A DNA stretch of 64,000 nucleotides. Source: a virus. Below are positions 1 to 64,000 of this stretch, in pieces; position 1 is the first letter of the stretch, and each line of letters starts with the position of its first letter. A program made the position numbers and the translations under genes. The DNA lies in IMG/VR virus record IMGVR_UViG_3300032223_002232, positions 62,001-126,000 of that record. One strand, written 5' to 3'. The notes beneath the pieces are model-generated. The model made no database searches, had not been told where the DNA came from, and saw only the letters and a list, made by a program, of their open reading frames with translations.

Positions 1-1889
1 TCTAAAACATTAAATGTAGAAACTAAAGATGTAGTTGTATCAATATACCCAACTCTACTATAGCTATATGTAAACCACGGATTTTGATTTATATCAATCG
101 TTAAATTATTAATACCTCTTATTGAATTAAAAGAACTTAATAATAAACCATTGGTATCTCTTTTTTCAAGAGTTCCTTTAGAATCCCAAATATTATTTGA
201 TAGTGCTACCCATATGTTATCATTTGCATCAACAACAATATCTTGTGGACAAGAACATACTGGATAACTTATAGTTGTTAAAATATTACCATTAGTATCA
301 TATTTTATTAATAAACCGCTTACATAATTTGAATAAGTTACCCATACATTGTTTTGTGTATCAGTATCAATATATGTTGGTTCTATGAAATTTTCAAAAC
401 CATCATCATGTATATATGATTCATTTTCATTATACCAATCTGAATTTATATTAGGAACTTGATTTTGTATCGAACTTAATGGACTTACTGCAAATTTAAA
501 ATTTCCAGCACTATCAAATTTTAAAACTGATAATGTATCATATAATGTCATCCAAATGTTTTGATCACCATCTAATACTATAGATGCTGGTGAAATAGCA
601 TTAGTAACATAATGTTCAAGATTATTTTTATCAATAACTTTGTTTATATTTATTGCATTTAATATTTCACCATTTGAAGAAAATTTATAAAGATAATTTA
701 ATTCACCATCACAAGCCCAAGCTTGATAATACGGTGATGGTAAAGCTGCAATACTATTAATGCCATGATAGCCCACTGTATTGAATGATCCTTTATTGTT
801 AAAATCTGGATCAATAACAACTGGAACTTCAAAATTAAAAATTTGTATTTTCGGTAAACTTTTTAAATCTAAATCTGGGAAATTTTGAATAAAGTTATAT
901 TCAAATAACGCCATTAAACCTGCATTTGGATTTGATATCCAAAGTTTTGGCATATATGTATTACCATTCAAAGGTGGAATACTAACAGTAGCTTTTGCAG
1001 TTAATGTTACAGATAACGTTGTTATTTTTGGCGCATAAAAATAATTTTTATTATAACCAGAACTTAAATAGTTGTCATTGTTTTTATATGTTATGTATTT
1101 AGGATCTAAAAATGATGATTGTATTGTGGGGTTATAACATTCTATGTATACTGGATTATCATCTTGTGAATATGGATTAGATTTGCAAAAGTTTGATTCG
1201 TATGCATATGGGGTTATACCATTACCATCTAATTCAATAGAACTATATTTTTTATTCCAATTTAAAGAAAAAACAATTGGCTGTTTAACATAATACCATC
1301 TTGGATTTATAAAATCTCTAATTCCATTTTCAGAAATTTTTATATAGTCTGGTGGTCTATATGTAAAAACGTGTGGTTGGTATGCTATGGTTTTACTATT
1401 ACTAAAATTTGTAGAAAGTATATGATCTGATTGAGAATCGAAATATTGAATTCCACTTATAGCTAAAGTTGCAACTATTGTACTATATGGTTTGTTATTG
1501 CATAATAAATCAAAATTAAACCAATCATCTACAAAGTAAAATTCCGCATAGCCACTAACACCAATAAAATTTCCACTAATAGTATTTATATATCCATTAT
1601 CATCAAGAAATAATCTAGTATCAATAGTTTTGACTGTATCAATTTTATTTTGATTTAAATCTAAAAATTTGCATTCTGGTCTTAAAAATGACCATTTACT
1701 TGGTTTTAATTGTGTATCATATGATTTAGAATATAATGATGTTAAACTAATAATATGATCATTGTCATTAGATGAGGTTATTATGACCCTAAATGGATAA
1801 CGATTTAAATGACCAGCAAAGGTTGGTGGAGGTGTGTAATCAAAATATATTGATTCATTCAATAATGTTGGTGTCGGAAGAGCTTGCAT
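1..1889 (-). CDS. Tail or fibre-associated beta-propeller protein (C-terminus outside window)
   Basis: The frame is open from an ATG at 1889 to the window edge, about 629 codons, and starts one base after the stop of the gp6-like gene. The N-terminal 300 residues are not recognised. The later part has repeated segments of the type NIWVxL, ixKYDxNGN and GLLLSSF, spaced about 45-60 residues apart, as in NHL, virginiamycin B lyase-like or two-component-regulator beta-propellers. Its place directly downstream of baseplate wedge genes suggests a structural or receptor-contacting protein. A sugar- or polymer-binding role is inference only. The sequence runs off the window, so the total length and any C-terminal domain are unknown. 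Confidence 0.7.
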   Translation of the reverse strand, partial: MQALPTPTLLNESIYFDYTPPPTFAGHLNRYPFRVIITSSNDNDHIISLTSLYSKSYDTQLKPSKWSFLRPECKFLDLNQNKIDTVKTIDTRLFLDDNGYINTISGNFIGVSGYAEFYFVDDWFNFDLLCNNKPYSTIVATLAISGIQYFDSQSDHILSTNFSNSKTIAYQPHVFTYRPPDYIKISENGIRDFINPRWYYVKQPIVFSLNWNKKYSSIELDGNGITPYAYESNFCKSNPYSQDDNPVYIECYNPTIQSSFLDPKYITYKNNDNYLSSGYNKNYFYAPKITTLSVTLTAKATVSIPPLNGNTYMPKLWISNPNAGLMALFEYNFIQNFPDLDLKSLPKIQIFNFEVPVVIDPDFNNKGSFNTVGYHGINSIAALPSPYYQAWACDGELNYLYKFSSNGEILNAININKVIDKNNLEHYVTNAISPASIVLDGDQNIWMTLYDTLSVLKFDSAGNFKFAVSPLSSIQNQVPNINSDWYNENESYIHDDGFENFIEPTYIDTDTQNNVWVTYSNYVSGLLIKYDTNGNILTTISYPVCSCPQDIVVDANDNIWVALSNNIWDSKGTLEKRDTNGLLLSSFNSIRGINNLTIDINQNPWFTYSYSRVGYIDTTTSLVSTFNVL

Positions 1890-1890
1890 T

Positions 1891-3696
1891 TTAGAAATCC
1901 GTTATCTGTATTACACCAGTAGGTTCTATAACATTGATTCTTGATATTAAATTATCTACATTATTAAATATAGGGTATTGGAAATATTGTAATTGATAAT
2001 TTTGTGTATATGCATTAGCTTCTAATTTTGGATATGCATCATTCCAAACAATTAATGAAAGACCATCAATATATGTATTTGTATCACTTCTATATGTTTT
2101 AATTTTATCAACACCATCTATATTAACAATATCAGTTGCTAATTGATTTATATCGATATTCTGACCAAATGTTACATTTTGTTTACTAAATGTATTTTTA
2201 ATAATATTAATCACATCTGACACAATACCTGAAGTAGCTCTTCTTGTATTTGATTTTTTATAAATTACCAATTGACTATTTGAAATATCATCAACTGTAA
2301 CATTAGAATTTGGATTTTTGACATAAAAATCTAAATTCATATAAACTGGATCAATTGGAATTATTTGTGATGTTAATATTTTATTATCACTAAGATCATT
2401 TATTAAAATTTCTTTCTGTGCAGAGTTAATATATTTTTGTACAGAATTTAATGGTGTAACATATACATATATGTTATTAAAATTGCAACTATTAGCAAAT
2501 TTAATTTGATTAAATAAAATTCTATTTTCTAATTGTGGATATTTTATTCCTATATCGTAAAGATATTTTATATGTCCTTTTAAATAATCATCGTTACTAA
2601 CAACCATAACATCTGCAAACATTTTTTTATAATTTGTTTTTATGTATGTTGTAAAATCTTTTATAGTTACAAGTTTTTGTTGTAATGTAAAATTTTGTGG
2701 CGCATTAGATCTAATACTATCTACATCTTCTTCAGGTGTATAAGGGTTAGATGGATACTCGTTATTTAAAGAAATAAATGATGCTTGTAATGGTGATAAA
2801 ACTGAACCATATTCAGGTAAAACCTCTGATAATATTTTATTATAATTTATACTATTAAAAAATGTAATATTATTTCCAAGTAATGTGTTAGCAGCAATAT
2901 CAGTTGCTTGTGGATCTATGGAAAGATAATAAATTTGAATTTGATCATTTGTTTCTAACTTTTTACCATTTATGCCATCACCAAATCTAACTTCATAATT
3001 TTTATTTGGATTAAATCTAACTTCGAATGCTTTATCGGTTGCTTTGTTTAAAAATAAATTTTCAGTTTGTTTCCATTCTTCCCAAACACCAGTTGATGTT
3101 GGTTTAACATAAACTTGAACATTAAAATGATCTAGATATGTTGTAGTACCAAGATTTACATAAATAATTTCATTATTATTACCAATTGCATTATATATTG
3201 GATATTCTGCAAATTGACCTTGATATAAATAGAAATCTGAAGATGTATTCTGTAAAAGATTCAACCCCTTTTCCGTATTAGAAAAATATATATCTTTATT
3301 AAATGAATATGTTGTATTACCAACTCTAACATATGAGTATCTTGGAATAATATAATTTCCAATTGTAAGATCTGGTGTAACAGTAAAACCAAATCCAACT
3401 GATTGTGTAATCCTACCAATTGGTTTATAATTTAAAAGTTTAACAATACGATTCATATTTTCGTATATTTGAGATTCTGAAAACATACTCTCTGAAGATG
3501 TTTTATTTAAATAATATAAAAGTGTACTAAAGCTAAAACTGATAACATCTAATAATGCAGACAAATTAGATCCTTGATAGTTTTGATCAGTGAATATCTG
3601 ACCCTGATTAAGTCTTGACACAATCAAATCTCTAAGACTTGTTGCGTCAAAACTTATATATGAATTTGTATTAAAAAAGGGATCGTTGTTTGCCAT
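1891..3696 (-). CDS. 6: Baseplate wedge protein, T4 gp6-like (baseplate J family)
   Basis: The 601-residue product has the layout of T4 gp6: an N-terminal segment on a single early domain (SNLSALLDVISFSFSTLLYY, then ESQIYENMNRIVKLLNY), a beta-rich middle part with a WEEWKQTEN segment and RFGDGINGKKL motif typical of baseplate J-like proteins, and a C-terminal part ending in VIQITDF. In T4 two gp6 copies per wedge form the ring that holds the baseplate together. The gene lies directly after the gp25-like gene in reading direction, as in other T4-like phages. The start ATG has no ribosome binding site; the 13-base spacer is AT-rich. Confidence 0.9.
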   Translation of the reverse strand: MANNDPFFNTNSYISFDATSLRDLIVSRLNQGQIFTDQNYQGSNLSALLDVISFSFSTLLYYLNKTSSESMFSESQIYENMNRIVKLLNYKPIGRITQSVGFGFTVTPDLTIGNYIIPRYSYVRVGNTTYSFNKDIYFSNTEKGLNLLQNTSSDFYLYQGQFAEYPIYNAIGNNNEIIYVNLGTTTYLDHFNVQVYVKPTSTGVWEEWKQTENLFLNKATDKAFEVRFNPNKNYEVRFGDGINGKKLETNDQIQIYYLSIDPQATDIAANTLLGNNITFFNSINYNKILSEVLPEYGSVLSPLQASFISLNNEYPSNPYTPEEDVDSIRSNAPQNFTLQQKLVTIKDFTTYIKTNYKKMFADVMVVSNDDYLKGHIKYLYDIGIKYPQLENRILFNQIKFANSCNFNNIYVYVTPLNSVQKYINSAQKEILINDLSDNKILTSQIIPIDPVYMNLDFYVKNPNSNVTVDDISNSQLVIYKKSNTRRATSGIVSDVINIIKNTFSKQNVTFGQNIDINQLATDIVNIDGVDKIKTYRSDTNTYIDGLSLIVWNDAYPKLEANAYTQNYQLQYFQYPIFNNVDNLISRINVIEPTGVIQITDF

Positions 3697-3709
3697 TGTA
3701 ATAATTATC

Positions 3710-4216
3710 TTAAATTAAGATTTGTCCTCCTAACTGTGCTATAATACTTAGAGTGTTTTGAGTTTTTAGCTCTAAAAAGCTATATATTACTTGTATACTA
3801 TATTGATTAAGATCTGGTTGAGGTGTCACTCTAATGTTTAAAACATCTACTCTAGGTTCATATGTAGAAATTGCATTTAAAATTTCATTACCTATGATTT
3901 TAGCCAAACTATCAGTTACAGGTTCGAAAAGATATTTTTCCAAAGAAGAACCAAAATCTGGTGTTAATAGTTTTTGTCCCGGTCTTGTTGAAAAGATGTT
4001 TCTTATTGAATTTTTAATTGCATCATGATCAGTATTGACTATTATATCATTTGATTTGGCAACATTTAAACCTAAACCGACACTATTAGTTGGTGTTAAA
4101 TCTAAATTTAAATCTGTATAGACTGATGTTGCTTTTTGAACAACAACTGATGGCGAATTTTTTAGGTAATTCGATTGTTTCGGTCTTATTAAATTATTTA
4201 AATCTATGGTTGCCAC
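3710..4216 (-). CDS. 25: Baseplate wedge protein, T4 gp25-like (GPW/gp25 family)
   Basis: The C-terminal 110 residues carry the gp25 pattern: DAIKNSIRNIFSTRPGQKLL, DFGSSLEKYLFEP and EPRVDVLNIRV. gp25 connects the wedge to the sheath and is part of the minimal contractile baseplate. A GTG at 4216 gives a product of 168 residues starting (M)ATIDLNNLIRPK. An ATG at 4291 would add 25 residues, but that stretch is hydrophobic and unlike the family, and it covers the divergent promoter boxes at 4225-4232 and 4277-4284, so the GTG is preferred. The start choice is inference; the family call is firm. Confidence 0.85.
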   Translation of the reverse strand: MATIDLNNLIRPKQSNYLKNSPSVVVQKATSVYTDLNLDLTPTNSVGLGLNVAKSNDIIVNTDHDAIKNSIRNIFSTRPGQKLLTPDFGSSLEKYLFEPVTDSLAKIIGNEILNAISTYEPRVDVLNIRVTPQPDLNQYSIQVIYSFLELKTQNTLSIIAQLGGQILI

Positions 4217-4224
4217 GGTATAAA

Positions 4225-4232
4225 TACTTATA
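4225..4232 (-). promoter_or_regulatory. Late-type promoter box TATAAGTA for gp25
   Basis: The minus strand reads TATAAGTA, one base from the T4 late promoter core TATAAATA. It ends 8 bases before the GTG start at 4216, so the mRNA would have almost no leader. The same box recurs before other late genes here. Confidence 0.55.
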
Positions 4233-4276
4233 AATGTAGCTAATTCTTTTATGAATTTGTAACATACTGAAGTAAG

Positions 4277-4284
4277 TATAAATA
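4277..4284 (+). promoter_or_regulatory. Late-type promoter box TATAAATA
   Basis: An exact copy of the T4 late core TATAAATA ends 5 bases before the ATG at 4290. A second copy lies at 4219-4226. The position predicts a transcript that begins at or next to the start codon. Confidence 0.55.
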
Positions 4285-4289
4285 ATACC

Positions 4290-4820
4290 ATGTCAAAGTT
4301 TAATAAATACGAAACATTATTAGAAACAGCCTTTTCACACTATTCAAATGGTGGGTTCAGGGAAGGTACACCTGTAAGAGTTAATAAAGCATTTTTATCT
4401 AGTCCTTATTTTCAAAAACACTATAGCGGCGATGCTAGTTTCGTTGCATGGTTAACTGATTTAGTTGAAAGAGAATACTTCTTCTTTATTAAAAGAGTTG
4501 TTGGTCATGGATCTTTACAAAACGTAAAGGATGCCAATGATAATGAAGGTGCTGGTGATTGTTTCTTGGTTTTAAAGACTGATCCAAGAACAGTTTCCAC
4601 TCCTACTGAATTATCCGAATTTACAGTACCCGGAGATTGGGCTTATGTACAAGTTGTACCAACTGGTGTGGGATTACCACCATTACAAGGCGTTCCTAAT
4701 AACTACGAACAGCCAATTGGTACAAAGCCACAAGAAGCTCCAGATTATTTTGGTATAAACAATCAGCCTACTGATAAGAATTTACCAAAAGTTAACGTTA
4801 CAATTAACGTTAAGAAATAA
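4290..4820 (+). CDS. Unknown protein, probably virion-associated
   Basis: This 176-residue product is not recognised. The first 30 residues (MSKFNKYETLLETAF) form a short helix followed by NGGFREGTPVRV. The middle contains VEREYFFFIKRVVGHG and a charged DANDNEGAGDCF turn. The C-terminal third is Pro/Gly-rich. It is the only plus-strand gene between gp25 and gp44, has its own late-type promoter box and meets the gp44 gene tail to tail with an 11-base overlap. A late promoter and late-block position suggest a structural or assembly role, but nothing in the sequence fixes the function. Confidence 0.7.
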   Translation: MSKFNKYETLLETAFSHYSNGGFREGTPVRVNKAFLSSPYFQKHYSGDASFVAWLTDLVEREYFFFIKRVVGHGSLQNVKDANDNEGAGDCFLVLKTDPRTVSTPTELSEFTVPGDWAYVQVVPTGVGLPPLQGVPNNYEQPIGTKPQEAPDYFGINNQPTDKNLPKVNVTINVKK

Positions 4821-5730
4821 TCTTCGATAAACCTATAAGACAACAGAAGAAATTGATCTCGTGATCAAGTACTAGGTTATCCCTGTACATATGCTCACCT
4901 AATTCTATCATCATAGCCTTCTTTTTATCTTCACTATAACTGGATTCGTATACCATGTTAAATATCTCTCTCATAAGAGACTGATAATCTGCATTAAAAT
5001 TTCTTTCTTCTTCAATAACAATCTTTCTTATATCAAGAACTGGTTTTTTAGAAATATCATTGAATATACTCTCTGCTATATTCTTAACCCTGTTTGAATC
5101 AGTTATAATAAGCTCACCAGTGATGCAAAATCTTTGAAGGTCATTAATAATTCTCCTCATATCAGGAAAATTATTTTTAATATAACTTATTAAGCGTCTA
5201 TTGTCATTAACTTCAATGTTTTCACACTTTAATATGTGTAAACACCTAAAAATAGAATCATCAAGCTTTGGTGTAATGTTAAAAAGCAAACATCTTGAAC
5301 AAATTGGTTCAATGATCTTGTTTATATAGTTTGCAGTAAGAATAAACCTGTTTGTATCAGCATATTCTTCCATTACATTACGCAAAATCCTTTGTGCTTC
5401 TGGTGTAGTGCCACAAAACTCATCTAAAATGATTACTTTCTTCTTACCATCAATTGATCTAGTCTGTGAAAACGAAATAACCTTGTTTCTTATCGTATCA
5501 ACACCATTTTCATCGGAAGCATTGATGTAAAGATACTGACATTTAAGAATATCTTTTACAATTATCTTAGCAAGTGTAGTTTTACCTGTACCAGCATTAC
5601 CATAAAGTAAAAGATGTGGCGTATCTTCATTGATTTTAGAAAAGAAATCTTTATTGTCTTCAGATAAGACAATTTCATCCAACGATTTGGGTGCATATTT
5701 CTGAACCCATAACTGATCATACAAACTCAT
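4810..5730 (-). CDS. 44: Sliding-clamp loader large subunit, T4 gp44-like (AAA+)
   Basis: The 306-residue protein is an AAA+ ATPase of the RFC/gp44 type. Visible motifs are Walker A GNAGTGKT (44-51), Walker B IILDE (100-104), sensor 1 LTAN (131-134) and the RFC-box SRC (145-147). The N-terminus LWVQKYAPKSLDEIV matches clamp-loader subunits. It should work with the gp62-like protein (26732-27103) to load the gp45-like clamp (62537-63292). In T4 these three genes are neighbours; here they lie far apart and on both strands. Length is close to T4 gp44 (319 residues). Confidence 0.92.
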   Translation of the reverse strand: MSLYDQLWVQKYAPKSLDEIVLSEDNKDFFSKINEDTPHLLLYGNAGTGKTTLAKIIVKDILKCQYLYINASDENGVDTIRNKVISFSQTRSIDGKKKVIILDEFCGTTPEAQRILRNVMEEYADTNRFILTANYINKIIEPICSRCLLFNITPKLDDSIFRCLHILKCENIEVNDNRRLISYIKNNFPDMRRIINDLQRFCITGELIITDSNRVKNIAESIFNDISKKPVLDIRKIVIEEERNFNADYQSLMREIFNMVYESSYSEDKKKAMMIELGEHMYRDNLVLDHEINFFCCLIGLSKIIS

Positions 5731-5761
5731 GCCTATATAATAGGCTATGAGAGGGTCATTG

Positions 5762-5938
5762 TCAACCGTTAATCAATGATCTACCATCAGCTTGTGGGTT
5801 ACTCGTAAGAACTTCTCTTACCTGCTGATGATTATTTGTTTGTGTTGATCTATATGCCTCTAGTAAAGATACAATATGTTGTACTTTATCATTTGGAATT
5901 GTATAGCTTACACCATTTACTGTGATTGTTGTTGTCAT
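5762..5938 (-). CDS. Small unknown protein (58 residues)
   Basis: An ATG at 5938 opens a 58-codon frame that fills the gap between gp44 and the next small membrane gene. The product begins MTTTITVNGVSYTIP and ends DGRSLING, with a helix around residues 19-32. A late-type box TAAATATAT (minus strand, 5942-5950) ends 3 bases before the start. No family is recognised. The reading frame, the promoter box and the absence of any other use for this DNA support it as a real gene. Confidence 0.55.
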   Translation of the reverse strand: MTTTITVNGVSYTIPNDKVQHIVSLLEAYRSTQTNNHQQVREVLTSNPQADGRSLING

Positions 5939-5952
5939 TTGATATATTTATG

Positions 5953-6171
5953 TTATTTTCTTCTTTTATCAACCATTTTATCAAAAATCAATGATAAAGC
6001 AAAAAAAGTAGGAGACCATAAACCCACGAAAAGAGCCACATGTTCTTGGTGAAGTTTGTTTAAATCTAAAGGTACTGGATTAAACCAAAAAAATATAGAT
6101 GCTGTAATTGAAAAAAACCCAAAAAAGAAACATGCTTCTCTTAAAAATTTATAAATATTATCTTGTCTCAT
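5953..6171 (-). CDS. Small membrane protein (two predicted membrane segments)
   Basis: The 72-residue product has hydrophobic stretches at about residues 11-31 (ACFFFGFFSITASIFFWF) and 45-62 (VALFVGLWSPTFFALSLI), separated by a short loop HQEH, and ends in a basic tail KMVDKRRK. This fits a two-pass inner-membrane hairpin. No family is recognised. It sits between a 58-residue gene and a divergent gene at 6197 and may be virion-independent. A holin role is possible but the known lysis genes lie 27 kb away. Confidence 0.6.
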   Translation of the reverse strand: MRQDNIYKFLREACFFFGFFSITASIFFWFNPVPLDLNKLHQEHVALFVGLWSPTFFALSLIFDKMVDKRRK

Positions 6172-6196
6172 ATGATATAATAGTAAGTATACTTAC

Positions 6197-6676
6197 ATGA
6201 ACAATACTAATGATATAGATTCAATTATTCAAGAATTAAAAGCTGATGAAGCTCCAATGCCAGTTAATATCGAACCAACAACTAATAGCAATGTCAATGA
6301 TGAGAATGTAGGAGAATACGTTTATAAAAAATCATCAGAGCTTGTAGAATCTACATTAGGTGCTGTTCAAGCTTTAAAAGATACCGTTTTAACTGGTAGT
6401 GATCCAAAAGAAATTGCAGCTTTATCACAGTTAATTAACTCCGCAACAAAGGCTCTTGATCAATTAAATAAAATTAATATTCAAAATAAAGTTAGTAAAT
6501 CAAATGTTGAAATTAAAAAAATGGAAATTGAAGCCAATGTTAATCGTCCAATGCTTCCAAATACAACAAATGTTTTAATTGCTACTCGTGATGAAGTAAT
6601 GAAGCAATTATTTGATAAACCTTCAAAGAAAGGTAGTGGTTTAGATTTAATTGAAGGTGAATTTACTACTGAATAG
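6197..6676 (+). CDS. 16: Probable terminase small subunit, T4 gp16-like
   Basis: The 159-residue protein has a disordered acidic N-terminus (1-45), then a helical core of about 75 residues with the pattern KKSSELVESTLGAVQALKD, ...DPKEIAALSQLINSAT and KALDQLNKINIQNK. That order (a Tyr/Lys helix, a kinked segment at 'DPKEIAALSQLI', then a coiled coil) is what T4-type gp16 proteins show. The C-terminus is extended. gp16 rings recognise packaging DNA and regulate the gp17 motor; gp17 is outside this window. The call rests on pattern and length only, so it is moderate. A TAAGTATA box lies just upstream of the ATG. Confidence 0.5.
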   Translation: MNNTNDIDSIIQELKADEAPMPVNIEPTTNSNVNDENVGEYVYKKSSELVESTLGAVQALKDTVLTGSDPKEIAALSQLINSATKALDQLNKINIQNKVSKSNVEIKKMEIEANVNRPMLPNTTNVLIATRDEVMKQLFDKPSKKGSGLDLIEGEFTTE

Positions 6677-6703
6677 ATAATTTCATCTATTCATATTATT
6701 TAT

Positions 6704-6725
6704 AATTGTTTTATTATAAACAATT
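6704..6725. terminator. AT-only hairpin after the gp16-like gene
   Basis: AATTGTTT and AAACAATT form an 8-bp perfect stem with a 6-base loop, 28 bases after the stop at 6676. The stem is weak and has no clean T-run, so it could be an mRNA-end stabiliser rather than a terminator. Confidence 0.4.
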
Positions 6726-6803
6726 TATAGGGTATTTTATCTATTCACCCTTTACAATTCCTATACATTTATCAATAATTGCAGAGGTTTTGTAATGTAT
6801 GTA

Positions 6804-6846
6804 TAAAAAAAGAAACCCACCCCCTTGCGAGGATGGGTTCTTTTTG
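6804..6846. terminator. Bidirectional intrinsic terminator after gp23
   Basis: Between the converging gp16-like and gp23 genes an A-run, a GC-rich inverted repeat (AGAAACCCACCC with GGATGGGTTCT) and a T-run follow each other. Read on either strand this is a GC-rich stem followed by a run of U. It closes the highly expressed capsid transcript and the opposite gene. Confidence 0.8.
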
Positions 6847-6864
6847 ATTGCGTGTCGTTGTCTC

Positions 6865-8346
6865 TTAGAGATAGCTGACGTAACCGTTTGCGCCGCCTTG
6901 GAAACCTTGTAGGCCAAGACCCTTAACTATAATAACGTGATAGTATAAGTTTGCACCAAAGATGTGATCAACAACGCCATAACGTGTCATAAGACCTACT
7001 CTTGGAGCAAAGTCATTAGGACCGATTGTGCGCTGAATCATCACAGGGATGTATGGGCAATATACGATACCAGTATCATAGTATTCAGATCCTTTGTAGC
7101 CTAAAAGGGCATATTCAAGTGCGTTTGCAGGGTTATTTACATCACCTCTGTCTCCGTTAAGATATTGGGCATCGGTACGAGTGTCACGATAAACTTGGAA
7201 ACGACCACCGAGTGTTCCAACTTTGGCAATGCCAGTTGGCTGGGTGTTGATGTTTCCGTTTACGGGCATCCACTGGTACTCAGGGAGCATCTCAAGGATT
7301 GCGCAAACACGAGGAGTAGCGATAATAAAATTAGCACTACCTCTGCGGTTACGAATTGCGATGCGGTTAGCTTCAACAATTACCTTTGAGTAGAAATCCC
7401 TGTTACGCTCACCTAACCAACGTGCGTCGGCTGATGCTGCGTACCAGTATGTGAATCCGGGGCCTTTACCTGCTGTAAGACAGACTTGGATCATACGGAT
7501 AACCATTTCACGGTCGATTTCGGACTGAATTTCATACGACATTGCGTTTGTTAATTCAGAATCGATATCTAAACCATTCATGTTCTTGAGATCTTGCTCA
7601 AGTTCAACTGACCAACGAGCGGCGAGACGGCGTGTGCCTGCCTCAACTGCTGTCTTGCTGAACTCAACAACAACCTGTGGGATGTTACCTGTTAATTCGA
7701 ACTGGTTAAGAAGAGCAGCAACACCTTGGTCTGCACCAAGAATGCTGAAGTCATCACCATTACCACTCAATTGAGCGGATGATGTACCAGTGAATCGTGT
7801 ATCCAAATACTGATAGCCAAGTTCCTTGCCGTCTGATGTCTGACGATTGTAGACTGTGCCATTTCCACCTGTGTAAGTAGATTGACCGCTGCCTGAACCA
7901 CCATTGATATCAAGACCATTGGAACCAAGACTATCTGCCTCATAGCGATAACGAAGAGCAAATGCGAGTCCTACTGGACCACTCATTGGCTGTACACCGA
8001 CGATCTCGTTTGTGATCAACTCAGGGAATGTACGGCGAACCATTGGGATAAGAATCTTAGGTAAACGTGAGTCACCTGTAGCATAAGTATCACCACTGAA
8101 GCCAGAACCGGGGGAAACCGGGCCTGTGCCGCCGAAAACACCAGAAACACCTGCTTGGTTCTGAGTTTCAGTTAAGCACCAGCGTTCTTGGTTTTCCATG
8201 AGAATCGCAGTTGATAATCTTTGGTGCTCGTTTTCGATTGCTGCAACCTTATCGGATGTGTAATCAAGAACTGGAGCCCACTTTTCAACTAACTGCTGTG
8301 CACGAGAACGATCAATGTAGCCAGCTGCTGGGTTTACATTTTTCAT
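6865..8346 (-). CDS. 23: Major capsid protein, T4 gp23-like
   Basis: The 493-residue protein matches gp23 along its length: an N-terminal region with YIDRSRAQQLVEKWAPVLD, a glycine-rich stretch around residues 66-92 ahead of the core, then RLPKILIPMVRRTFPELI and VGVQPMSGPVGLAFALRYRY. The C-terminal part has GVVDHIFGANLYYHVIIVKG. By analogy the N-terminus should be removed by the gp21 protease during head maturation. It is the last gene of the 20-21-22-23 block. Base and codon use is visibly more GC-rich than its neighbours, a sign of selection for high expression. It has a strong Shine-Dalgarno (8356-8361), unlike most genes here, and a terminator follows. Confidence 0.96.
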   Translation of the reverse strand: MKNVNPAAGYIDRSRAQQLVEKWAPVLDYTSDKVAAIENEHQRLSTAILMENQERWCLTETQNQAGVSGVFGGTGPVSPGSGFSGDTYATGDSRLPKILIPMVRRTFPELITNEIVGVQPMSGPVGLAFALRYRYEADSLGSNGLDINGGSGSGQSTYTGGNGTVYNRQTSDGKELGYQYLDTRFTGTSSAQLSGNGDDFSILGADQGVAALLNQFELTGNIPQVVVEFSKTAVEAGTRRLAARWSVELEQDLKNMNGLDIDSELTNAMSYEIQSEIDREMVIRMIQVCLTAGKGPGFTYWYAASADARWLGERNRDFYSKVIVEANRIAIRNRRGSANFIIATPRVCAILEMLPEYQWMPVNGNINTQPTGIAKVGTLGGRFQVYRDTRTDAQYLNGDRGDVNNPANALEYALLGYKGSEYYDTGIVYCPYIPVMIQRTIGPNDFAPRVGLMTRYGVVDHIFGANLYYHVIIVKGLGLQGFQGGANGYVSYL

Positions 8347-8355
8347 TTGTTTTTG

Positions 8356-8361
8356 TCCTCC
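8356..8361 (-). promoter_or_regulatory. Strong Shine-Dalgarno of the capsid gene
   Basis: GGAGGA lies 9 bases before the ATG at 8346 on the minus strand. Nearly all other starts in the window have no such element. It shows that the host ribosome uses a standard anti-Shine-Dalgarno and that the gp23 mRNA has a real leader, consistent with cotranscription from upstream. Confidence 0.8.
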
Positions 8362-8400
8362 TATGGATAGAATACAGAATTAAGAGTTAAGTAATAAAAA

Positions 8401-9294
8401 TTACTTTCTCTTTAATTCATTCAGATATCCGCTGACAGAATCATTTGATTCGTCAGATGCGCTTGTGGATTCAACAACAACTTCTCTTGTAGGAATCTTT
8501 GCACCAAAGCTTTGGGCTTTGGATGTAGCTTCACTAACAAGTTCGGTTGCAGTTTCTTCCTCACTGCGCTCAAACATCTCAACAACGTAGTTAAAATTCT
8601 CTTGAATATAAGAACTGTCTTTGTCGTTCAATAATTTAAAGATAAAATCTTTTTTAACAGAAGGCATACCAACTGTCTTCTCTTCTAAAACTGATTTAGC
8701 TTCAATGGACTTAATTTTTCCTAAAAGAGTTTCATTCTCTTTATAGGATTCATTAAGCTTTTCATTGAGTTCATCAATTTTTTCTTTGCCTTCTGAAATT
8801 GTACCCTTGATTGAATCATTTACATGATCAGGGTCGATACCAACTAAGCCACGGATCTTATCAAGTTGCTTACGAGCATATGTATTAGATACTGCTTCAT
8901 TTAATTGGTCTTGTGGAATTAATTTTTCTAAAGTGATATCAAGGAAGTTACTAACTTGATCAATCATTTTATTTGAAAAGTCATCTGCCTTTTCGTTAAG
9001 AGCATTACGGAAATAAGCAGTAAGTTTTTCTAATTTTTCTGTGTGGTCTAAATTGATAGCCTCAACAACTTTTTCAAGTTTGCCTGTATGATCTGTATCA
9101 ATTGCCTCTAAAAGCTTTTGAAGTTTTTCTGCATGGTCTTCATCAATTTTTGATGTTGCATTTTCAACTTCAAGTTTGATTCTTGAATCGACTTTTTCGT
9201 TAACAGCAACTTCAAATGCTTCTGCAATTGCTGATGCTGTTTCTTCTGAAAGAATATCTTTGTCGATTTTTTCTAAGAGTGCTTTTATATTCAT
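8401..9294 (-). CDS. 22: Prohead scaffold (core) protein, T4 gp22-like
   Basis: The 297-residue product is acidic and almost fully helical, without Trp. Residues about 50-100 hold three tandem copies of a unit of the form iDxDHxxKLEKLxEAI, a likely coiled coil. More heptad-like segments follow (EKIDELNEKLNESYKENETLLGK split over about 165-195). It lies between the protease gp21 and the capsid gp23, as gp22 does in T4. The core forms inside the prohead and is degraded by gp21. The identity rests on position and composition because scaffolds diverge fast. Confidence 0.75.
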   Translation of the reverse strand: MNIKALLEKIDKDILSEETASAIAEAFEVAVNEKVDSRIKLEVENATSKIDEDHAEKLQKLLEAIDTDHTGKLEKVVEAINLDHTEKLEKLTAYFRNALNEKADDFSNKMIDQVSNFLDITLEKLIPQDQLNEAVSNTYARKQLDKIRGLVGIDPDHVNDSIKGTISEGKEKIDELNEKLNESYKENETLLGKIKSIEAKSVLEEKTVGMPSVKKDFIFKLLNDKDSSYIQENFNYVVEMFERSEEETATELVSEATSKAQSFGAKIPTREVVVESTSASDESNDSVSGYLNELKRK

Positions 9295-9321
9295 AAAATG
9301 TTGTATAATAACTTATCCTTT

Positions 9322-9600
9322 TTATTTCCCTTTTTTAGAAGTTTTTTTTGAACCCTTCTTTTTTGCAATCATTTCCATGAAACGCTTTTTGTTTTCTTCT
9401 TTGGAAAGCTTGCCTTTCTTTTCATCCTTTTTAGCAAAAGGATTTTTCTTTTCGGATTCTTCTTCAACTTTTTTTGCGGTCTTTGCTACACGAGCTTTAA
9501 CTTTCTCCTCAACGACCTTTTTTAAATCATCATTTGCTTGAGCATAATTCTGCTCAACAAGACTTGTTATAAATTTTGATATTAGTTTACGAATTTCCAT
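9322..9600 (-). CDS. Small basic prohead-core-like protein
   Basis: The 92-residue product has a helix (MEIRKLISKFITSLVEQNYAQ) followed by a very Lys-rich tail rich in KKEK, FAKKDEKKGK and KKTSKKGK. It sits between the protease and scaffold genes, in the place where T4-like phages keep small core proteins such as gp67 and gp68. A role in core assembly or DNA condensation in the head is inference. A box GATAAGTA (minus strand, 9606-9613) ends 5 bases before the start. Confidence 0.6.
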   Translation of the reverse strand: MEIRKLISKFITSLVEQNYAQANDDLKKVVEEKVKARVAKTAKKVEEESEKKNPFAKKDEKKGKLSKEENKKRFMEMIAKKKGSKKTSKKGK

Positions 9601-9618
9601 AATAGTACTTATCCTTAA

Positions 9619-10287
9619 TTATGCATTTTTCAATAAATTGATAAATCCAATAATACATTCTTTAAGATATTGGTCTTTATTATTTCTTGGAAGTTTGGAA
9701 ATTTGATTTTCAAGCTTTTCGTAAAATGGTTCGAATTTTCCATCATCAGCAAGAACCCATTGTTTGGATTCAAGGATACCATTAACAAATGCTGTTGGTA
9801 CTGATGGGTCTGCAACAACGTCAATTGCGACAAGACGGAAGTCAGTTACTTTGTTGTAACCTTTTTCATTTTCAACTCTTCCGAGTGCACGAGAAGAAAC
9901 TCCGAGCTTAACGCCATCAAGCATTAATGAACGAACAACTTGTCCCATTGGTGTTGAAAGTACTTTTGATTTGCCCATGAAAATATCACCATCTTGTTTT
10001 AATTCGGTAACAATGTGACATGCTCTTTCTAAATTAACATCTGGTGATGTTGGGTGATTGAGTTCACCTGTTGCTCTTTTATTAACAATCATTTCTGATG
10101 AATAACGATTAACTTCTTCAATCATTTGATCTAATGGATAAACTCTGTTATTTCTATTTGGTTTATTCGCCATTAAAAATGGTCCGTAAAAACTCATATT
10201 AGATGGGGCGTTTCTGTTTTTCTCTTCAACCAAATAGCTCAATTCATAACTTGGTGTTTCTACTAATAGATTATAGGCATTACTCAT
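9619..10287 (-). CDS. 21: Prohead maturation protease, T4 gp21-like
   Basis: The 222-residue protein has the phage prohead protease signature: FYGPFLMANKPNRNNRVYP, GELNHPTSPDVNLERACHIV with the probable catalytic His at 78, and GVKLGVSSRALG with the probable nucleophile Ser at 131 or 132. It cleaves scaffold and the capsid N-terminus during maturation. Order relative to scaffold and capsid matches T4. The start ATG at 10287 is supported by a TATAAGTA box 10 bases upstream. Confidence 0.92.
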   Translation of the reverse strand: MSNAYNLLVETPSYELSYLVEEKNRNAPSNMSFYGPFLMANKPNRNNRVYPLDQMIEEVNRYSSEMIVNKRATGELNHPTSPDVNLERACHIVTELKQDGDIFMGKSKVLSTPMGQVVRSLMLDGVKLGVSSRALGRVENEKGYNKVTDFRLVAIDVVADPSVPTAFVNGILESKQWVLADDGKFEPFYEKLENQISKLPRNNKDQYLKECIIGFINLLKNA

Positions 10288-10297
10288 ATGTTATTAT

Positions 10298-10305
10298 TAC
10301 TTATA
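10298..10305 (-). promoter_or_regulatory. Late-type promoter box TATAAGTA for gp21
   Basis: TATAAGTA on the minus strand ends 10 bases before the gp21 start, followed by ATAATAAC. It resembles the T4 late consensus in both the box and the following A/T bases. Confidence 0.5.
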
Positions 10306-10315
10306 CCATACTTAT

Positions 10316-10774
10316 TCAATTTAAATGGTTTTCATTTAAAATAATAAATGTGTATCCTTTTTTTGAGCACCAAGCTCTAGCTGCTTCCCATTTTGCTTGG
10401 TTTACAGCCCATTGATATTTTTCATATATTAGCGTTTTTTGTTTTTTTCTTGGTGATTCAACTGGTGGTCTTGTTTGTCTCTCAGGTTTAACTTCAATTA
10501 ATAATTTTTTAATTGTACCATCCTTTGATTGAAGTTTTGCAACTAGATCTACAAAGTATCTATGTATTTTTCCATCAGCTGGTGACTCGTATGGTACAAC
10601 AACTGATTCTGAACTCCAACTTAATACATTAGGATTGTTATCTAAATAACGAAAAGCCTTAAGTTCCATCATCGATCTATATACTGGTGTTGAACCAATA
10701 TATTTTTTAGGATTTTTAGGTTTATAAATACCTTGAGTAAAATTTCTATTTTTCTTTCCTAAATTTTTATTCAT
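10316..10774 (-). CDS. 4: Head completion nuclease, T4 gp4-like
   Basis: The 152-residue protein matches T4-type gp4 (also called gp50/65). It shows a PD-(D/E)xK nuclease layout: Glu37 in MMELKAF, Asp76 in YFVDLV, and Glu94-Val-Lys96 in LLIEVKPE. The N-terminus is basic (KNLGKKNRNF). gp4 acts at the portal after packaging, before tail joining. The gene overlaps the stop of the gp13-like gene by one base, so the two are translated together. Confidence 0.85.
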   Translation of the reverse strand: MNKNLGKKNRNFTQGIYKPKNPKKYIGSTPVYRSMMELKAFRYLDNNPNVLSWSSESVVVPYESPADGKIHRYFVDLVAKLQSKDGTIKKLLIEVKPERQTRPPVESPRKKQKTLIYEKYQWAVNQAKWEAARAWCSKKGYTFIILNENHLN

Positions 10775-11649
10775 TAGCCAAGGAAAAAGTTTGTTGGTGA
10801 ACGATCAATAAGATCAGTTGTAATTTCTTTTTCCAATTCATCCTTTTCTTTCTCACCCTGTCTTAATACATCAGCACCATTTACTGTTTGACCACCAAAT
10901 AAACTAGTACCTTGAAATTTATTTCTAATATGACCTACTGCTATTTTTGTTAATGCAAGAGTATAACGATAAACCCATAATTGTGTTACTAAAAATCTAA
11001 TAGGTTTTTGCATTTTACATCCAACAAGACCAAAATATATATTATTCTGTGGTGGTTCTGGAATAATCTTTAATATTTGTGTATCGGGATTAAATCTCAT
11101 ATATGGCATTTGACCAAGAATTTTTTCTCTGGTTTTTAACCAATCTTTCATCACATGGAATGTTATTAAATCAAATCCAACATTACCAAGTAAGTGACCA
11201 AAGTATGCTTGTTGTGCAATTGTATTTTCAATTGTAAAAAGAGTGTTAACACCTGAATTATTACCTTGTTCAAATGAGAATACATCAATAACTTTTCTAT
11301 AATCACCCAAATCAACATCATAACCACCACTTAATGCTGATAAACTTGTACTATCTGCATTAACGGAATTATACATATCTGGTGTGACATTTATTAATCT
11401 ACCAATTGGTAAACCTACATTTTTAATATAAAGATCCGATCTAAAAATTAGATATTCTTCTTCTTCACCTGCAAATTTTGTAAAATATTCAATAGCAATA
11501 TCAATGAACTCATATATTTGTTCACTACTAATTTCAATTTCAATTAGTGGTGCGCCTAATGTTCTTTTTACTCTTTGTGCAAGAGCATCATAGGTGCTTA
11601 CCTTTGAATTGAAAGTTGTGCTACCGTGATATGTGGGGACTATACTCAT
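10774..11649 (-). CDS. 13: Neck protein, T4 gp13-like
   Basis: The 291-residue protein has the gp13 pattern: an N-terminal helix IYEFIDIAIEYFTKFAGEEEEYL, a middle DLGDYRKVIDVFSFEQG, then ITFHVMKDWLKTREKILGQM and a C-terminal helix with RQGEKEKDELEKEI. gp13 and gp14 form the neck that closes the filled head and receives the tail. No gp14 is seen next to it in this window; the next gene upstream is a large LamG protein. A box TAAATATTA lies 5 bases before the ATG. Confidence 0.8.
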   Translation of the reverse strand: MSIVPTYHGSTTFNSKVSTYDALAQRVKRTLGAPLIEIEISSEQIYEFIDIAIEYFTKFAGEEEEYLIFRSDLYIKNVGLPIGRLINVTPDMYNSVNADSTSLSALSGGYDVDLGDYRKVIDVFSFEQGNNSGVNTLFTIENTIAQQAYFGHLLGNVGFDLITFHVMKDWLKTREKILGQMPYMRFNPDTQILKIIPEPPQNNIYFGLVGCKMQKPIRFLVTQLWVYRYTLALTKIAVGHIRNKFQGTSLFGGQTVNGADVLRQGEKEKDELEKEITTDLIDRSPTNFFLG

Positions 11650-11654
11650 TATAT

Positions 11655-11663
11655 TAATATTTA
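11655..11663 (-). promoter_or_regulatory. Late-type promoter box TAAATATTA for gp13
   Basis: TAAATATTA on the minus strand ends 5 bases before the gp13 start codon. An identical nonamer lies 6 bases before the LamG gene start (14584-14592). Confidence 0.5.
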
Positions 11664-11664
11664 G

Positions 11665-14577
11665 TTAAATTCCGTATTTGTTTCTGATATATCTATTAAC
11701 TTTATTCATATCAGTATCAGATAATGATGTATTATAGATAATAACCTCTGCTATATCCGCATCTGCAAAGTATTCTGGAATTAATCCAGAATTAAAAATC
11801 CAACTTCCTAAAATTATTGGAGAATCTACTGGATTTGTATTTGTAGCTTTTGATGCGATTTTTGAACCATTTGAATAAAAATCTGATATTAATGATGTTT
11901 TATTAGTATTAAATGCTACCGATACTGGTTTATTTAAAATTGGTGTTCCTATTATTGTACCGCCATTTGCTGAAGTAAAAATTCCATAATTAGAATCATC
12001 AGATCCAATATTCATTTCACCACCAGAACCAAATTCACTACCTAATGTGAATACGCAATCAATATCATATGTTCTATGTAAATCTCTCCATTTAAATACA
12101 ACAAACCATGTAAAGCTACTACTTCCTAAAGTTTGTTCTCCTCTTAATGCGCTACCACTAAATTGATCAATTGCCGTAAATCTAACTGCTGGTTTATTGT
12201 TTATGCTGTAATCGCTTAATGTTGGAGCGTACACAGTACCGTAACCAGCTGCTTGTATGGTCAAATCAATACCACTTCCTGATTTATCAAGCCATGTGTA
12301 AACTTCTTCACCATTTGATGCTGGTGATGTTGAAACATTTAATACTGTTGCGGTATCACTTGAATCATACCATGCATATAAACCGCTAATTTGATCGGGT
12401 GTAAATGGTGCAACATAGTTTGATAATATTTTAGGTTTATTTGTTAGTGGTGTAAATGGATATTGTAGTCTATGATCATGTAATGTTCGAATTTCATCAA
12501 TACTTAAAGTTCTGTTCCATAAACCAACTGCATCAAATTGATTTGTTCCACCATATTCCGCTCCACCAGACATTGCAGAACCATTTATCGCAAATCCTAT
12601 ATAGTTATTATATTGAATTGGTGTGTATAAAGTTGTGTATGATACAAAATTATCAAATTTTCCATTAATATATAATGATAATGTTTTTGCAACACAATCA
12701 TGTACAATTGCAATATGAACCCATTTGTTAGTTTTTAATTTATGAGTTGAATAAAAACTTTTATCATCAATTCCACTGTAAGCTAAACTAAGCCAAATTT
12801 TATCTTGTTGTTGTTGTACATATAATCCCATTGCACTGAAATTACCACCATAAATGGTAGTAATATCTGTTGTATTATTTGGATGATACCAGAAAGAATG
12901 AGAATAGCTTTGTGGTGAGGCATATATGTCCCATAAATCAGTATTATAATACAATGATCCACCAGCACTGAAATCAGCACTACCATTAATCTCTCCAGTT
13001 CCCTGTGTATATGATCCAGAAAGATTTATACCGTTACCAGATGAGTCATTTGCATCACCATCAAAATTATAAAATGCAACAAGACCAGATATTGGTGGTG
13101 TGTATGTATATAGTTCTTGTGGTAGTGGATATTGTCTGCCATCCCCTGAGTTATAAAGTTTAGATATTTCTAAATCAGATAATATCCTATCCCATATTCC
13201 AATATCATCAACCTTTAAAGTATTTCCACCACTATGCCATCCGTTAGGTGAGAAAATATCATCACCAATTACTATTCTATCAAATGTTTTACCTGCCCAC
13301 TGTGAAATTGGGTGAGGATTAATACCAGTTAATTGATCAACTGCATAGTTTCCAGAATATTTAATTCCATTAACATATAAATTAACATTTGCTTGTTCGT
13401 CGCATGTGAGTGTAACATGTACCCATTGATCAATAAGTGGATTAGATGAATTATATTCAGATATTATGCCACCGTTACATCTACATGAAACAGTTCCTAA
13501 ATATGTTCCATAATAACTATTCCATATACCTATTGCAATTTGATAGTCCTCTATATTTTGACCTGCATGTTGACTGTTTTGTAATACAAATATAGGAGAC
13601 CAATAAGGAAAATTATCAGGCCAATAATTTAAATTAAACCATCCACTAATTGTTACTGGTAATTTGGTATTAACCGTTCCTCGTAATGAACCATCAACAT
13701 CGAATAATGCACCACCACCAATTTTACCATCACCAAGGGATATACCATTATTATTAGTGAGTTTATTTCCATTATTTGAAGCAGCAAGATTTAAACCACC
13801 AGATCCATTGTCATCTAAATTCCAAAATGAATTTAATTTATAATGTAAATTAAGACTATAATTTTGTGCATTTAAATTAATTTTTGAATTATTAGATACA
13901 CTTGGATCTTGTGTACCAATACCATTATTATATAAAGCATTTATTTGTTGTTGATTTAAGGCATAATTCCAAATACCAACTGCATCCATTTCCATTGCAT
14001 GTCCTTCTCCATTACTATAACCTAAAACTAAAGGCTGAGAAGATGCAAACGGTATAAACCCAACCGAATTTTTATATACTAAATTACCATCAATATAAAG
14101 TAATGCATCAGTTCCATCATAAACTAAAACTAAATGATGCCATTGTCCATCACCAATCATTAAGCCTGTTTCCATTCTATTAAAACCGCTACCATTTGGT
14201 TGTGGACTAAACAATAAATTTAATTCACCATAATCATGATCATCATATAACCCCCAAGAAAATGATCCAGATGTTTGAATTCTACTGGTGTCACCCCATT
14301 GTCCAATAAGGCCCGGCGCATGGTCTCCATAATTATATGTATATTTGACCCAGAAACTTGCTGAAAAAGGTCTTGATGCTATTGCTGGAAAATTATCATA
14401 AGTTAACATGTTACTTCCATTAAAAACTGCATCATTATTTAAAACTCCACTTGAATTAGTTACACCACCAACATCTGTTAAATCATAACCATTACCACTT
14501 GAATCACTCCAAGAAGAATCATCCAATGTCCAGAATGCAATCGGTGGTGCAAATTGTGATTTATATATAATACTCAT
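11665..14577 (-). CDS. Large adhesin with four LamG/concanavalin-like domains
   Basis: The 970-residue protein is built of four jelly-roll lectin-like domains of about 220-240 residues each (roughly 1-225, 245-490, 500-715, 735-970). The first three share landmarks: an opening AFWTLDD or FYNFDGD with DSSGNG, a core SFWV or GWFNL, then WHHLVLVYDG, LYIDGN and a closing DAVGIWNYAL followed by LYNxG. The last domain differs (WYDSSDTATV, WLDKSGSGIDL, ADIAEVIIYN). Domains of this fold bind glycans. The position between neck and fibre genes suggests a head decoration or fibre protein that holds cell-surface sugars. No signal peptide is present, as expected for a virion protein. Confidence 0.85.
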   Translation of the reverse strand: MSIIYKSQFAPPIAFWTLDDSSWSDSSGNGYDLTDVGGVTNSSGVLNNDAVFNGSNMLTYDNFPAIASRPFSASFWVKYTYNYGDHAPGLIGQWGDTSRIQTSGSFSWGLYDDHDYGELNLLFSPQPNGSGFNRMETGLMIGDGQWHHLVLVYDGTDALLYIDGNLVYKNSVGFIPFASSQPLVLGYSNGEGHAMEMDAVGIWNYALNQQQINALYNNGIGTQDPSVSNNSKINLNAQNYSLNLHYKLNSFWNLDDNGSGGLNLAASNNGNKLTNNNGISLGDGKIGGGALFDVDGSLRGTVNTKLPVTISGWFNLNYWPDNFPYWSPIFVLQNSQHAGQNIEDYQIAIGIWNSYYGTYLGTVSCRCNGGIISEYNSSNPLIDQWVHVTLTCDEQANVNLYVNGIKYSGNYAVDQLTGINPHPISQWAGKTFDRIVIGDDIFSPNGWHSGGNTLKVDDIGIWDRILSDLEISKLYNSGDGRQYPLPQELYTYTPPISGLVAFYNFDGDANDSSGNGINLSGSYTQGTGEINGSADFSAGGSLYYNTDLWDIYASPQSYSHSFWYHPNNTTDITTIYGGNFSAMGLYVQQQQDKIWLSLAYSGIDDKSFYSTHKLKTNKWVHIAIVHDCVAKTLSLYINGKFDNFVSYTTLYTPIQYNNYIGFAINGSAMSGGAEYGGTNQFDAVGLWNRTLSIDEIRTLHDHRLQYPFTPLTNKPKILSNYVAPFTPDQISGLYAWYDSSDTATVLNVSTSPASNGEEVYTWLDKSGSGIDLTIQAAGYGTVYAPTLSDYSINNKPAVRFTAIDQFSGSALRGEQTLGSSSFTWFVVFKWRDLHRTYDIDCVFTLGSEFGSGGEMNIGSDDSNYGIFTSANGGTIIGTPILNKPVSVAFNTNKTSLISDFYSNGSKIASKATNTNPVDSPIILGSWIFNSGLIPEYFADADIAEVIIYNTSLSDTDMNKVNRYIRNKYGI

Positions 14578-14583
14578 TACTTT

Positions 14584-14592
14584 TAATATTTA
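14584..14592 (-). promoter_or_regulatory. Late-type promoter box TAAATATTA for the LamG protein
   Basis: The minus strand nonamer TAAATATTA ends 6 bases before the ATG at 14577. It is one half of a 60-base divergent promoter region; the plus-strand early-type promoter is at 14603-14630. Confidence 0.5.
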
Positions 14593-14602
14593 GTAGCTTA
14601 AT

Positions 14603-14630
14603 TTGATTTATCTGCTATAACTTATAAATT
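14603..14630 (+). promoter_or_regulatory. Early-type promoter TTGATT-N16-TAAATT
   Basis: TTGATT (14603-14608), 16 bases, TAAATT (14625-14630), then 9 bases to the ATG at 14640. Same architecture as the other early-type promoters in the window. Confidence 0.5.
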
Positions 14631-14639
14631 ATACAATAT

Positions 14640-15569
14640 ATGGACAAATATGTAATTTTTCACATTGATGGTGGTTGTGGCAAGAACATTGTTGCTACAA
14701 GTGTCGTCAAATCAATCAAATCGGCTTATCCAGAACATAAATTAATAGTAGTAACTGCTTATCCAGAAGTTTTTGTTCATAATCCCAATATTTTTAGGGT
14801 TTATAAGTTTGGAAATATACCATATTTCTATGATGACTACATTAATGGTAAGGATTCAATCATTTTAAGGTCTGAGCCTTATCATTCTGGTGATTTACTA
14901 TATCGCAAGAAGTCATTAACCGAAATTTGGTGTGATGTTTTTAACATTCCATGTGTTGATACTAAGCCAAATATATATTTGACTGAAAGGGAGCTTATTT
15001 TCGCTCAAAATAAGTTACAAAAAGAAGGTCCAATACTTCTAATTCAATCATCTGGTGGTGCTTTTAACCAAGAACATCCATATTCATGGTCAAGAGACCT
15101 TCCACCAGCTTTTGCACAAGAAATTGTTAATAGTGTTAAAGATAAATTTAGTAAAATTCTTCATATTAGAACTGAAAAACAACCAAAGCTTGAAAATACA
15201 ACATCTATAACTGATAATTTTAGAAATCTTTTCTGTTATGTTGCTTTATCAGATAAAATTCTTGGAATTGATTCATTCGCTCAACACACAGCAGCAGCTT
15301 TTAATAAAAAGGCTACGGTTGGTTGGATTTCGAATTCACCTATTGTTTTTGGTCATGAAATTCATGATAATATTTTAGCAAGTGGTGCAGAATCATTTAG
15401 GCATCGTATTGATTCATATCTTGAGGAAGATGATTGGACAGGTGGAAGATTCCATGAATGTCCTTATGATAATATTTCTAACCTTTTTGATAAAAATCAA
15501 TTCATCAAATCTATTTTAGGTTCTAAAACCGAACTTCTTTTTCAACCCAATCCAGAAATAGTATTATGA
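14640..15569 (+). CDS. Glycosyltransferase, GT9-like (heptosyltransferase fold)
   Basis: The 309-residue protein has the two-lobe GT-B outline of ADP-heptose:LPS heptosyltransferase relatives: an N-terminal strand and loop FHIDGGCGKNIVATSVVKSI (the GD.hh-like phosphate loop), a middle ILLIQSSGGA, and a C-terminal SDKILGIDSFAQHTAAAFNKKATVGW typical of the donor-binding lobe. It is the first gene of a two-gene plus-strand cassette placed inside the minus-strand late block, and overlaps the sulfotransferase gene by four bases (ATGA). Target could be host surface sugars or a virion glycan. Substrate is unknown. Confidence 0.75.
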   Translation: MDKYVIFHIDGGCGKNIVATSVVKSIKSAYPEHKLIVVTAYPEVFVHNPNIFRVYKFGNIPYFYDDYINGKDSIILRSEPYHSGDLLYRKKSLTEIWCDVFNIPCVDTKPNIYLTERELIFAQNKLQKEGPILLIQSSGGAFNQEHPYSWSRDLPPAFAQEIVNSVKDKFSKILHIRTEKQPKLENTTSITDNFRNLFCYVALSDKILGIDSFAQHTAAAFNKKATVGWISNSPIVFGHEIHDNILASGAESFRHRIDSYLEEDDWTGGRFHECPYDNISNLFDKNQFIKSILGSKTELLFQPNPEIVL

Positions 15570-16384
15570 TATTTTTCAATTCATCAATGCCTCGTAGTAT
15601 GAGTACGTTACTTCAATGTATTTTGAATCAAAATCCAAATGTTGCTGCAACACCTACTGATCCAGTTCTTGAATATCTTTATGGTGCAAGAATGAATTAT
15701 ACTAATACTCCAGAAGTAAAGGCTATTGACCCTGAATTAGCCCTTAAAACATGGAGAGGTTTTTGTTGGGGTGGATTAGAAGGTTATGCTAAATCATATT
15801 CGGATAAAGCTAATATTTGTATAAAAACAAGAGGTGGTACGATTCATTATAAATGGTTTGAAGCATTTATGCCCTATAAACCAAAAATGATTTGTATGGT
15901 TAGAAATCTTAAAAGTATAATTTCTTCAATGGAAAAAATTTATAGAAAAAGTCAGGAAAGTCATCAATCAATTCAAGATCACTCTAAAATGAGTGGAACG
16001 TCAACACCAAAAAGAGTTGATATCTGGATGGCTTCTCCTCCTGTTGGAATGGCACTTGAGAGGCTTCAACAGACAATGCTTGAAGGGATTAATAAAGAAG
16101 TTCTTTATATTCGTGCAGAAGATTTAACATCTTATCCTCAAAAGGAAATGGATAAAATTTATTCATATCTTGGACTTGAATCATTTAAACATGATTTCGA
16201 TAATGTAGAACAATCCATAAAAGAAGATGATTCTGTATATGGTCTAACACCTGATTTACACACAATTAAAAATAAAGTTCAACCCTTAACTCCTGATTAT
16301 AATGAGATTTTAGGTAAACAGGTTTGCGATTGGATTGATAATCAATACTCTTGGTATCAAAAGGGATTTGGTTATATCAAGTAG
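15566..16384 (+). CDS. Sulfotransferase-like protein
   Basis: The 272-residue protein starts with FFNSSMPRSMSTLLQCIL, which fits the 5'-phosphosulfate-binding loop (PRSGSTLL type) of PAPS-dependent sulfotransferases. Further matches are MICMVRNLKSIISSMEKIYR (the 3'-phosphate site, RxxxxxxxS) and VLYIRAEDLTSYPQKEMDKIYSYLGLE near residue 190, the usual late motif. It probably transfers sulfate to a sugar or peptide made together with the preceding glycosyltransferase. The gene overlaps its neighbour by four bases. Its tail overlaps the next minus-strand gene by eight bases. Confidence 0.75.
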   Translation: MIFFNSSMPRSMSTLLQCILNQNPNVAATPTDPVLEYLYGARMNYTNTPEVKAIDPELALKTWRGFCWGGLEGYAKSYSDKANICIKTRGGTIHYKWFEAFMPYKPKMICMVRNLKSIISSMEKIYRKSQESHQSIQDHSKMSGTSTPKRVDIWMASPPVGMALERLQQTMLEGINKEVLYIRAEDLTSYPQKEMDKIYSYLGLESFKHDFDNVEQSIKEDDSVYGLTPDLHTIKNKVQPLTPDYNEILGKQVCDWIDNQYSWYQKGFGYIK

Positions 16385-16754
16385 TTGGTGGTGTTGGAAT
16401 AATAAATTCAACCCAAGTTTTTGTTGTTTCATCCCAAGTATAATACTTGCCATCTGTTGGATATTCTACAGGTGCTACCCAAAGATATGTTGATTTATCT
16501 AAAGACCAAGAAGGAAATGGCTGTGGTGCATAAAAACCAGTACCATCCCAATTATATCCAATACCTGCATAATTATAATTTAATGATACACCACCATCTG
16601 GTTCATTTGTATTTGGATCATAATGAACACCACCCTTTGTATTATATGATGTTTGAACCCAATCTGAACTATCTGGAAGTGTATTAATAAAATATTGTTC
16701 AGCAACAATTACTTGTTGAACTACATTATTTTTAACTTGTGCAAAATGACTCAT
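16377..16754 (-). CDS. Conserved phage virion-type protein (MSHFAQV family)
   Basis: From the ATG at 16754 the product has 125 residues beginning MSHFAQVKNNVVQQVIVAEQ, with WVQTSYNTKGGVHYDP, YAGIGYNWDGTGFYAPQPFP and a closing YYTWDETTKTWVEF. I recall this pattern from many T4-like and other aquatic phages, next to fibre genes, with no assigned function. Upstream in-frame codons (to 16826) are low-complexity and lie inside the promoter box TAAATATAA, so the later start is preferred. It likely is a small attachment or tip protein. Confidence 0.7.
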   Translation of the reverse strand: MSHFAQVKNNVVQQVIVAEQYFINTLPDSSDWVQTSYNTKGGVHYDPNTNEPDGGVSLNYNYAGIGYNWDGTGFYAPQPFPSWSLDKSTYLWVAPVEYPTDGKYYTWDETTKTWVEFIIPTPPTT

Positions 16755-16770
16755 ATTTTTATATTTACCC

Positions 16771-18375
16771 TTATGCTGTAAAAGTGCTAGATGTATTGAA
16801 TGTTGAAGTTGCAGTAATATTACCATTAATGTCAGTTATTTCTATTACTACAACGCCAGAACCACCTGCTCCACCAGTTCCAACTGCTCCAAAATTTCCA
16901 GCAGTTCCCGATCCTCCACCTCCACTATTTGCTAAACCAGCAACACCGGGACCAGTAATTGCTGAATTTTGTGAGCCGCCGCCGCCAGTACCACCAACGC
17001 CATAACATCCACTTCCACCACCAGCTATCCAATAATTACCATTATATAATTCACCTGCGGTAGAATTTGAAATTGGATTGATTATACCAATTCCTCCATT
17101 TCCACCAGTACCGCCTCCAACACCACCAGCACCACCACCGCCGCCAGCATATGATCTACCACCATTATTACCTTGTCCGGGTACACCAAATCCACCTATT
17201 CCACTACCATTATTAGGACCACCTGCTCCACTTCCAGAACCACCTGAAAGACCATTGATTAAACTGCTGCCACTGTATGATACACCACCACCGCCGCCTA
17301 TTGCTATTAAAGGACCAAATGCTGAACTTTGCCCCTGAGTACCAACGCTACCGGGAGCACCACCTGCTCCACCACCGCCTACAATAACCTGATATGTTTG
17401 ACCTGCTTTTAATAAATAAGATAAAGAAACTACACCACCAGCACCACCGCCTGATCCTGATCCACCACCGCCTCCACCAGCAACTATTAAAATTTTTGCT
17501 AATAATAAGTTACCATAATAAAAATAATCAGATCCAGTAAAAGTATGAACCCATGTATAAGGTATTGTACTTAAAAATGTAGATGCTATAACAGTCGGTC
17601 CTGCTGAAATTAATTGTGTATTACTTTTATATGAAATAATACCTACACCAGAACCGCCATTGCCGCCATAATAATAACCACCTCCCGCACCACCGCATGT
17701 ATTTTTAGAACCTGAAGCACCAGTTTTGTTTATACCACCGTTGCCACCTCCACCTAAACCACCGCTGCCTGATAAAGAACCATTTTGAGATCCACCGCCT
17801 CCACCGCCTCCAAGCCAATAGTTACCAGCTGATAATTGTCCAGAAGTTGAATAATTAATTACATTAACTACACCGATACCTCCGCTACCACAAATGGTTG
17901 AACCAATACCATCACCACCAACTCCTCCTGCGCCTCCACCGCCGCCACCGCCATCAAAACTATTACCTAATCCTCCTTTAAACCCTTGACCTAAAATACC
18001 GGAGCCAACAGCAAAAAAAGGAAATCCCAACCAAGCAACACCACCACCACTTCCTCCTGATCCAGCATCAAACCCTGACCATCCACCATAGCCTCCACCG
18101 TTTGATGTTAAAATTCCAACTAAACTGGAATTATTACCATTAGTACTTGGATTATTTTGAGGATGAGTTCCAGCAGAACCACCAGCCCCAATATTAATAT
18201 AAAAAGTTTGGTTATATGGTAAATTTATATTACCATAAATAATACCACCTGCACCAGCACCTCCACCACCATAGGAATAGTTAGCACCGCCTCCACCGCC
18301 TCCACCAGCACCTAAAATATATTGAAATCCTGCATTAGTGTCAGCTACAATACCACTATTAAAAGCAGAATTCAT
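16771..18375 (-). CDS. Glycine-rich fibre or tip protein
   Basis: The 534-residue protein is about one third glycine. Runs such as GAGGGGGGG, GGGGGAGGVGG and SGGGGSGTAG alternate with short hydrophobic links, in two similar halves: each has a Gly-rich sheet of about 200 residues ending near GELYNGNYWIAGGG or GQLSAGNYWLGGGG. The stretch between residues 270 and 300 (TVIASTFLSTIPYTWVHTFTGSDYFY) separates them. Polyglycine sandwich domains of this kind form the receptor-binding tips of some T-even adhesins. It lies between the YadA-like fibre genes and a conserved small virion gene. The receptor is unknown. Confidence 0.7.
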   Translation of the reverse strand: MNSAFNSGIVADTNAGFQYILGAGGGGGGGANYSYGGGGAGAGGIIYGNINLPYNQTFYINIGAGGSAGTHPQNNPSTNGNNSSLVGILTSNGGGYGGWSGFDAGSGGSGGGVAWLGFPFFAVGSGILGQGFKGGLGNSFDGGGGGGGAGGVGGDGIGSTICGSGGIGVVNVINYSTSGQLSAGNYWLGGGGGGGSQNGSLSGSGGLGGGGNGGINKTGASGSKNTCGGAGGGYYYGGNGGSGVGIISYKSNTQLISAGPTVIASTFLSTIPYTWVHTFTGSDYFYYGNLLLAKILIVAGGGGGGSGSGGGAGGVVSLSYLLKAGQTYQVIVGGGGAGGAPGSVGTQGQSSAFGPLIAIGGGGGVSYSGSSLINGLSGGSGSGAGGPNNGSGIGGFGVPGQGNNGGRSYAGGGGGAGGVGGGTGGNGGIGIINPISNSTAGELYNGNYWIAGGGSGCYGVGGTGGGGSQNSAITGPGVAGLANSGGGGSGTAGNFGAVGTGGAGGSGVVVIEITDINGNITATSTFNTSSTFTA

Positions 18376-18381
18376 GATATA

Positions 18382-18882
18382 TTATGATGCTAAATCACCA
18401 AACAATACCCAACCTGTTGTTCCGGTATATAATAAGGTGGCAGCTGAATATTGTTTAGTTGTTTTATAAAAACCATTAGATTGGTTGATTGTTATATTTT
18501 GACCTGATACTGCAATTCTTGAACTACTTAATTGCAATACACCAACTTGAAATCCAATAGGATAACTTGTTCCAACTACAGTAGCGGTTAAACCTCCTGT
18601 TGAATTTGTTGAAGCAATAGTAGTACCATTATCTGAAAGTTGGAATGTATAAGTTGTATTTCCTGTTGTTGTTATTTGTGTACCACCAGCAAAAATTCCA
18701 GCTGAAAAAGTACCACTGACATAAAGATTAACTGCACTAATTGAAGGTGAACTTAAGGATTTAGTAAATGTACCGACTTGTCCATAAAATTTAACAGCAC
18801 TAATTGATGGTGAACTTACTGATTTAGTAAATGTTACATCGTCGTTGAATTGAAATTTTTGTGTTTCTATTTGTAAAGACAT
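18382..18882 (-). CDS. Small fibre-type protein with N-terminal repeat
   Basis: The 166-residue protein begins with two copies of the unit FTKSxSSPSISAVxxY (residues 18-33 and 38-53), followed by Ser/Thr/Gly-rich strands (GTQITTTGNTTYTFQLSDNG, then SGQNITINQSNGFYKTT). Short repeats with the same SPSISAV type look are found at the end of phage fibres. It is three bases downstream of the YadA-like gene and seven bases before the glycine-rich gene, so the three are one transcript. Function is not recognised beyond a structural role. Confidence 0.6.
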   Translation of the reverse strand: MSLQIETQKFQFNDDVTFTKSVSSPSISAVKFYGQVGTFTKSLSSPSISAVNLYVSGTFSAGIFAGGTQITTTGNTTYTFQLSDNGTTIASTNSTGGLTATVVGTSYPIGFQVGVLQLSSSRIAVSGQNITINQSNGFYKTTKQYSAATLLYTGTTGWVLFGDLAS

Positions 18883-18885
18883 ATA

Positions 18886-21117
18886 TTATGAAGTGTAATC
18901 CCAAAGTTGAATTGCTTTATTTGTACCGTTAATATTTACTATGAGAAAATAACCAGATGCAGTAACTGGATTATTAAATGTACTTGGTGTTTGCATTATT
19001 GCTAAATTATTTACATATGTTGTATTATCCGCATCAGATGTTAAATCAGAACCAATAGCAAATGAGTTGTTATGTGTTACAACATTACCACAACCACCAA
19101 GAATTGATGAACAATATCCAGAAGCAATATTACATTTACCACCAGCTACATTGGAGTAGCATCCAGAAGCTGTATTATTATAACCGCCCGATATAGTAGA
19201 AGCTAATCCGCTACTGTTATTTTGACAACCACCACCAACACTTGCACTATTTCCATTAACAGTATTTTGATAGCCTCCACTTATTGTTGAATTATATGCA
19301 GCTAAACATGAACAATTGTAATAACCACCACTAATTGTTGACGTACTACCTGATGCATTATTACCATTTCCTCCACCGATAACTGAAGTATCTCCACAAG
19401 AAGTATTATATAGACCACCAGATACAGTAGAACAATTTCCAGATGCAGTATTACAAAGACCACCGGCTACGTTAGAAGAATATCCAGAAGCAGTATTATT
19501 ACCAGCCACAGGTTTAATGGAGTCTACACCAGTTCCAGACGTATAAACACTTGTTGCACTAGGAAACCCAGTTGCATTTGATATATCACCATATATAGCA
19601 CCACCAACAATTAAATCTTGTGATACAAAAACACCATTATCAAAATTAAGAGATAATGTATTTGCACCATTACCAATATCATTGGCACTTAAACCATCAG
19701 AAATAACTACTTCATTACCATAACCTTCAATTAATGAAGCAGATAAAACATCATTAACGGTTAAATTATTAAATATACCATTTGTAGAATATAAATTTTC
19801 AGCTGTTATGTTTGTTGCTGTTAAATCTGTAAGAATTTGAGAGTCAATAGTTCCTTGGAAATGACCATAAATATAACGACTAGCACTTATATCACCAATA
19901 ACTGTTAATTCAGTATTTGGCGAATTGGTATTAATACCAACCTTTCCTAATCCTTCAAACGGTGCATTTTTTATATTAAGAACTGAAACATCATATTGGC
20001 TAACAAAATTAGCAATATCATAATTTCCGTTTACTTGTTGTGCATAAATTGTAGGACCAACACCGGGATTTACAAGACGTAATGAACTAGTGTTTATTAC
20101 TGATGTATTGATGTCTACTCTTGTTCCTAATGTTGATAGGTTGCCATAAACAGTTAAATTATGATCAATAACAGAATCACCAAAATGTGCAGATGGTGAA
20201 TATAAAAGCGTACCTCTTAATTGTCCTTCTGATGAAAGATTATTTACAAATGTAGTATTATGAACATCAGTTGATATTTTTGAACCTAGAATAAAACTAT
20301 TACTACCACTTAAAGAATTTTGTCTACCAGCTAAAATTGCAGAATGTATACCTGATATAAAATTATCAGATCCAGCACCGATAAATGAAAATGATTCATC
20401 ATTTGTAATTTCATCATAATCTGGATATGGTATACCGTTATAACTACCCTCATCACATATAATAGTATTTCTTCCACCAGAACCAATAAATGCACCTTCA
20501 CTATTGTTTAAAATAGAATTGCAATAACCACTAACAATAGCAGAACATTCACCATTAATTATATTATTACATCCACCACCAATAAATGATAGACTTGAAT
20601 CTACTTCATTTAAGTATCCACCAACTATTGATGAATATGTACCATACATTTTATTATAACGTCCACCATTTATATTTGAATATAAAGGTTGACCTAGAAA
20701 TGAATCATATATCTCATTATCACCTTGTGTTGCTTTAATCGAACTATTAGAAAATACCATTGTATATGGTAAATCATCAGCATATAATCTTCCGTATGTG
20801 GCACTTATATCTCCAAAAACAGTTAATTTTGAGGTTGGAAGTGCAGTTCCTATACCAACATTATTATTATTAATAGTTAATGTATCTGAATAATTTGTAA
20901 ATTTTCTAGAATTACCATATATTTCATCAACTGTAATTACTGGAAAATAATATACAGTATCTGGTGCTGTATATGTATTACTTGATGGTAAACCTAAACT
21001 TGGTTCTACCGAATTAATGTTTATAAATCCATTATAATACGCATTTGTATTAATATATGGATCTAATAAACTCTTTAATTTAAAATTTTCACCTACTGAT
21101 GTTGGTTGCTGTGACAT
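18886..21117 (-). CDS. Tail fibre with YadA-like head repeats
   Basis: The 743-residue protein contains two blocks of YadA-head-type repeats of about 14-16 residues (SGxxNTASGxxSxVxGG), at about 150-290 and 530-700. Both blocks end with a SFILGSKI or SFAIGSDL segment followed by HNTTFVNNL or DNTTYVNNL. Such repeats form left-handed trimeric beta-rolls. Between them lie elements of the type LTVYGNLSTLG and LTVIGDISASRYIYG. At least a dozen Cys sit in the repeats (GGLCNTASGNCSTVSGG), unusual for an exposed fibre. The protein probably is a trimeric adhesin. A TATAAGTA box lies 11 bases before the ATG. Confidence 0.8.
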   Translation of the reverse strand: MSQQPTSVGENFKLKSLLDPYINTNAYYNGFININSVEPSLGLPSSNTYTAPDTVYYFPVITVDEIYGNSRKFTNYSDTLTINNNNVGIGTALPTSKLTVFGDISATYGRLYADDLPYTMVFSNSSIKATQGDNEIYDSFLGQPLYSNINGGRYNKMYGTYSSIVGGYLNEVDSSLSFIGGGCNNIINGECSAIVSGYCNSILNNSEGAFIGSGGRNTIICDEGSYNGIPYPDYDEITNDESFSFIGAGSDNFISGIHSAILAGRQNSLSGSNSFILGSKISTDVHNTTFVNNLSSEGQLRGTLLYSPSAHFGDSVIDHNLTVYGNLSTLGTRVDINTSVINTSSLRLVNPGVGPTIYAQQVNGNYDIANFVSQYDVSVLNIKNAPFEGLGKVGINTNSPNTELTVIGDISASRYIYGHFQGTIDSQILTDLTATNITAENLYSTNGIFNNLTVNDVLSASLIEGYGNEVVISDGLSANDIGNGANTLSLNFDNGVFVSQDLIVGGAIYGDISNATGFPSATSVYTSGTGVDSIKPVAGNNTASGYSSNVAGGLCNTASGNCSTVSGGLYNTSCGDTSVIGGGNGNNASGSTSTISGGYYNCSCLAAYNSTISGGYQNTVNGNSASVGGGCQNNSSGLASTISGGYNNTASGCYSNVAGGKCNIASGYCSSILGGCGNVVTHNNSFAIGSDLTSDADNTTYVNNLAIMQTPSTFNNPVTASGYFLIVNINGTNKAIQLWDYTS

Positions 21118-21128
21118 AGATTACAATA

Positions 21129-21136
21129 TACTTATA
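21129..21136 (-). promoter_or_regulatory. Late-type promoter box TATAAGTA for the fibre gene
   Basis: TATAAGTA followed by TATTGTAATCT on the minus strand ends 11 bases before the fibre gene start at 21117. Confidence 0.5.
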
Positions 21137-21165
21137 TTGTATTCACTCTTAAATTAAAGATTTAT

Positions 21166-23025
21166 TTAAGCTGTTGGTGTAGCTGGTGTTTCAGTTGGGG
21201 CTTCGGTTCCAGCAACAGGTGATACTTCAGTTCCAGCCGCAGGTGCTGTTTCCGCTGGAGTTTCACTACCAGTAGTTTCACCTCCACCAAATTCAGGAAG
21301 AGGACCACCGCCACCACCTGATGGTGGTGTTTCACCACCAGCGGCTGAAGCTGCTTCTTCCGCTGCTTGAATATGTTCTCTCCAATTTGGACCAGTTTGA
21401 GCAATTTGATCAAGTTCCCATTTAAGAGCAGCATCTTTTCTTAACCATTCCATGTTTTCGCTGATTCTGGAATCGTTATATTCAAGATAATGACGTTGAG
21501 CAAATGTTTTTGAAATTGATTCATTTTGACTCATATCACTAAAGAGTTTCATCTTAAGTTCTAGTTCCTGATTCTTTCTAATTGCAAAGAAATTAGATGG
21601 TGGATTGAACTCTAATTGGAAATATGACTCGTGAAGTTTATATTCCTGCCACCAACCTCTTAATTTTAAGTGAGTAATAAATGCACCCTTTAAACCAGCT
21701 GCAAATTGTGACTGAAGACGAACAATAAATTTGGCAAACTTTAATTCTTCTCTTAATGTCTCTGTACCATCCTTGTAACCATCATCTGGATTAAGTCTTG
21801 TTGTTGGTACTTTAAGACTCTTATAAAGTTTATTAACAAAATACATCAAATCCTTGAGTTGATCAAGATTTTGTCCACCGGGGAGCATTTCTACATCAGA
21901 TCCAACTTCACCATTTCTTCTTGCAAACCAATATGAATCCAACATTGACTGTGGATTATAGATATTTGATGCGCCGGGGGTTTGTGATGAACCATCATAT
22001 GTTTTCTTATTCCAATATGATTGCATGAGTTGCTTCAAGTATGCTTCTGCCTTACTTGGAGGCATATTACCAACATCAATTTTAAATTTAAGACGCTCTG
22101 GTGCACGAACCATGCGGTATATAACGATAGAATCTTCAATAAGTGAAAGTTGTTTGTAAGCTCTACGGCAATTTTCAATAAATGGAATTCTTAATGTACA
22201 ATCTTCATTCCACATACCAGAATGAATATATGTAACTTGGTTTCCTTGGAATGTTACAATCTGTTGCTGTAATGCATTAGCAGGATTTGGTTGAGTATTT
22301 GGTTGTGGAAGAGTTCCATTTTTAGTATCTTGTAACGAAATAGGTTTCTGAAATAAGAAATTTTCAATAACAGCATTTTGAACATTATTGTAAATTGGAT
22401 TTATTAATTCTGATGGAATTTGTAATACACCAATAATACCTAAGTTTCTATTCTTATCATGAATAATATTTTCAAAGAAAATTTCAGCTTCTGTTAAAAA
22501 GTGTCTACAATAAGACCAACCTTTACTTTCAAGTTCAAATATATTAATAAACTTGTAAAATTCCTTTTCAATTTCAGTTCTTTCTTCTGCTTCTAATTTA
22601 GATGATGTTGAAAATTTAATTTTTATAACTCTTCCATTTTCATCTTTGTTAATGAACTCGTCACATATTTCATCCAAACAATCATTAACTTCTGCATAAG
22701 CAGCCATTCTACGATACTCGGCAATTCTTCTAACTTTGTCAGCATCTACATTAGCATAAATGTATTTGTGATAATTTTGACTTGAACCAAATGCATATGG
22801 TCCATACATGTCATTATTTTGCATCAATGGTCCTGTGACCACTGACTGTTGCATTAATTTAAAATCTCTTCTCTTTGATAACCTATCAAATAACTCATAT
22901 TTTGGGTTATTAACATCAGCTTCTACCGTATTTTGAACATATGGCAATTTAGATAAAATAGAAGAAACAAAGTTTCTACTACCATTATCAGGTTGTCTAT
23001 TACTTGGTGAAATAAAATCTGCCAT
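21166..23025 (-). CDS. 20: Portal vertex protein, T4 gp20-like
   Basis: The 619-residue protein aligns by eye with T4-type gp20: AYAEVNDCLDEICDEFINKD, RRAYKQLSLIEDSIVIYRMVRAPERLKF, then KAEAYLKQLMQSYWNKK, VEMLPGGQNLDQLKDL and RQHYLEYNDSRI-like segments near the C-terminus. The last 60 residues are a Pro/Thr/Ala/Gly-rich tail (residues about 560-619), longer than in T4 (524 residues) and probably disordered. The dodecameric portal nucleates head assembly and passes DNA. It is separated from gp21-23 by fibre and neck genes, unlike in T4. A TAAATATAA box lies 6 bases before the start. Confidence 0.92.
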   Translation of the reverse strand: MADFISPSNRQPDNGSRNFVSSILSKLPYVQNTVEADVNNPKYELFDRLSKRRDFKLMQQSVVTGPLMQNNDMYGPYAFGSSQNYHKYIYANVDADKVRRIAEYRRMAAYAEVNDCLDEICDEFINKDENGRVIKIKFSTSSKLEAEERTEIEKEFYKFINIFELESKGWSYCRHFLTEAEIFFENIIHDKNRNLGIIGVLQIPSELINPIYNNVQNAVIENFLFQKPISLQDTKNGTLPQPNTQPNPANALQQQIVTFQGNQVTYIHSGMWNEDCTLRIPFIENCRRAYKQLSLIEDSIVIYRMVRAPERLKFKIDVGNMPPSKAEAYLKQLMQSYWNKKTYDGSSQTPGASNIYNPQSMLDSYWFARRNGEVGSDVEMLPGGQNLDQLKDLMYFVNKLYKSLKVPTTRLNPDDGYKDGTETLREELKFAKFIVRLQSQFAAGLKGAFITHLKLRGWWQEYKLHESYFQLEFNPPSNFFAIRKNQELELKMKLFSDMSQNESISKTFAQRHYLEYNDSRISENMEWLRKDAALKWELDQIAQTGPNWREHIQAAEEAASAAGGETPPSGGGGGPLPEFGGGETTGSETPAETAPAAGTEVSPVAGTEAPTETPATPTA

Positions 23026-23031
23026 ATTGTA

Positions 23032-23040
23032 TTATATTTA
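23032..23040 (-). promoter_or_regulatory. Late-type promoter box TAAATATAA for the portal gene
   Basis: TAAATATAA on the minus strand ends 6 bases before the portal ATG at 23025. Confidence 0.45.
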
Positions 23041-23068
23041 CATTTTTTCTATAAAAATCAATTATTTA

Positions 23069-24550
23069 TTAGTATAAACCCGGTGACCTTGTTGGCGTTG
23101 GTGTTGGATTACTAGTCTTAGTTGGAGTTGATGTTGGTACGTTTGTATAAATTGGTGTTGATGTAACGTTAACTGATGGTGTAATGCTAGGTGTAATGGT
23201 TGGTGTGTTTGTAGGCATTACTGTGTTAGTTGGAGTGTTTGTAGGTGTATTTGTAGGTGTATTTGAAACAGTCCTAGTAGGGAATGGCGTTCTTGTAATT
23301 GTTGCTGTAATTGATGGTGTTGGTGTATTTGTTGGTGTGTTAGTATTTGTAGGTGTGTTTGTTGGAGTATTTGTAGGTGTGTTTGTTGGAGTATTTGTAG
23401 GTGTAACCGTAATAGAAACCGTTATTGATGGAGTAGGTGTATTTGTTGGAGTATTTGTAGGTGTGTTTGTTGGAGTATTTGTAGGTGTTTCAGTATTTGT
23501 GGGTGTATTTGTTGGAGTATTTGTTGGAGTTTCAGTATTTGTGGGTGTATTTGTAGGTGTGTTTGTAGGTGTAACTGTAGGCGTTACTGTGTTTGTAGGT
23601 GTAACTGTGTTTGTAGGTGTATTTGTAGGTGTAACTGTGGGCGTTAATGATTTTGTAGGTGTATGCGTGACAGTATGAGTTGGTGTGACTGTATGAGTTG
23701 GTGTGACTGTATGAGTTATTGAAGGGGAAGGTGTGTTTGTCGGTGTAACAGTATAAGATGGTGTAACTGTTTTTGTGATAGTTGGTGTATTTGTTTGTGA
23801 AGGTGTAACTGTTACGGTTGGAGTATTTGTTGGTGTAACCGTAGGAGTTACAGTTGGAGTAACTGTATTTGTTTTTGTTGGAGTTTTTGTAATTGTTGGT
23901 GTTTGGCTTACGGTTTTTGTTATAGTATTGGTTGGTGTAAATGTTGGTGTATTAGATGGTGTGTTTGTAGGAGTTACGGTTGGTGTAACTGTAGGTGTAC
24001 TTGTAGGAGTTATAGTTGATGTTACAGTTGGTGTCGCTAAAGATGGATTTGTTGGTGTTACTGATGGTGTTGATCTTGGTAATACTGGTGCAATGTAAAC
24101 ATGTATACCAGATATACTTGGTGATTGAATATCAACAGCACCACTCCATGAACTTAAAAATGGTACAACACTACCATTTGTCAATGTACCATAACCCGCT
24201 TCGTTTTCGACTATGATATCAATGTATCCAGTTGTTTTTGGTATTTGTGGTAAAGTGAATGCAATATAATTTTCTTTATATATAAAAATTGGTATTATAA
24301 CTCCACTAAATGGTGGGTTGTATGATGATAAATTTTTTATATTAGAAAAATGATTTATATAAGTTAAATTATCAAACATATTAATGTCTGATGCACTTAA
24401 ATAAACAGCAGTTAAATTTTTAAGATCTTTTCCATGAACTAAAATGTTTAAATCTTTATCTGTAAAAAATGCAGAGTTATTTAAATATATTGTTTCATGA
24501 TTAACACCATGAATCAACGGTTTAGCATATATAAAAAATTCTTCGCTCAT
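23069..24550 (-). CDS. Mucin-like Thr/Pro-repeat virion protein with IPT-like N-terminus
   Basis: The 493-residue protein has a folded N-terminal part of about 155 residues (KPLIHGVNHETIYL, NSAFFTDKDLNILVHGKDLKN, TGYIDIIVENEAGYG), which resembles an IPT/TIG immunoglobulin-like fold. It is followed by about 330 residues consisting almost only of Thr, Pro, Asn, Val and Ser in units such as PTNT, PTVT and PSIT. Every few residues carries a possible O-glycosylation site. The repeat is in frame throughout with units of 12 bases. It follows the gp15-like gene by two bases. It might form a long, extended, perhaps glycosylated virion fibre. Confidence 0.7.
   Translation of the reverse strand: MSEEFFIYAKPLIHGVNHETIYLNNSAFFTDKDLNILVHGKDLKNLTAVYLSASDINMFDNLTYINHFSNIKNLSSYNPPFSGVIIPIFIYKENYIAFTLPQIPKTTGYIDIIVENEAGYGTLTNGSVVPFLSSWSGAVDIQSPSISGIHVYIAPVLPRSTPSVTPTNPSLATPTVTSTITPTSTPTVTPTVTPTNTPSNTPTFTPTNTITKTVSQTPTITKTPTKTNTVTPTVTPTVTPTNTPTVTVTPSQTNTPTITKTVTPSYTVTPTNTPSPSITHTVTPTHTVTPTHTVTHTPTKSLTPTVTPTNTPTNTVTPTNTVTPTVTPTNTPTNTPTNTETPTNTPTNTPTNTETPTNTPTNTPTNTPTNTPTPSITVSITVTPTNTPTNTPTNTPTNTPTNTNTPTNTPTPSITATITRTPFPTRTVSNTPTNTPTNTPTNTVMPTNTPTITPSITPSVNVTSTPIYTNVPTSTPTKTSNPTPTPTRSPGLY
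23075..24098 (-). repeat. Coding short tandem repeat (Thr/Pro codons, 12-base period)
   Basis: The minus strand repeats units like CCTACAAATACA with small variation for about 1 kb. Many longer 24- and 48-base repeats are nested in it. It is inside the mucin-like gene. Such DNA can change length by slippage. Confidence 0.75.
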
Positions 24551-24552
24551 TA

Positions 24553-25293
24553 TTATGCTCCTGTTCCAAATATGTCTTCAAAATTTGTTATGAGTGAAGA
24601 TGTTTGTGGTGTTAATGTTCTACCATCATATGCAAAATAATTTGAATTTATTGTGTATATCTTTTTATAAGGATCTCCTATCTTTTTAAAGAACCATCCT
24701 TTAATTGTAAAGCTTGTTTCAGCTGTTATTCTAAATGGTGCTGTTGGTGCTAAATCTTGTGGATAAGCAATAGCAACATTCCCACTCCATAAAACTTCAT
24801 TTCTTAATTCATATGGTATTGACGAATTATGGATGTTCGGTATTTTCCAAGAAATTACAACATATGGATCTGTATATGGTATAAAATTATTTAATATTTG
24901 ATCCATATCTAATTGATACCTTGTAACAATTGTCATATTAACAGTAATATTAATTGGTACTGGTTGTAATATTTTTTTAATTAAAGCTTCTGAATTTGGT
25001 TCTTGATATTCGATATTAAATCCATCATTTTTATTAAAAACACGAGATTGATCTCTTGAAATGCCGCCAATGGTAACAGCAACAACTGGAACTGTTAAAC
25101 CACCCGGTGCTGGATTTTTTAAACTATTATAAACTCTTTGTTTTGGAGAATAAACATATAAAACTTTAAACCCACTTGTTGGCGCAACAATTGTATTACT
25201 ATGATCATATCTTTTTATGACAATATCATTAAATGCACCAATAAATTGTTCTAAAAGTGTTTGGGTCTCAAACCCAAATGTATAATTTTTCAT
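24553..25293 (-). CDS. 15: Tail sheath terminator/completion protein, T4 gp15-like
   Basis: The 246-residue protein has the T4 gp15 pattern: an N-terminal segment LLEQFIGAFNDIVIKRYD, the YSPKQRVYNSL motif, a middle with VPVVAVTIGGISRD and FNIEYQEP, VNMTIVTRYQLDMDQILNNFIPYTDPYVVI in several parts, and a late SFTIKGWFF. gp15 forms a hexamer at the head-proximal end of the tail and joins sheath and tube. T4 gp15 has 272 residues. A TAATAAGTA box lies 7 bases before the ATG. Confidence 0.75.
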   Translation of the reverse strand: MKNYTFGFETQTLLEQFIGAFNDIVIKRYDHSNTIVAPTSGFKVLYVYSPKQRVYNSLKNPAPGGLTVPVVAVTIGGISRDQSRVFNKNDGFNIEYQEPNSEALIKKILQPVPINITVNMTIVTRYQLDMDQILNNFIPYTDPYVVISWKIPNIHNSSIPYELRNEVLWSGNVAIAYPQDLAPTAPFRITAETSFTIKGWFFKKIGDPYKKIYTINSNYFAYDGRTLTPQTSSLITNFEDIFGTGA

Positions 25294-25299
25294 CCGTTA

Positions 25300-25542
25300 T
25301 TACTTATTAGGTAATAATGTCTTTATATAATCAAAATCAATAACTTTTCGCACACAATTACAAAGTTCGTATGCTAAAGTATTGGTATCTCTACCGAAAT
25401 ACCCTCTATTTAAACATGTTTTACACTTTTTAGGATGTTCTTTTAATGGAACTTGACCAATATCAAGTAATTTTATATCATCAACTGGTACGGTGTAGTA
25501 TGTACCCGAAAATACGCTATATATCAATTTTTCCGCTTGCAT
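25300..25542 (-). CDS. Small zinc-ribbon-like protein
   Basis: The 80-residue protein has four Cys arranged CKTC near residue 41 and CNC near residue 63, with NRGYFGRDT between, a layout able to bind one zinc. The N-terminus (MQAEKLIYSVFSGTYYTVP) is hydrophobic but has no clear signal. Its start overlaps the preceding gene by 26 bases, which implies translational coupling. I have an impression of similar CxxC...CxC small proteins in other T4-like phages, without a known function. Confidence 0.6.
   Translation of the reverse strand: MQAEKLIYSVFSGTYYTVPVDDIKLLDIGQVPLKEHPKKCKTCLNRGYFGRDTNTLAYELCNCVRKVIDFDYIKTLLPNK
25301..25309 (-). promoter_or_regulatory. Late-type promoter box TAATAAGTA for the gp15-like gene
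   Basis: TAATAAGTA on the minus strand ends 7 bases before the ATG at 25293. It overlaps the stop codon region of the preceding gene. Confidence 0.45.
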
Positions 25543-25885
25543 TTATCAATAATATACTATCCCAGAACTTATTTCCACTTATTTTTTTAGGATATACTAA
25601 TAAATTAGTTTCAATTTCGGGTGCATGTTTAGCTAAAGTTTTAATTCTATAATCAAAATAAATTAAACTCTCATCTTCATGTATTTCAACATCGTAAGGA
25701 ATCGGTAATTCTATTTTTTCTTTACTTTTTTTAGCTGTATCCATTACTAGTGTAATATAAAAGTTTTTTTGATAAAATAATACAACCTTTCCTTGCTTGT
25801 AAGGTTTATTTTTTAATTCTAAAGTAATATTTTTTTGTAAAAGATATTTGCAAGCTTTTTCTATAGTTGTACCATGAATTGTCAT
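25517..25885 (-). CDS. Unknown protein (122 residues)
   Basis: No family is recognised. The protein starts MTIHGTTIEKACKYLLQKNI, continues with beta-strand-like segments (KVVLFYQKNFYITLVMD, SLIYFDYRIKTLAK) and ends ILLINASGKIDI. It lies in a row of small closely spaced genes; the next gene begins inside its end and the previous one stops two bases before its start. The consistent packing supports it as real. Confidence 0.6.
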   Translation of the reverse strand: MTIHGTTIEKACKYLLQKNITLELKNKPYKQGKVVLFYQKNFYITLVMDTAKKSKEKIELPIPYDVEIHEDESLIYFDYRIKTLAKHAPEIETNLLVYPKKISGNKFWDSILLINASGKIDI

Positions 25886-25886
25886 A

Positions 25887-26339
25887 TTAATCGTTTATAT
25901 ACTGCATTCTTTGTGCAAGTGTCATTGGTTTTATTGCTTTATCAAAATAATCAATAAAATCTTGAACTGGTTCTGCTGGCATAGTATATGGTGGTGGCAT
26001 TATATATGCAGCCTTTACTGGAACGTTTCTCCAATCTTGTCTAAAAATATCCCAAACTGTAACCAATCCCTTTGCTTTTGCATTATATGGTGGGGATTGT
26101 GTCGGTGGTTTAAATTTTAATGTAATTTTACCAAATTCAGAATTTAAAAGTATTGGATTTAAAGTACATAACATTCTTCTTGTTACACCTTTGTATTTGT
26201 TTAAATTACCTCTTGGATTAAAAACAAGTTCAACCACATTTTTTTGACATAATTTAAAAAAATTATCAACACTATATGTTTGTGAAACATATATTGGTTT
26301 AGGAGGTGTTTTTTGTGGTGCAACCTTTTGTGTAGGCAT
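25887..26339 (-). CDS. Possible WYL_2 / Sm-like SH3-barrel protein
   Basis: The 150-residue protein has a Pro/Lys-rich start, then a core NVVELVFNPRGNLNK, TRRMLCTLNPILLN, and GLVTVWDIFRQDWRNVPVKAAY. The CTLN and VWDxxxxDWR patterns are like those of the small phage proteins grouped as DUF2693/WYL_2, which are predicted Sm-like barrels. The C-terminal 40 residues form helices (DFIDYFDKAIKP). The assignment is from memory of motifs and is moderate. Role unknown; nucleic-acid binding or regulation is possible. Confidence 0.5.
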   Translation of the reverse strand: MPTQKVAPQKTPPKPIYVSQTYSVDNFFKLCQKNVVELVFNPRGNLNKYKGVTRRMLCTLNPILLNSEFGKITLKFKPPTQSPPYNAKAKGLVTVWDIFRQDWRNVPVKAAYIMPPPYTMPAEPVQDFIDYFDKAIKPMTLAQRMQYIND

Positions 26340-26342
26340 TTA

Positions 26343-26723
26343 TTATTTTTCTTCCTCGCAAACACCAAATATTCTTGATTCATTCAAGAATACTATGTGC
26401 TTTAAATCATTAAGATTTGCAACTTGAATACCTTTGTCATTTGGGAAAACAACAATATCACCCTTCTTAACAGTTTTGCAATCAGGTCCAGCTAAAACAA
26501 CTTTAGCCAACCTCCATGTAAAATTAACAGCATTAATTGGAACCCAAATATTGCCTCTTTTAATTTCCGTACCATCATCATTAAGGTCAATAAATTGACA
26601 CATTAAGATATCATCTAAAACTTTTTTAAGTTTCCAACCTTCAAGGTTAAAACTACTTCCTTGATAATTATCGATTTGAACTTTGCCGCCAATGCGGTCT
26701 TCTTGTGGAGGTCTAGGTATCAT
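26343..26723 (-). CDS. GroES-like co-chaperonin, gp31-like
   Basis: The 126-residue protein looks like a small beta-barrel of the GroES/gp31 type: WRLAKVVLAGPDCKTVKKGD is close to the GroES barrel strand pattern (VVxxGPG...VKxGD), followed by IVVFPNDKGIQV and a final FLNESRIFGVCEE. A mobile loop could lie at residues 15-30. In T4 gp31 replaces GroES and lets GroEL fold the capsid protein. The gene sits in the late block, four bases from the next one. Moderate certainty, because GroES-type barrels are short and variable. Confidence 0.55.
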   Translation of the reverse strand: MIPRPPQEDRIGGKVQIDNYQGSSFNLEGWKLKKVLDDILMCQFIDLNDDGTEIKRGNIWVPINAVNFTWRLAKVVLAGPDCKTVKKGDIVVFPNDKGIQVANLNDLKHIVFLNESRIFGVCEEEK

Positions 26724-26731
26724 ATTTGCAT

Positions 26732-27103
26732 TTATTTAGTACTAATACTAAATTCTGCAAGTGCATCTTTAAAAAAATCTATTTCTCTTTGAGAACATTC
26801 CATTAATGATGCCATATTAACATCTTCATCGTGTTCTTTTTCTTTAACTTTCTTTTTTATATAAACTAATCTCTTATTGTATTTAGGTAATAATAATCTA
26901 TAAAACTCTTCTATATTAAATTCAGGAACTTGCCTACACCATTTGTTAGTTGTGAGATTTATAATTCTACAAAAACCACTATTAGCCATTGATAACCACC
27001 TATTAACTAAAAATATAGGTGGTTTGTAATTTTTGGGTGGTTGATTTTTGTTCTTTAAAACATAATCAATAAACTCAAATAAACTATTATCTTTATATTT
27101 CAC
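26732..27103 (-). CDS. 62: Clamp loader small subunit, gp62-like
   Basis: The 123-residue protein has the look of the aquatic T4-like clamp loader subunit A: FEFIDYVLKNKNQPPKNYKPP, then FLVNRWLSM, a middle EFNIEEFYRLLLPKYNKRLVYIKKK, and a final helix with ECSQREIDFFKDAL. It should complex with the gp44-like ATPase. It is shorter than T4 gp62 (187 residues), as usual in this group. The start is a GTG at 27103 overlapping the stop of the upstream gene (GTGA), which implies coupled translation. Confidence 0.6.
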   Translation of the reverse strand: MKYKDNSLFEFIDYVLKNKNQPPKNYKPPIFLVNRWLSMANSGFCRIINLTTNKWCRQVPEFNIEEFYRLLLPKYNKRLVYIKKKVKEKEHDEDVNMASLMECSQREIDFFKDALAEFSISTK

Positions 27104-27777
27104 TTTTTATAAAACTTCTTAAAAATTTCAGCACTTTGATGCCATTCTGGTGAATTCATACTATCACCAAGACCAAAATGCGTCAACTTAATTGGAGCAA
27201 CACCTATTTTAAGCTTGTTTTCATTAGCTCTTAAACAAAATGTTATGTCATAATGATGAAATCCAAACTTTTCATCAAAGAATGTGTTTGTATCAATTAA
27301 TTTTGCAACATTAACTGCTATAAAAAGACCATCAATCACCAATGCTCTTGAATCTGTTAACCCAAAAATAGAAGTCCATACGTTTTTACCACTTGAATGT
27401 GCAACTTCACCTACATGATTATCTCTACTGGACATTAAATGCCATGCTGGAACTTGTGCAGATAAATCGCAAGTAGTTGCACCAGCTAAACCTACAATAT
27501 CATATTTTTCAAAAGCTATATTAAGTTTTTCTTCAAGAAAAAGATCATCAATTAATACATCATCATGTACAAATATTAATTTTTTATCTCTGTTAGCTAA
27601 TGTAAAGAATGAATTATACACAATAGGAAGACCTTTTGTATTTTCATACACAATTTCACATGAATTTGTATAACCAGCTTTTTCTAAAAAAAGCCCAATT
27701 TGAGACTTTTCCCAGAAATCATTATGATTATATTGAGTTGCTACTATAAATTTATAATTATTTGGTGATTTAGACAT
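27100..27777 (-). CDS. Glycosyltransferase, GT-A fold (StrF-like)
   Basis: From the ATG at 27777 the product has 225 residues: KFIVATQYNHNDFWEKS, then KLIFVHDDVLIDDLFLEEKLN with an acidic HDD in the DxD place, IVGLAGATTCDLSAQVPAW, and FDEKFGFHHYDITFCLRANE near the end. This is the layout of the small GT2-related transferases (streptomycin StrF-like). An upstream start at 27816 would add 13 hydrophobic residues but overlaps the neighbour's promoter region, so the later ATG is preferred. Acceptor unknown. Confidence 0.7.
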   Translation of the reverse strand: MSKSPNNYKFIVATQYNHNDFWEKSQIGLFLEKAGYTNSCEIVYENTKGLPIVYNSFFTLANRDKKLIFVHDDVLIDDLFLEEKLNIAFEKYDIVGLAGATTCDLSAQVPAWHLMSSRDNHVGEVAHSSGKNVWTSIFGLTDSRALVIDGLFIAVNVAKLIDTNTFFDEKFGFHHYDITFCLRANENKLKIGVAPIKLTHFGLGDSMNSPEWHQSAEIFKKFYKK

Positions 27778-27800
27778 GTTTAAGAGTAAATATATCATAT

Positions 27801-28424
27801 ATGGCAACGAAATCAAATAAGAAAATCAATAAAAGTGGTAAAATTGCTGAACCACCTAAGAGATTTAAGGATAAATCTACAGAAAAAGCTGTTGAAAAGG
27901 TGAAACGTCTTTCAGCAGGATTAGATGAATCTCATAAGCCATTTGCAGCAAGATTTTTATTCTCTCTTATTAAAGAACAAGATGAGGCTCCAATTGAAGC
28001 TGAACCAGTTGAAGATGAAGGTGCTGAAATGAGTGATGCAAAGTCACCAGAAGATTTTACACCAGAAGGTGATAGAGAAGCTTTTGATCAATCTTTAGAA
28101 CCACAAACCGATCCAAATCAATTTGAAACTGAAGGTGTTCCACCAGAAATGACATCTGATACAATTAATCAGATTCAAGAATGGTCTGGTAAACTTAATG
28201 AATTTGCTGAGTTCTTGAACGATCCGACAACAAATTCACTTCACAAAATTCTTGCTGATGGTGATAGAGCAGGTAGTCTTCTCCGTGGTGTAACTCGTAA
28301 AGCTTCTGATTCAATCACTCGTATTGCTGGTGAAGTTGAAAAGCTTAAAGAAATTCTTAATACATATATCATCACAGCACCTAAGAAGATGCGTGATACT
28401 GAACAGTTAAGAGCTGGTAGTTAA
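27801..28424 (+). CDS. Unknown acidic coiled-coil protein
   Basis: The 207-residue protein has a basic start (ATKSNKKINKSGK), a helix, a strongly acidic linker (about 65-115, rich in EPVEDEGAE and DREAFDQ), then a C-terminal helical part (INQIQEWSGKLNEFAEFLN and SITRIAGEVEKLKEILNTYI). No family is recognised. It is the first of two plus-strand genes standing inside the minus-strand late block. A box TAAATATAT lies 5 bases before the ATG, which suggests late expression and a virion or assembly role. Confidence 0.6.
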   Translation: MATKSNKKINKSGKIAEPPKRFKDKSTEKAVEKVKRLSAGLDESHKPFAARFLFSLIKEQDEAPIEAEPVEDEGAEMSDAKSPEDFTPEGDREAFDQSLEPQTDPNQFETEGVPPEMTSDTINQIQEWSGKLNEFAEFLNDPTTNSLHKILADGDRAGSLLRGVTRKASDSITRIAGEVEKLKEILNTYIITAPKKMRDTEQLRAGS

Positions 28425-28426
28425 TC

Positions 28427-28690
28427 ATGAAAGATAAAGATCAAATTCTTTTAGAAAAAACTTATGATGATGAAATAAGAGATCACACAAGATTTCATCA
28501 CAAACCAATGCCTAAAGATTGGGACAAAGGTTTTGAATACCCAATAAAAATAGGTGCTAATGGTCATGAAGTACCATTTCAAAAAGATAATAATTGGTAT
28601 TTAAGAGTTTGGAATGCCAAAACTAAAAAACATTATCTATATTCCTATTCGGAAGATATGTATTACCCCGATACGCATTTCATGGGTTAA
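28427..28690 (+). CDS. Unknown small protein (87 residues)
   Basis: Starts two bases after the stop of the previous gene. The product is rich in aromatic and charged residues: RFHHKPMPKDWDKGF in the first half, then NNWYLRVWNAKTKKHYLYSY and a terminal DTHFMG. No known domain. Its end overlaps the primase gene (minus strand) by four bases. Confidence 0.55.
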   Translation: MKDKDQILLEKTYDDEIRDHTRFHHKPMPKDWDKGFEYPIKIGANGHEVPFQKDNNWYLRVWNAKTKKHYLYSYSEDMYYPDTHFMG

Positions 28691-29646
28691 ACAAAATTAC
28701 TAGTTATAATTTTGTAATCCACTTCATCTAATCTTTTATCAACGCACATGTCGTTGAAATCTTTATAAGGCATATTAGAATCCCAAAGAAATATTTGTTC
28801 TCCTTGGCTTACTAATTCTCTTGTTTTCCTATTAGCAGTCTCATCAAACTTTGGATTATCTAAAACCCAAATCCTTCTATGAAAAGGAAATTCTGCAAAT
28901 TGCATCATTTGCTTTTCTGAAATAGATAACCCAGCAAGACTAACTCCGTTACGGACAAACATTGAATCTATTGGACCCTCAAACATGAAAATATATGGTA
29001 TGTCATTTGTGACCCTATCAATACCAAATACAGTTTTATCAGATCCAAATTTACCAAGGTATCTTGGTTGTGAGTGATCCATAGCTCTAGTCTGATAGAA
29101 AGCTACTTTTTTATTTCTATCATAAAATGGTATACATAATCTATTTTTGTGTGTAAAATCAGTTAAACTTATAAAAAGATTAGGAGACTTATTTACCGCA
29201 GTATGCAATCTTCTTTGCTTAACATATTCCAATGCTTTATAAAAAGAACCATTCTTGGAATAAAACTGTTGCTGGATATCATCAAATAAATTTATTGAAT
29301 CGTGTGGCAAATCTGGTACTTCTTTATATCTAACAAATTCTGTATGAGATTTATTAGATACATCCGTTGAAAATGTATTACTGCTAATTTCTTCATCCAA
29401 TTCATCTTTAGTTATGTTACAAACACTGGTAATCCAAGAATAAGCAGACCATGTTTTAGAACAGTTAAAACAATGGAATGTATTTGTCTTTGGATAAAAA
29501 AATAATCTTTTCTTTTTACCAAAACTTTTACCTTCTTTACAAACAGGACAAGCAGCATTATAAGTTCCATCATGTTTCCTGAATACAGGATCTATAGCAT
29601 GACTATAAAACTTATTTAAAATATAGCTTTCGGGTATTTTACTCAC
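28687..29646 (-). CDS. 61: DNA primase, T4 gp61-like (zinc finger plus Toprim)
   Basis: The protein has a CHC2-type zinc ribbon: CPVC at about residues 33-36 and CFNC at 59-62. A Toprim domain follows, with FMFEGPIDSMF (the conserved Glu) and WVLDNPKFD (the DxD-like site) at about 210-255. It makes RNA primers with the gp41-like helicase (57875-59269). Start: TTG at 29652 lies directly against the -10 box, while the GTG at 29646 is 6 bases from it, the normal spacing here, so GTG is chosen (319 residues). The gene ends by overlapping the plus-strand gene at 28690. Confidence 0.88.
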   Translation of the reverse strand: MSKIPESYILNKFYSHAIDPVFRKHDGTYNAACPVCKEGKSFGKKKRLFFYPKTNTFHCFNCSKTWSAYSWITSVCNITKDELDEEISSNTFSTDVSNKSHTEFVRYKEVPDLPHDSINLFDDIQQQFYSKNGSFYKALEYVKQRRLHTAVNKSPNLFISLTDFTHKNRLCIPFYDRNKKVAFYQTRAMDHSQPRYLGKFGSDKTVFGIDRVTNDIPYIFMFEGPIDSMFVRNGVSLAGLSISEKQMMQFAEFPFHRRIWVLDNPKFDETANRKTRELVSQGEQIFLWDSNMPYKDFNDMCVDKRLDEVDYKIITSNFV

Positions 29647-29652
29647 AACCAA

Positions 29653-29681
29653 ATCTTATCATGCTTGTGATAAGATGTCAA
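29653..29681 (-). promoter_or_regulatory. Promoter inside a perfect hairpin before primase
   Basis: On the minus strand TTGACA (29676-29681), a 17-base spacer and TAAGAT (29653-29658) are followed after 6 bases by the primase GTG. ATCTTATCA and TGATAAGAT (29653-29676) form a 9-bp perfect stem with a 6-base loop that covers the spacer and -10. It can act as the end of the upstream gene, as an operator, or both. Confidence 0.6.
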
Positions 29682-29682
29682 T

Positions 29683-30366
29683 TTACAAATGACCCATGTC
29701 CTTTTGGATATCTTTAAGAGTTTGCTCCGATGCTGGTAAGATTTCATTAAGAAGACTTTGATCTTCACCATATCCCTTACCATCTTCCATAATATAAAAT
29801 CCTGTCATTGCAACCCTTTCTTCGGGACTACCAAAAATCTCAATAACTGCTGGTGAATCATCTTTAGGAAAAATTCTACCATCACCTTTATGATAAGTCT
29901 CTTGAAATGCTTTAAAAATAAAATCGATTTCTTCTCTGAATATAGGATCAATATCCCTAAATCCATCATCCTTAATATCTACAGGTGATACTTTTGTTAT
30001 TGGTAAGAAAAACAAAACATCATAAAGTCTTAATGTTTCTCTAACTAATATTCTTTGCTGATCTAATAGTTCATCAGATAATTTACCTTTTAAATTAAGC
30101 CAAGATGAATATGCAAGGCAATCTAAAACAGAACGATCAAATATTACGTTATCTTCTTTTGAATACTGTGTAACTTGATCAATTAAAAAATTTAATATTA
30201 CAACTTGAGTATCTGATGTTGCATTTGCACTGTGTGGTAGATTTTTTTCTTTAAGAATATCCCTGTAAGACTTATCAGGAGTCGTATACATAGGCCATTT
30301 CTTTAAGAAATCCTTTATATAAGTTGATTTACCAACGCATTGAGTTCCAATTACAGCTATTTTCAT
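29683..30366 (-). CDS. P-loop NTPase/kinase (AAA_28-type)
   Basis: The 227-residue protein starts with a clear P-loop GTQCVGKST (7-15), a Lys/Trp-rich segment, then VIFDRSVLDCLAYSSWL (an Asp-Arg-Ser of nucleoside/NadR-type kinases) and LRLYDVLFFLPITK. It resembles the NadR or deoxynucleoside kinase group of small phage ATPases. A role in nucleotide salvage is possible but not provable here. It ends immediately before the primase promoter hairpin and is preceded by a short unknown gene with only a few bases between. Confidence 0.7.
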   Translation of the reverse strand: MKIAVIGTQCVGKSTYIKDFLKKWPMYTTPDKSYRDILKEKNLPHSANATSDTQVVILNFLIDQVTQYSKEDNVIFDRSVLDCLAYSSWLNLKGKLSDELLDQQRILVRETLRLYDVLFFLPITKVSPVDIKDDGFRDIDPIFREEIDFIFKAFQETYHKGDGRIFPKDDSPAVIEIFGSPEERVAMTGFYIMEDGKGYGEDQSLLNEILPASEQTLKDIQKDMGHL

Positions 30367-30370
30367 ACTA

Positions 30371-30676
30371 CTATATATCGCTAGTGATGTGTTTTTCCAT
30401 TTTTAAATCTTTAGTTATTTCAGGAAAGTATTTTTTAATTTCATTTGAATGCTCATCATGAAATTCTGTATCTTTACTCTCATACAAATAAACATTTTCT
30501 AAAACTATTTCAGGGAAACATTTCCTTATCTTTTGTGCAACTTCAAATGCTAATAAAACATTTTCTTTATACCAATCAGCACATACATCAGTTGATGATG
30601 AAAATAATAATGATTCTAAAATGATTGCTATTTCCTTTTTAGAAAGTGAATTTAAACTATATGATTGATTGTTCAT
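30371..30676 (-). CDS. Unknown protein (about 101 residues)
   Basis: From ATG 30676 the product has 101 residues: MNNQSYSLNSLSKKEIAIIL, an amphipathic middle (DWYKENVLLAFEVAQKI) and a Glu/Lys-rich end. No known domain. An ATG at 30706 gives ten extra residues, but it covers the AT-rich upstream segment ATTAGTAAAATAATAAAC, which looks like leader DNA. It sits four bases from the P-loop NTPase gene. Confidence 0.55.
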   Translation of the reverse strand: MNNQSYSLNSLSKKEIAIILESLLFSSSTDVCADWYKENVLLAFEVAQKIRKCFPEIVLENVYLYESKDTEFHDEHSNEIKKYFPEITKDLKMEKHITSDI

Positions 30677-30720
30677 GTTTATTATTTTACTAATAAACCA
30701 GAACAAATCAAATATTATTT

Positions 30721-31152
30721 TTAACCAGTTGGGAAAGTGCCACCATCTGCTGGTGCATTTAAATCTTCAACTGGAACTTCAGAACTTTCTTGATTTGGAT
30801 CAACTATACCACTCAAAGCTTGAACAACTTTCTTTATATCTTCATCTTTGTTGGGATCTATCTTACCTAATGAATTTAACTTTTTTGCTAAAGCATCAGA
30901 TTCACCTAAATTTTTTTGTAAATATTCAGCTAAAAATTTAACCATGTTTACAATTTGATCATTTGTAACAATATGAGTTGGATCTGATGATGGTTCTGGT
31001 GCTATTTCTGGACCAGCATTTTCTGGCGTTGCATCAGTTAAACCTGCTTCTGGTGCGGGTGCGGCGTTTGGATCTACAGGTGCAGGTGGAACTTCACCAG
31101 CTTCTTTTAAGAAAGCTTCAACTTTTTCACAAAGTGCTAAAAATTTACTCAT
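30721..31152 (-). CDS. Unknown protein with Pro/Ala/Glu linker
   Basis: From ATG 31152 the product has 143 residues: a short helix MSKFLALCEKVEAFLKEAG, then a 45-residue Pro/Ala/Glu/Asp linker (PPAPVDPNAAPAPE), and a helical part (VNMVKFLAEYLQKNLG, EDIKKVVQALSGI), ending in an acidic tail. Helix-plus-Pro-linker architecture is shared with 27801, 39220 and 62020 proteins. Function unknown; perhaps an internal head or prohead protein. The upstream-extended start at 31206 would cover another small frame, so it is not used. Confidence 0.55.
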   Translation of the reverse strand: MSKFLALCEKVEAFLKEAGEVPPAPVDPNAAPAPEAGLTDATPENAGPEIAPEPSSDPTHIVTNDQIVNMVKFLAEYLQKNLGESDALAKKLNSLGKIDPNKDEDIKKVVQALSGIVDPNQESSEVPVEDLNAPADGGTFPTG

Positions 31153-31159
31153 ATTATAT

Positions 31160-31237
31160 TTACCAGTGTAACCACCAAAAACTGCCACATTCTTCAAATG
31201 CTGCAATTATTTCATTCCATAAATTTTTAATTGACAT
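31160..31237 (-). CDS. Possible 25-residue peptide gene
   Basis: ATG 31237 opens a 25-codon frame (MSIKNLWNEIIAAFEE, then CGSFWWLHW) preceded at three bases by TAAATATTA on the minus strand. Similar short peptides with an 'LWNxIvxxFE' start occur in other phages. It overlaps the plus-strand promoter at 31231-31258. Small size makes it uncertain. Confidence 0.35.
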   Translation of the reverse strand: MSIKNLWNEIIAAFEECGSFWWLHW

Positions 31238-31258
31238 ATTTAATATTTACCATAACAT
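31231..31258 (+). promoter_or_regulatory. Early-type promoter of the bilin operon
   Basis: TTGACA (31231-31236), 16 bases, TAACAT (31253-31258), then 7 bases to the heme oxygenase ATG. The -35 is a perfect consensus. The distance predicts transcription starting at the ATG itself. There is no ribosome binding site. Confidence 0.65.
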
Positions 31259-31265
31259 ATAGTAT

Positions 31266-31808
31266 ATGACATTTCAAGAAAAACTTAAAAGTGAAACAAG
31301 AATAAATCACGATGCTACTGAACAGCATCCTTTCAATGAAATTTTAATGAAAGGTGAACTTGATGATCAAAAATATTATCTTTATCTCAAGAACATCGTA
31401 ACCGTTTATGATTATGTTGAAAAAAGATTAGGTCTTAAAGGTGAACTCATTCGTTCTTCATTAATTTATAATGATATCATGGCTTATTGTAAATCTGGAT
31501 GTTATTATGATTGTAACGATTACTTTGTACATGATTGGGTTGAAACCCTTGCTCAAAAATCAGATAAGGCACTTCTTTCTGAGCTTTATGTCGAATGGCT
31601 TAAAGATGTTTATGGTGGTCAGATCATTTCAAAGAAAGTAAAGTATAACAGTCATCTTAAATTTAATGATACAAAGAATACTGCTCTTGCTGTTAGATCT
31701 TTGTTAAACATTTCAGCTGAAGAAGAAAAGAATTTTATCTTTGAAGTCAATCGTACATATGTTAATCATTACAAGTTAATGGATGACATCATGTACAAAT
31801 CAAAATGA
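31266..31808 (+). CDS. ho: Heme oxygenase (biliverdin-forming)
   Basis: The 180-residue protein is a HO-1-type heme oxygenase. The N-terminus shows KSETRINHDATEQHPF with the expected proximal heme ligand His15 in T-x3-H-x2-x-E spacing, then KYYLYLKNIVTVYDYVE. The distal helix is EWLKDVYGGQ (117-119), in the place of the usual GDLSGGQ, with one Ser replaced by Tyr. It opens heme to biliverdin IXalpha, iron and CO using electrons probably from ferredoxin. Its stop overlaps the reductase ATG (ATGA), so the two enzymes are made together. The two-gene cassette is embedded, in the opposite direction, in the late block. Confidence 0.85.
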   Translation: MTFQEKLKSETRINHDATEQHPFNEILMKGELDDQKYYLYLKNIVTVYDYVEKRLGLKGELIRSSLIYNDIMAYCKSGCYYDCNDYFVHDWVETLAQKSDKALLSELYVEWLKDVYGGQIISKKVKYNSHLKFNDTKNTALAVRSLLNISAEEEKNFIFEVNRTYVNHYKLMDDIMYKSK

Positions 31809-32482
31809 TTGAAACTCTTTACAATGAATATCAAAAGCTTGCTAAACAAAGCTTCCAAAATATTTCACTTCATGGTAACCATGATAACAAGGATATTATA
31901 TGGTATAATGATCTTTACTTGTCTCCTAGCGTTAGGTATGGGCATGTGGAATACTTTAAAGCCCAAGGAAGAGTGGAAGTACTCCATGCAGTATTTTACC
32001 CTTCCTTCTTCAAGCCTATTCCGATATTCGGTTTCGATATTATTGCCCTCGGAGGCAAAGTAACTGGTTTGTTTTGTGATTTTACTCGTGCTCCTTTTCA
32101 AATAGAAGCTTTATCTCGTTCTTTAAAAGATTTAAAACACAAATATAAAGATAATTTAAGGACAATACCTGAATGGGCTAATTTCTTTTCTGAAGATTTT
32201 GTTTGTATTAACCCGAATGGTCTTAATGAAAAAGAATTAATAGAAGATTTTTCAGGTATATTCAGGTGTTTTATCGGGTATAGTAATTGGGAGGACTATA
32301 CTGGCAAATATAATAAAATGGAAGACGTTAAAATGTCTATTGAATGTCAAAATTCATATTCTATAAATCAACGTAAGAATGATAAGACATCAAAAGCTCT
32401 TACTGCATATATTGGAGAAGATAAAGCCAAAGAATTTATAGAGAATGTATTGTTTCCTGTATATAGGGAATATACCTTTTAA
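31805..32482 (+). CDS. Ferredoxin-dependent bilin reductase (PcyA/PcyX/PebS family)
   Basis: The 225-residue protein has the HY2-family core VLHAVFYPSFF, PIPIFGFDIIALGGKVTGL and CDFTRAP. Aligned on the spacing of Synechocystis PcyA, Glu49, His61 and Asp78 fall exactly 12 and 17 residues apart like Glu76, His88 and Asp105, so the main catalytic trio is kept. PebS has Asn at the His88 place, so the PcyA or PcyX branch is more likely. PcyX is a bilin reductase group known from uncultured oceanic phages and makes phycoerythrobilin. Which product is formed here cannot be read from the sequence. It follows heme oxygenase with a four-base overlap. Confidence 0.82.
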   Translation: MIETLYNEYQKLAKQSFQNISLHGNHDNKDIIWYNDLYLSPSVRYGHVEYFKAQGRVEVLHAVFYPSFFKPIPIFGFDIIALGGKVTGLFCDFTRAPFQIEALSRSLKDLKHKYKDNLRTIPEWANFFSEDFVCINPNGLNEKELIEDFSGIFRCFIGYSNWEDYTGKYNKMEDVKMSIECQNSYSINQRKNDKTSKALTAYIGEDKAKEFIENVLFPVYREYTF

Positions 32483-32742
32483 GCTGGTATAACTTTTAGT
32501 ACACCATTTAATAAAACCTTTTTATACATTTTACCATCTTTTTTACTTTTAAATGGAAAATATGCTTTAATCATATTTTCTTCATCATGTGATAGAGCAG
32601 CACCATTATCTTTTGCTCTTTTTAAACGTTGCATATCACTATCAGATAAACCTGTAAATCTAAGAATTTCTTCTGGTGCTAAATTCCAATAATTTATATT
32701 TTCTTTTAATATTTTATTAAAAGTGATATCAAATTTAGTCAT
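32479..32742 (-). CDS. Unknown small protein (87 residues)
   Basis: From ATG 32742 the product starts MTKFDITFNKILKENINYWN and has a Glu/Leu-rich helix (APEEILRFTGLSDSDMQRL) and a basic end. A GGTAAATAATACT box lies directly before this ATG, so the ATG is preferred to the upstream 32760 codon. It is the gene after endolysin in reading direction, and its end overlaps the bilin reductase gene. No family is recognised. Confidence 0.55.
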   Translation of the reverse strand: MTKFDITFNKILKENINYWNLAPEEILRFTGLSDSDMQRLKRAKDNGAALSHDEENMIKAYFPFKSKKDGKMYKKVLLNGVLKVIPA

Positions 32743-32750
32743 AGTATTAT

Positions 32751-33362
32751 TTACCCACAAGATTCTACCAGTTTAGCTTCCGATTCTCTTCTGGTTATTA
32801 AACCATCTAAACCTTTACCTTCCCAAATACGTTTCATGTCTCTTAGTTCTTTAGCAATTCCTTTATAGTCTTTTTTTGGAACCAAATCACGAATATTTCT
32901 CATCTCTGTACGACTATCCCCTACTAAAGATGTGCCTCTATTAAAGATAAGTGAAACTAAAGCACCATAAGCGTTGTCACAGAGCTTGTCAACGTCAGGA
33001 AATGCCCTTTCAGTAAGTCTTGCAAACTTAGGCCATGTTAAATTATCAAATATCTCTAATGCTTGTTCCCAAGTAACAATTATACCTTTATCTTTAATAG
33101 AATTAGTGTAATCTTTACCAGCTTGACCAGTTTTACCTGATGCATTTTTTACAAGTTCCAATTGTTTGCTTGGTAAAAAATGAAATAATTTAGATAATTC
33201 ATCTTGTGAGTAATAACCGCAATCAACGCCAATACCAAGAGTCATTCCACTAGCACCTTTAGGCCAAGTTGGTCCCTTTAAAAATTCATCATAATATGAT
33301 TTGCCACCGCCAACTTCATATTCAAGAATTAAATTTAATGCTTTTGTTGAAGGTGATTTCAT
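32751..33362 (-). CDS. Endolysin, lysozyme/pesticin-like (GH24-type fold)
   Basis: The 203-residue protein starts with KALNLILEYEVGGGKSYYD and continues GASGMTLGIGVDCGYY. The pair of acidic residues Glu14/Glu16 and the Thr41-Leu-Gly-x-Gly-x-Asp47 stretch resemble the E-D-T catalytic layout of T4-type lysozymes and pesticin-like muramidases. A later NAYGALVSLIFNRG and GLDGLITRRESEAKL are also typical. It cuts cell-wall glycan at lysis. No signal peptide, so it needs a holin. It overlaps the preceding membrane gene by four bases. Confidence 0.85.
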   Translation of the reverse strand: MKSPSTKALNLILEYEVGGGKSYYDEFLKGPTWPKGASGMTLGIGVDCGYYSQDELSKLFHFLPSKQLELVKNASGKTGQAGKDYTNSIKDKGIIVTWEQALEIFDNLTWPKFARLTERAFPDVDKLCDNAYGALVSLIFNRGTSLVGDSRTEMRNIRDLVPKKDYKGIAKELRDMKRIWEGKGLDGLITRRESEAKLVESCG

Positions 33363-33811
33363 AACTCAGTTATATTATAATCCTCTTCCTTTGCATTATT
33401 AGAAAGTAATTCTTCTTTAACATTTTCATTTTTAGTTTCATCTACGGATTCCGCTACTCCAGATACACTTGCATTAGAAGAACTATTATATCTTAAATCA
33501 ACAAGACCTTGTGCTCCTAAATAAACAGATATAACAAGAGCAATTTGCTCCATAATTTTTGTAAAAATTGTCGCATATGTGGTTATGACTATATCATGAT
33601 CTTTTGGTATAACAAAAAGAATACCAACTGCAATAAAAAACATAATAACTATAATGAATAAAGAAGTCATTATGATAAAGAACTTCTTTGAAGCCATATG
33701 ATTAGTATCCTCCATTTGTTTTTGTAAACGAGGAGATGTGTTTGGCGGTGCTTTACCATTGGTAAGAAAAGCACTCGCAGTTTGAGCTATATTGACAATA
33801 TTCTGCCACAT
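33359..33811 (-). CDS. Candidate holin: two-segment membrane protein
   Basis: The 150-residue protein has a Pro/Ser-rich start, two membrane segments at about residues 44-68 (FFIIMTSLFIIVIMFFIAVG) and 84-103 (FTKIMEQIALVISVYLGAQG), and an acidic C-terminal tail. It overlaps the endolysin start by four bases. A multi-span protein translated with endolysin is the usual holin context, but no known holin family is recognised. A TAATAAGTA box lies 5 bases before the ATG and may start the lysis transcript. Confidence 0.5.
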   Translation of the reverse strand: MWQNIVNIAQTASAFLTNGKAPPNTSPRLQKQMEDTNHMASKKFFIIMTSLFIIVIMFFIAVGILFVIPKDHDIVITTYATIFTKIMEQIALVISVYLGAQGLVDLRYNSSSNASVSGVAESVDETKNENVKEELLSNNAKEEDYNITEL

Positions 33812-33816
33812 ATAGC

Positions 33817-33825
33817 TACTTATTA
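33817..33825 (-). promoter_or_regulatory. Late-type promoter box TAATAAGTA for the lysis genes
   Basis: TAATAAGTA on the minus strand ends 5 bases before the ATG at 33811. The identical nonamer precedes the gp15-like gene. Confidence 0.45.
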
Positions 33826-33827
33826 GT

Positions 33828-34031
33828 TTATACTAATGTACCAAGTATAAAACCAACAATAAAACTAACAATTGCAGCTGCTTTAATTGGGTTTTTAATT
33901 GACCATTGATATACAGCAGTAATAAAATTAGTTGCATCCTTTTCTATAATAGGAATTTCATGCTCAACTGCTGATAATGCAGTTGATAGTGTTGCCTTTG
34001 TCTGTGTTTCTAATGCTTGTATTGTTTCCAT
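33828..34031 (-). CDS. Small C-tail membrane protein
   Basis: The 67-residue protein has an amphipathic helical part (ALETQTKATLSTALSAVEHE) and a single membrane segment at about residues 48-66 (KAAAIVSFIVGFILGTLV) at its very end. The order helix then C-terminal membrane tail with a Gly-rich core is like YqjD/DUF883-type proteins. It lies inside the lysis block between the candidate holin and spanin. Antiholin or holin partner is conceivable. Confidence 0.5.
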   Translation of the reverse strand: METIQALETQTKATLSTALSAVEHEIPIIEKDATNFITAVYQWSIKNPIKAAAIVSFIVGFILGTLV

Positions 34032-34033
34032 AA

Positions 34034-34624
34034 TTATAAAAAGAATAATCCGTTAGCTTTAGCGTAAAAATAAAGAGCAATTAATCCTAAAAGACCAACA
34101 ATAATAACATTTCTCCAAAGAATAGCCAAATCTTTCTTCACAAGAAGCTTTTCATCGGCATTTAACTTATCAAGTATTTTATTTTTATTATTTCTTTCAG
34201 TTGTAAGTTCATCAGTAACATTCTTTTTATCTTTTTCTATTTGTTGTGCATCCTTTGATATTTGATTTTTAATATCCCTATCTTTTAAAAGAGTTTGATA
34301 TTCTGTAGAACCAATTACGACTACCTTTGATCCGCTATATTGATTTGGAACAAGAACAACTTCTGATTTTGAACCTTTTTTTGAATTTTTTACAACATCA
34401 CCAGCTTCATATACTGCTGATATTTTTATTCTATGCTTTGGTTCTTTGACTAAACGTGTTGTTTGTTCAGTATAATAGTATGCAAGATCAACTCTACCTT
34501 TATTTACAGAGTCATTTGCCGCATAAACATTCTGACTAAGTGCCTCACTTTGCTTTTCAGTATAAACTGTGCATCCAGCTAAAAGAATCAAGCTGTAAAA
34601 AAGAATCAAAAATTTGAATTTCAT
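34034..34624 (-). CDS. Probable unimolecular spanin (lipoprotein with C-terminal membrane segment)
   Basis: The 196-residue protein starts with a lipoprotein signal: KFKFLILFYSLILLAGC with a lipobox LAG-Cys18. The middle is periplasmic-like with a coiled coil of about 60 residues (DIKNQISKDAQQIEKDKK). The last 25 residues hold a membrane segment (NVIIVGLLGLIALYFY). An outer-membrane lipid anchor plus an inner-membrane C-terminal segment on one chain is the u-spanin plan of phage T1 gp11. Position two genes from endolysin supports it. Homology to known spanins is not visible, so the call rests on topology. Confidence 0.55.
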   Translation of the reverse strand: MKFKFLILFYSLILLAGCTVYTEKQSEALSQNVYAANDSVNKGRVDLAYYYTEQTTRLVKEPKHRIKISAVYEAGDVVKNSKKGSKSEVVLVPNQYSGSKVVVIGSTEYQTLLKDRDIKNQISKDAQQIEKDKKNVTDELTTERNNKNKILDKLNADEKLLVKKDLAILWRNVIIVGLLGLIALYFYAKANGLFFL

Positions 34625-34636
34625 ACAAGTATTTAA

Positions 34637-34978
34637 TTACTTGGATGATTTGTCAATAGTCTTTTTTGTTTTTTCTACTGGAATCTCTTCTATTGAATAA
34701 TTCTCAATACGAGAATCTACTTTATTATCATTTTCATCAGAAAAATGTACATATTCACCAGTTGTCATGGGTTTATTTAAAGTGACCCATTGATTTACAA
34801 CTTTGCCACCATTGTAAAATGATATACGATAAGCAATTAATGGTTTTGGCGTTTCAACAACTACTGACTGTTGATTTTTTTTATTATGTTCAGTAAAATA
34901 CATCATCATTACAAACATAGGAACAATTACAAATGCAAATATCTGCAATATACCATTAAAAATATCTTTAGCACTCAT
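34637..34978 (-). CDS. Single-span membrane protein
   Basis: The 113-residue product has an N-terminal membrane segment (IFNGILQIFAFVIVPMFVMMMY, about 6-27) followed by a soluble part rich in Lys and Glu, with TPKPLIAYRISFYNGGKVV. It is in the same run as the spanin and next two membrane genes. No family recognised. Its start overlaps the stop of the next gene by four bases. Confidence 0.5.
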   Translation of the reverse strand: MSAKDIFNGILQIFAFVIVPMFVMMMYFTEHNKKNQQSVVVETPKPLIAYRISFYNGGKVVNQWVTLNKPMTTGEYVHFSDENDNKVDSRIENYSIEEIPVEKTKKTIDKSSK

Positions 34979-35298
34979 TTGTTATCGTCTATTTGTTTTT
35001 TAGCTTGCTGATAATTAATCTTTATATCTTTAATTGCTTGTTCTTTGTAAAGATCAAACTTGGTTTCAAACAAATAATAATCTGTAAAATCATGAAAATT
35101 AAATTTTGGTAATGGTTTTTCATGTGTTTTAACTTCTTTAACATTAAAAATATAATGATAACTTAAAAGAATACAAACAATAAAAATTCCAAATATTACT
35201 GTTTTAAATGCTCCTGCAATAACTCTTTCTATTAACCATATAGATAAAATTACAAGGAATGTTAAAATTATAATTTCAAGTGGATTATCAAAGTTCAT
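34975..35298 (-). CDS. Two-span membrane protein
   Basis: The 107-residue product has two hydrophobic segments (IIILTFLVILSIWLIERVI at about 9-27, then TVIFGIFIVCILLSYHYIF at about 33-51) and a charged C-terminal part ending in a helix rich in Lys and Gln. It overlaps its neighbour (34637-34978) by four bases. Together they might form a small membrane complex. No family recognised. Confidence 0.5.
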   Translation of the reverse strand: MNFDNPLEIIILTFLVILSIWLIERVIAGAFKTVIFGIFIVCILLSYHYIFNVKEVKTHEKPLPKFNFHDFTDYYLFETKFDLYKEQAIKDIKINYQQAKKQIDDNK

Positions 35299-35299
35299 A

Positions 35300-35935
35300 T
35301 TATGCTAAATTTCTGTTTATAAAAATTTCAATTTTAACAATAACTGCATTAAGTCTATGAAATCCTTTACTAATATTCCACCATAGATATCTCCAATTAT
35401 TAAAAGTAATTTTGTTCATAAAGACACGAAATCTATTATGTAATTTTTTTTTGTCAGACTCTATACGAGCTTCCCATTCATCATTTGTTTTTTTAATTTG
35501 TTTAGCTGTTTGTGATAAACGTATTTCAACTTTTTTTAATTTTCCTTGAAGGATACCATTTACAAACTTTCCAACAAATTCTGCCCAATACTCATTTCCG
35601 TCTTCATCAAAGATAGAGTCATAAAAATAAACATCACCAGTAAATTTTTCAAGTTTATATTTTCTAGATTTCTCCTTAAATTCATAAGGCCAACAAAACT
35701 TGCCTTGTTTCTTGATTTTCTTTTCTTCTTTTTCAGAAATTATACGAATATTTTCACCTTCAATAAAAAGACCATAAAGTTTACCGTTCTTTCTAATTAT
35801 ATATGTTGAAAGAGTGCAATCCAAATCTTTAGTTTGATATACAATATCTTTCCAATTAACTTTAGAAAACTTTACTTGCTCTTTCTTATTTAAAGGAAGA
35901 GGTAGTTCACATTTAATACTATCAAACATTCCCAT
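35300..35935 (-). CDS. Conserved phage protein with MGMFD start
   Basis: The 211-residue product starts MGMFDSIKCELPLP, a start seen in a widespread but uncharacterised phage and plasmid protein group. The middle is beta-rich (LYGLFIEGENIRII, KFTGDVYFYDSIFDE) and the C-terminal 70 residues are a basic helical part (TAKQIKKTNDEWEARIE) ending in hydrophobic stretches. It is transcribed in one run with the genes before it. Function unknown. Confidence 0.55.
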   Translation of the reverse strand: MGMFDSIKCELPLPLNKKEQVKFSKVNWKDIVYQTKDLDCTLSTYIIRKNGKLYGLFIEGENIRIISEKEEKKIKKQGKFCWPYEFKEKSRKYKLEKFTGDVYFYDSIFDEDGNEYWAEFVGKFVNGILQGKLKKVEIRLSQTAKQIKKTNDEWEARIESDKKKLHNRFRVFMNKITFNNWRYLWWNISKGFHRLNAVIVKIEIFINRNLA

Positions 35936-35936
35936 A

Positions 35937-36221
35937 TTATTTTATATTTTTATTTGTAAAATTAGGATCTGAAATATTGTACCAATTTGGATTTTCTGGT
36001 GATTTATAAAGAATATCTCCATCATGAGATGCTGTTACAACACTATTGTTTGCAGTTGGTAAAGGCAATTCATCTTTACTGTAACAGTTTAACGGAGCAA
36101 TGCCATATTTTGCATACGGATTACCCAATCCTTTTGGTTTATTTTGCTCCTCTAAAGCATTTGCAATTCTTAATAAGGAGGCTGCTATATCTTTTAAAGA
36201 TAAATCTATTTGTGTTATCAT
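35937..36221 (-). CDS. Unknown small protein (94 residues)
   Basis: The product starts MITQIDLSLKDIAASLLRIA, an amphipathic helix, followed by a Pro/Asn/Tyr-rich region with GNPYAKYGIAPLN and NWYNISDPNF. No domain is recognised. It is one base before the MGMFD gene in reading direction. Confidence 0.5.
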   Translation of the reverse strand: MITQIDLSLKDIAASLLRIANALEEQNKPKGLGNPYAKYGIAPLNCYSKDELPLPTANNSVVTASHDGDILYKSPENPNWYNISDPNFTNKNIK

Positions 36222-36233
36222 ATTTTTATATTA

Positions 36234-36461
36234 TCATTTTTGTTTTAAATGTCCACCAAAAAATTCATGAACAATTTTACATGCTTCTAAATACTTTTCA
36301 TCATAAGCAAGATCTTCATGCCATGTTGCAGGTACTTTAGAACCTTTTGATTTAATATCATCTTTAGTTTTCTTAATAGATTTTTTTAAGAATTTTATAG
36401 TTTCACTAAGAACATCTCTTGTTATAACATCAGCTGTTTCGCCGTCAATTTCGTATTTCAT
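36234..36461 (-). CDS. Unknown small helical protein
   Basis: From ATG 36461 (ATGA overlap with the preceding stop) the product is 75 residues: KYEIDGETADVITRDVL, a Lys-rich helix and YLEACKIVHEFFGG. Short proteins with this ITRDVLxxS(L/I)KxLKK look are common in T4-like phages and of unknown role. The upstream ATG at 36473 is less likely because of the overlap rule. Confidence 0.5.
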   Translation of the reverse strand: MKYEIDGETADVITRDVLSETIKFLKKSIKKTKDDIKSKGSKVPATWHEDLAYDEKYLEACKIVHEFFGGHLKQK

Positions 36462-36763
36462 ATTTTTGTCCATGAATCGTTAACAGGGTATGATGATTCA
36501 TGAAAGCCCCATTGACCCCAAAATCCACTACCTTTAGTTTGATGATTATTGGAACCAAATTTAAAAAGATCAGTTTCAATCTTTTTTATAGGTTTGTGAT
36601 TAGGAATTACAATGGCACACTTACCAGTGGTGTTAACAATAACAGCTACGCCATCCATGTTTTCATATGAAGACATCTCTTCAATATGCTTGGCATAGAT
36701 CTCGGCTACATCTCTACCAATATGAATGACGTAACTGTTTTTAAATGCGGATATAGGAATCAT
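36458..36763 (-). CDS. Unknown protein (101 residues)
   Basis: The product begins MIPISAFKNSYVIHIGRD with a strand-helix pattern and has SSYENMDGVAVIVNTTGKCAIVIPN and a Trp/Gly-rich end (GSGFWGQWGFHES). It overlaps the metallophosphoesterase stop by four bases at its start, and the next gene by four bases at its end. It therefore belongs to the same polycistron. Not recognised. Confidence 0.5.
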   Translation of the reverse strand: MIPISAFKNSYVIHIGRDVAEIYAKHIEEMSSYENMDGVAVIVNTTGKCAIVIPNHKPIKKIETDLFKFGSNNHQTKGSGFWGQWGFHESSYPVNDSWTKI

Positions 36764-37599
36764 AGATTTTTATAAATTTCATCATATGTTCCAATATTCA
36801 ATTTGTCAATCAATTTTTTCCTTCTCTTTTCTTGAGATACAAGATAGAAGTTTGGTAAACCAGTATCAATTGGTTCAGCATTACCATCTTCGTCAATTTC
36901 AAGAACTTGATTTAACCCACAATCAATGTTGGCATTAAGACCACCATTTTCATACCAACAACTAATTTTTCCCATCGTAGGAGTATGACCATAAACTTGT
37001 CTAAGTCCTCTGGAAACATGACCTTCTCTGAAATCATCACACCAGAGGATACCACCAACTTTTTGCATACCTCCACGACAACGACCAACCGCACCAATAG
37101 TTTCATTCCATGTACGGTTTAGATAATCATCAGTAGCTTTTGTGAGTTTATCAAGAATAGCATCATTACTCATACCTTTAATTGGATGTTCAAACCAATG
37201 AGGATGAATACCAGCATGAGTAAACCAGCAACCATTGCCAAAATGAGCAAATTTGATTTTATCCCAATCAGATTCAGTCATTATACGATTGATTGCATCA
37301 TCCTTCCTCATATCATAGCCAGAACAATTATAGATGTTCTGAGGGTGTCCTTGAGCGTCTGTGATGTAGTTCAAGTATGAGTAGTTGATATCATGATTAC
37401 CCATTAAATGTATACGATTAGGTTTATCAAGCGATTCTTTGAGCCATTGTGCAGTCTGTATAGCATCTTGTGCAGTATCTCCAAAATCATCAAAATAATC
37501 TCCTATAAATACCACAGTATGAGTCTTGGCATAAAGAGAAGCGATCTCTTCAGCTTCAACCCAATGGTTGTGAATGTCTCCTATGGCTATAATGTTCAT
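36760..37599 (-). CDS. Metallophosphoesterase (PPP/calcineurin-like)
   Basis: The 279-residue protein has the metal-binding set of calcineurin-like phosphatases in order: GDIHN (residues 7-11), GDYFDD (33-38), GNHD (66-69), and later HAG and VYGHTP. It may act on nucleotides, RNA or protein phosphates; substrate cannot be read. It is the first gene of a minus-strand run with an early-type promoter (37607-37635) whose -10 ends 7 bases before the ATG. Distinct from the gp47 nuclease of the same superfamily at 42079. Confidence 0.8.
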   Translation of the reverse strand: MNIIAIGDIHNHWVEAEEIASLYAKTHTVVFIGDYFDDFGDTAQDAIQTAQWLKESLDKPNRIHLMGNHDINYSYLNYITDAQGHPQNIYNCSGYDMRKDDAINRIMTESDWDKIKFAHFGNGCWFTHAGIHPHWFEHPIKGMSNDAILDKLTKATDDYLNRTWNETIGAVGRCRGGMQKVGGILWCDDFREGHVSRGLRQVYGHTPTMGKISCWYENGGLNANIDCGLNQVLEIDEDGNAEPIDTGLPNFYLVSQEKRRKKLIDKLNIGTYDEIYKNL

Positions 37600-37606
37600 G
37601 GTTAGG

Positions 37607-37635
37607 ATTATTGCAGATTTATTCTACCGTGTCAA
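37607..37635 (-). promoter_or_regulatory. Early-type promoter TTGACA-N17-AATAAT
   Basis: On the minus strand TTGACA (37630-37635), 17 bases, AATAAT (37607-37612), then 7 bases to the ATG at 37599. With a 16-base spacer the -10 would be CAATAA. Consensus -35. Confidence 0.6.
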
Positions 37636-37646
37636 CTTTGATTTAC

Positions 37647-37720
37647 GGTAATTACAAGTAATTGCAATTACATATACAATATTAAATACAATAATATACA
37701 ATAATATTAAATATCTTAAA
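37647..37720. repeat. Palindrome cluster in a 172-base intergenic region
   Basis: The region 37600-37771 has no gene. It holds two palindromes: GTAATTAC (37648-37655) and GTAATTGCAATTAC (37658-37671), and then a nearly pure A/T run with repeats of ACAATAAT. Both palindromes lie between the two minus-strand promoters. This could be an operator or a replication or packaging site. Not resolved. Confidence 0.4.
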
Positions 37721-37737
37721 ATAAAGCAGACATTAAT

Positions 37738-37766
37738 ATTTTACAAAACACATACAACAATGTCAA
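37738..37766 (-). promoter_or_regulatory. Second, distal early-type promoter
   Basis: On the minus strand TTGACA (37761-37766), 17 bases, TAAAAT (37738-37743). It would transcribe leftwards through the palindromes into the metallophosphoesterase run about 140 bases on. Confidence 0.4.
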
Positions 37767-37771
37767 GGGGT

Positions 37772-38251
37772 TTACTTCAACTTTTTTTTGTTATATGAAA
37801 TAAATTCCAAATCTTCACCACTTGGAATGAGGCAAGGTATGTCATTAAATGTACCTTTTATATTTTTAAATAGCCCTGTTTCTTCTGTTTCTACAAAATT
37901 GTTTAATCTATTTTTAAGAATAGTTCTTGCAATCTTTATAAATTTTTCTGGATCTTTGTAAAATGATTTCCAATCATTTAATTCTTCTTTTTTATGAAAA
38001 TAACATAATATTTTACAGTTATGCTTGCTCAATTTATCATTAATGATAATTAACGCATCTGTAACATACAATTGTAGATATTCTCTTATACGAGTAGACT
38101 TCTCAACTACAAAATTGTCCTTTGTAAGATTCCATTCAAAACAATGATCTACATAATCAGCAGCTAATTCTTCAATATAGTCAAAGATATCAAAGATAAA
38201 GATATTATCTTTTAAATAATAGATAAAATACTGTTTATTTTTTCTTATCAT
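37772..38251 (-). CDS. Unknown protein (159 residues)
   Basis: The product is rich in Asp, Lys and aromatic residues: NKQYFIYYLKDNIFIFD, IEELAADYVDHCFEWN, then KFIKIARTILKNRLNNF and CLIPSGEDLEF. No domain recognised. Its start overlaps the end of the zinc-ribbon gene by 17 bases, so the two are probably coupled. Confidence 0.55.
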   Translation of the reverse strand: MIRKNKQYFIYYLKDNIFIFDIFDYIEELAADYVDHCFEWNLTKDNFVVEKSTRIREYLQLYVTDALIIINDKLSKHNCKILCYFHKKEELNDWKSFYKDPEKFIKIARTILKNRLNNFVETEETGLFKNIKGTFNDIPCLIPSGEDLEFISYNKKKLK

Positions 38252-38777
38252 TGTTGCTGATTATAGCATCAACTAGAATCTCTTCAACAATTTCTTGTGG
38301 TAATGCTAAATTAGCATGTTTTACTGTTTCAGTAAGTTGTTTATATTGTTCTTGCAATCTTTCTCTAAGTTCAAAAGCTTTAATTGTTTGTTCTTTTGTT
38401 AAATTTGTGTATTTAGGCTTTGTTTGGAAATTAAAAGCCTCTAGTAAAGGTTGACTTGCATTTGATATGATTCCATACAACCTCTTATAAAAACGATTTA
38501 GAGGTGTCATATGAGTCATTTCCTGCTTATTGGTAACATTCTCATACAAATAATTTAAAACAGCAGATTTTTCAGTCTGCTCTTTGACACTTAAAAGATA
38601 TTCTGGACCTCTAACGTGAATTTTACCAAAAGGGTTAAATGGACAACCTGAACCTTGTACCTTTGAACCACAATAAATGCATTTATTAGGTGCATCGAAG
38701 TGAACATGGGTATTTGTAGGTGAAAAAATACACGGTCTTCCGTATGTGTTAGAATTGCAATAAATACAGTGACTCAT
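38235..38777 (-). CDS. Protein with two N-terminal zinc ribbons
   Basis: The 180-residue protein starts with two copies of a small unit C-x2-C-x9-C-x7-9-H: CIYCNSNTYGRPC (with THVH) and CIYCGSKVQGSGC (with IHVRG). The rest is helical (EQTIKAFELRERLQEQYKQL, EEILVDAII). Similar CIYC plus PFNP proteins appear in T4-like phages without known function. A role in RNA or DNA binding is possible. It follows the GIY-YIG gene by two bases. Confidence 0.6.
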   Translation of the reverse strand: MSHCIYCNSNTYGRPCIFSPTNTHVHFDAPNKCIYCGSKVQGSGCPFNPFGKIHVRGPEYLLSVKEQTEKSAVLNYLYENVTNKQEMTHMTPLNRFYKRLYGIISNASQPLLEAFNFQTKPKYTNLTKEQTIKAFELRERLQEQYKQLTETVKHANLALPQEIVEEILVDAIISNNDKKK

Positions 38778-38779
38778 AT

Positions 38780-39220
38780 CTATATAATTACCCCTTTACC
38801 CTTAAATTTCTCCATTTCTGCTTTAGGAGCCTTACCAATTCTACAATTTATAATGCCATTATGGTATTCATCTTTAAAAAGAACCTCTTTATCTATCTGT
38901 TCTTTGATTTCAAAGTAAGCCAATGCCCATTTTGAATCACATGTTCTTAAAATTTTAAAGATAAACTTGTCTTTACCATACTTTTTGATCTCTTCATTAA
39001 GATCATTTGAAGAACTAGTATAAGATTTCCAATCAGATTCTTTAAAATCTATTCTATTTCTAGTTTTACCCTTTAGAGGTTTTCTTTTAATTCTGGATTG
39101 GCATTGTTTTTTACCAATATATTTTTTATTGGTGACCGTATTGATTATCTCATAGATAAAACCAAAAGTTTCTTCTGTTATTTCAACAGATTCATTTAAA
39201 ATCCAATGACCAGTATCCAT
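38780..39220 (-). CDS. GIY-YIG nuclease-like protein
   Basis: The 146-residue protein has GFIYEIINTVTNKKYIGKK, the GIY and YIG strands, followed by a basic Arg/Lys loop, then KYGKDKFIFKIL and a Glu (EIKEQI) in the place of the metal-binding Glu. It may be a free-standing homing endonuclease or a conserved T4-like nuclease. No intron or intein is seen near it. The start overlaps the preceding gene by one base. Confidence 0.65.
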   Translation of the reverse strand: MDTGHWILNESVEITEETFGFIYEIINTVTNKKYIGKKQCQSRIKRKPLKGKTRNRIDFKESDWKSYTSSSNDLNEEIKKYGKDKFIFKILRTCDSKWALAYFEIKEQIDKEVLFKDEYHNGIINCRIGKAPKAEMEKFKGKGVII

Positions 39221-39483
39221 TACATTCCTATTTTATTTCTTTTAATTACTCCAAAAATAGATTTAGGTAATTTATTTTGTTTTTCTACTGGAAAATAAGG
39301 TTTTGTTTTTTTCTTTTTTGGTTTCTGTGTAATTTTACCACCAACTGTCATGCCATACACTGAATTTTTGGTCATTGCAGCTGCTTCTGTACCAGCAGGA
39401 GCAGCACCTTGAACTGGTGCATCTACTACTTGTCCAAAATCTTCTATTATTTGTGAATATTTTTGTTGAAATTTGTAAAACAT
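39220..39483 (-). CDS. Unknown small basic protein
   Basis: The 87-residue protein has a helix (FYKFQQKYSQIIEDFGQ), an Ala/Pro-rich spacer (APVQGAAPAGTEAAA) and a Lys-rich tail (KPKKKKTKPYF). No family recognised. The architecture of a short helix then Pro/Ala spacer is like the 31152 product. It is the first gene of the leftward run and faces the rightward replication block across a 30-base gap. Confidence 0.5.
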   Translation of the reverse strand: MFYKFQQKYSQIIEDFGQVVDAPVQGAAPAGTEAAAMTKNSVYGMTVGGKITQKPKKKKTKPYFPVEKQNKLPKSIFGVIKRNKIGM

Positions 39484-39513
39484 GTTATATAATTTACCTT
39501 ACATTATATACTT

Positions 39514-39912
39514 ATGGATTTATTGTCTAAATATAACGAAGAAATTGTTGAAGATGCAAAAATCGATCAACTTAATATTCTTGAAAAACAACTCATGCTT
39601 CCAGCAATAAAGCACAAGTGGGTTGCTCGTTTAATTGAACAGAAAAGAAATAAAATAATGTTAGAAAGAAAAAAGAAAGAACTTAAAGAACAAGTTCTAT
39701 CAAAAATAACAGCTGAAGGAATTCCAACAGGTATCCCACAAGCTGCTATAAACAGAAAAGTAGAATCTTCTGAGATAATCAGAAAGATTGATGAAGATCT
39801 AAAGGACGTAGATCTTGTAATTGAATATCTAGAAAAAGTTGAAAAGATATTCAGTTCCATTACCTTTGATATAGGTAATGCCACCAAATTAATGGTGTTG
39901 GAAACAACATAA
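39514..39912 (+). CDS. uvsY: Recombination mediator, UvsY-like
   Basis: The 132-residue helical protein has the UvsY pattern: YNEEIVEDAKIDQLNILEKQL, HKWVARLIEQKRNKIML, a Lys/Leu helix, an Arg-Lys segment with VESSEIIRKIDEDL, then IEYLEKVEKIFSSITFDIGNA. UvsY helps load UvsX on gp32-coated DNA. It lies directly before UvsW, as in T4-like genomes, with a one-base stop/start overlap. T4 UvsY has 137 residues. A TATAAT at 39488-39493 lies about 20 bases before the ATG with TTGAAA 15 bases further, a weaker promoter than the others. Confidence 0.65.
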   Translation: MDLLSKYNEEIVEDAKIDQLNILEKQLMLPAIKHKWVARLIEQKRNKIMLERKKKELKEQVLSKITAEGIPTGIPQAAINRKVESSEIIRKIDEDLKDVDLVIEYLEKVEKIFSSITFDIGNATKLMVLETT

Positions 39913-41369
39913 TGATCAACATAAATCTTGTTAACAATAAACAGGCACAAATAACAACAGACATTGGAACCCTAAATTTAATTAGGGAGAAATTTTCCAT
40001 AGCAAATCCAGCTTTTCGTAAAAATAATCGTTTTGCGCCAGCAAGACTTTATGCCATCAGTCCTTTAGGTAAATTTGATATCGGTTTACTTGAAAATATC
40101 AAAGCATACCTTGATTCTGAACAATCATTTTACAAAGTTGATAGTAATTTAGAAAATAAATTTAAAAATGGGTTTGATGATCCAATTATTAAAAAATATT
40201 GTATGATATACAGAGATCATCAAGACAAATCTATAAGAAAAGCTATAGAAAAGGGTAGAGGGGTTATTATTATTCCTACAGCTGGTGGTAAAACTCTTAT
40301 CATGGCAGGTATTATAGAAAGTTTAAGACTTAATATAAACAAACCAAAGGCAAAAGCTTTGGTTATTGTTCCATCTTTACAGCTTGTAACTCAAACCTCA
40401 AAAGATTTTGAAGAATATGGTATGTCTGATGTCACAAAATGGTCTGGTGATAATATACCTAATGCTGAAGCTACAACTATTGTTGCTGGTACACAAATAC
40501 TTTTAAGTAATAAGACAGATTTATCACTTTTAGATGATATTGACATACTTCTTATTGATGAAACTCATGGATTAAGACGAGGAAACGAAATCAATAAAGT
40601 TTTAGGTCTTATAAAAACTGATTACAGGTTTGGGTTTACTGGAACCATGCCACCATCTTTGATTGATCAATGGAATATCATTGGAAAAATTGGTCCAGTT
40701 CTTTACGAAGAAAAAACAAAAGATCTTGAACTTAAAAATTATGTTTCAAGTTTTAAAATCACAATCATAAATGTTAATCATAGAAATATTCCAAAATTTG
40801 GAGCTAATACCATTAGACCTACCGAAGCCTATGAAAACGAATTAGCATATTTGATGAATGATGTCAGAAGAAACGAAATTATAGCAAAGCTTGCAATTAA
40901 ATTAAACAATAATACTGTTATCATGGTAGATAGAATTGATCATGGTATTGAATTAGAACAAAAATTAAGATCTTTACAGATAACAGAAGATCCAAATCTT
41001 TCAAAATCTGTTTATAATCCGCCAAGACCAGTTTTTTTTATTAGAGGATCGACTGAAGTAGACGAAAGAGAAAAAATTAGAGAATTAATGAATGAACGCA
41101 ATGATGTTATTGTCATAGCGGTATCTAAAATTTTTAGTACAGGTATTAACATACCTAATCTTCACAATATAATATTTGCATCAGCAGGTAAAGCAAAGAT
41201 TAAAATCATGCAATCTATTGGTAGAGCTTTACGTTTGCATCATACAAAAACAATGGCAAATATTTTTGACATTTCTGATAATACAAAGTATGGCAAAACA
41301 CATTTAGCAGAAAGAATTAAACTTTATGAAACAGAAAAATACAACTACGAAAAAAAAGAAATTCAATGA
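39912..41369 (+). CDS. uvsW: DNA/RNA helicase UvsW-like
   Basis: The 485-residue protein is an SF2 helicase: Walker A IIPTAGGKTLIMAG near residue 118, DETH (motif II) near 216, FTGTMPPS (motif III-like) and SIGRALRLH (motif VI). The N-terminal domain has the KFDIGLLENIKAYL look of UvsW. It unwinds R-loops and branched DNA, switching T4 from origin to recombination-dependent replication. It starts one base before the UvsY stop. The end overlaps the sigma factor start by 44 bases. Confidence 0.9.
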   Translation: MININLVNNKQAQITTDIGTLNLIREKFSIANPAFRKNNRFAPARLYAISPLGKFDIGLLENIKAYLDSEQSFYKVDSNLENKFKNGFDDPIIKKYCMIYRDHQDKSIRKAIEKGRGVIIIPTAGGKTLIMAGIIESLRLNINKPKAKALVIVPSLQLVTQTSKDFEEYGMSDVTKWSGDNIPNAEATTIVAGTQILLSNKTDLSLLDDIDILLIDETHGLRRGNEINKVLGLIKTDYRFGFTGTMPPSLIDQWNIIGKIGPVLYEEKTKDLELKNYVSSFKITIINVNHRNIPKFGANTIRPTEAYENELAYLMNDVRRNEIIAKLAIKLNNNTVIMVDRIDHGIELEQKLRSLQITEDPNLSKSVYNPPRPVFFIRGSTEVDEREKIRELMNERNDVIVIAVSKIFSTGINIPNLHNIIFASAGKAKIKIMQSIGRALRLHHTKTMANIFDISDNTKYGKTHLAERIKLYETEKYNYEKKEIQ

Positions 41370-42048
41370 GAATTATAAAAAGAAAATTCTAGACAATGAT
41401 AATGTCTATGAATTTAAAGATGACGTTGAAGATGAAATATTAGACGATCATTATGATTCAAGAGATGATACTGATGTTGAATTAGAAATTCAAGATGATG
41501 ATGTCGATTTAGTTGCAGAAGCAATTGAAGTTGTCGATATTGTTGTTCAAAAAGAAGTTGTCGATATTGTTGTTCAAGAAGAAGTTGTTGTAGAAGAAAT
41601 TATAATAAAAAAAGGTAAAAGAATAGCAGATAAAACTAAATTCTATGTTGAACCTAAAAAGTTTGATGAAGAAATCATGAAATATTATGATTCTGGTAAA
41701 ATGAGCAATGAATTAGCAGAAATGGTTAGTAAAATTTCACACAAACTCAGCTATGCACCTAACTTTATTAACTATTCTTATAGAGAAGAGATGGTTGGTG
41801 ATGGTGTCATTAGAATGATGAAAGCTTTAATTGCTAAAAAATATAATCGTGAAAAGGGAACAAATCCTTTCTCATATTTCACTAGAATTGCGTTTAATGC
41901 TTTCAGAAACAGAATTAAAAAAGAAAAACATATACACGAAACACATGAAAAGTATCAGAAAGAACTTATGTTTATGTCTGAGCAATTTAGTAACATGTCT
42001 AAAAATAATAACATTCGTATAATGAAAGAAAGGAATAGAGAGTATTGA
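41326..42048 (+). CDS. 55: Late transcription sigma factor, T4 gp55-like
   Basis: The C-terminal 125 residues match gp55: KISHKLSYAPNFINYSY, EEMVGDGVIRMMKALIA, then NPFSYFTRIAFNAFRNRIKKE, the conserved region-2 like helix that reads the late -10 box. The N-terminal 110 residues form an acidic extension (rich in DDVEDE and VVDIVVQ) not present in T4 gp55 (185 residues) and hold a 27-base tandem duplication (41530-41583). It should drive the TAARTA-type late promoters. Its start lies inside uvsW. No earlier ATG exists until residue 117, so 41326 is kept. Confidence 0.82.
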   Translation: MKQKNTTTKKKKFNENYKKKILDNDNVYEFKDDVEDEILDDHYDSRDDTDVELEIQDDDVDLVAEAIEVVDIVVQKEVVDIVVQEEVVVEEIIIKKGKRIADKTKFYVEPKKFDEEIMKYYDSGKMSNELAEMVSKISHKLSYAPNFINYSYREEMVGDGVIRMMKALIAKKYNREKGTNPFSYFTRIAFNAFRNRIKKEKHIHETHEKYQKELMFMSEQFSNMSKNNNIRIMKERNREY

Positions 42049-42072
42049 TATTTTCTATACATCTGTTATAAT
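42045..42072 (+). promoter_or_regulatory. Early-type promoter TTGATA-N16-TATAAT of gp47
   Basis: TTGATA (42045-42050) overlaps the sigma factor stop; 16 bases; TATAAT (42067-42072). Six bases later starts gp47. The TCTGT before the -10 also occurs in the 49673 and 55958 promoters. Confidence 0.7.
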
Positions 42073-42078
42073 ACACAG

Positions 42079-43122
42079 ATGCCAAAAATTTTAAATAAAA
42101 ATATAGGTTTATTTTCAGATATACATCTTGGATTGGGTCAAGATAGTAAAAACTGGCACAAGGTTGCTATTGATTTTGCAAAATGGGCATCTGAAAAGTT
42201 TAAATCTGAAAATATTGAAGAATTAATCATTCCCGGTGACATATTTCACAATAGAAGTGAAATATCTGTAGAAACTTTATCTATTGCAAAAGAATTTTTT
42301 GAATATTTTAAAGATTTTACAATTTATATTTCAACAGGAAATCATGATTGTTTTAAAAAGGAATCTAGTGATATAAATTCTATAAAATTATTAGATGGAT
42401 GGAATAACATTCATGTTATTGATAATGAACCATTAATTTTACAAACCAATTATAAAAAAACTATTGGACTTGTTCCTTGGGGAACAACTCTAGACAATTT
42501 TCCAAAATGTGATATTATGTTTGCTCACCTTGAAATTAATTCGTTTTATATGAATTCATACAAGGTTTGCGAACATGGATTCTCACATAAAGACTTATTT
42601 AAAAATTCTCCTTATATTATTTCTGGTCATTTTCATAAAAGAGATCATAGAAAATTTGAAAAGGGGGAAATTCTTTATTTGGGCAGTCCGTATCAGCACA
42701 ATTTTGGCGATACCAATGATGATAGGGGTATTTATATATTTAATATTGAAGAAAATTCATTTAAGTTTATCGAAAATAATATTTCCCCAAAGCACGTTAA
42801 GTTATCGGTAAAGACACTTCTTGAAAATTCCGATAAAGTAGATGATATAACAAAAAACAATATAATAAGTGTTGTTGTTGATACTAAAGTTGATCAAAAA
42901 GATATACTATCTCTACAAGCTAAGTTAGCATCAATGGGTCCAATGTCATTAAGACTTGATTATCAAGAACCAGATGAGAAATTATTATCAAACGGCAAAG
43001 ATGATGACTATCAAGGAGAAAATCTTTACAAAAATATAGAGGAGTACATTAACAATCTTGACATAGAAAACAAAAAAGAAGTTGTAGAATATGTAAAAGA
43101 GTTGTATAATTCATTAATATGA
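42079..43122 (+). CDS. 47: Recombination nuclease subunit gp47 (SbcD/Mre11-like)
   Basis: The 347-residue protein has the Mre11-type phosphoesterase motifs: LFSDIHLG (residues 9-16), IPGDIFHNR, STGNHDCF, FAHLEI and ISGHFHKRD. It forms the gp46/gp47 complex that resects DNA ends for recombination and host DNA use. gp46 lies 6.6 kb downstream, separated by the glycan island. It has its own promoter; the ATG is six bases from the -10. Its stop overlaps the next gene start (ATGA). Confidence 0.92.
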   Translation: MPKILNKNIGLFSDIHLGLGQDSKNWHKVAIDFAKWASEKFKSENIEELIIPGDIFHNRSEISVETLSIAKEFFEYFKDFTIYISTGNHDCFKKESSDINSIKLLDGWNNIHVIDNEPLILQTNYKKTIGLVPWGTTLDNFPKCDIMFAHLEINSFYMNSYKVCEHGFSHKDLFKNSPYIISGHFHKRDHRKFEKGEILYLGSPYQHNFGDTNDDRGIYIFNIEENSFKFIENNISPKHVKLSVKTLLENSDKVDDITKNNIISVVVDTKVDQKDILSLQAKLASMGPMSLRLDYQEPDEKLLSNGKDDDYQGENLYKNIEEYINNLDIENKKEVVEYVKELYNSLI

Positions 43123-43874
43123 GACAAGATATAGGAATAGCAATATTAGATGTTTACACACAAGACGATTTAACAGCTTGTGTTGCACATTTACCAAAAA
43201 CAGATAACATTATTATTGTATCTGATACAAAAAACACAATACCAAATGTGTTTAATGTTAAAAGATATGGTAATGGTGTACCATTTGCAACATTGAGGAA
43301 TTGGGCAATATCACAATTTAGAATACAATGTGATATTAAACATATATTTCTTGTAAGTACAAATCAAATAACAAAAGATACAACTATTTTTGATAAAGTT
43401 ATTAAAACAGCTGAAACATTTGGAACAAGAGTGATATTTGGACCAGAAGTTAGTGTGTTATCAATTGAAGATGATGAAAAAGGTATAGATTTAAATCTAT
43501 CTGAAAAAATCAATACTGATTTCATTTACATATCCAACGATGTTGTATCAGAAGTTGGATATTTTGATGAAAGGTTTTTTAATACTAAAACTTTGGACGT
43601 TTTAGATTATATTGAAAGGTTAAGAGAAAAAAAACTTCATACACCTACAGGATTTAACCCAATGATTGTTGGTGACATACAAACAACAAAATCTAAAATA
43701 CAAAAGTTAAATTATAAAGAAATGGATGATCATGATAAGACTGTTGATATGTCCTATGCTTACTTCTTACACAAGTATAGCTATATACCAACACAAAATG
43801 ATCCTAAACCAGTATCTAATGATGATTTAATGAAAACTTTGGAGGAATTACAAACAAATTATGGATCAAAGTAG
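43119..43874 (+). CDS. Glycosyltransferase-like protein (GT-A remnant)
   Basis: The 251-residue protein looks like a GT-A-fold protein: an N-terminal strand IGIAILDVYTQDDLTACV, KHIFLVSTNQITKD, then INTDFIYISNDVVSEVGYFDERF, a typical acceptor part. The usual DxD is not clear, so it may bind but not transfer, or use another site. It is the first gene of the glycan island and starts in the gp47 stop. Its end overlaps the next gene by 14 bases. Confidence 0.55.
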   Translation: MRQDIGIAILDVYTQDDLTACVAHLPKTDNIIIVSDTKNTIPNVFNVKRYGNGVPFATLRNWAISQFRIQCDIKHIFLVSTNQITKDTTIFDKVIKTAETFGTRVIFGPEVSVLSIEDDEKGIDLNLSEKINTDFIYISNDVVSEVGYFDERFFNTKTLDVLDYIERLREKKLHTPTGFNPMIVGDIQTTKSKIQKLNYKEMDDHDKTVDMSYAYFLHKYSYIPTQNDPKPVSNDDLMKTLEELQTNYGSK

Positions 43875-44646
43875 AATTGGCATAGGTATAATCACATGTA
43901 ATAGACCTGATTTCTTTTTTAAGTGCTACGAGTCTATTCCTAGCAAATATGCTGATGATATTGTCATTGTTAATGATGGTAAACCATTTGATTTTATTGG
44001 CAAAGGTCATTTTATTCAACATGAATCTAATAAAAACGTAGGTTATAGTAAAAATGAAGCTATGGCATATCTTTTAGATGTAGGATATGATTATATTTTT
44101 ACATTAGAAGATGATATTATTATAAAAGATAGAGATATCTTTGAGAAATACATTGATGCATCAAATAAAACAGGAATTCAACATTTTAATTTTGGTTTTT
44201 CACAAAGAGAGAACCTTGATCATAATTTAAAACCAGTTTATCGTAAAACTATTGATTACGGTGATGTAAAAATTGTTTTAGCTCCCAATATCCTTGGTGC
44301 TTTTACATTTTATACAAGACATGCTCTTCAAACTGTTGGATTACATCATAAAGACTTTAATAAAGGTCATGGTGATCATTTAGAACTCACATACAGGGCA
44401 GCTAAACATGGATTTACCACACCATTCTGGTGGTTTGCTGATCTTTATGGTAGTTGGGACATGATTGAGAATCAAAGTAACTTCACAACAGACTCTGTTG
44501 TTAGAAGTAAGAATTTTGAACAGAACTTTAATGAAGCTAGATCTATATTTAAACGTCTTCATGGATGCGATATATTTGAAATACCACAATCATCAGAACA
44601 AGAAGTTATAAACATTTTAAAGAAAATTAAAAATGAGAGAAATTAA
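43861..44646 (+). CDS. Glycosyltransferase family 2-like
   Basis: The 261-residue protein has the GT2 layout: IGIITCNRPDFFFKCYES, IVIVNDGKPFDF, NVGYSKNEAM, and IFTLEDDIII with EDD as the metal site, then GAFTFYTRHAL and a long helix. It transfers a sugar from a nucleotide donor to an unknown acceptor. A GGAGGA lies 14 bases before the ATG, longer than ideal. It overlaps neighbours on both sides. Confidence 0.75.
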   Translation: MDQSRIGIGIITCNRPDFFFKCYESIPSKYADDIVIVNDGKPFDFIGKGHFIQHESNKNVGYSKNEAMAYLLDVGYDYIFTLEDDIIIKDRDIFEKYIDASNKTGIQHFNFGFSQRENLDHNLKPVYRKTIDYGDVKIVLAPNILGAFTFYTRHALQTVGLHHKDFNKGHGDHLELTYRAAKHGFTTPFWWFADLYGSWDMIENQSNFTTDSVVRSKNFEQNFNEARSIFKRLHGCDIFEIPQSSEQEVINILKKIKNERN

Positions 44647-45352
44647 CTTTATAAGTGAAACACATTTAGGGGATTGTATTTTTACCACTGATTTTTTAAA
44701 TAAAATGATTAAACTTGATGATAACATCAAAGTTAATTTTTATATTTTTGAAAAACACAAACATCAAGTCACAGAACTGATTGAAGATCATGATAGAATA
44801 CATGTTTTAAACTATTCAGATGCACCTGTAACTGCTAATAGAGCTTGGATGGCACAATATGGTCAAATTACGCAAATCCCTTTTGATTTTACCAAATTAA
44901 AAATGGATTTTTATGACATTCTTTGCAAAGAACTTAAATTGCCAAATCCATATAAAGATAAAATAGATTTATTATTTGATCATAAAGATTTAATTGGTAA
45001 GGATTATACTGCGGATATACTTTTACTCAATTCAGATCCACTTAGCAATCAATTAGGTGGTGGAAATTTAGATTGTAGTTCCTTTTTAGAGAAATTCAAA
45101 GATAAAAAGATTATAACAACTAAAAAAGTTGATGGATTCCCATGCACATTGGATTATAATTATTCAATCTTTGATATTGCAAATATTTCACTTGGTATAA
45201 GTAAAATCATTGGTGTTCATACTGGACCTTGGCACGTTATTATGAATAGAAAGAACTATAATATGGGTAAAAAGTTCTACTATATAGATAATAACTGCTG
45301 GTATACATATGATAACTGCATAAAAATAAAAGATTTAACCGTATTTAACTAA
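44633..45352 (+). CDS. Glycosyltransferase, GT9-like
   Basis: The 239-residue protein has the heptosyltransferase-like outline: INFISETHLGDCIFTTDFL (the GD phosphate loop), and a late ISKIIGVHTGPWHVIMNRKN, the donor-lobe helix. Shorter than most GT9 (about 330), so the middle part is reduced. It starts 14 bases inside the preceding gene. Substrate unknown. Confidence 0.65.
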   Translation: MREINFISETHLGDCIFTTDFLNKMIKLDDNIKVNFYIFEKHKHQVTELIEDHDRIHVLNYSDAPVTANRAWMAQYGQITQIPFDFTKLKMDFYDILCKELKLPNPYKDKIDLLFDHKDLIGKDYTADILLLNSDPLSNQLGGGNLDCSSFLEKFKDKKIITTKKVDGFPCTLDYNYSIFDIANISLGISKIIGVHTGPWHVIMNRKNYNMGKKFYYIDNNCWYTYDNCIKIKDLTVFN

Positions 45353-45354
45353 TT

Positions 45355-46026
45355 ATGATCACATACTTCAACAAAAACTACTTGGATTATATCCTCTTAC
45401 AAAGAACAAGACTCACAACAGAGTATAAAGTTACAGCAGAAAGCAATGAAAGAGATATTTCATATGCATTATCAGTAATGGGTTATAGAGATCTTGAATT
45501 AATAAGTCCATTTCTTCCAAACAATAAAAATATTGATTACAATGTTTTAGATATTGGTTGTGGTCTTGGTGTTATAGATGTACTTCTAAGCAAACATTAT
45601 CCAAATGCAAATTTTTATTTGCAAGATAAGAGCGAAGAAATTGATTCTACAAAAAAATACAATGGTTTTAATGAAACATATCAATATTATAATAATATAG
45701 ATTTATTAAAAGAGTTTGTAACTAATAATGGTATTAAAAATTTTGAAATTATTGATGGTGCTAATTTATATGATACAAATTTAAAATTTGATGTAATAAT
45801 GTCATTACTTTCTTGTGGGTGGCACTATTCACTTTTAACTTATTTAGAATTTATTAAAACACATCTATCGGATGAAGGAATTTTAATTATTGATGTTAGA
45901 AATGAAACCGAAGAGGGATTACTTTATGAATATTTCCATAATGTTAATAGGATTTTCAATCCATACGAGAAAAGACATGATGGTGGCATAGTAGGTTATC
46001 GTTATGTTTGCACATTATTAAAGTAA
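45355..46026 (+). CDS. SAM-dependent methyltransferase
   Basis: The 223-residue protein has the class I SAM motif VLDIGCGLGVIDVLL (motif I) with FYLQDKSE as motif II, and FDVIMSLLSCGWHYSLLTYL, then ILIIDVRNE. Members with this pattern methylate small molecules or sugars. It is between a GT9-like and another glycan gene, so the substrate is likely a sugar. Starts two bases after the preceding stop. Confidence 0.75.
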   Translation: MITYFNKNYLDYILLQRTRLTTEYKVTAESNERDISYALSVMGYRDLELISPFLPNNKNIDYNVLDIGCGLGVIDVLLSKHYPNANFYLQDKSEEIDSTKKYNGFNETYQYYNNIDLLKEFVTNNGIKNFEIIDGANLYDTNLKFDVIMSLLSCGWHYSLLTYLEFIKTHLSDEGILIIDVRNETEEGLLYEYFHNVNRIFNPYEKRHDGGIVGYRYVCTLLK

Positions 46027-46028
46027 AC

Positions 46029-46982
46029 ATGAAATATTTCATAGCTGGTAATGAAATACATTCAGATAAGAATCTTCAATCTGGACCATTAGAAAATTAT
46101 TATGAATTAGGGTTTGAATGTGTTTATACACATTTATTAGCCAAAAGATTCATAAATGATGGTACGTTAAATGTAAATGAAGATGTTGTTGTTACATGTG
46201 AAGGTAGAGAATTCTTTTATAACAACTATATTAAAACGATAACATGGAAAGAATTTGAAGAAATCAAATTAACTCAATTAACGACAACAATTAATGGTAC
46301 AGAATATCTTTTAAATAACATATTTAAAGAAACAGAGGTTTTCCATGATCTTTATATGGAAGGTAGTGCACCATTTGGTAAATTATTTAATCCAACTTTA
46401 CCTGAATCAGAAAATTACAACAATTATGTTAAAACTGGTACACCAAAGTACAAATACTTCCAAGAAGATTATGATTTAATTACAAATTTAAATTTTAATA
46501 AAGAATTAATTATACCTGATCAGAAATATATATGTTTTAATCGTAGATTTAGGAAACATAGAGAAGAATTTAATATGTCAAAAGACTATGCAGTTAAATT
46601 AATGCAAAATTTAATTGAAAAGTTCAATGTTAAAATTTATATCACAGGTTATCATAATGAAAAATTTGAAACTGTCATGGATAACGTTAAATGGGTAAAT
46701 CTTAGAGATTGGTGTACATTAATGAATCATGATAATTGTTTTGCAGCTGTACAAAACCAAACAGGCACAACTAACCTATCTCAGATAGCTGGAAAAGAAA
46801 GACTTTTAAATATTGTAATCAATAATGATGAAACAATGTTTACAAATCCGTTATATTTTAATGGAAGAAGACCAGATGTTCTTGGTAAAGCTGTTAATTT
46901 TAAAAAACTAAGAAATATTCTTTATAGAGGTGCTCAACCATCTATTGATGATATAGTTAAAAACATAGAACAATATGCTTGA
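46029..46982 (+). CDS. Glycan-related protein, possible glycosyltransferase
   Basis: From the ATG 46029 the product has 317 residues: KYFIAGNEIHSDKNLQSG, VVVTCEGREFFYNN, then YICFNRRFRKHREEFN and AAVQNQTGTTNLSQIAGKER, which resembles the donor lobe of GT-B proteins. No DxD. The TTG at 46008 is a poor alternative inside the preceding gene. Substrate unknown. Its stop overlaps the next ATG. Confidence 0.5.
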   Translation: MKYFIAGNEIHSDKNLQSGPLENYYELGFECVYTHLLAKRFINDGTLNVNEDVVVTCEGREFFYNNYIKTITWKEFEEIKLTQLTTTINGTEYLLNNIFKETEVFHDLYMEGSAPFGKLFNPTLPESENYNNYVKTGTPKYKYFQEDYDLITNLNFNKELIIPDQKYICFNRRFRKHREEFNMSKDYAVKLMQNLIEKFNVKIYITGYHNEKFETVMDNVKWVNLRDWCTLMNHDNCFAAVQNQTGTTNLSQIAGKERLLNIVINNDETMFTNPLYFNGRRPDVLGKAVNFKKLRNILYRGAQPSIDDIVKNIEQYA

Positions 46983-47709
46983 TTTAAAAAACGTTACTAT
47001 TGTATCTATTAATACTAGAGATCCTGAATTAAGCATTAAAGCTATTGAAAGATCATGCAAATATATTAATTTTGGAGAAAATTTATTGCTAACTGATAAA
47101 GATCTTAAACATGAGAATATAAAAATTGTAAAAATACCAACAATAAAGTCTTTAAAAGAGTATAGTTTATTTTGTATTAAAAATTTACATAATTATATTG
47201 ATACGGAACATTGTTTATTAGTGCAACCAGATGGATTTGTTACAAATCCTTTCATGTGGTCTGATGAATTCTTACATTATGATTATGTAGCTGCTCCTTG
47301 GGATAAACTTTTATCACAAAGAGGTCTTTGGATGTGTGGCATGTTAAATATGGATCTAGAAGCCGTTCCAATTATTATTGGTAATGGTGGATTTTCTTTA
47401 AGAAGTAAAAAATTCTTAAAAGAATCATCAAAATTAAATTTTAATATTGATTTACCAGAAGATGCATTTTTATGTATTAAAAGTAGAAAAACATTATTAG
47501 ATAGAGGTATAAAATTTGCACCACTTAGTGTTGCAAAAAGATTTTCACTTGAAAGTCCTATTGATTTAAATGAAAAAAATGTAACTCTTGATGCGCATTT
47601 TGGATTTCATGGTACACATGAATTCAAAAAACCACTTATGGATCTTTTAGATAACATTGAAAATGATGTTGAATCTGTTAAGTTAATCAAAAAGTTCTAT
47701 GAGTCTTGA
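46975..47709 (+). CDS. Glycosyltransferase-like protein, DUF5672 type
   Basis: The 244-residue protein has the DUF5672 pattern: VTIVSINTRDPELS, HCLLVQPDGFVTNP, YDYVAAPWDK and IGNGGFSLRSKKFL, then EDAFLCIKSR and FGFHGTH. Such proteins are thought to be GT-A transferases of host or phage surface glycans. Overlaps the preceding gene by eight bases and the next by 11. Confidence 0.7.
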   Translation: MLDLKNVTIVSINTRDPELSIKAIERSCKYINFGENLLLTDKDLKHENIKIVKIPTIKSLKEYSLFCIKNLHNYIDTEHCLLVQPDGFVTNPFMWSDEFLHYDYVAAPWDKLLSQRGLWMCGMLNMDLEAVPIIIGNGGFSLRSKKFLKESSKLNFNIDLPEDAFLCIKSRKTLLDRGIKFAPLSVAKRFSLESPIDLNEKNVTLDAHFGFHGTHEFKKPLMDLLDNIENDVESVKLIKKFYES

Positions 47710-48394
47710 TATAATATACAGATGTTGCAATGCAGAGATAAATCCACCATTTAAGTGGGTTAGACCACCTTGGTTTAATAAATTAGCATGTCTTAAATCA
47801 TTTTTAAAATCAGTAGACTCTAATAAATTTTATATAGGTAAAGTTATTTTTGTTCATGATGGTCCAAAAGGAGAACTTTATGATAATATTCCAAAAGAAT
47901 TTGAAATTATTTCAGTTGATTACAAAGATAATGAACTTAGTTTATTAGAAACATTCAAAGTTGCTGATAAATTAAAAAATAATGTTTATTTTGTGGAAGA
48001 TGATTATCTACATTTAAAACATTCTATTCAATATATTGCTCAAGGCGTCGAAAACTTTAAACTTGTCACTGGATATGATCATTTAGATCGTTATAAGCGA
48101 GACGATGATATAACTTTTGGTAAAGAACATATAGCTTTTTCTAAAAAAACTAATTGTCATTGGAGAACAGCAGAATCAACGTGCTGTACATGGGCAACTA
48201 CAAGAGAATTATGGCGTGGTGCGGTTGGAGATTTTGCAAAAACTTATAGATTACAAGATCGTCAATTATTTAGAGGTCTTTATAATCAACATAACATAAG
48301 ACTTTGGAATCCAATACCAGCAGTTACAACACAAGTTGATATAAATTTATCACCCGGTATTGATTGGGAAGCTTTTCAATCTAAATTAATTTAA
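47699..48394 (+). CDS. Glycosyltransferase, GT-A-type
   Basis: The 231-residue protein has IIYRCCNAEINPPFKWVRP, VIFVHDGPKGELYDN, NNVYFVEDDYLHLKHS with a Glu-Asp-Asp site, and TESTCCTWATTRELW-like residues before the last helix (AESTCCTWATTREL). It most likely transfers a sugar. Overlaps the preceding gene by 11 bases. Confidence 0.65.
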   Translation: MSLDIIYRCCNAEINPPFKWVRPPWFNKLACLKSFLKSVDSNKFYIGKVIFVHDGPKGELYDNIPKEFEIISVDYKDNELSLLETFKVADKLKNNVYFVEDDYLHLKHSIQYIAQGVENFKLVTGYDHLDRYKRDDDITFGKEHIAFSKKTNCHWRTAESTCCTWATTRELWRGAVGDFAKTYRLQDRQLFRGLYNQHNIRLWNPIPAVTTQVDINLSPGIDWEAFQSKLI

Positions 48395-48395
48395 T

Positions 48396-49115
48396 ATGGA
48401 TAATATTACTCATTCAGTTTGGGTAGGTTTAAATGATCTTTCTTTGATGGAAAGATTAACTTTATCTTTATTGGTAAAAAATGGTTACAATCCAATTCTT
48501 TGGTGCAACAATGAATTAAAAAATGTACCAAAAGGTGTAACTTTAAAACAAATACCTAAAGATATTATTCAACCAATAGGATATAGGGGGAAACCAAATA
48601 ATACTTTTAATGGTGGTATTGGTTCTTATGCTCTTTGGGCTGATTATTTTTCATTTTATACATTATACATGGAAGGTGGGTTATGGGTTCAAATGGATGT
48701 TGCAATAACAAAACCAATTGTAAATGAAAAAGAATATTGGTTTAATCCTTGGGCAAATGGTGTTGGTGTTATGGTATTAAAAATGCCAAAAGGTAATATT
48801 ATCTGTAAAGATATATTAAATAGAATACATCCTCATGTTTTAAATGGGTTTGAAAGTTCATATTGGGAAGTAACAATGGAATTATTATCATTTTTGATTA
48901 AAAAATATGATATTCTAGATCAATCATATATATTTGGTGACGAATATATTGATTGTGGTGGGAATCCCAATTCAATTTTTAGAAATCCCTCTGATAAGAA
49001 CTATCAAATAATACATTGGTCGAATGCATCACATATTACAGAAAAAAATAATCCAATAGTTAGTAGTGAATATCATAGATTATGTCTTGAATGTGGTTTA
49101 TTAGATAATAAATAA
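48396..49115 (+). CDS. Glycosyltransferase, GT32-like (capsular type)
   Basis: The 239-residue protein shows the GT32/sugar-binding DxD pattern: ITHSVWVGLNDLS, YALWADYFSFYTLYMEGGLWVQMDV (in parts) and IIHWSNASH at the end. The usual DxD is QMD here. The helix order fits this family of mannosyl- or galactosyl-like transferases. Starts two bases after the previous stop. Confidence 0.7.
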   Translation: MDNITHSVWVGLNDLSLMERLTLSLLVKNGYNPILWCNNELKNVPKGVTLKQIPKDIIQPIGYRGKPNNTFNGGIGSYALWADYFSFYTLYMEGGLWVQMDVAITKPIVNEKEYWFNPWANGVGVMVLKMPKGNIICKDILNRIHPHVLNGFESSYWEVTMELLSFLIKKYDILDQSYIFGDEYIDCGGNPNSIFRNPSDKNYQIIHWSNASHITEKNNPIVSSEYHRLCLECGLLDNK

Positions 49116-49119
49116 GAAA

Positions 49120-49665
49120 ATGAGCATAGAAGAACTATATATTCAGAATAAAGAAAACCCTTCCGATATAAATGAGCATCTAGAGACTCTTTATAAGTAC
49201 GCTAAAGAGTGTAATACCATTGCAGAATTTGGTCTTAGATGGGTTTGTAGTTCATACGCTCTAGCTCATGCTAGACCACAAAAATTAATTTGTGTTGATA
49301 TCAATAATCATGGAAACGTTGACAGTTTTATTGAATTATGTAAGATGGAAAATATAAATGCAGTATTTCATCAAGCAGATACAAGAAATTATGAATTGGA
49401 AGAGGTTGATATGCTTTTTATAGACACTCTTCATACATTTGATCAGTTAACAAAAGAATTAGAAATACATCCACCAAAGGTAAAAAAATACATGATGTTT
49501 CACGATACTGTTTCATATGGTAATGTCGATGAAATGACAGGTCAAACTGGTGAAAATCATGGTTTAATACCAGCAATTAAAAACTTTTTAAAGAATAATC
49601 CACATTGGCAAGAGCTTGAAACTCATACAAACAACAACGGTTTAACCATTCTTAAAAGAGTATAA
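49120..49665 (+). CDS. SAM methyltransferase-like protein
   Basis: The 181-residue protein begins with a helical part, then NTIAEFGLRWVCSSYALAHA (motif I like), LICVDINNHGNVDSF (motif II) and MLFIDTLHTFDQLTKELEI, with MMFHDTVSYG. The pattern FIDTLHTFDQ is that of the Methyltransf_24/cephalosporin hydroxylase-like group. It ends the island; a promoter for gp46 follows immediately. Confidence 0.65.
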   Translation: MSIEELYIQNKENPSDINEHLETLYKYAKECNTIAEFGLRWVCSSYALAHARPQKLICVDINNHGNVDSFIELCKMENINAVFHQADTRNYELEEVDMLFIDTLHTFDQLTKELEIHPPKVKKYMMFHDTVSYGNVDEMTGQTGENHGLIPAIKNFLKNNPHWQELETHTNNNGLTILKRV

Positions 49666-49672
49666 AAAAGAA

Positions 49673-49700
49673 TTGCAAGTTTCAATATTCTGTATACAAT
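49673..49700 (+). promoter_or_regulatory. Early-type promoter TTGCAA-N16-TACAAT of gp46
   Basis: TTGCAA (49673-49678), 16 bases, TACAAT (49695-49700), six bases, then the GTG of gp46. TTCTG precedes the -10. Confidence 0.65.
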
Positions 49701-49706
49701 ATAGGC

Positions 49707-51503
49707 GTGAAGAATATTGTTTTTAGTAAAATAAAGATTCAAAACTTTCTATCTATTGGTGAAAATCCAATTGAAATTGATTTTATCAAAGGTGTAACCA
49801 TTATTACTGGTGAAAATAAAGATAAGGGTGGTAAAAATGGAATTGGTAAAAGTACTATAGCAGATGCATTATATTGGTGTCTGTTTGGTAATACTATTAG
49901 AGAGTTAAAGAAGGATAAGATTCAACATAATAAAAATAAAAAGGAATGTGAAGTAATATTACAATTTTCCGTATCAGATGGAAAGAATGTTACATCATAT
50001 ACAATTAAAAGAATTCTTGATCCAGCAAAAATAGAAATTTCATCTGGTGATAATGATTTAACTCTATCCACAATTCCCAAGAATGATGAATTTATTAAAG
50101 AATTAATTGGTGCTAATGAAGAAGTGTTTAATAATGCAGTTGTAATGTCATCAAACAATACAATCCCATTCATGGCTCAGAAAAAGACGGATAAAAGAAA
50201 ATTCATTGAAGGTATTCTTCAATTAAATATTTTTAGTGAGATGCTTCTTAAAACAAGAGCAGAATATAATGACATAAAAAAAGAAAATGATCTATTGAGT
50301 AACAATTTTGTCAATGAACAACGCATGTTATCAACATTAAATGATAATAAATCAAACTTTGATGATAGTAAATCATCACGCATTAGTATATTCTTAGAAA
50401 AAATTAAAAATACATCAGAACAGATAGATTTTTTAAATAAACAAAACATACCTGATGTTAAAACTATAAAAGATAATATTAAAAAGTTAGAAGATAAGAA
50501 AACTGAACTAGGCGAATCATTAAAAGAAACAAATAAGAAGATTATTGACATTGGTAAACAATATACGTCTATATATGACAAGCTAAGAGATGCAAAAAAT
50601 GATAAGAAAAAGATTTTAGATAAAGGTAATACTTGTCCAACTTGTAATAGGTTATATTGTGAAGACGATTTAGATCATGTTGCAAAAGAAATTGAAAAAT
50701 TAGATAAAATTATTAATGATAATCAACCTATTTATGATGATTTAATTGAAACTAAGAAAGAAAATGAAACTCTTGGTAGTAAGATCGTTGATAAAATTGA
50801 AAAAGTAAAGGATATGATAAAGGATCTAAATGATGATATAACCAAAGCATCACTTCATGATCAAAAAATTAAAACTTTAACTGAAAAGATTACTGAATAT
50901 AGAGAAAATATTCGTGAAATTGAAACAGAAACGTTTAAAGATGATAGTAAGATTACGGAATGTGAAGATAACATTAAAAAGATAGAGAAAAATCTTAAAA
51001 AGATTAAAAAAGACATGGCAGTTTTAGATTCCGTTAAGTTTATTGTATCGGAAGAAGGTGTTAAGACTTATATTGTTAAAAAAATCATTAATGTTCTTAA
51101 TACTCGTCTTAACTATTATCTTAAAACTCTTGATGCTCCATGTAAATGTGAGTTTGATGAGATGTTTGAAGAGATTATCTACAATGATCAAGGTAAAGAG
51201 TGTTCATATTTTAATTTTAGCGGTGGAGAACGTAAAAGAATTGATACAGCAATACTTTTTACATTCCAAGATATCATGAGATGTCATTCTGGAACATCAT
51301 ATTCACTTAACATTTACGATGAATTATTTGATTGTGCATTAGATACAAAGGGAACTGATAAAATACTTCAGATTTTAAAAGAAAAGGTTGAAAAATACAA
51401 TGAATCAGTGTATATTATAAGTCACAAATCAAACGATTTAAGTAACATTGATAATGTAATCTTTTTAGAAAAAGAAAATGGTGTTACAAAAATTAAAACT
51501 TGA
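49707..51503 (+). CDS. 46: Recombination nuclease ATPase gp46 (SbcC/Rad50-like)
   Basis: The 598-residue protein has Walker A in ITGENKDKGGKNGIGKST (34-50), long coiled-coil arms (about 190-300 and 330-430), a zinc hook CPTC (310-313), and the ABC signature FSGGERKRID followed by NIYDELFD. It forms the gp46/gp47 complex. It starts with GTG, six bases from the -10 of its own promoter; no ATG fits better. T4 gp46 has 560 residues. It lies right after the glycan island. Confidence 0.92.
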   Translation: MKNIVFSKIKIQNFLSIGENPIEIDFIKGVTIITGENKDKGGKNGIGKSTIADALYWCLFGNTIRELKKDKIQHNKNKKECEVILQFSVSDGKNVTSYTIKRILDPAKIEISSGDNDLTLSTIPKNDEFIKELIGANEEVFNNAVVMSSNNTIPFMAQKKTDKRKFIEGILQLNIFSEMLLKTRAEYNDIKKENDLLSNNFVNEQRMLSTLNDNKSNFDDSKSSRISIFLEKIKNTSEQIDFLNKQNIPDVKTIKDNIKKLEDKKTELGESLKETNKKIIDIGKQYTSIYDKLRDAKNDKKKILDKGNTCPTCNRLYCEDDLDHVAKEIEKLDKIINDNQPIYDDLIETKKENETLGSKIVDKIEKVKDMIKDLNDDITKASLHDQKIKTLTEKITEYRENIREIETETFKDDSKITECEDNIKKIEKNLKKIKKDMAVLDSVKFIVSEEGVKTYIVKKIINVLNTRLNYYLKTLDAPCKCEFDEMFEEIIYNDQGKECSYFNFSGGERKRIDTAILFTFQDIMRCHSGTSYSLNIYDELFDCALDTKGTDKILQILKEKVEKYNESVYIISHKSNDLSNIDNVIFLEKENGVTKIKT

Positions 51504-51527
51504 ATTGTTAAACAATTTTTCTAAATT
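51500..51527 (+). promoter_or_regulatory. Promoter overlapping a small hairpin after gp46
   Basis: TTGAAT (51500-51505), 16 bases, TAAATT (51522-51527), five bases, ATG. AATTGT and ACAATT (51503-51517) form a hairpin followed by TTTTTC, a weak terminator of the gp46 gene that shares the -35 and spacer. Confidence 0.5.
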
Positions 51528-51532
51528 TACAT

Positions 51533-52834
51533 ATGGCATTAAAAATAAAAGACAACAAAAAAGATAATAATTTTGTATTTGCATACAATCCAATTGCCAC
51601 AACAATTCCAAACCCCCCACCAGCACTTCCTGTTGGAATGCCGACATATAGTTACGCTGGTTTAAACCCAATTTCTGCACCAAAAACACCAGATCTAGTA
51701 ATGCCAGAACAAGGATTACCTAGAGCAATTAATTATTATGCCGATTATGGTGGTTGTGGATATTGGAGAATGATTTGGCCTGAGTTTGCGCTCAACCAAT
51801 ACAATAAAGCTTGTATTTCTGGTTTAACTCAAATGATTTTAGACATTAGATTCTATCAAGGTATTAAAACCATTAGATTCCAGAGGCAAGCTACACCTAT
51901 TCAGAGAGATTTTGTAAAGGAATTAAGAAAAGCAAGTGAACAAATGGGCTTTAAATTAATGTATGAAGTCGATGATATCGTCTTCAAAGAAGATATTCCT
52001 GACTATAATCGTTGTAAGGATGCATTTGTTGATGATACTATTATTAATAGCATTCTTGAGATCATGGGGATGATGGATGAGATTACAGTCACATGTAAAT
52101 ACATGAAAGACTATTATATTGAAAAGACAGGTAATAAAAATATTACAGTTATTCCAAATTATCCACCTAAATTCTGGTTAGATCGTTTTTATAACAAAGA
52201 ACGTGTTGCCAAACTATATGATCAATATAAGAAACGTCCAAGAATTCTTTATTCTGGATCTGGAACACATATAGACGTTCTTAATAGAACAGGAATGAAT
52301 GATGATTTCAAACATGTTACCGATGCAATCATCAAAGCTCGTAAGAAATTCAAGTTTGTTTGGAAGGGATGCTTCCCGATGGCATTGAAACCATATATTG
52401 ATAATGGCGAAATGGAGTTTATTGATTGGTCACCTCTTCCAGATTATCCACAAGGTCTTGTTGACACAAATTGTAACGCTTCATTTGCACCATTGATTGA
52501 TAATGTGTTCAATAGATCAAAGAGTAACATTAAAATTGTTGAAGCTGGTGCTTTAGGTATGCCCGGAGTGTATCAAGACATGTGTACATATGAAGATGCT
52601 GATTTAAAATTCAAATCAGGTGATGATTTAATTCAACAACTTGAGCATTTAACATCTGATTTTGATAGGTACATGGATTTTTCAAGTAAAGCTAGAACAT
52701 TTACAGAGGGATTATGGTTAGAGGATCATTTAGATGAATATCAAGCACTTTACTTTACGGATTTTGGATCAAAAGAAAGAAAAGAGATGGCTCCTAATCT
52801 TATAAAGAACAATCCTGATCAAGATATTGCTTGA
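51533..52834 (+). CDS. Glycosyltransferase, GT-B type (GT4-like)
   Basis: The 433-residue protein has a proline-rich start (ATTIPNPPPALPVGMP), then YYADYGGCGYWRMIWPEFALN, and a two-lobe GT-B body: GFKLMYEVDDIVF, MDEITVTCKYMKDYY, ITVIPNYPPKFWLDRF, and RILYSGSGTHIDVLNRTG with IKIVEAGALGMPGVYQD (the E-x7-E type donor site of GT4). It lies between gp46 and DNA polymerase, which could point to DNA base glycosylation as well as surface glycans. That is inference. Confidence 0.75.
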   Translation: MALKIKDNKKDNNFVFAYNPIATTIPNPPPALPVGMPTYSYAGLNPISAPKTPDLVMPEQGLPRAINYYADYGGCGYWRMIWPEFALNQYNKACISGLTQMILDIRFYQGIKTIRFQRQATPIQRDFVKELRKASEQMGFKLMYEVDDIVFKEDIPDYNRCKDAFVDDTIINSILEIMGMMDEITVTCKYMKDYYIEKTGNKNITVIPNYPPKFWLDRFYNKERVAKLYDQYKKRPRILYSGSGTHIDVLNRTGMNDDFKHVTDAIIKARKKFKFVWKGCFPMALKPYIDNGEMEFIDWSPLPDYPQGLVDTNCNASFAPLIDNVFNRSKSNIKIVEAGALGMPGVYQDMCTYEDADLKFKSGDDLIQQLEHLTSDFDRYMDFSSKARTFTEGLWLEDHLDEYQALYFTDFGSKERKEMAPNLIKNNPDQDIA

Positions 52835-52859
52835 TTAGTACACCATATTGGTACATAAT
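52831..52859 (+). promoter_or_regulatory. Early-type promoter TTGATT-N17-CATAAT of gp43
   Basis: TTGATT (52831-52836), 17 bases, CATAAT (52854-52859), six bases, ATG 52866. This favours the ATG over a TTG at 52848. Confidence 0.5.
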
Positions 52860-52865
52860 TGGGTA

Positions 52866-55436
52866 ATGGCTTATAGAAATGTATATTATGACCCAAAGAA
52901 TTCCAATATTCATCTTTGGGCATGGGATGAGAGTGGTGAAAGAACAAAGTTCATAACGAGTTATGAGCCATATCTATATATTGAATCCGAAAATGGTACT
53001 GATGGTAGATCAATCTTTAATACACCTCTTAAAAAATTAAGTTTTAAGAATAGAAAAGCTCGTCAGACGTATGTTGATGAAACTCCAATTAAAAGATTGT
53101 TCTATAATATTGCGGTAGACCAGCAATTTCTTCTTTCAACGTATAAAGATGAGATTGATAAACCAGAATTTGGGTCTCATCCGTTAAAAATATTTTATAT
53201 TGATATTGAAACTTATGCTACAACGCATTTTTCAACACCAGAAGCTGCTACAGATCCAATTAATCTTATAACAGTATACGATTCTTTATCGGAAAGATAC
53301 TATACATGGGGGTGTAAGAATTACTCCACGATGGAAGAAGATGTAACTTACTTTAAATGTAAAGATGAAAGAGATTTATTAAAAAGTTTTGTTAAATTTT
53401 GGAAGAATGATCCACCAGATATAGTTACTGGATGGAATATTCATGGTTATGACATTCCATATATCATGAATCGTCTTCCACAGATATTTGCAGATGACTA
53501 TAATAAGAAATTATCACCAATTGAAAGTATTTATTTAAGAGAAAAAGCTGCTGTTAATAAACTAGGTCGTGCAATTGATCGTTGGTCTATTGCTGGCGTT
53601 AGTATTATTGACTACATGGAGCTTTATGAGTCTCTTTGTGGTGGTAAGAGGGAGTCTATGTCACTTAATTACATATCAGAGTATGAATTAGGTGATTCTA
53701 AGATTGCAATTGGTAGCACATCACTATCAACTCTTGCTGATAGAGATTGGACTAAATTTGTTGACTATAACATTCAGGACGTAAGACTTCTTATCAAGCT
53801 TGAACACAAATTAAAATACTTAAAACTTGTAAGAAACCTTGCATATCGTGGATTTATTCCTTTTGAAAAGTCTATGGGTAAAGTTGCGATGATTACTGGT
53901 GCTGTTGCACACGAAGCATTGAAACAAGATATGATAATTCCAACATTTAACATTCAAAATGTTAAACAGGAATTTAAAGGCGGCTTTGTTTATGAACCAA
54001 TTAAAGGTTTATATGAAAATGTCGTAACTTATGATGCAAATAGTTTGTATCCTAATACGATTATTACGTTAAATATTTCATCAGAGACTAAAATAGGTAA
54101 AGTTATAAATAAAGATGAAGAGTTTACCACTTTAAGATTAACAAATGGTCAGGAAAGAAAATTAAAGCATAGTGATTTTGATAAAATTATTCAAAGTGAA
54201 AAGCTTGCGATAACAAAATCTAATGTTTTATATACACAAAAGTTTAAAGGTATATTTCCAACACTAATTGATAGACTTTACAACGAAAGAGTCAAAGCTA
54301 AGAATACAATGTTGGATGCAAAGAAGAAGTTAAAGAAAGCAAAAACTCCAGAAGAAATTGAAACACTTGAAGAAATTGCAAATGATAACGATACATTATC
54401 AAATGTGTATAAAGTTTTCTTGAATTCAGTTTACGGTGCATTCTCTAACATTTATTTTCCATTGTTTGATATGGATCATGCTGAAAGCGTTACTTTAAGT
54501 GGGCAAGCTATTGTTAAAAGAGGACCAGAGATTATTTATGAGTACGCAAAGTCTCAAGGTTTCAATGGTAAGCTTGAAGATATTTTAATTTATCAAGATA
54601 CGGATAGTGAATTCTTTTCATTTACTGAAATAATGAAGTTAAGAAATGTTTCTTTTTTAGAAAATGGTGAAATTTCCAAAGAAGCATATGATATTATTTC
54701 TGAATACGGTGATATTCTCAATAAAGGTATTAATGATTGGGCAAAACAGGAATTTAAATCCATAGACCCTAGATATGTCTTTAAACGAGAGAAGATTTGT
54801 GATGTTGCTTTATTACAAGCAAAGAAATTCTACATTCTACATATTTTAGATAAAGAAGGTGTTAAAACTGAAGAGTTTGAGTATAAAGGTATTGCTATTG
54901 CACAAGCAACATTCTCAAAAGAAGTTAAAGAACTACTTAAAGACATTGTACATTCATCACTCTTAGCGAAAAACAGAAGGACAGCTACTCATATCTTCCA
55001 AGAAGGTTATGAAAAGTTTTTAAAAATGTCGCCAGAAGAAATTGCTACTAGAAAAAAGATCAATAATTATGAGAAGTGGGATAATATGATCGGTGATGAT
55101 AGTGAATTTGGTAAAGGTACACCAATTCAGGTCAAAAGTGCAATGAATTTTAATGAAGCACTTGAAAAGTTAAACATTACTGACAAATATCCTGCTCTTA
55201 AAAGTGGAACAAAGATGAAATTCTTTTATTGTAAGAAAAACATATATGATTATGAAACTATTGGGTTTATAGATTACTATCCAAAGGAATTATTAGAAGT
55301 AGTTAAGCCAGATTACAGGTTTATGTTTGATAAAAACGTTGTTCCAGTTATTTCAAGAATATTTCAAGTTATTGGATGGCCTTTACCAGCTGTTGGTTGC
55401 GAAGAAGTCACTGATCTGATACAATTATTGTCATGA
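52866..55436 (+). CDS. 43: DNA polymerase, family B, T4 gp43-like
   Basis: The 856-residue protein has the exonuclease motifs FYIDIETYA (Asp113, Glu115), GWNIHGYDIPY (near 190) and YNIQDVRLL (near 302), then motif A TYDANSLYP (near 390), motif B KVFLNSVYGAFSN (near 516) and motif C YQDTDSE (near 577). It lacks no expected part and is the replicative polymerase. The TTG at 52848 would add six residues but lies before the -10-spaced ATG, so the ATG is used. Its stop overlaps the ThyX start (ATGA). Confidence 0.97.
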   Translation: MAYRNVYYDPKNSNIHLWAWDESGERTKFITSYEPYLYIESENGTDGRSIFNTPLKKLSFKNRKARQTYVDETPIKRLFYNIAVDQQFLLSTYKDEIDKPEFGSHPLKIFYIDIETYATTHFSTPEAATDPINLITVYDSLSERYYTWGCKNYSTMEEDVTYFKCKDERDLLKSFVKFWKNDPPDIVTGWNIHGYDIPYIMNRLPQIFADDYNKKLSPIESIYLREKAAVNKLGRAIDRWSIAGVSIIDYMELYESLCGGKRESMSLNYISEYELGDSKIAIGSTSLSTLADRDWTKFVDYNIQDVRLLIKLEHKLKYLKLVRNLAYRGFIPFEKSMGKVAMITGAVAHEALKQDMIIPTFNIQNVKQEFKGGFVYEPIKGLYENVVTYDANSLYPNTIITLNISSETKIGKVINKDEEFTTLRLTNGQERKLKHSDFDKIIQSEKLAITKSNVLYTQKFKGIFPTLIDRLYNERVKAKNTMLDAKKKLKKAKTPEEIETLEEIANDNDTLSNVYKVFLNSVYGAFSNIYFPLFDMDHAESVTLSGQAIVKRGPEIIYEYAKSQGFNGKLEDILIYQDTDSEFFSFTEIMKLRNVSFLENGEISKEAYDIISEYGDILNKGINDWAKQEFKSIDPRYVFKREKICDVALLQAKKFYILHILDKEGVKTEEFEYKGIAIAQATFSKEVKELLKDIVHSSLLAKNRRTATHIFQEGYEKFLKMSPEEIATRKKINNYEKWDNMIGDDSEFGKGTPIQVKSAMNFNEALEKLNITDKYPALKSGTKMKFFYCKKNIYDYETIGFIDYYPKELLEVVKPDYRFMFDKNVVPVISRIFQVIGWPLPAVGCEEVTDLIQLLS

Positions 55437-55939
55437 GTGTAAAATTAATATCAATAACAAAGCCAGAAATCGAAGGTGTTGATACAGCTGAAGATTTAAT
55501 ATCATATTGTGCAAGGGTTAGCAACCCTTGTCATCGTAGTTTTAGCTTTCAAGAGTTTAGTCAGAGATATTCAACAGCCACAGAACTTGAAGATATTGAA
55601 TGGAGAATGCAAGGTAAAACCAATAGACAAGTTGGCGATGAAGTAATTGAATTATCATTAGAATTACAAGACAAGATGTTTCAAGCACAACACCTTTCTT
55701 TAAAAATATACGATGAATTAATAGGTTTTGGTATTGCTAAAGAGTGTGCGAGAATGGTGCTTCCTCTTAACACAACGACAACGATTTACATGAATGGAAC
55801 AATCCGTTCTTGGATACACTATCTTGAAATAAGATGTAAAGATGATACGCAGAAGAAACATAGGGAGATTGCAAACATGATTCGATCAATATTTACAAAA
55901 CATTTTCCTACAATTGCAAAAGCGTTACAAGAAAATTAA
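55433..55939 (+). CDS. thyX: Flavin-dependent thymidylate synthase ThyX with internal deletion
   Basis: The 168-residue protein has a good ThyX N-terminus (SYCARVSNP) and C-terminal part (HRSFSFQEFSQRYS, ECARMVLPLNTTTT, then RSWIHYLEIR), but about 45 residues between are missing compared with usual ThyX (about 210-230). ThyX residues equivalent to His53, Glu58 and Arg78 of T. maritima are gone; His34, Arg35, Ser43 and Arg45 fit His79, Arg80, Ser88 and Arg90. The join is at ARVSNP-CHR. A perfect 8-bp palindrome (55512-55530) spans it. The frame stays open. It may be inactive, or an assembly artefact. It follows DNA polymerase with four bases overlap. Confidence 0.8.
   Translation: MSVKLISITKPEIEGVDTAEDLISYCARVSNPCHRSFSFQEFSQRYSTATELEDIEWRMQGKTNRQVGDEVIELSLELQDKMFQAQHLSLKIYDELIGFGIAKECARMVLPLNTTTTIYMNGTIRSWIHYLEIRCKDDTQKKHREIANMIRSIFTKHFPTIAKALQEN
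55512..55530. repeat. Perfect inverted repeat at the ThyX junction
   Basis: CAAGGGTT, AGC, AACCCTTG. The 8-bp arms with a 3-base loop lie inside the thyX coding frame exactly where the deleted segment would begin. This is atypical for coding DNA in this AT-rich genome. Confidence 0.85.
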
Positions 55940-55957
55940 TATTTTTTAAATTAATAC

Positions 55958-55985
55958 TTGATATTACATTAAATTCTGTTAAATT
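55958..55985 (+). promoter_or_regulatory. Early-type promoter TTGATA-N16-TAAATT
   Basis: TTGATA (55958-55963), 16 bases ending TTCTGT, TAAATT (55980-55985), eight bases to ATG 55994. Same TTCTGT element as the gp47 promoter. Confidence 0.6.
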
Positions 55986-55993
55986 TATATAGT

Positions 55994-56386
55994 ATGACAA
56001 CTGAAAACACAACAAAAACCCTCGTAGTAATCTTAGACACCATTGGTAGGACTGTACTCGGTGAGGCAGTAGATTCCCCAAAAGGAAACTTCTCCATCAA
56101 GAACCCTGTCATCCTTCATATTGTTCCAGCAGACAATAATGGAAAGATGTCAGTCCAACTTCTTCCTCTCTTTTTCAGAGAGTTCTTAGCAGACAAATCT
56201 GGTGATGTCACATTTACATATGATGCATCTCGTGTAACCAAGACTGATATCGACGCTCTTGATTTCCGTCTCCAAGCACAATATGCTCAGATGTTCAATC
56301 CACAGAATAGCTTTGTTGCTGATCCATCACAGGCAGCACCAGCAAGTGATTCTGTAGTTAAGCTTTTTGACGAGGAAGCAAAGTAA
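55994..56386 (+). CDS. Conserved small phage protein, probably highly expressed
   Basis: The 130-residue protein has KTLVVILDTIGRTVLGEAVD, SIKNPVILHIVPADNNGKM and VQLLPLFFREFLADKSGDV, a pattern I associate with a conserved beta-rich small protein in T4-like phages, perhaps Sm-like; function unknown. It is flanked by its own promoter and a strong terminator and has more C-ending codons than its neighbours, which suggests high expression alone. The acidic tail is LFDEEAK. Confidence 0.65.
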   Translation: MTTENTTKTLVVILDTIGRTVLGEAVDSPKGNFSIKNPVILHIVPADNNGKMSVQLLPLFFREFLADKSGDVTFTYDASRVTKTDIDALDFRLQAQYAQMFNPQNSFVADPSQAAPASDSVVKLFDEEAK

Positions 56387-56414
56387 AAAGTACAGATCGG
56401 AACTGTATTCATTA

Positions 56415-56450
56415 AGAAACCCCAGAGGGCTTGACTCTCTGGGGTTTTCT
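56415..56450 (+). terminator. Strong intrinsic terminator before uvsX
   Basis: AAACCCCAGAG and CTCTGGGGTTT (56417-56447) make an 11-bp GC-rich stem with a 9-base loop, followed by TTCTGTTATT. It ends the 130-residue gene transcript. Its loop and 3' arm contain the uvsX promoter. Confidence 0.85.
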
Positions 56451-56458
56451 GTTATTAT
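56431..56458 (+). promoter_or_regulatory. uvsX promoter nested in the terminator hairpin
   Basis: TTGACT (56431-56436) lies in the hairpin loop, the 16-base spacer is the 3' arm of the stem, and TATTAT (56453-56458) follows. Seven bases later is the uvsX ATG. TTCTGT again precedes the -10. Confidence 0.65.
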
Positions 56459-56465
56459 ATTATAT

Positions 56466-57569
56466 ATGGCTAAAAAGAAAAACGAAGAAATAGAAGAACC
56501 AAAGGTTGGAAACATCAAAGATGCATTTGATATTTTATCAGACTTAAATCCAGAAGCTGCATTTCTTGATGATGGTAGCTTATCAAGTGTAAATGAGTGG
56601 ATTGATACAGGATCTCTTGCATTAAATGCAATTATTTCAGGATCTTTATATGGTGGAGTTCCAATGGGTAGACTTACAGGTTTTATTGGACCTGAATCTT
56701 GTGGAAAAACCTTAATGTGTAACAAAGTTATGGCTAATGCACAAAAGAAAAATATGCATATTGCATATTTTGATACCGAAGGTGCATTAGATGAAAATAC
56801 AGCTAAAAGACTTGGCTGTGATACATCAAAAATTAAACATGTACCAAGTGAAGTTACAGAAAATTGCAGAAATCAAATTGTAAAGTTTCTTGATACGGTT
56901 ATTGAGAAAGGTTTACAAGGTAAAGTTCTTCTTGTAATTGATTCTCTTGGTAATTTAATCACCGCACAGGAAAAAAGGAAGATTGAAGAAGGTTCTGATA
57001 CACCAGATATGGGTAATCGTGCAAAAGCACTTAAATCTATGATGAGAGCAATCACACATTCAGCCGCAAAAGCTAATTGTCCTGTTGTTTTTACAAATCA
57101 TATCTATGATGATCCATCACAACTTCATCCAAGTGCCATTAAAAAGCAAGCTGGTGGATCTGGACCTCTTTATATGGCATCTGTTATTGTTCAGATGGCA
57201 AAGAAAGCCGAAAGATCAGAGGATAGTAAGAACAAAGACTCAAATACTGAGACAACTCTATTATCAAAGGGTATTAATGGGTTAACATTAAGAGCCTTGA
57301 CAACTAAAAATCGTTTTGTTACTCCATTTTTAGAGATAGAGATGTACTTGAATTTTAGAACAGGTCTTAATAAGTACTCAGGACTACTTGAAATGGCAGA
57401 AGGATACGGTGTCATTGAAAAGCAAGGTCATAGATATGCATTTAATGGTGAAACTCTTGGATTCTTTAAAGATTGGAAAGATGATGAAGCAGTTTGGGAA
57501 AGAATTCTTCCAGTTCTTGAGCAAAAACTTCAAGAAGGACTCTCATTTAAAAACGAAGGACAACAATAA
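56466..57569 (+). CDS. uvsX: Recombinase UvsX (RecA/Rad51-like)
   Basis: The 367-residue protein has Walker A GPESCGKT (75-82), AYFDTEGALDE, Walker B VLLVIDSLGNL, and MGNRAKALKSMMR, as in UvsX. It forms filaments on single-stranded DNA for strand exchange, with UvsY. Upstream in-frame codons from 56367 cover the terminator, so the ATG at 56466 is the start. T4 UvsX has 391 residues. Confidence 0.93.
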   Translation: MAKKKNEEIEEPKVGNIKDAFDILSDLNPEAAFLDDGSLSSVNEWIDTGSLALNAIISGSLYGGVPMGRLTGFIGPESCGKTLMCNKVMANAQKKNMHIAYFDTEGALDENTAKRLGCDTSKIKHVPSEVTENCRNQIVKFLDTVIEKGLQGKVLLVIDSLGNLITAQEKRKIEEGSDTPDMGNRAKALKSMMRAITHSAAKANCPVVFTNHIYDDPSQLHPSAIKKQAGGSGPLYMASVIVQMAKKAERSEDSKNKDSNTETTLLSKGINGLTLRALTTKNRFVTPFLEIEMYLNFRTGLNKYSGLLEMAEGYGVIEKQGHRYAFNGETLGFFKDWKDDEAVWERILPVLEQKLQEGLSFKNEGQQ

Positions 57570-57576
57570 TAATAAT

Positions 57577-57831
57577 ATGATAACAACAAAAGAAATAATA
57601 AGTGGAACAGAAGAAGAATTACTTGCACATTTCAAGAAAAAGTATAATTTAGTTGAATCTACAAGTAATACATTACCAGCATTATCAACAATATTACCTG
57701 ATAATGGTATAAAAGCTGAATTACCAACCGTTACTACTCCGCAACCAGCAGTTCAACCTGCTGTAGTTGGTAATAAAGTTACAAAAGGATTTTCTGGACT
57801 GTTTGATGGTACAAGTTGGGGTAACAAATGA
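57577..57831 (+). CDS. Small protein of unknown role (84 residues)
   Basis: From the ATG at 57577 the product starts MITTKEIISGTEEELLAHFK and has a Thr/Pro/Val-rich linker (LPTVTTPQPAVQPAVVG), ending in FSGLFDGTSWGNK. The end may be a peptide that binds a partner such as the clamp or gp32. It lies seven bases after uvsX and before the gp41 hairpin. A longer frame start at 57388 lies inside uvsX and is not used. Confidence 0.55.
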   Translation: MITTKEIISGTEEELLAHFKKKYNLVESTSNTLPALSTILPDNGIKAELPTVTTPQPAVQPAVVGNKVTKGFSGLFDGTSWGNK

Positions 57832-57837
57832 TTATTA

Positions 57838-57868
57838 GATTGCATTCTCATAGGATGCAGTCTATAAT
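57838..57868 (+). promoter_or_regulatory. gp41 promoter overlapping a hairpin
   Basis: TTGCAT (57840-57845), 17 bases, TATAAT (57863-57868), six bases, ATG 57875. GATTGCAT (57838-57845) and ATGCAGTC (57855-57862) pair with one G-T, and the tail is TATAATTTTTAT, a terminator-like form. Confidence 0.6.
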
Positions 57869-57874
57869 TTTTAT

Positions 57875-59269
57875 ATGGTAGATAAAACTTTGCACCTAGA
57901 CTTTGATTATTTTGAGAAAATCATTATATTCAATGCTCTAATGGATCAACTGTATCTTGAAACGATATTGGAACATACAAATCCAATGTTTTTTCGTGAT
58001 AAGAACATTCAAACAGTATTTAAAGTCCTAAAAGACTTTTATATTGAGAATAAAATTGTTCCAAACATAACAGAGCTTAAAGCACATCTTAATGATGAGC
58101 AAAAAACAGCTTTAAAGGAAGTTTTTATTGGTTTCAATAATATTGATAAGAATTATAATAAAGAACTACTTATAAAAAATACAGAAAGGTTCCTCAGAGA
58201 GAAATCTGTGTTATTAACTGTTGTAGATACATCAATTGATGTTAATTCTGGTAAGATTGATAGTCAAAAGATCCTTAAAACCTTTGAAAAGGCTTGCGGT
58301 ATATCATTAACTGATAATATTGGGTTAGATTACCTTGAAGATATTGATAAACATTGTGCGGATCTTAGTGAAGTATTCAAAACCATATCAACTGGATGGA
58401 AATGGTTGGATAACCATCTTGGTGGTGGCTTTATGGCTGAAGGAAGAGCATTATATGTATTCTTTGGACAAACAAATGTAGGTAAATCAATCTTTCTTGG
58501 TAACATAGCAACTAATATTCTTAATCAAGATAAGACCGTGGTACTAATTTCACTTGAAATGCCCGAACAAGTATATGCAAAACGTATTTCAGCACAACTT
58601 TCTCGCATTCCAATCAATGATTTGAAGCTTCAAGTTGATCCTTTGCGTAATTTTGTTAATCAATACAAGATTAGGAATAGTAAATCAAAGTTAATTATTA
58701 AAGAGTTTCCACCAAAGGGTGTTAGTGTTCTTAATATTAAGAGCTATATTAACAAATTGATAAGCAAAGGCATTAAACCAGATACAATTATCATTGATTA
58801 TATCAACTTGATTGCTCCAGCCGTTGCAAATCAGGGTTCATATGAGTCAATTAAGGGCATTACTGAAGGTATTAGAGCATTATCTTATGAATTTAGCTGT
58901 CCTGTGATATCCGCAACACAAGCAAATAGGGCTGCTGTTAATGAACCACAACCAGACATGGGTAAAACCAGCGAATCTCTTGGTCTTTCAATGACAGTTG
59001 ATGCTCAATTCTCAATTTGGACTCAAGAAGGTGATTCTGATCTCGGAATTATTCATATGGGTATCGTAAAGAATCGTTTTGGTGGAAGAGAGGTTTATAC
59101 TCATCTTAATATTGATTATGAGACCCTTTCGCTTACTGAACCAAGTGATGTTGTAGCTGAATTCTCAGTAAAGGGTAATGTACCCAAGCTTTCAGCTGAT
59201 ATTGAAGCAACTACAATGGAATCAAGTATACTTGATACATTGAATATGATTGATAACATTGCATCATAA
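57875..59269 (+). CDS. 41: Replicative DNA helicase gp41 (DnaB-like)
   Basis: The 464-residue protein is a DnaB-type hexameric helicase: an N-terminal helical domain (1-160) with MDQLYLETILEH and Walker A FFGQTNVGKSIFLGN near 200. It continues with LISLEMPEQVYAKRI, TIIIDYINLI (Walker B) and SATQANRAA, and KNRFGG near the end. It moves 5' to 3' ahead of the polymerase with the primase at 28687. T4 gp41 has 475 residues. The stop overlaps the next gene by one base. Confidence 0.93.
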   Translation: MVDKTLHLDFDYFEKIIIFNALMDQLYLETILEHTNPMFFRDKNIQTVFKVLKDFYIENKIVPNITELKAHLNDEQKTALKEVFIGFNNIDKNYNKELLIKNTERFLREKSVLLTVVDTSIDVNSGKIDSQKILKTFEKACGISLTDNIGLDYLEDIDKHCADLSEVFKTISTGWKWLDNHLGGGFMAEGRALYVFFGQTNVGKSIFLGNIATNILNQDKTVVLISLEMPEQVYAKRISAQLSRIPINDLKLQVDPLRNFVNQYKIRNSKSKLIIKEFPPKGVSVLNIKSYINKLISKGIKPDTIIIDYINLIAPAVANQGSYESIKGITEGIRALSYEFSCPVISATQANRAAVNEPQPDMGKTSESLGLSMTVDAQFSIWTQEGDSDLGIIHMGIVKNRFGGREVYTHLNIDYETLSLTEPSDVVAEFSVKGNVPKLSADIEATTMESSILDTLNMIDNIAS

Positions 59270-60189
59270 TGAATATTCAACAAATCGCTCATCATTTGAC
59301 TTCAAATAAGTCATTTCAAGTCTTTACACATAAAGATTTGGATGGTGCTGTTAGTTTTCTTACATTATTGTGGTCAAACCCTACAGCAACTATTACATAT
59401 CGTGAAATTACCAACATGCAAATGGGTGTTATGGATGAATATGTCAAAAAAACATGTAATCCACCATCAATTGTTGTTATGGATATGTCTTTAAGGAAAC
59501 AATTTATTGAAATGCTTGATTATGATTATGTTTATTTTATAGATCATCATAAAGGATCTGAAAATTATGTAAAATCGTTCAAACAAGCTAATATTGTATA
59601 CAAAGAAACTACATCTAATGCATTATTAACAAGAAAGCTGTTAAAAGAATTCTCGCCAGACTTAACAGATGCTCAAAAAAAGTTAATTCTTCTTGCTGAT
59701 GATTTTGATTCTAATAAACTTCAACATAAAGAGTCTTATGATTTAAATATTTTATTCTGGACTCAATTTAAAAATGATTTTTGTTATTTTATTAATTATT
59801 ATAAAGATGGATTTAAGCCTTTTAGTGAAAAACAAAAAGAAATCATCACTCATGCTAAACAAGATGCAAAAGAATTGTTTAAAAATACAAAATGTTTTAC
59901 TGGTGAGATGATAATTGAAGGATTTCCTCAAAAAGTAATTGCAGCTACAACAGATACATATAATAATATTGTAATTGATATGTTAATGAGTAAATATCAG
60001 CCAGATATACTCCTGTATATTAATACAAAAAGTGAAAAGGTTAGTATGAGGCAAAAAGAAAGACCAAACCCAATTAATCTTTCGGCTTTTGCTGAAAAAT
60101 ATTGCGATGGTAGTGGTCATATGAACGCTGCTGGCGGTAGAATCACGCTTCTTTTCATGGAGTTAACTAAAAAACTACAACCTCTATGA
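59269..60189 (+). CDS. DHH-family phosphoesterase
   Basis: The 306-residue protein has the DHH motifs: HKDLDGAVSFL (motif I), VVMDMSLR, and YFIDHHKGSE (the DHH motif), with LADDFDSN; the C-terminal DHHA1-like part ends in CDGSGHMNAAGG. DHH proteins degrade short RNA or single-stranded DNA, or cyclic dinucleotides. Location in the replication block suggests removal of primers or host signal nucleotides. Substrate is inference. The stop overlaps the next ATG by four bases. Confidence 0.82.
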   Translation: MNIQQIAHHLTSNKSFQVFTHKDLDGAVSFLTLLWSNPTATITYREITNMQMGVMDEYVKKTCNPPSIVVMDMSLRKQFIEMLDYDYVYFIDHHKGSENYVKSFKQANIVYKETTSNALLTRKLLKEFSPDLTDAQKKLILLADDFDSNKLQHKESYDLNILFWTQFKNDFCYFINYYKDGFKPFSEKQKEIITHAKQDAKELFKNTKCFTGEMIIEGFPQKVIAATTDTYNNIVIDMLMSKYQPDILLYINTKSEKVSMRQKERPNPINLSAFAEKYCDGSGHMNAAGGRITLLFMELTKKLQPL

Positions 60190-60479
60190 TTATTACATCC
60201 TCACAGCAATTAGAAGACGTTTCAAACCCATCAAATGCTTTAAATATTGAAGAATTTGAGCAAATTACAATGAAATTTGGTGCTTTTGTTTGTATTTGCA
60301 AAGGTAAAAAAATGAATTACCTTAATTTTCTTAAATTTTTAGTTGATGATAAGCGTACACAAAAAATTTATTTTACACTTTTAGGTGAATTTGATTTACA
60401 AAGCATAATAAAAGCGTATCTTGGTTCTACGCCAAATGTCTATAAGAAGATATTTCGTTCAAAAAATAAAACCAAATAA
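60186..60479 (+). CDS. Unknown small protein in gp33 position
   Basis: The 97-residue protein starts MIITSSQQLEDVSNPSNALN and has EFEQITMKFGAFVCICKGKK, then FTLLGEFDLQSIIKAYLG. T4 has gene 33 (112 residues) just before 59 and 32, the same order. Sequence similarity to gp33 is not visible, so this is only a place-based idea. A one-base overlap connects it with the next gene. Confidence 0.5.
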   Translation: MIITSSQQLEDVSNPSNALNIEEFEQITMKFGAFVCICKGKKMNYLNFLKFLVDDKRTQKIYFTLLGEFDLQSIIKAYLGSTPNVYKKIFRSKNKTK

Positions 60480-61129
60480 TGAACATTACCAATTTTGAGA
60501 AAAGAATTTATAATTGTTATCTCAAAAATTTTAGAAAAGGTCAGCCATACAAAGCAAGACAAGATTTTTCTAATTTAGAAGCAAATGTTGCCGCATATTT
60601 GCAGAAAATTTCTTATTTCTTAAGCAAATATAATCATATTGATTGTGAAGAATACTTTGATGCATTTAATTCGTTGCATCCAGATGATAAATACCCACCA
60701 TTGAATTACTTTTTCTCAAGAGCAGCTTTAAAAACTTATTCTTTATATAAAAAGCAACAAGAAGATCGTAATCCCGAAAAGCAATTTGATAAAATTAAAG
60801 ATGGATTAAGGTTTATTGGTATATATTGCATCAATAACAATATACCATTGAACAAATATTTATATTTTAAAGTGGGATATAGTTATGCTTGGCTAAATCA
60901 CTATAGAGAACATCGGATAAACCCATATTGTTTATTTGAATTGGGTGACATCTTTGGTATTCTAAGTGAAATTCCAAAGGATGAACTATATCTTTTTGCA
61001 ACAAACTTGTATGAAAACCTTATAGCCTTTAAAGATAGGTATGAAAAATCTAAAAACACCAAAGAATTTGTCAAAACAGTTACACAAAAAGTAAAATTTT
61101 TTGTTGAAAAAGAGTTGACGAAACATTAA
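60479..61129 (+). CDS. Unknown helical protein in gp59 (helicase loader) position
   Basis: The 216-residue protein is helical and rich in Tyr, Phe and Lys (RIYNCYLKNFRKGQPYK, YFFSRAALKTYSLYKKQQ, ELYLFATNLYENLIAF). T4 gp59 has 217 residues and also lies directly before gp32, so size and place match. The sequence is not clearly alike. It would load gp41 on gp32-covered DNA if correct. gp32 starts 24 bases after. Confidence 0.5.
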   Translation: MNITNFEKRIYNCYLKNFRKGQPYKARQDFSNLEANVAAYLQKISYFLSKYNHIDCEEYFDAFNSLHPDDKYPPLNYFFSRAALKTYSLYKKQQEDRNPEKQFDKIKDGLRFIGIYCINNNIPLNKYLYFKVGYSYAWLNHYREHRINPYCLFELGDIFGILSEIPKDELYLFATNLYENLIAFKDRYEKSKNTKEFVKTVTQKVKFFVEKELTKH

Positions 61130-61142
61130 AACATGATAATAT
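61115..61142 (+). promoter_or_regulatory. Early-type promoter TTGACG-N16-TAATAT of gp32
   Basis: TTGACG (61115-61120) lies in the end of the previous gene; 16 bases; TAATAT (61137-61142); ten bases to ATG 61153. It probably gives gp32 extra transcripts. Confidence 0.6.
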
Positions 61143-61152
61143 TATTAGCATT

Positions 61153-62016
61153 ATGAGTACAAAATACAACGCAAGTCTCTTTGAATCACTTCAAGAGATC
61201 ATTAACAACAAGAGTGCAAACTACGAGTCTGGTTTTAAGGATTTCCTTAAACTTGAGACAGACAAGACGTATGTTGTTCGTCTTATTCCCAATGTTGAGG
61301 ATATTTCCAAGACTTGGTATCACTATGCCCAGCACATTTGGGATAGTGTAGTCACAGGCAAGAAGGTTTCTACCCTTTGCCCTAACACCTACAAGGAGAA
61401 GTGTCCTATCTGTGAGTATCGTTCTAAGATCTGGGCTACAAAGAATCAAGATCTCATTGATGGTATCAATCCTACTAGGAAGAACAAGAGATGGCTCTAC
61501 AATGTCTTTGTTATCAAAGATCCCACTAACCCTGAGAATGAGGGTAAGATCAAGCTTCTTAATGCTGGTGAACAGCTTGAGAAGGTTATTGAGGAAGCTC
61601 GTAGTGGTGAGTTTAAGGATGAGTTTGGTTATAAGATCTTTGATCTTTCCGCTAATGGGTGCAACCTTAACATTAAGGTTGAGAAAAACAAGGGTGGTTA
61701 TCCAACATATGTAAGCTCACGCTTCACATCACCATCAAAGATTGACGCTCTTTCTACTGATGCCGCAATTGACGAGATTCATGCAAATATCAAGCCACTT
61801 GATACGATCTTCAAGGTTCGTACATACAACGAGGTCAAGGATCTTCTTGATGTTCACTTCTTGGGTAAGGATAAGTCAACCGTAACTGACGATAGTATTG
61901 ATGAGGTTAAAGTTGAGTCGGTTACTGACGATGATGATTTTAGTGTTGTAACAAACACATCAAGTACATTATCCGATCAAGAGAAGAGAATGAAGGAAAT
62001 TTTGGAGGATCTCTAA
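61153..62016 (+). CDS. 32: Single-stranded DNA-binding protein gp32-like
   Basis: The 287-residue protein has the gp32 layout: N-terminal helix for cooperativity (1-20), a core with zinc ligands His61, Cys76, Cys84 and Cys87 (STLCPNTYKEKCPICEYR), NKRWLYNVFVIKDP, and an acidic C-terminal tail (DSIDEVKVESVTDDDDF). The tail normally contacts other replication proteins. The codon use is more G/C-rich than neighbours, as in gp23. T4 gp32 has 301 residues. Confidence 0.92.
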   Translation: MSTKYNASLFESLQEIINNKSANYESGFKDFLKLETDKTYVVRLIPNVEDISKTWYHYAQHIWDSVVTGKKVSTLCPNTYKEKCPICEYRSKIWATKNQDLIDGINPTRKNKRWLYNVFVIKDPTNPENEGKIKLLNAGEQLEKVIEEARSGEFKDEFGYKIFDLSANGCNLNIKVEKNKGGYPTYVSSRFTSPSKIDALSTDAAIDEIHANIKPLDTIFKVRTYNEVKDLLDVHFLGKDKSTVTDDSIDEVKVESVTDDDDFSVVTNTSSTLSDQEKRMKEILEDL

Positions 62017-62019
62017 AAG

Positions 62020-62544
62020 ATGAACGAGCGAGAGGAAGCATTTGAAGTTGCAAAACTTGCAGCTATGGTTGGTGGACAGATGAATTTAGTTGATCGAATG
62101 ACAACTGAAAGAATGTCAACCCCTGCTAATAAAATTAATATTCATGATTTTATTAATAAGGTAAAAAACCCAAATGCTTCCTTTCCTGTTTATGCTCCCC
62201 CAACTCCATCAGGATTTGCACCACCTGTTGATGAAAGAATGGTTCAATCAATGGTTCCAGATGCAGTTCCAACATACATACCACCATCAGAACAAGGTGC
62301 TGTTCAACCTCCAACTATACCAGAAACTAAACCACCAGCGGAATCTGTTAACCTTCCTCATATTGTAAAACCATCATCAACACCAATGCCACAGCTAGAT
62401 CCAATTGTTGATGGACCATTTAAACCTGTTTTAACTCGTAGTGATGTTGATAGTATTAGGAATTCGTTAAAAAATATTGACAAGACACTTGCTGGTATGC
62501 TAAAGTTCTTACAAGAAAGTGGCAAACCAAAAGCAAATGAATGA
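62020..62544 (+). CDS. Unknown proline-rich protein between gp32 and gp45
   Basis: The 174-residue protein has an N-terminal helix (REEAFEVAKLAAMVGGQM), an internal helix, a Pro-rich linker of about 85 residues (PPTPSGFAPPVDE, PTIPETKPPAE), and a C-terminal helix (SDVDSIRNSLKNIDKTLAGM). It has a GGAGGA 10 bases before the ATG, one of the few Shine-Dalgarnos. Its end overlaps the clamp gene by eight bases. A tether between replisome partners is possible; not recognised. Confidence 0.55.
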   Translation: MNEREEAFEVAKLAAMVGGQMNLVDRMTTERMSTPANKINIHDFINKVKNPNASFPVYAPPTPSGFAPPVDERMVQSMVPDAVPTYIPPSEQGAVQPPTIPETKPPAESVNLPHIVKPSSTPMPQLDPIVDGPFKPVLTRSDVDSIRNSLKNIDKTLAGMLKFLQESGKPKANE

Positions 62545-63292
62545 CTCCTTAATCCCAATTCCAAAAACTTCTTTGGAAAAATTATTAAAGCCTGTAAACA
62601 GGCTTACAGAATCTTGCGTAATTAGAATTGAATCTAAGAAGTTATTTACTATCTGTACATCAACAGACAATAGTGTTATTCTTTATGCTAAAACAGAACT
62701 TCCTATGGAAGTTGACCCTATAAAACTTAACTTAATTAATATTAAGAAGTTTATGACAGGTTTAGATTGCTTGGGTGATGATGGTGATTTTAAACTTTTA
62801 TATAATGATAACAACATTATATGTAAGTCTATTAACGAAGCAACTGGTGAAAATACACATTTTAAATATCATCTTGTTGATGATAATATTATTAAAGAAT
62901 CAACAGTTAATCAGGAAAGTATTGCTAAATTAAATTTTGATACAGTTTTTGAATTATCTTTAAGTAAGATTAAACAAATCATGTCTGCTTATTCTTTTAG
63001 TACAGACGTTAATAAGATTTATTTTTATACAAAAGATAATTCTGTATGTGCTGATATTGATGATAAAACCTTACAGAACATTGATAATGTTTCTTTGCAG
63101 GTATCTAACGAATTTCAAGGAGAACCCATTTTAACGCCATTGTCGCTTAAAATTGAGGTCTTTAAGAACTTGGCTACAAGCAAGAATCCTATTAAGGTAA
63201 AGATTAATAATCAATTTAAGGTATTTATTTTCCAAACACAGGAAGACCAAAACACTGAGTTAAAATATATAATTTCTGCACTTGTTAAATAA
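62537..63292 (+). CDS. 45: Sliding clamp, T4 gp45-like
   Basis: From the ATG 62537 the product has 251 residues: SLEKLLKPVNRLTESCVIRI, SVILYAKTELPMEVDPIKLNLINIKKFMTGLD (in parts), then LSLSKIKQIMSAYSF and VKINNQFKVFIFQTQED. The double-wing pattern fits phage clamps of the gp45/PCNA type. The clamp tethers the polymerase and couples gp55 and gp33 for late transcription. T4 gp45 has 228 residues. A GTG at 62519 adds six residues inside the preceding gene and is not preferred. Confidence 0.82.
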   Translation: MNDSLIPIPKTSLEKLLKPVNRLTESCVIRIESKKLFTICTSTDNSVILYAKTELPMEVDPIKLNLINIKKFMTGLDCLGDDGDFKLLYNDNNIICKSINEATGENTHFKYHLVDDNIIKESTVNQESIAKLNFDTVFELSLSKIKQIMSAYSFSTDVNKIYFYTKDNSVCADIDDKTLQNIDNVSLQVSNEFQGEPILTPLSLKIEVFKNLATSKNPIKVKINNQFKVFIFQTQEDQNTELKYIISALVK

Positions 63293-63314
63293 CAAATAAG
63301 TGGTAAGATATTGT

Positions 63315-63653
63315 ATGTCAAAAAATAAATTAACTACTGTAGGGTATTTTATTAAGCGTCTCCGTGATTGTGGATATGTAACTGATAAAGTTTTTAATGA
63401 TTTTGCAACATCTGATGCCAGATCTTGGTGTGTTGTTGTAGATCCTAGAAATACTTCAGTATTTATTACTTGTTATAATAATCATAATTATTTAGGAGAA
63501 GAATACTTTGAATTACATGACGGAGGTCAATTTATCCCTTCTCGTTTTAAATTAAAAACTAGTTCAATTGAAACTGTTATCGAATACTTGGTTAAGTATA
63601 ACATAAACAACAAATCTTCTTCATATGGTAAGGAAAAAGAAATTAACCAGTAG
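63315..63653 (+). CDS. Conserved T4-like protein of unknown function
   Basis: From the ATG at 63315 the product has 112 residues: TVGYFIKRLRDCGYVTDKVF, ARSWCVVVDPRNTSVFITCY and GEEYFELHDGGQFIP, then ETVIEYLVKYNINNK. I recall similar proteins in several T4-like phages near the clamp genes, always without assigned role. The GTG at 63300 is not used. Its end is overlapped by the next frame by 29 bases. Confidence 0.65.
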   Translation: MSKNKLTTVGYFIKRLRDCGYVTDKVFNDFATSDARSWCVVVDPRNTSVFITCYNNHNYLGEEYFELHDGGQFIPSRFKLKTSSIETVIEYLVKYNINNKSSSYGKEKEINQ

Positions 63654-64000
63654 TAACCCATCTCTTTCCTCCCAAAATTTAACTAAAGAAGAAAAATCTT
63701 CTTCAGTTATGGATGAAAAACAGATAGAAGATTTGCAGAAAAAAGTATTTGCAGCTATTAACAATCTAGAGCTTCAAAAAAGTTTAGATAGATGGTTAAA
63801 AGAAAATGAAAGTAATACTGCTGTATCTAGAAGAGATTTTAATTTATTAAAAAATAGCATATCCGAATATATGGATTGCTATTTATTATTTGGATATAAT
63901 ATTAATGGTGATAGAGTAATTATTCAAAAATTTAATAAACCAAGAGACCGTGATGCTATCATGGAATTCTTAAAAACAATATTTTTAAAACAACAACACG
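63625..64000 (+). CDS. Partial unknown protein, cut by window end
   Basis: ATG 63625 (VRKKKLTSSNPSLSSQNLTK) opens a frame of at least 125 codons to the window end. The product has a charged start, a helical middle (KQIEDLQKKVFAAINNLELQ) and SISEYMDCYLLFGYNINGD near the end. A second ATG at 63709 is in frame and would give a shorter start. No known family. Confidence 0.55.
   Translation, partial: MVRKKKLTSSNPSLSSQNLTKEEKSSSVMDEKQIEDLQKKVFAAINNLELQKSLDRWLKENESNTAVSRRDFNLLKNSISEYMDCYLLFGYNINGDRVIIQKFNKPRDRDAIMEFLKTIFLKQQH

Follow-up and report, generated by a model that had tools for sequence, protein, structure and literature searches.

A heme oxygenase and PcyA-type bilin reductase gene pair with a conserved promoter in a T4-like phage

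Described systems and the phage locus

Phage hemO and pcyA pairs were published in 2024 (Wegner et al. 2024, PMC11480375). They include freshwater CB_2, whose HemO and PcyA have been assayed and make biliverdin and phycocyanobilin (PCB). The CB_2 reductase lacks the Asp found in PcyX (PMC11480375). This survey was baited with alaS (PMC11480375), so it would miss pairs without that gene, such as the one described here. In Bradyrhizobium ORS278 a hemO-pcyA-alaS island gives a non-cyanobacterial HO and PcyA that serve a phytochrome (PMC11480375). Marine phages have hemO-pcyX, as in pelagiphage Mosig EXVC030M. What phages gain from bilin synthesis when their hosts seem to be non-photosynthetic is treated there as an open question (PMC11480375).

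The pair considered here lies in a window of 64,000 bases, which is bases 62001-126000 of a 169,763-base IMG/VR virus record. The record has T4-like terminase and capsid genes and a GC content of 30.9%. The nearest matches of TerL are in Sinorhizobium phages and those of the capsid protein in cyanophages, with identities of about 33-34%. These affinities point to no particular host. The pair is a heme oxygenase (HO) and a ferredoxin-dependent bilin reductase (FDBR), two plus-strand genes amid minus-strand genes. A first-pass annotation had read them as a bilin pathway with its own promoter, and the evidence of family, fold, active site and promoter upholds this. Re-reading the sequence gave the same coordinates and frames, the same lysis genes alongside, and the same 4-base overlap. 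The HO stop and FDBR start share ATGA (31805-31808, plus strand), which makes translational coupling of the two genes likely. The endolysin beside the cassette differs among relatives. It is a phage lysozyme in the window (32751-33362), L007 and L096. At the same place L004 (7195-7668), L006 (7196-7669) and L011 (1048-1527) have a gene unrelated to it that looks by eye like an M15-type peptidase.

Like CB_2, the window pair joins a phage HO to a PcyA-type FDBR without the PcyX Asp. CB_2 carries alaS as well, however, and a search for alaS (TIGR01821) is negative in the 169.8-kb record and in those contigs of the window branch that were searched. The same model finds its positive control in the PcyX-type G015. 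We asked whether L066 might be CB_2 and decided against it, as it has an apparent MFS transporter, not alaS, between HO and FDBR. Nor does the record match 2Fe-2S ferredoxin, psbA, phytochrome PHY or phycobilisome families, and no bilin-binding protein gene was found in it. Positive controls in named genomes worked for these partner-gene searches. The phage thus differs from Bradyrhizobium ORS278 in showing neither alaS nor a phytochrome gene. The first-pass annotation saw no photosystem gene in the window and proposed a psbA and phycobilisome search of the rest of the contig; that search is negative, and the observation now covers the whole record. By these searches the host must supply heme, electrons and any acceptor of the bilin. 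The window has no tRNA or Rfam family.

Folds and active sites of the two proteins

The HO (31266-31808, plus strand) is a 180-residue member of the HO-1 family. It matches PF01126 with E 1e-9 and 38.9 bits against a curated cut-off of 23. A profile of 29 phage HOs reaches solved heme oxygenases at E 1e-26. The AlphaFold2 model has a pLDDT of 96.3, and Foldseek matches it to heme oxygenases with a TM of 0.72-0.83 to HmuO and HO-1. The active site is present. His15 (31308-31310, plus strand) corresponds to the proximal heme ligand, His25 of human HO-1, and is kept in every full-length HO of the set except L080. The distal-helix motif D114-V-Y-G-G-Q119 (31605-31622, plus strand) contains Asp114, the counterpart of human HO-1 Asp140, and Gly117-Gly118. 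The His and the GGQ motif are as previously annotated. That annotation also called Tyr for Ser in this motif unusual, and here we disagree. All HOs of the window branch have D-x-Y/F-G-G, and D-x-Y-G-G is found in some PcyX-linked HOs too, so DVYGGQ is no anomaly. Most marine PcyX-linked HOs have DLSGGQ. By sequence and model this is an HO-1-type heme oxygenase, predicted to bind heme and form biliverdin IX-alpha. Three phage HOs have lost active-site residues. The catalytic Asp is replaced by Met in L116 and by Ile in L022, and L080 has neither the proximal His nor GGQ. An FDBR still adjoins in each case.

The FDBR (31805-32482, plus strand) has 225 residues. The first-pass annotation would have given up its reading had this protein fallen outside the HY2 family, and it passes the PF05996 cut-off of 31 with 88.7 bits (E 6e-25) and has the FDBR fold. 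PHROG annotates it as a ferredoxin oxidoreductase. A profile of 48 FDBRs scores best against PcyX (5owg, 7e-68), followed by PcyA (3e-62), PebA (8e-14) and PebS (1e-6). For the AlphaFold2 model (pLDDT 93.7) the best PDB matches of Foldseek are PcyA structures, with a TM up to 0.82. Identity to solved PcyA is about 23%. The NCBIfam PcyA equivalog is by far the best-scoring FDBR model at 107.7 bits, which does not reach its cut-off of 206.

Glu49 (31949-31951), His61 (31985-31987) and Asp78 (32036-32038), all on the plus strand, correspond to Synechocystis PcyA Glu76, His88 and Asp105 minus 27. The spacing is identical, as the first-pass annotation had it. Asp78 is invariant in 48/48 aligned FDBRs. 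Cyanobacterial PcyAs are E/H/D at these places and marine PcyX, including that of Mosig, is D/H/D. PebA/PebB-type controls are A/N/D or T/N/D, and a pre-PcyA-like row is A/T/D. The earlier argument that the His makes a PebS-type active site untenable holds with PebA/PebB-type controls standing in for PebS, since they have Asn there. Cyanophage PebS shares the FDBR superfamily and fold, but its sequence and fold similarity is lower. Tyr238, the hydrogen-bond partner of Glu76 in PcyA, served as a further test residue, and its place is taken by Phe211 (32435-32437, plus strand). Among the FDBRs compared, the HO-linked phage enzymes have Phe there, and cyanobacterial and cyanophage PcyA have Tyr.

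Relatives, inheritance and promoter

In IMG/VR the HO-FDBR pair is present in 16 or more distinct lineages. It sits at the same place by the lysis genes, in the same gene order, in L007, L004, L006, L096 and L008. The two proteins of L007 are 73% and 74% identical to those of the window. The pair is at other places in L021 and in a group of about 33-39% identity (L098-L106, L114). The first-pass annotation had called for trees of both proteins. In the FDBR tree the 16 rows of the window branch form one clade (97/86). Adding PcyX and a small number of other rows gives a larger HO-linked phage group (100/100) that is apart from cyanobacterial and cyanophage PcyA. The latter have the same Glu/His/Asp triad, but they are a separate clade with Tyr238, and no HO adjoins them in the loci fetched. 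The order inside the HO-linked group has weak support (87/34). The best tree sets the FDBR with PcyX, and the AU test does not reject a tree constrained to unite the E-type rows (p-AU 0.206). The HO tree has the same 16-row split (99/96), so the pair was inherited as a unit. Both genes have a dN/dS of 0.06-0.18, and 16 of the 17 nucleotide differences to the nearest relative are synonymous. The recurrence across lineages, the matching trees and this constraint all argue for a functional unit that is inherited together.

Marine hemO-pcyX is similar in that HO is followed directly by FDBR, the FDBRs belong to the same deep group, and both have Phe at the Tyr238 place. The window pair differs in having Glu rather than Asp at the Glu76 place, DxYGGQ rather than DLSGGQ in its HO, and its own conserved promoter. 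Identity between the two is about 26-28%. Phage cassettes of hemO with pcyA or pcyX are known, and the window branch is apparently a separate and undescribed one in a comparison made without the CB_2 and alphaproteobacterial (AX) PcyA sequences. CB_2 may belong to it. In INPHARED, tblastn gave no HO match at E 1e-5, FDBR matches were only 26-31% identical, and a near-identity DNA search returned nothing. A scan of genome contigs found no bacterial relatives of the HO, and for the FDBR it found Prochlorococcus and one odd MAG. A plasmid search found a PebA-type gene only. One Halobacteroidaceae MAG includes a contig of 7.7 kb (L132) whose HO-FDBR pair is PcyX-type and falls within phage rows. 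The contig is probably from a phage and was put into the MAG by binning.

The promoter reported in the first-pass annotation is present and conserved. It has a -35 hexamer TTGACA (31231-31236, plus strand), a 16-nt spacer, and a -10 hexamer TAACAT (31253-31258, plus strand) that lies 7 nt 5' of the ATG. A consensus match alone is weak evidence, because 87 promoter-like sites are found in 12 kb where 69.9 are expected. TTGACAT and the 16-nt spacer are preserved in five relatives, however, while the rest of the intergenic DNA has diverged. The relatives have TAACAT, TAATCT or TATATT at equal spacing. TTGACA also precedes the start by 29-40 nt in 14 phage genes, against about 0.5-1.2 expected. 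The -10 box is 6-10 nt from the ATG in this layout, so the cassette mRNA should be leaderless or nearly so. Judged from its type, the promoter is probably early. SD-like 4-mers stand ahead of 16 of the 177 called genes in the whole record (9%, control 5.7%), and going by these counts the phage seems to make little use of SD-led initiation. Outside the window, five small genes share an upstream element that is similar to TTGACACCTCCTCCTAAAGCATATAGAATA and ends a few nt ahead of each start (L145, G000:344-2460, minus strand). Such elements are likely a family of early, leaderless promoters.

Bilin product, role and other genes of the phage

We argue that the pair is a two-gene auxiliary metabolic cassette that takes heme to biliverdin and then to PCB, with the bilin used via the host. 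We put the probability of this reading at roughly two in three. Early in infection a host sigma-70-type promoter would give a leaderless mRNA that spans both genes. The HO would open host heme to give biliverdin IX-alpha, iron and CO. The PcyA-type reductase would then use four electrons of host ferredoxin to convert biliverdin, most likely to the blue pigment phycocyanobilin. We infer that the reduced bilin could then serve a bilin-binding protein of the host as ligand or chromophore.

The first-pass annotation had guessed at phycoerythrobilin as the product. Glu76 is described as PcyA-specific and required for 18-vinyl reduction (PMC10151467). The window FDBR has Glu at this place as PcyA does, PcyX has Asp, and the CB_2 enzyme without that Asp makes PCB. 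On these residues PCB is the likelier product. A PcyX-like phycoerythrobilin synthase is improbable by comparison, even though the branch groups with marine PcyX at 100/100, 5owg is the top match of the profile, and Phe211 is as in PcyX. Product specificity could still differ from that of PcyA, given the distance from solved PcyA, the equivalog score below its cut-off, and Phe for Tyr238. Glu49 is replaced by Gln in L096, L100, L101, L106 and L114. Glu is retained in L098 and L104, which are the rows closest to L100 and L101. The Gln relatives show in nature the exchange of the PcyA E76Q mutant (structure 3i95), and by the cited role of Glu76 this exchange could change the product. It is a tentative and rather doubtful idea that this is a phage FDBR lineage of its own, neither PcyX nor cyanobacterial PcyA, with a leaderless promoter and a Glu/Gln switch between PCB and a two-electron product in non-photosynthetic hosts. 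The branch contributes 16 or more lineages, and in several of them the promoter is conserved. Its natural Glu/Gln variants of a product-determining residue make product and purpose testable between close relatives.

One can imagine a different benefit, where the HO frees iron or removes heme and the reductase merely clears biliverdin. The exact bilin would then hardly matter, which fits the Gln in the five relatives. The phage encodes iron users, namely the class I ribonucleotide reductase NrdA and NrdB. A putative ferrochelatase gene lies upstream of the HO in Mosig, L066 has a frame that by eye is an FTR1-like iron permease beside its pair, and iron supply is discussed in PMC11480375. However, iron release needs only the HO, yet the FDBR is constrained as strongly, and the His and Asp of the triad are invariant. 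On this ground we favour the bilin itself as the product that the phage requires. Next to the pair in the window phage we noticed no gene for taking up or storing iron. We consider this iron or heme economy a serious possibility, with odds of about half those of the bilin-producing cassette. The plus-strand pair amid minus-strand genes might also suggest a captured host gene that is decayed or not expressed. This would not leave intact frames at the same position in several phage genomes, nor such low dN/dS, so few nonsynonymous differences and a conserved promoter. The selection data largely refute it, and we give it almost no weight.

The phage has other cargo besides the bilin cassette. An adenylosuccinate synthetase of 331 aa is encoded in the same record (L153:6490-7485, minus strand; PF00709, E 5e-81). 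PurA models outscore PurZ for this protein, all under the NCBIfam cut-offs. An AMP-binding, acyl-CoA-ligase-like gene of 462 aa (L153:7894-9282, minus strand) is unusual cargo in a T4-like phage. Within the window, the run of reading frames at 42079-49665 is glycosyltransferase-like by eye and one frame has a methyltransferase match, and a sulfotransferase is found at 15566-16384. These are perhaps for surface or capsid decoration.
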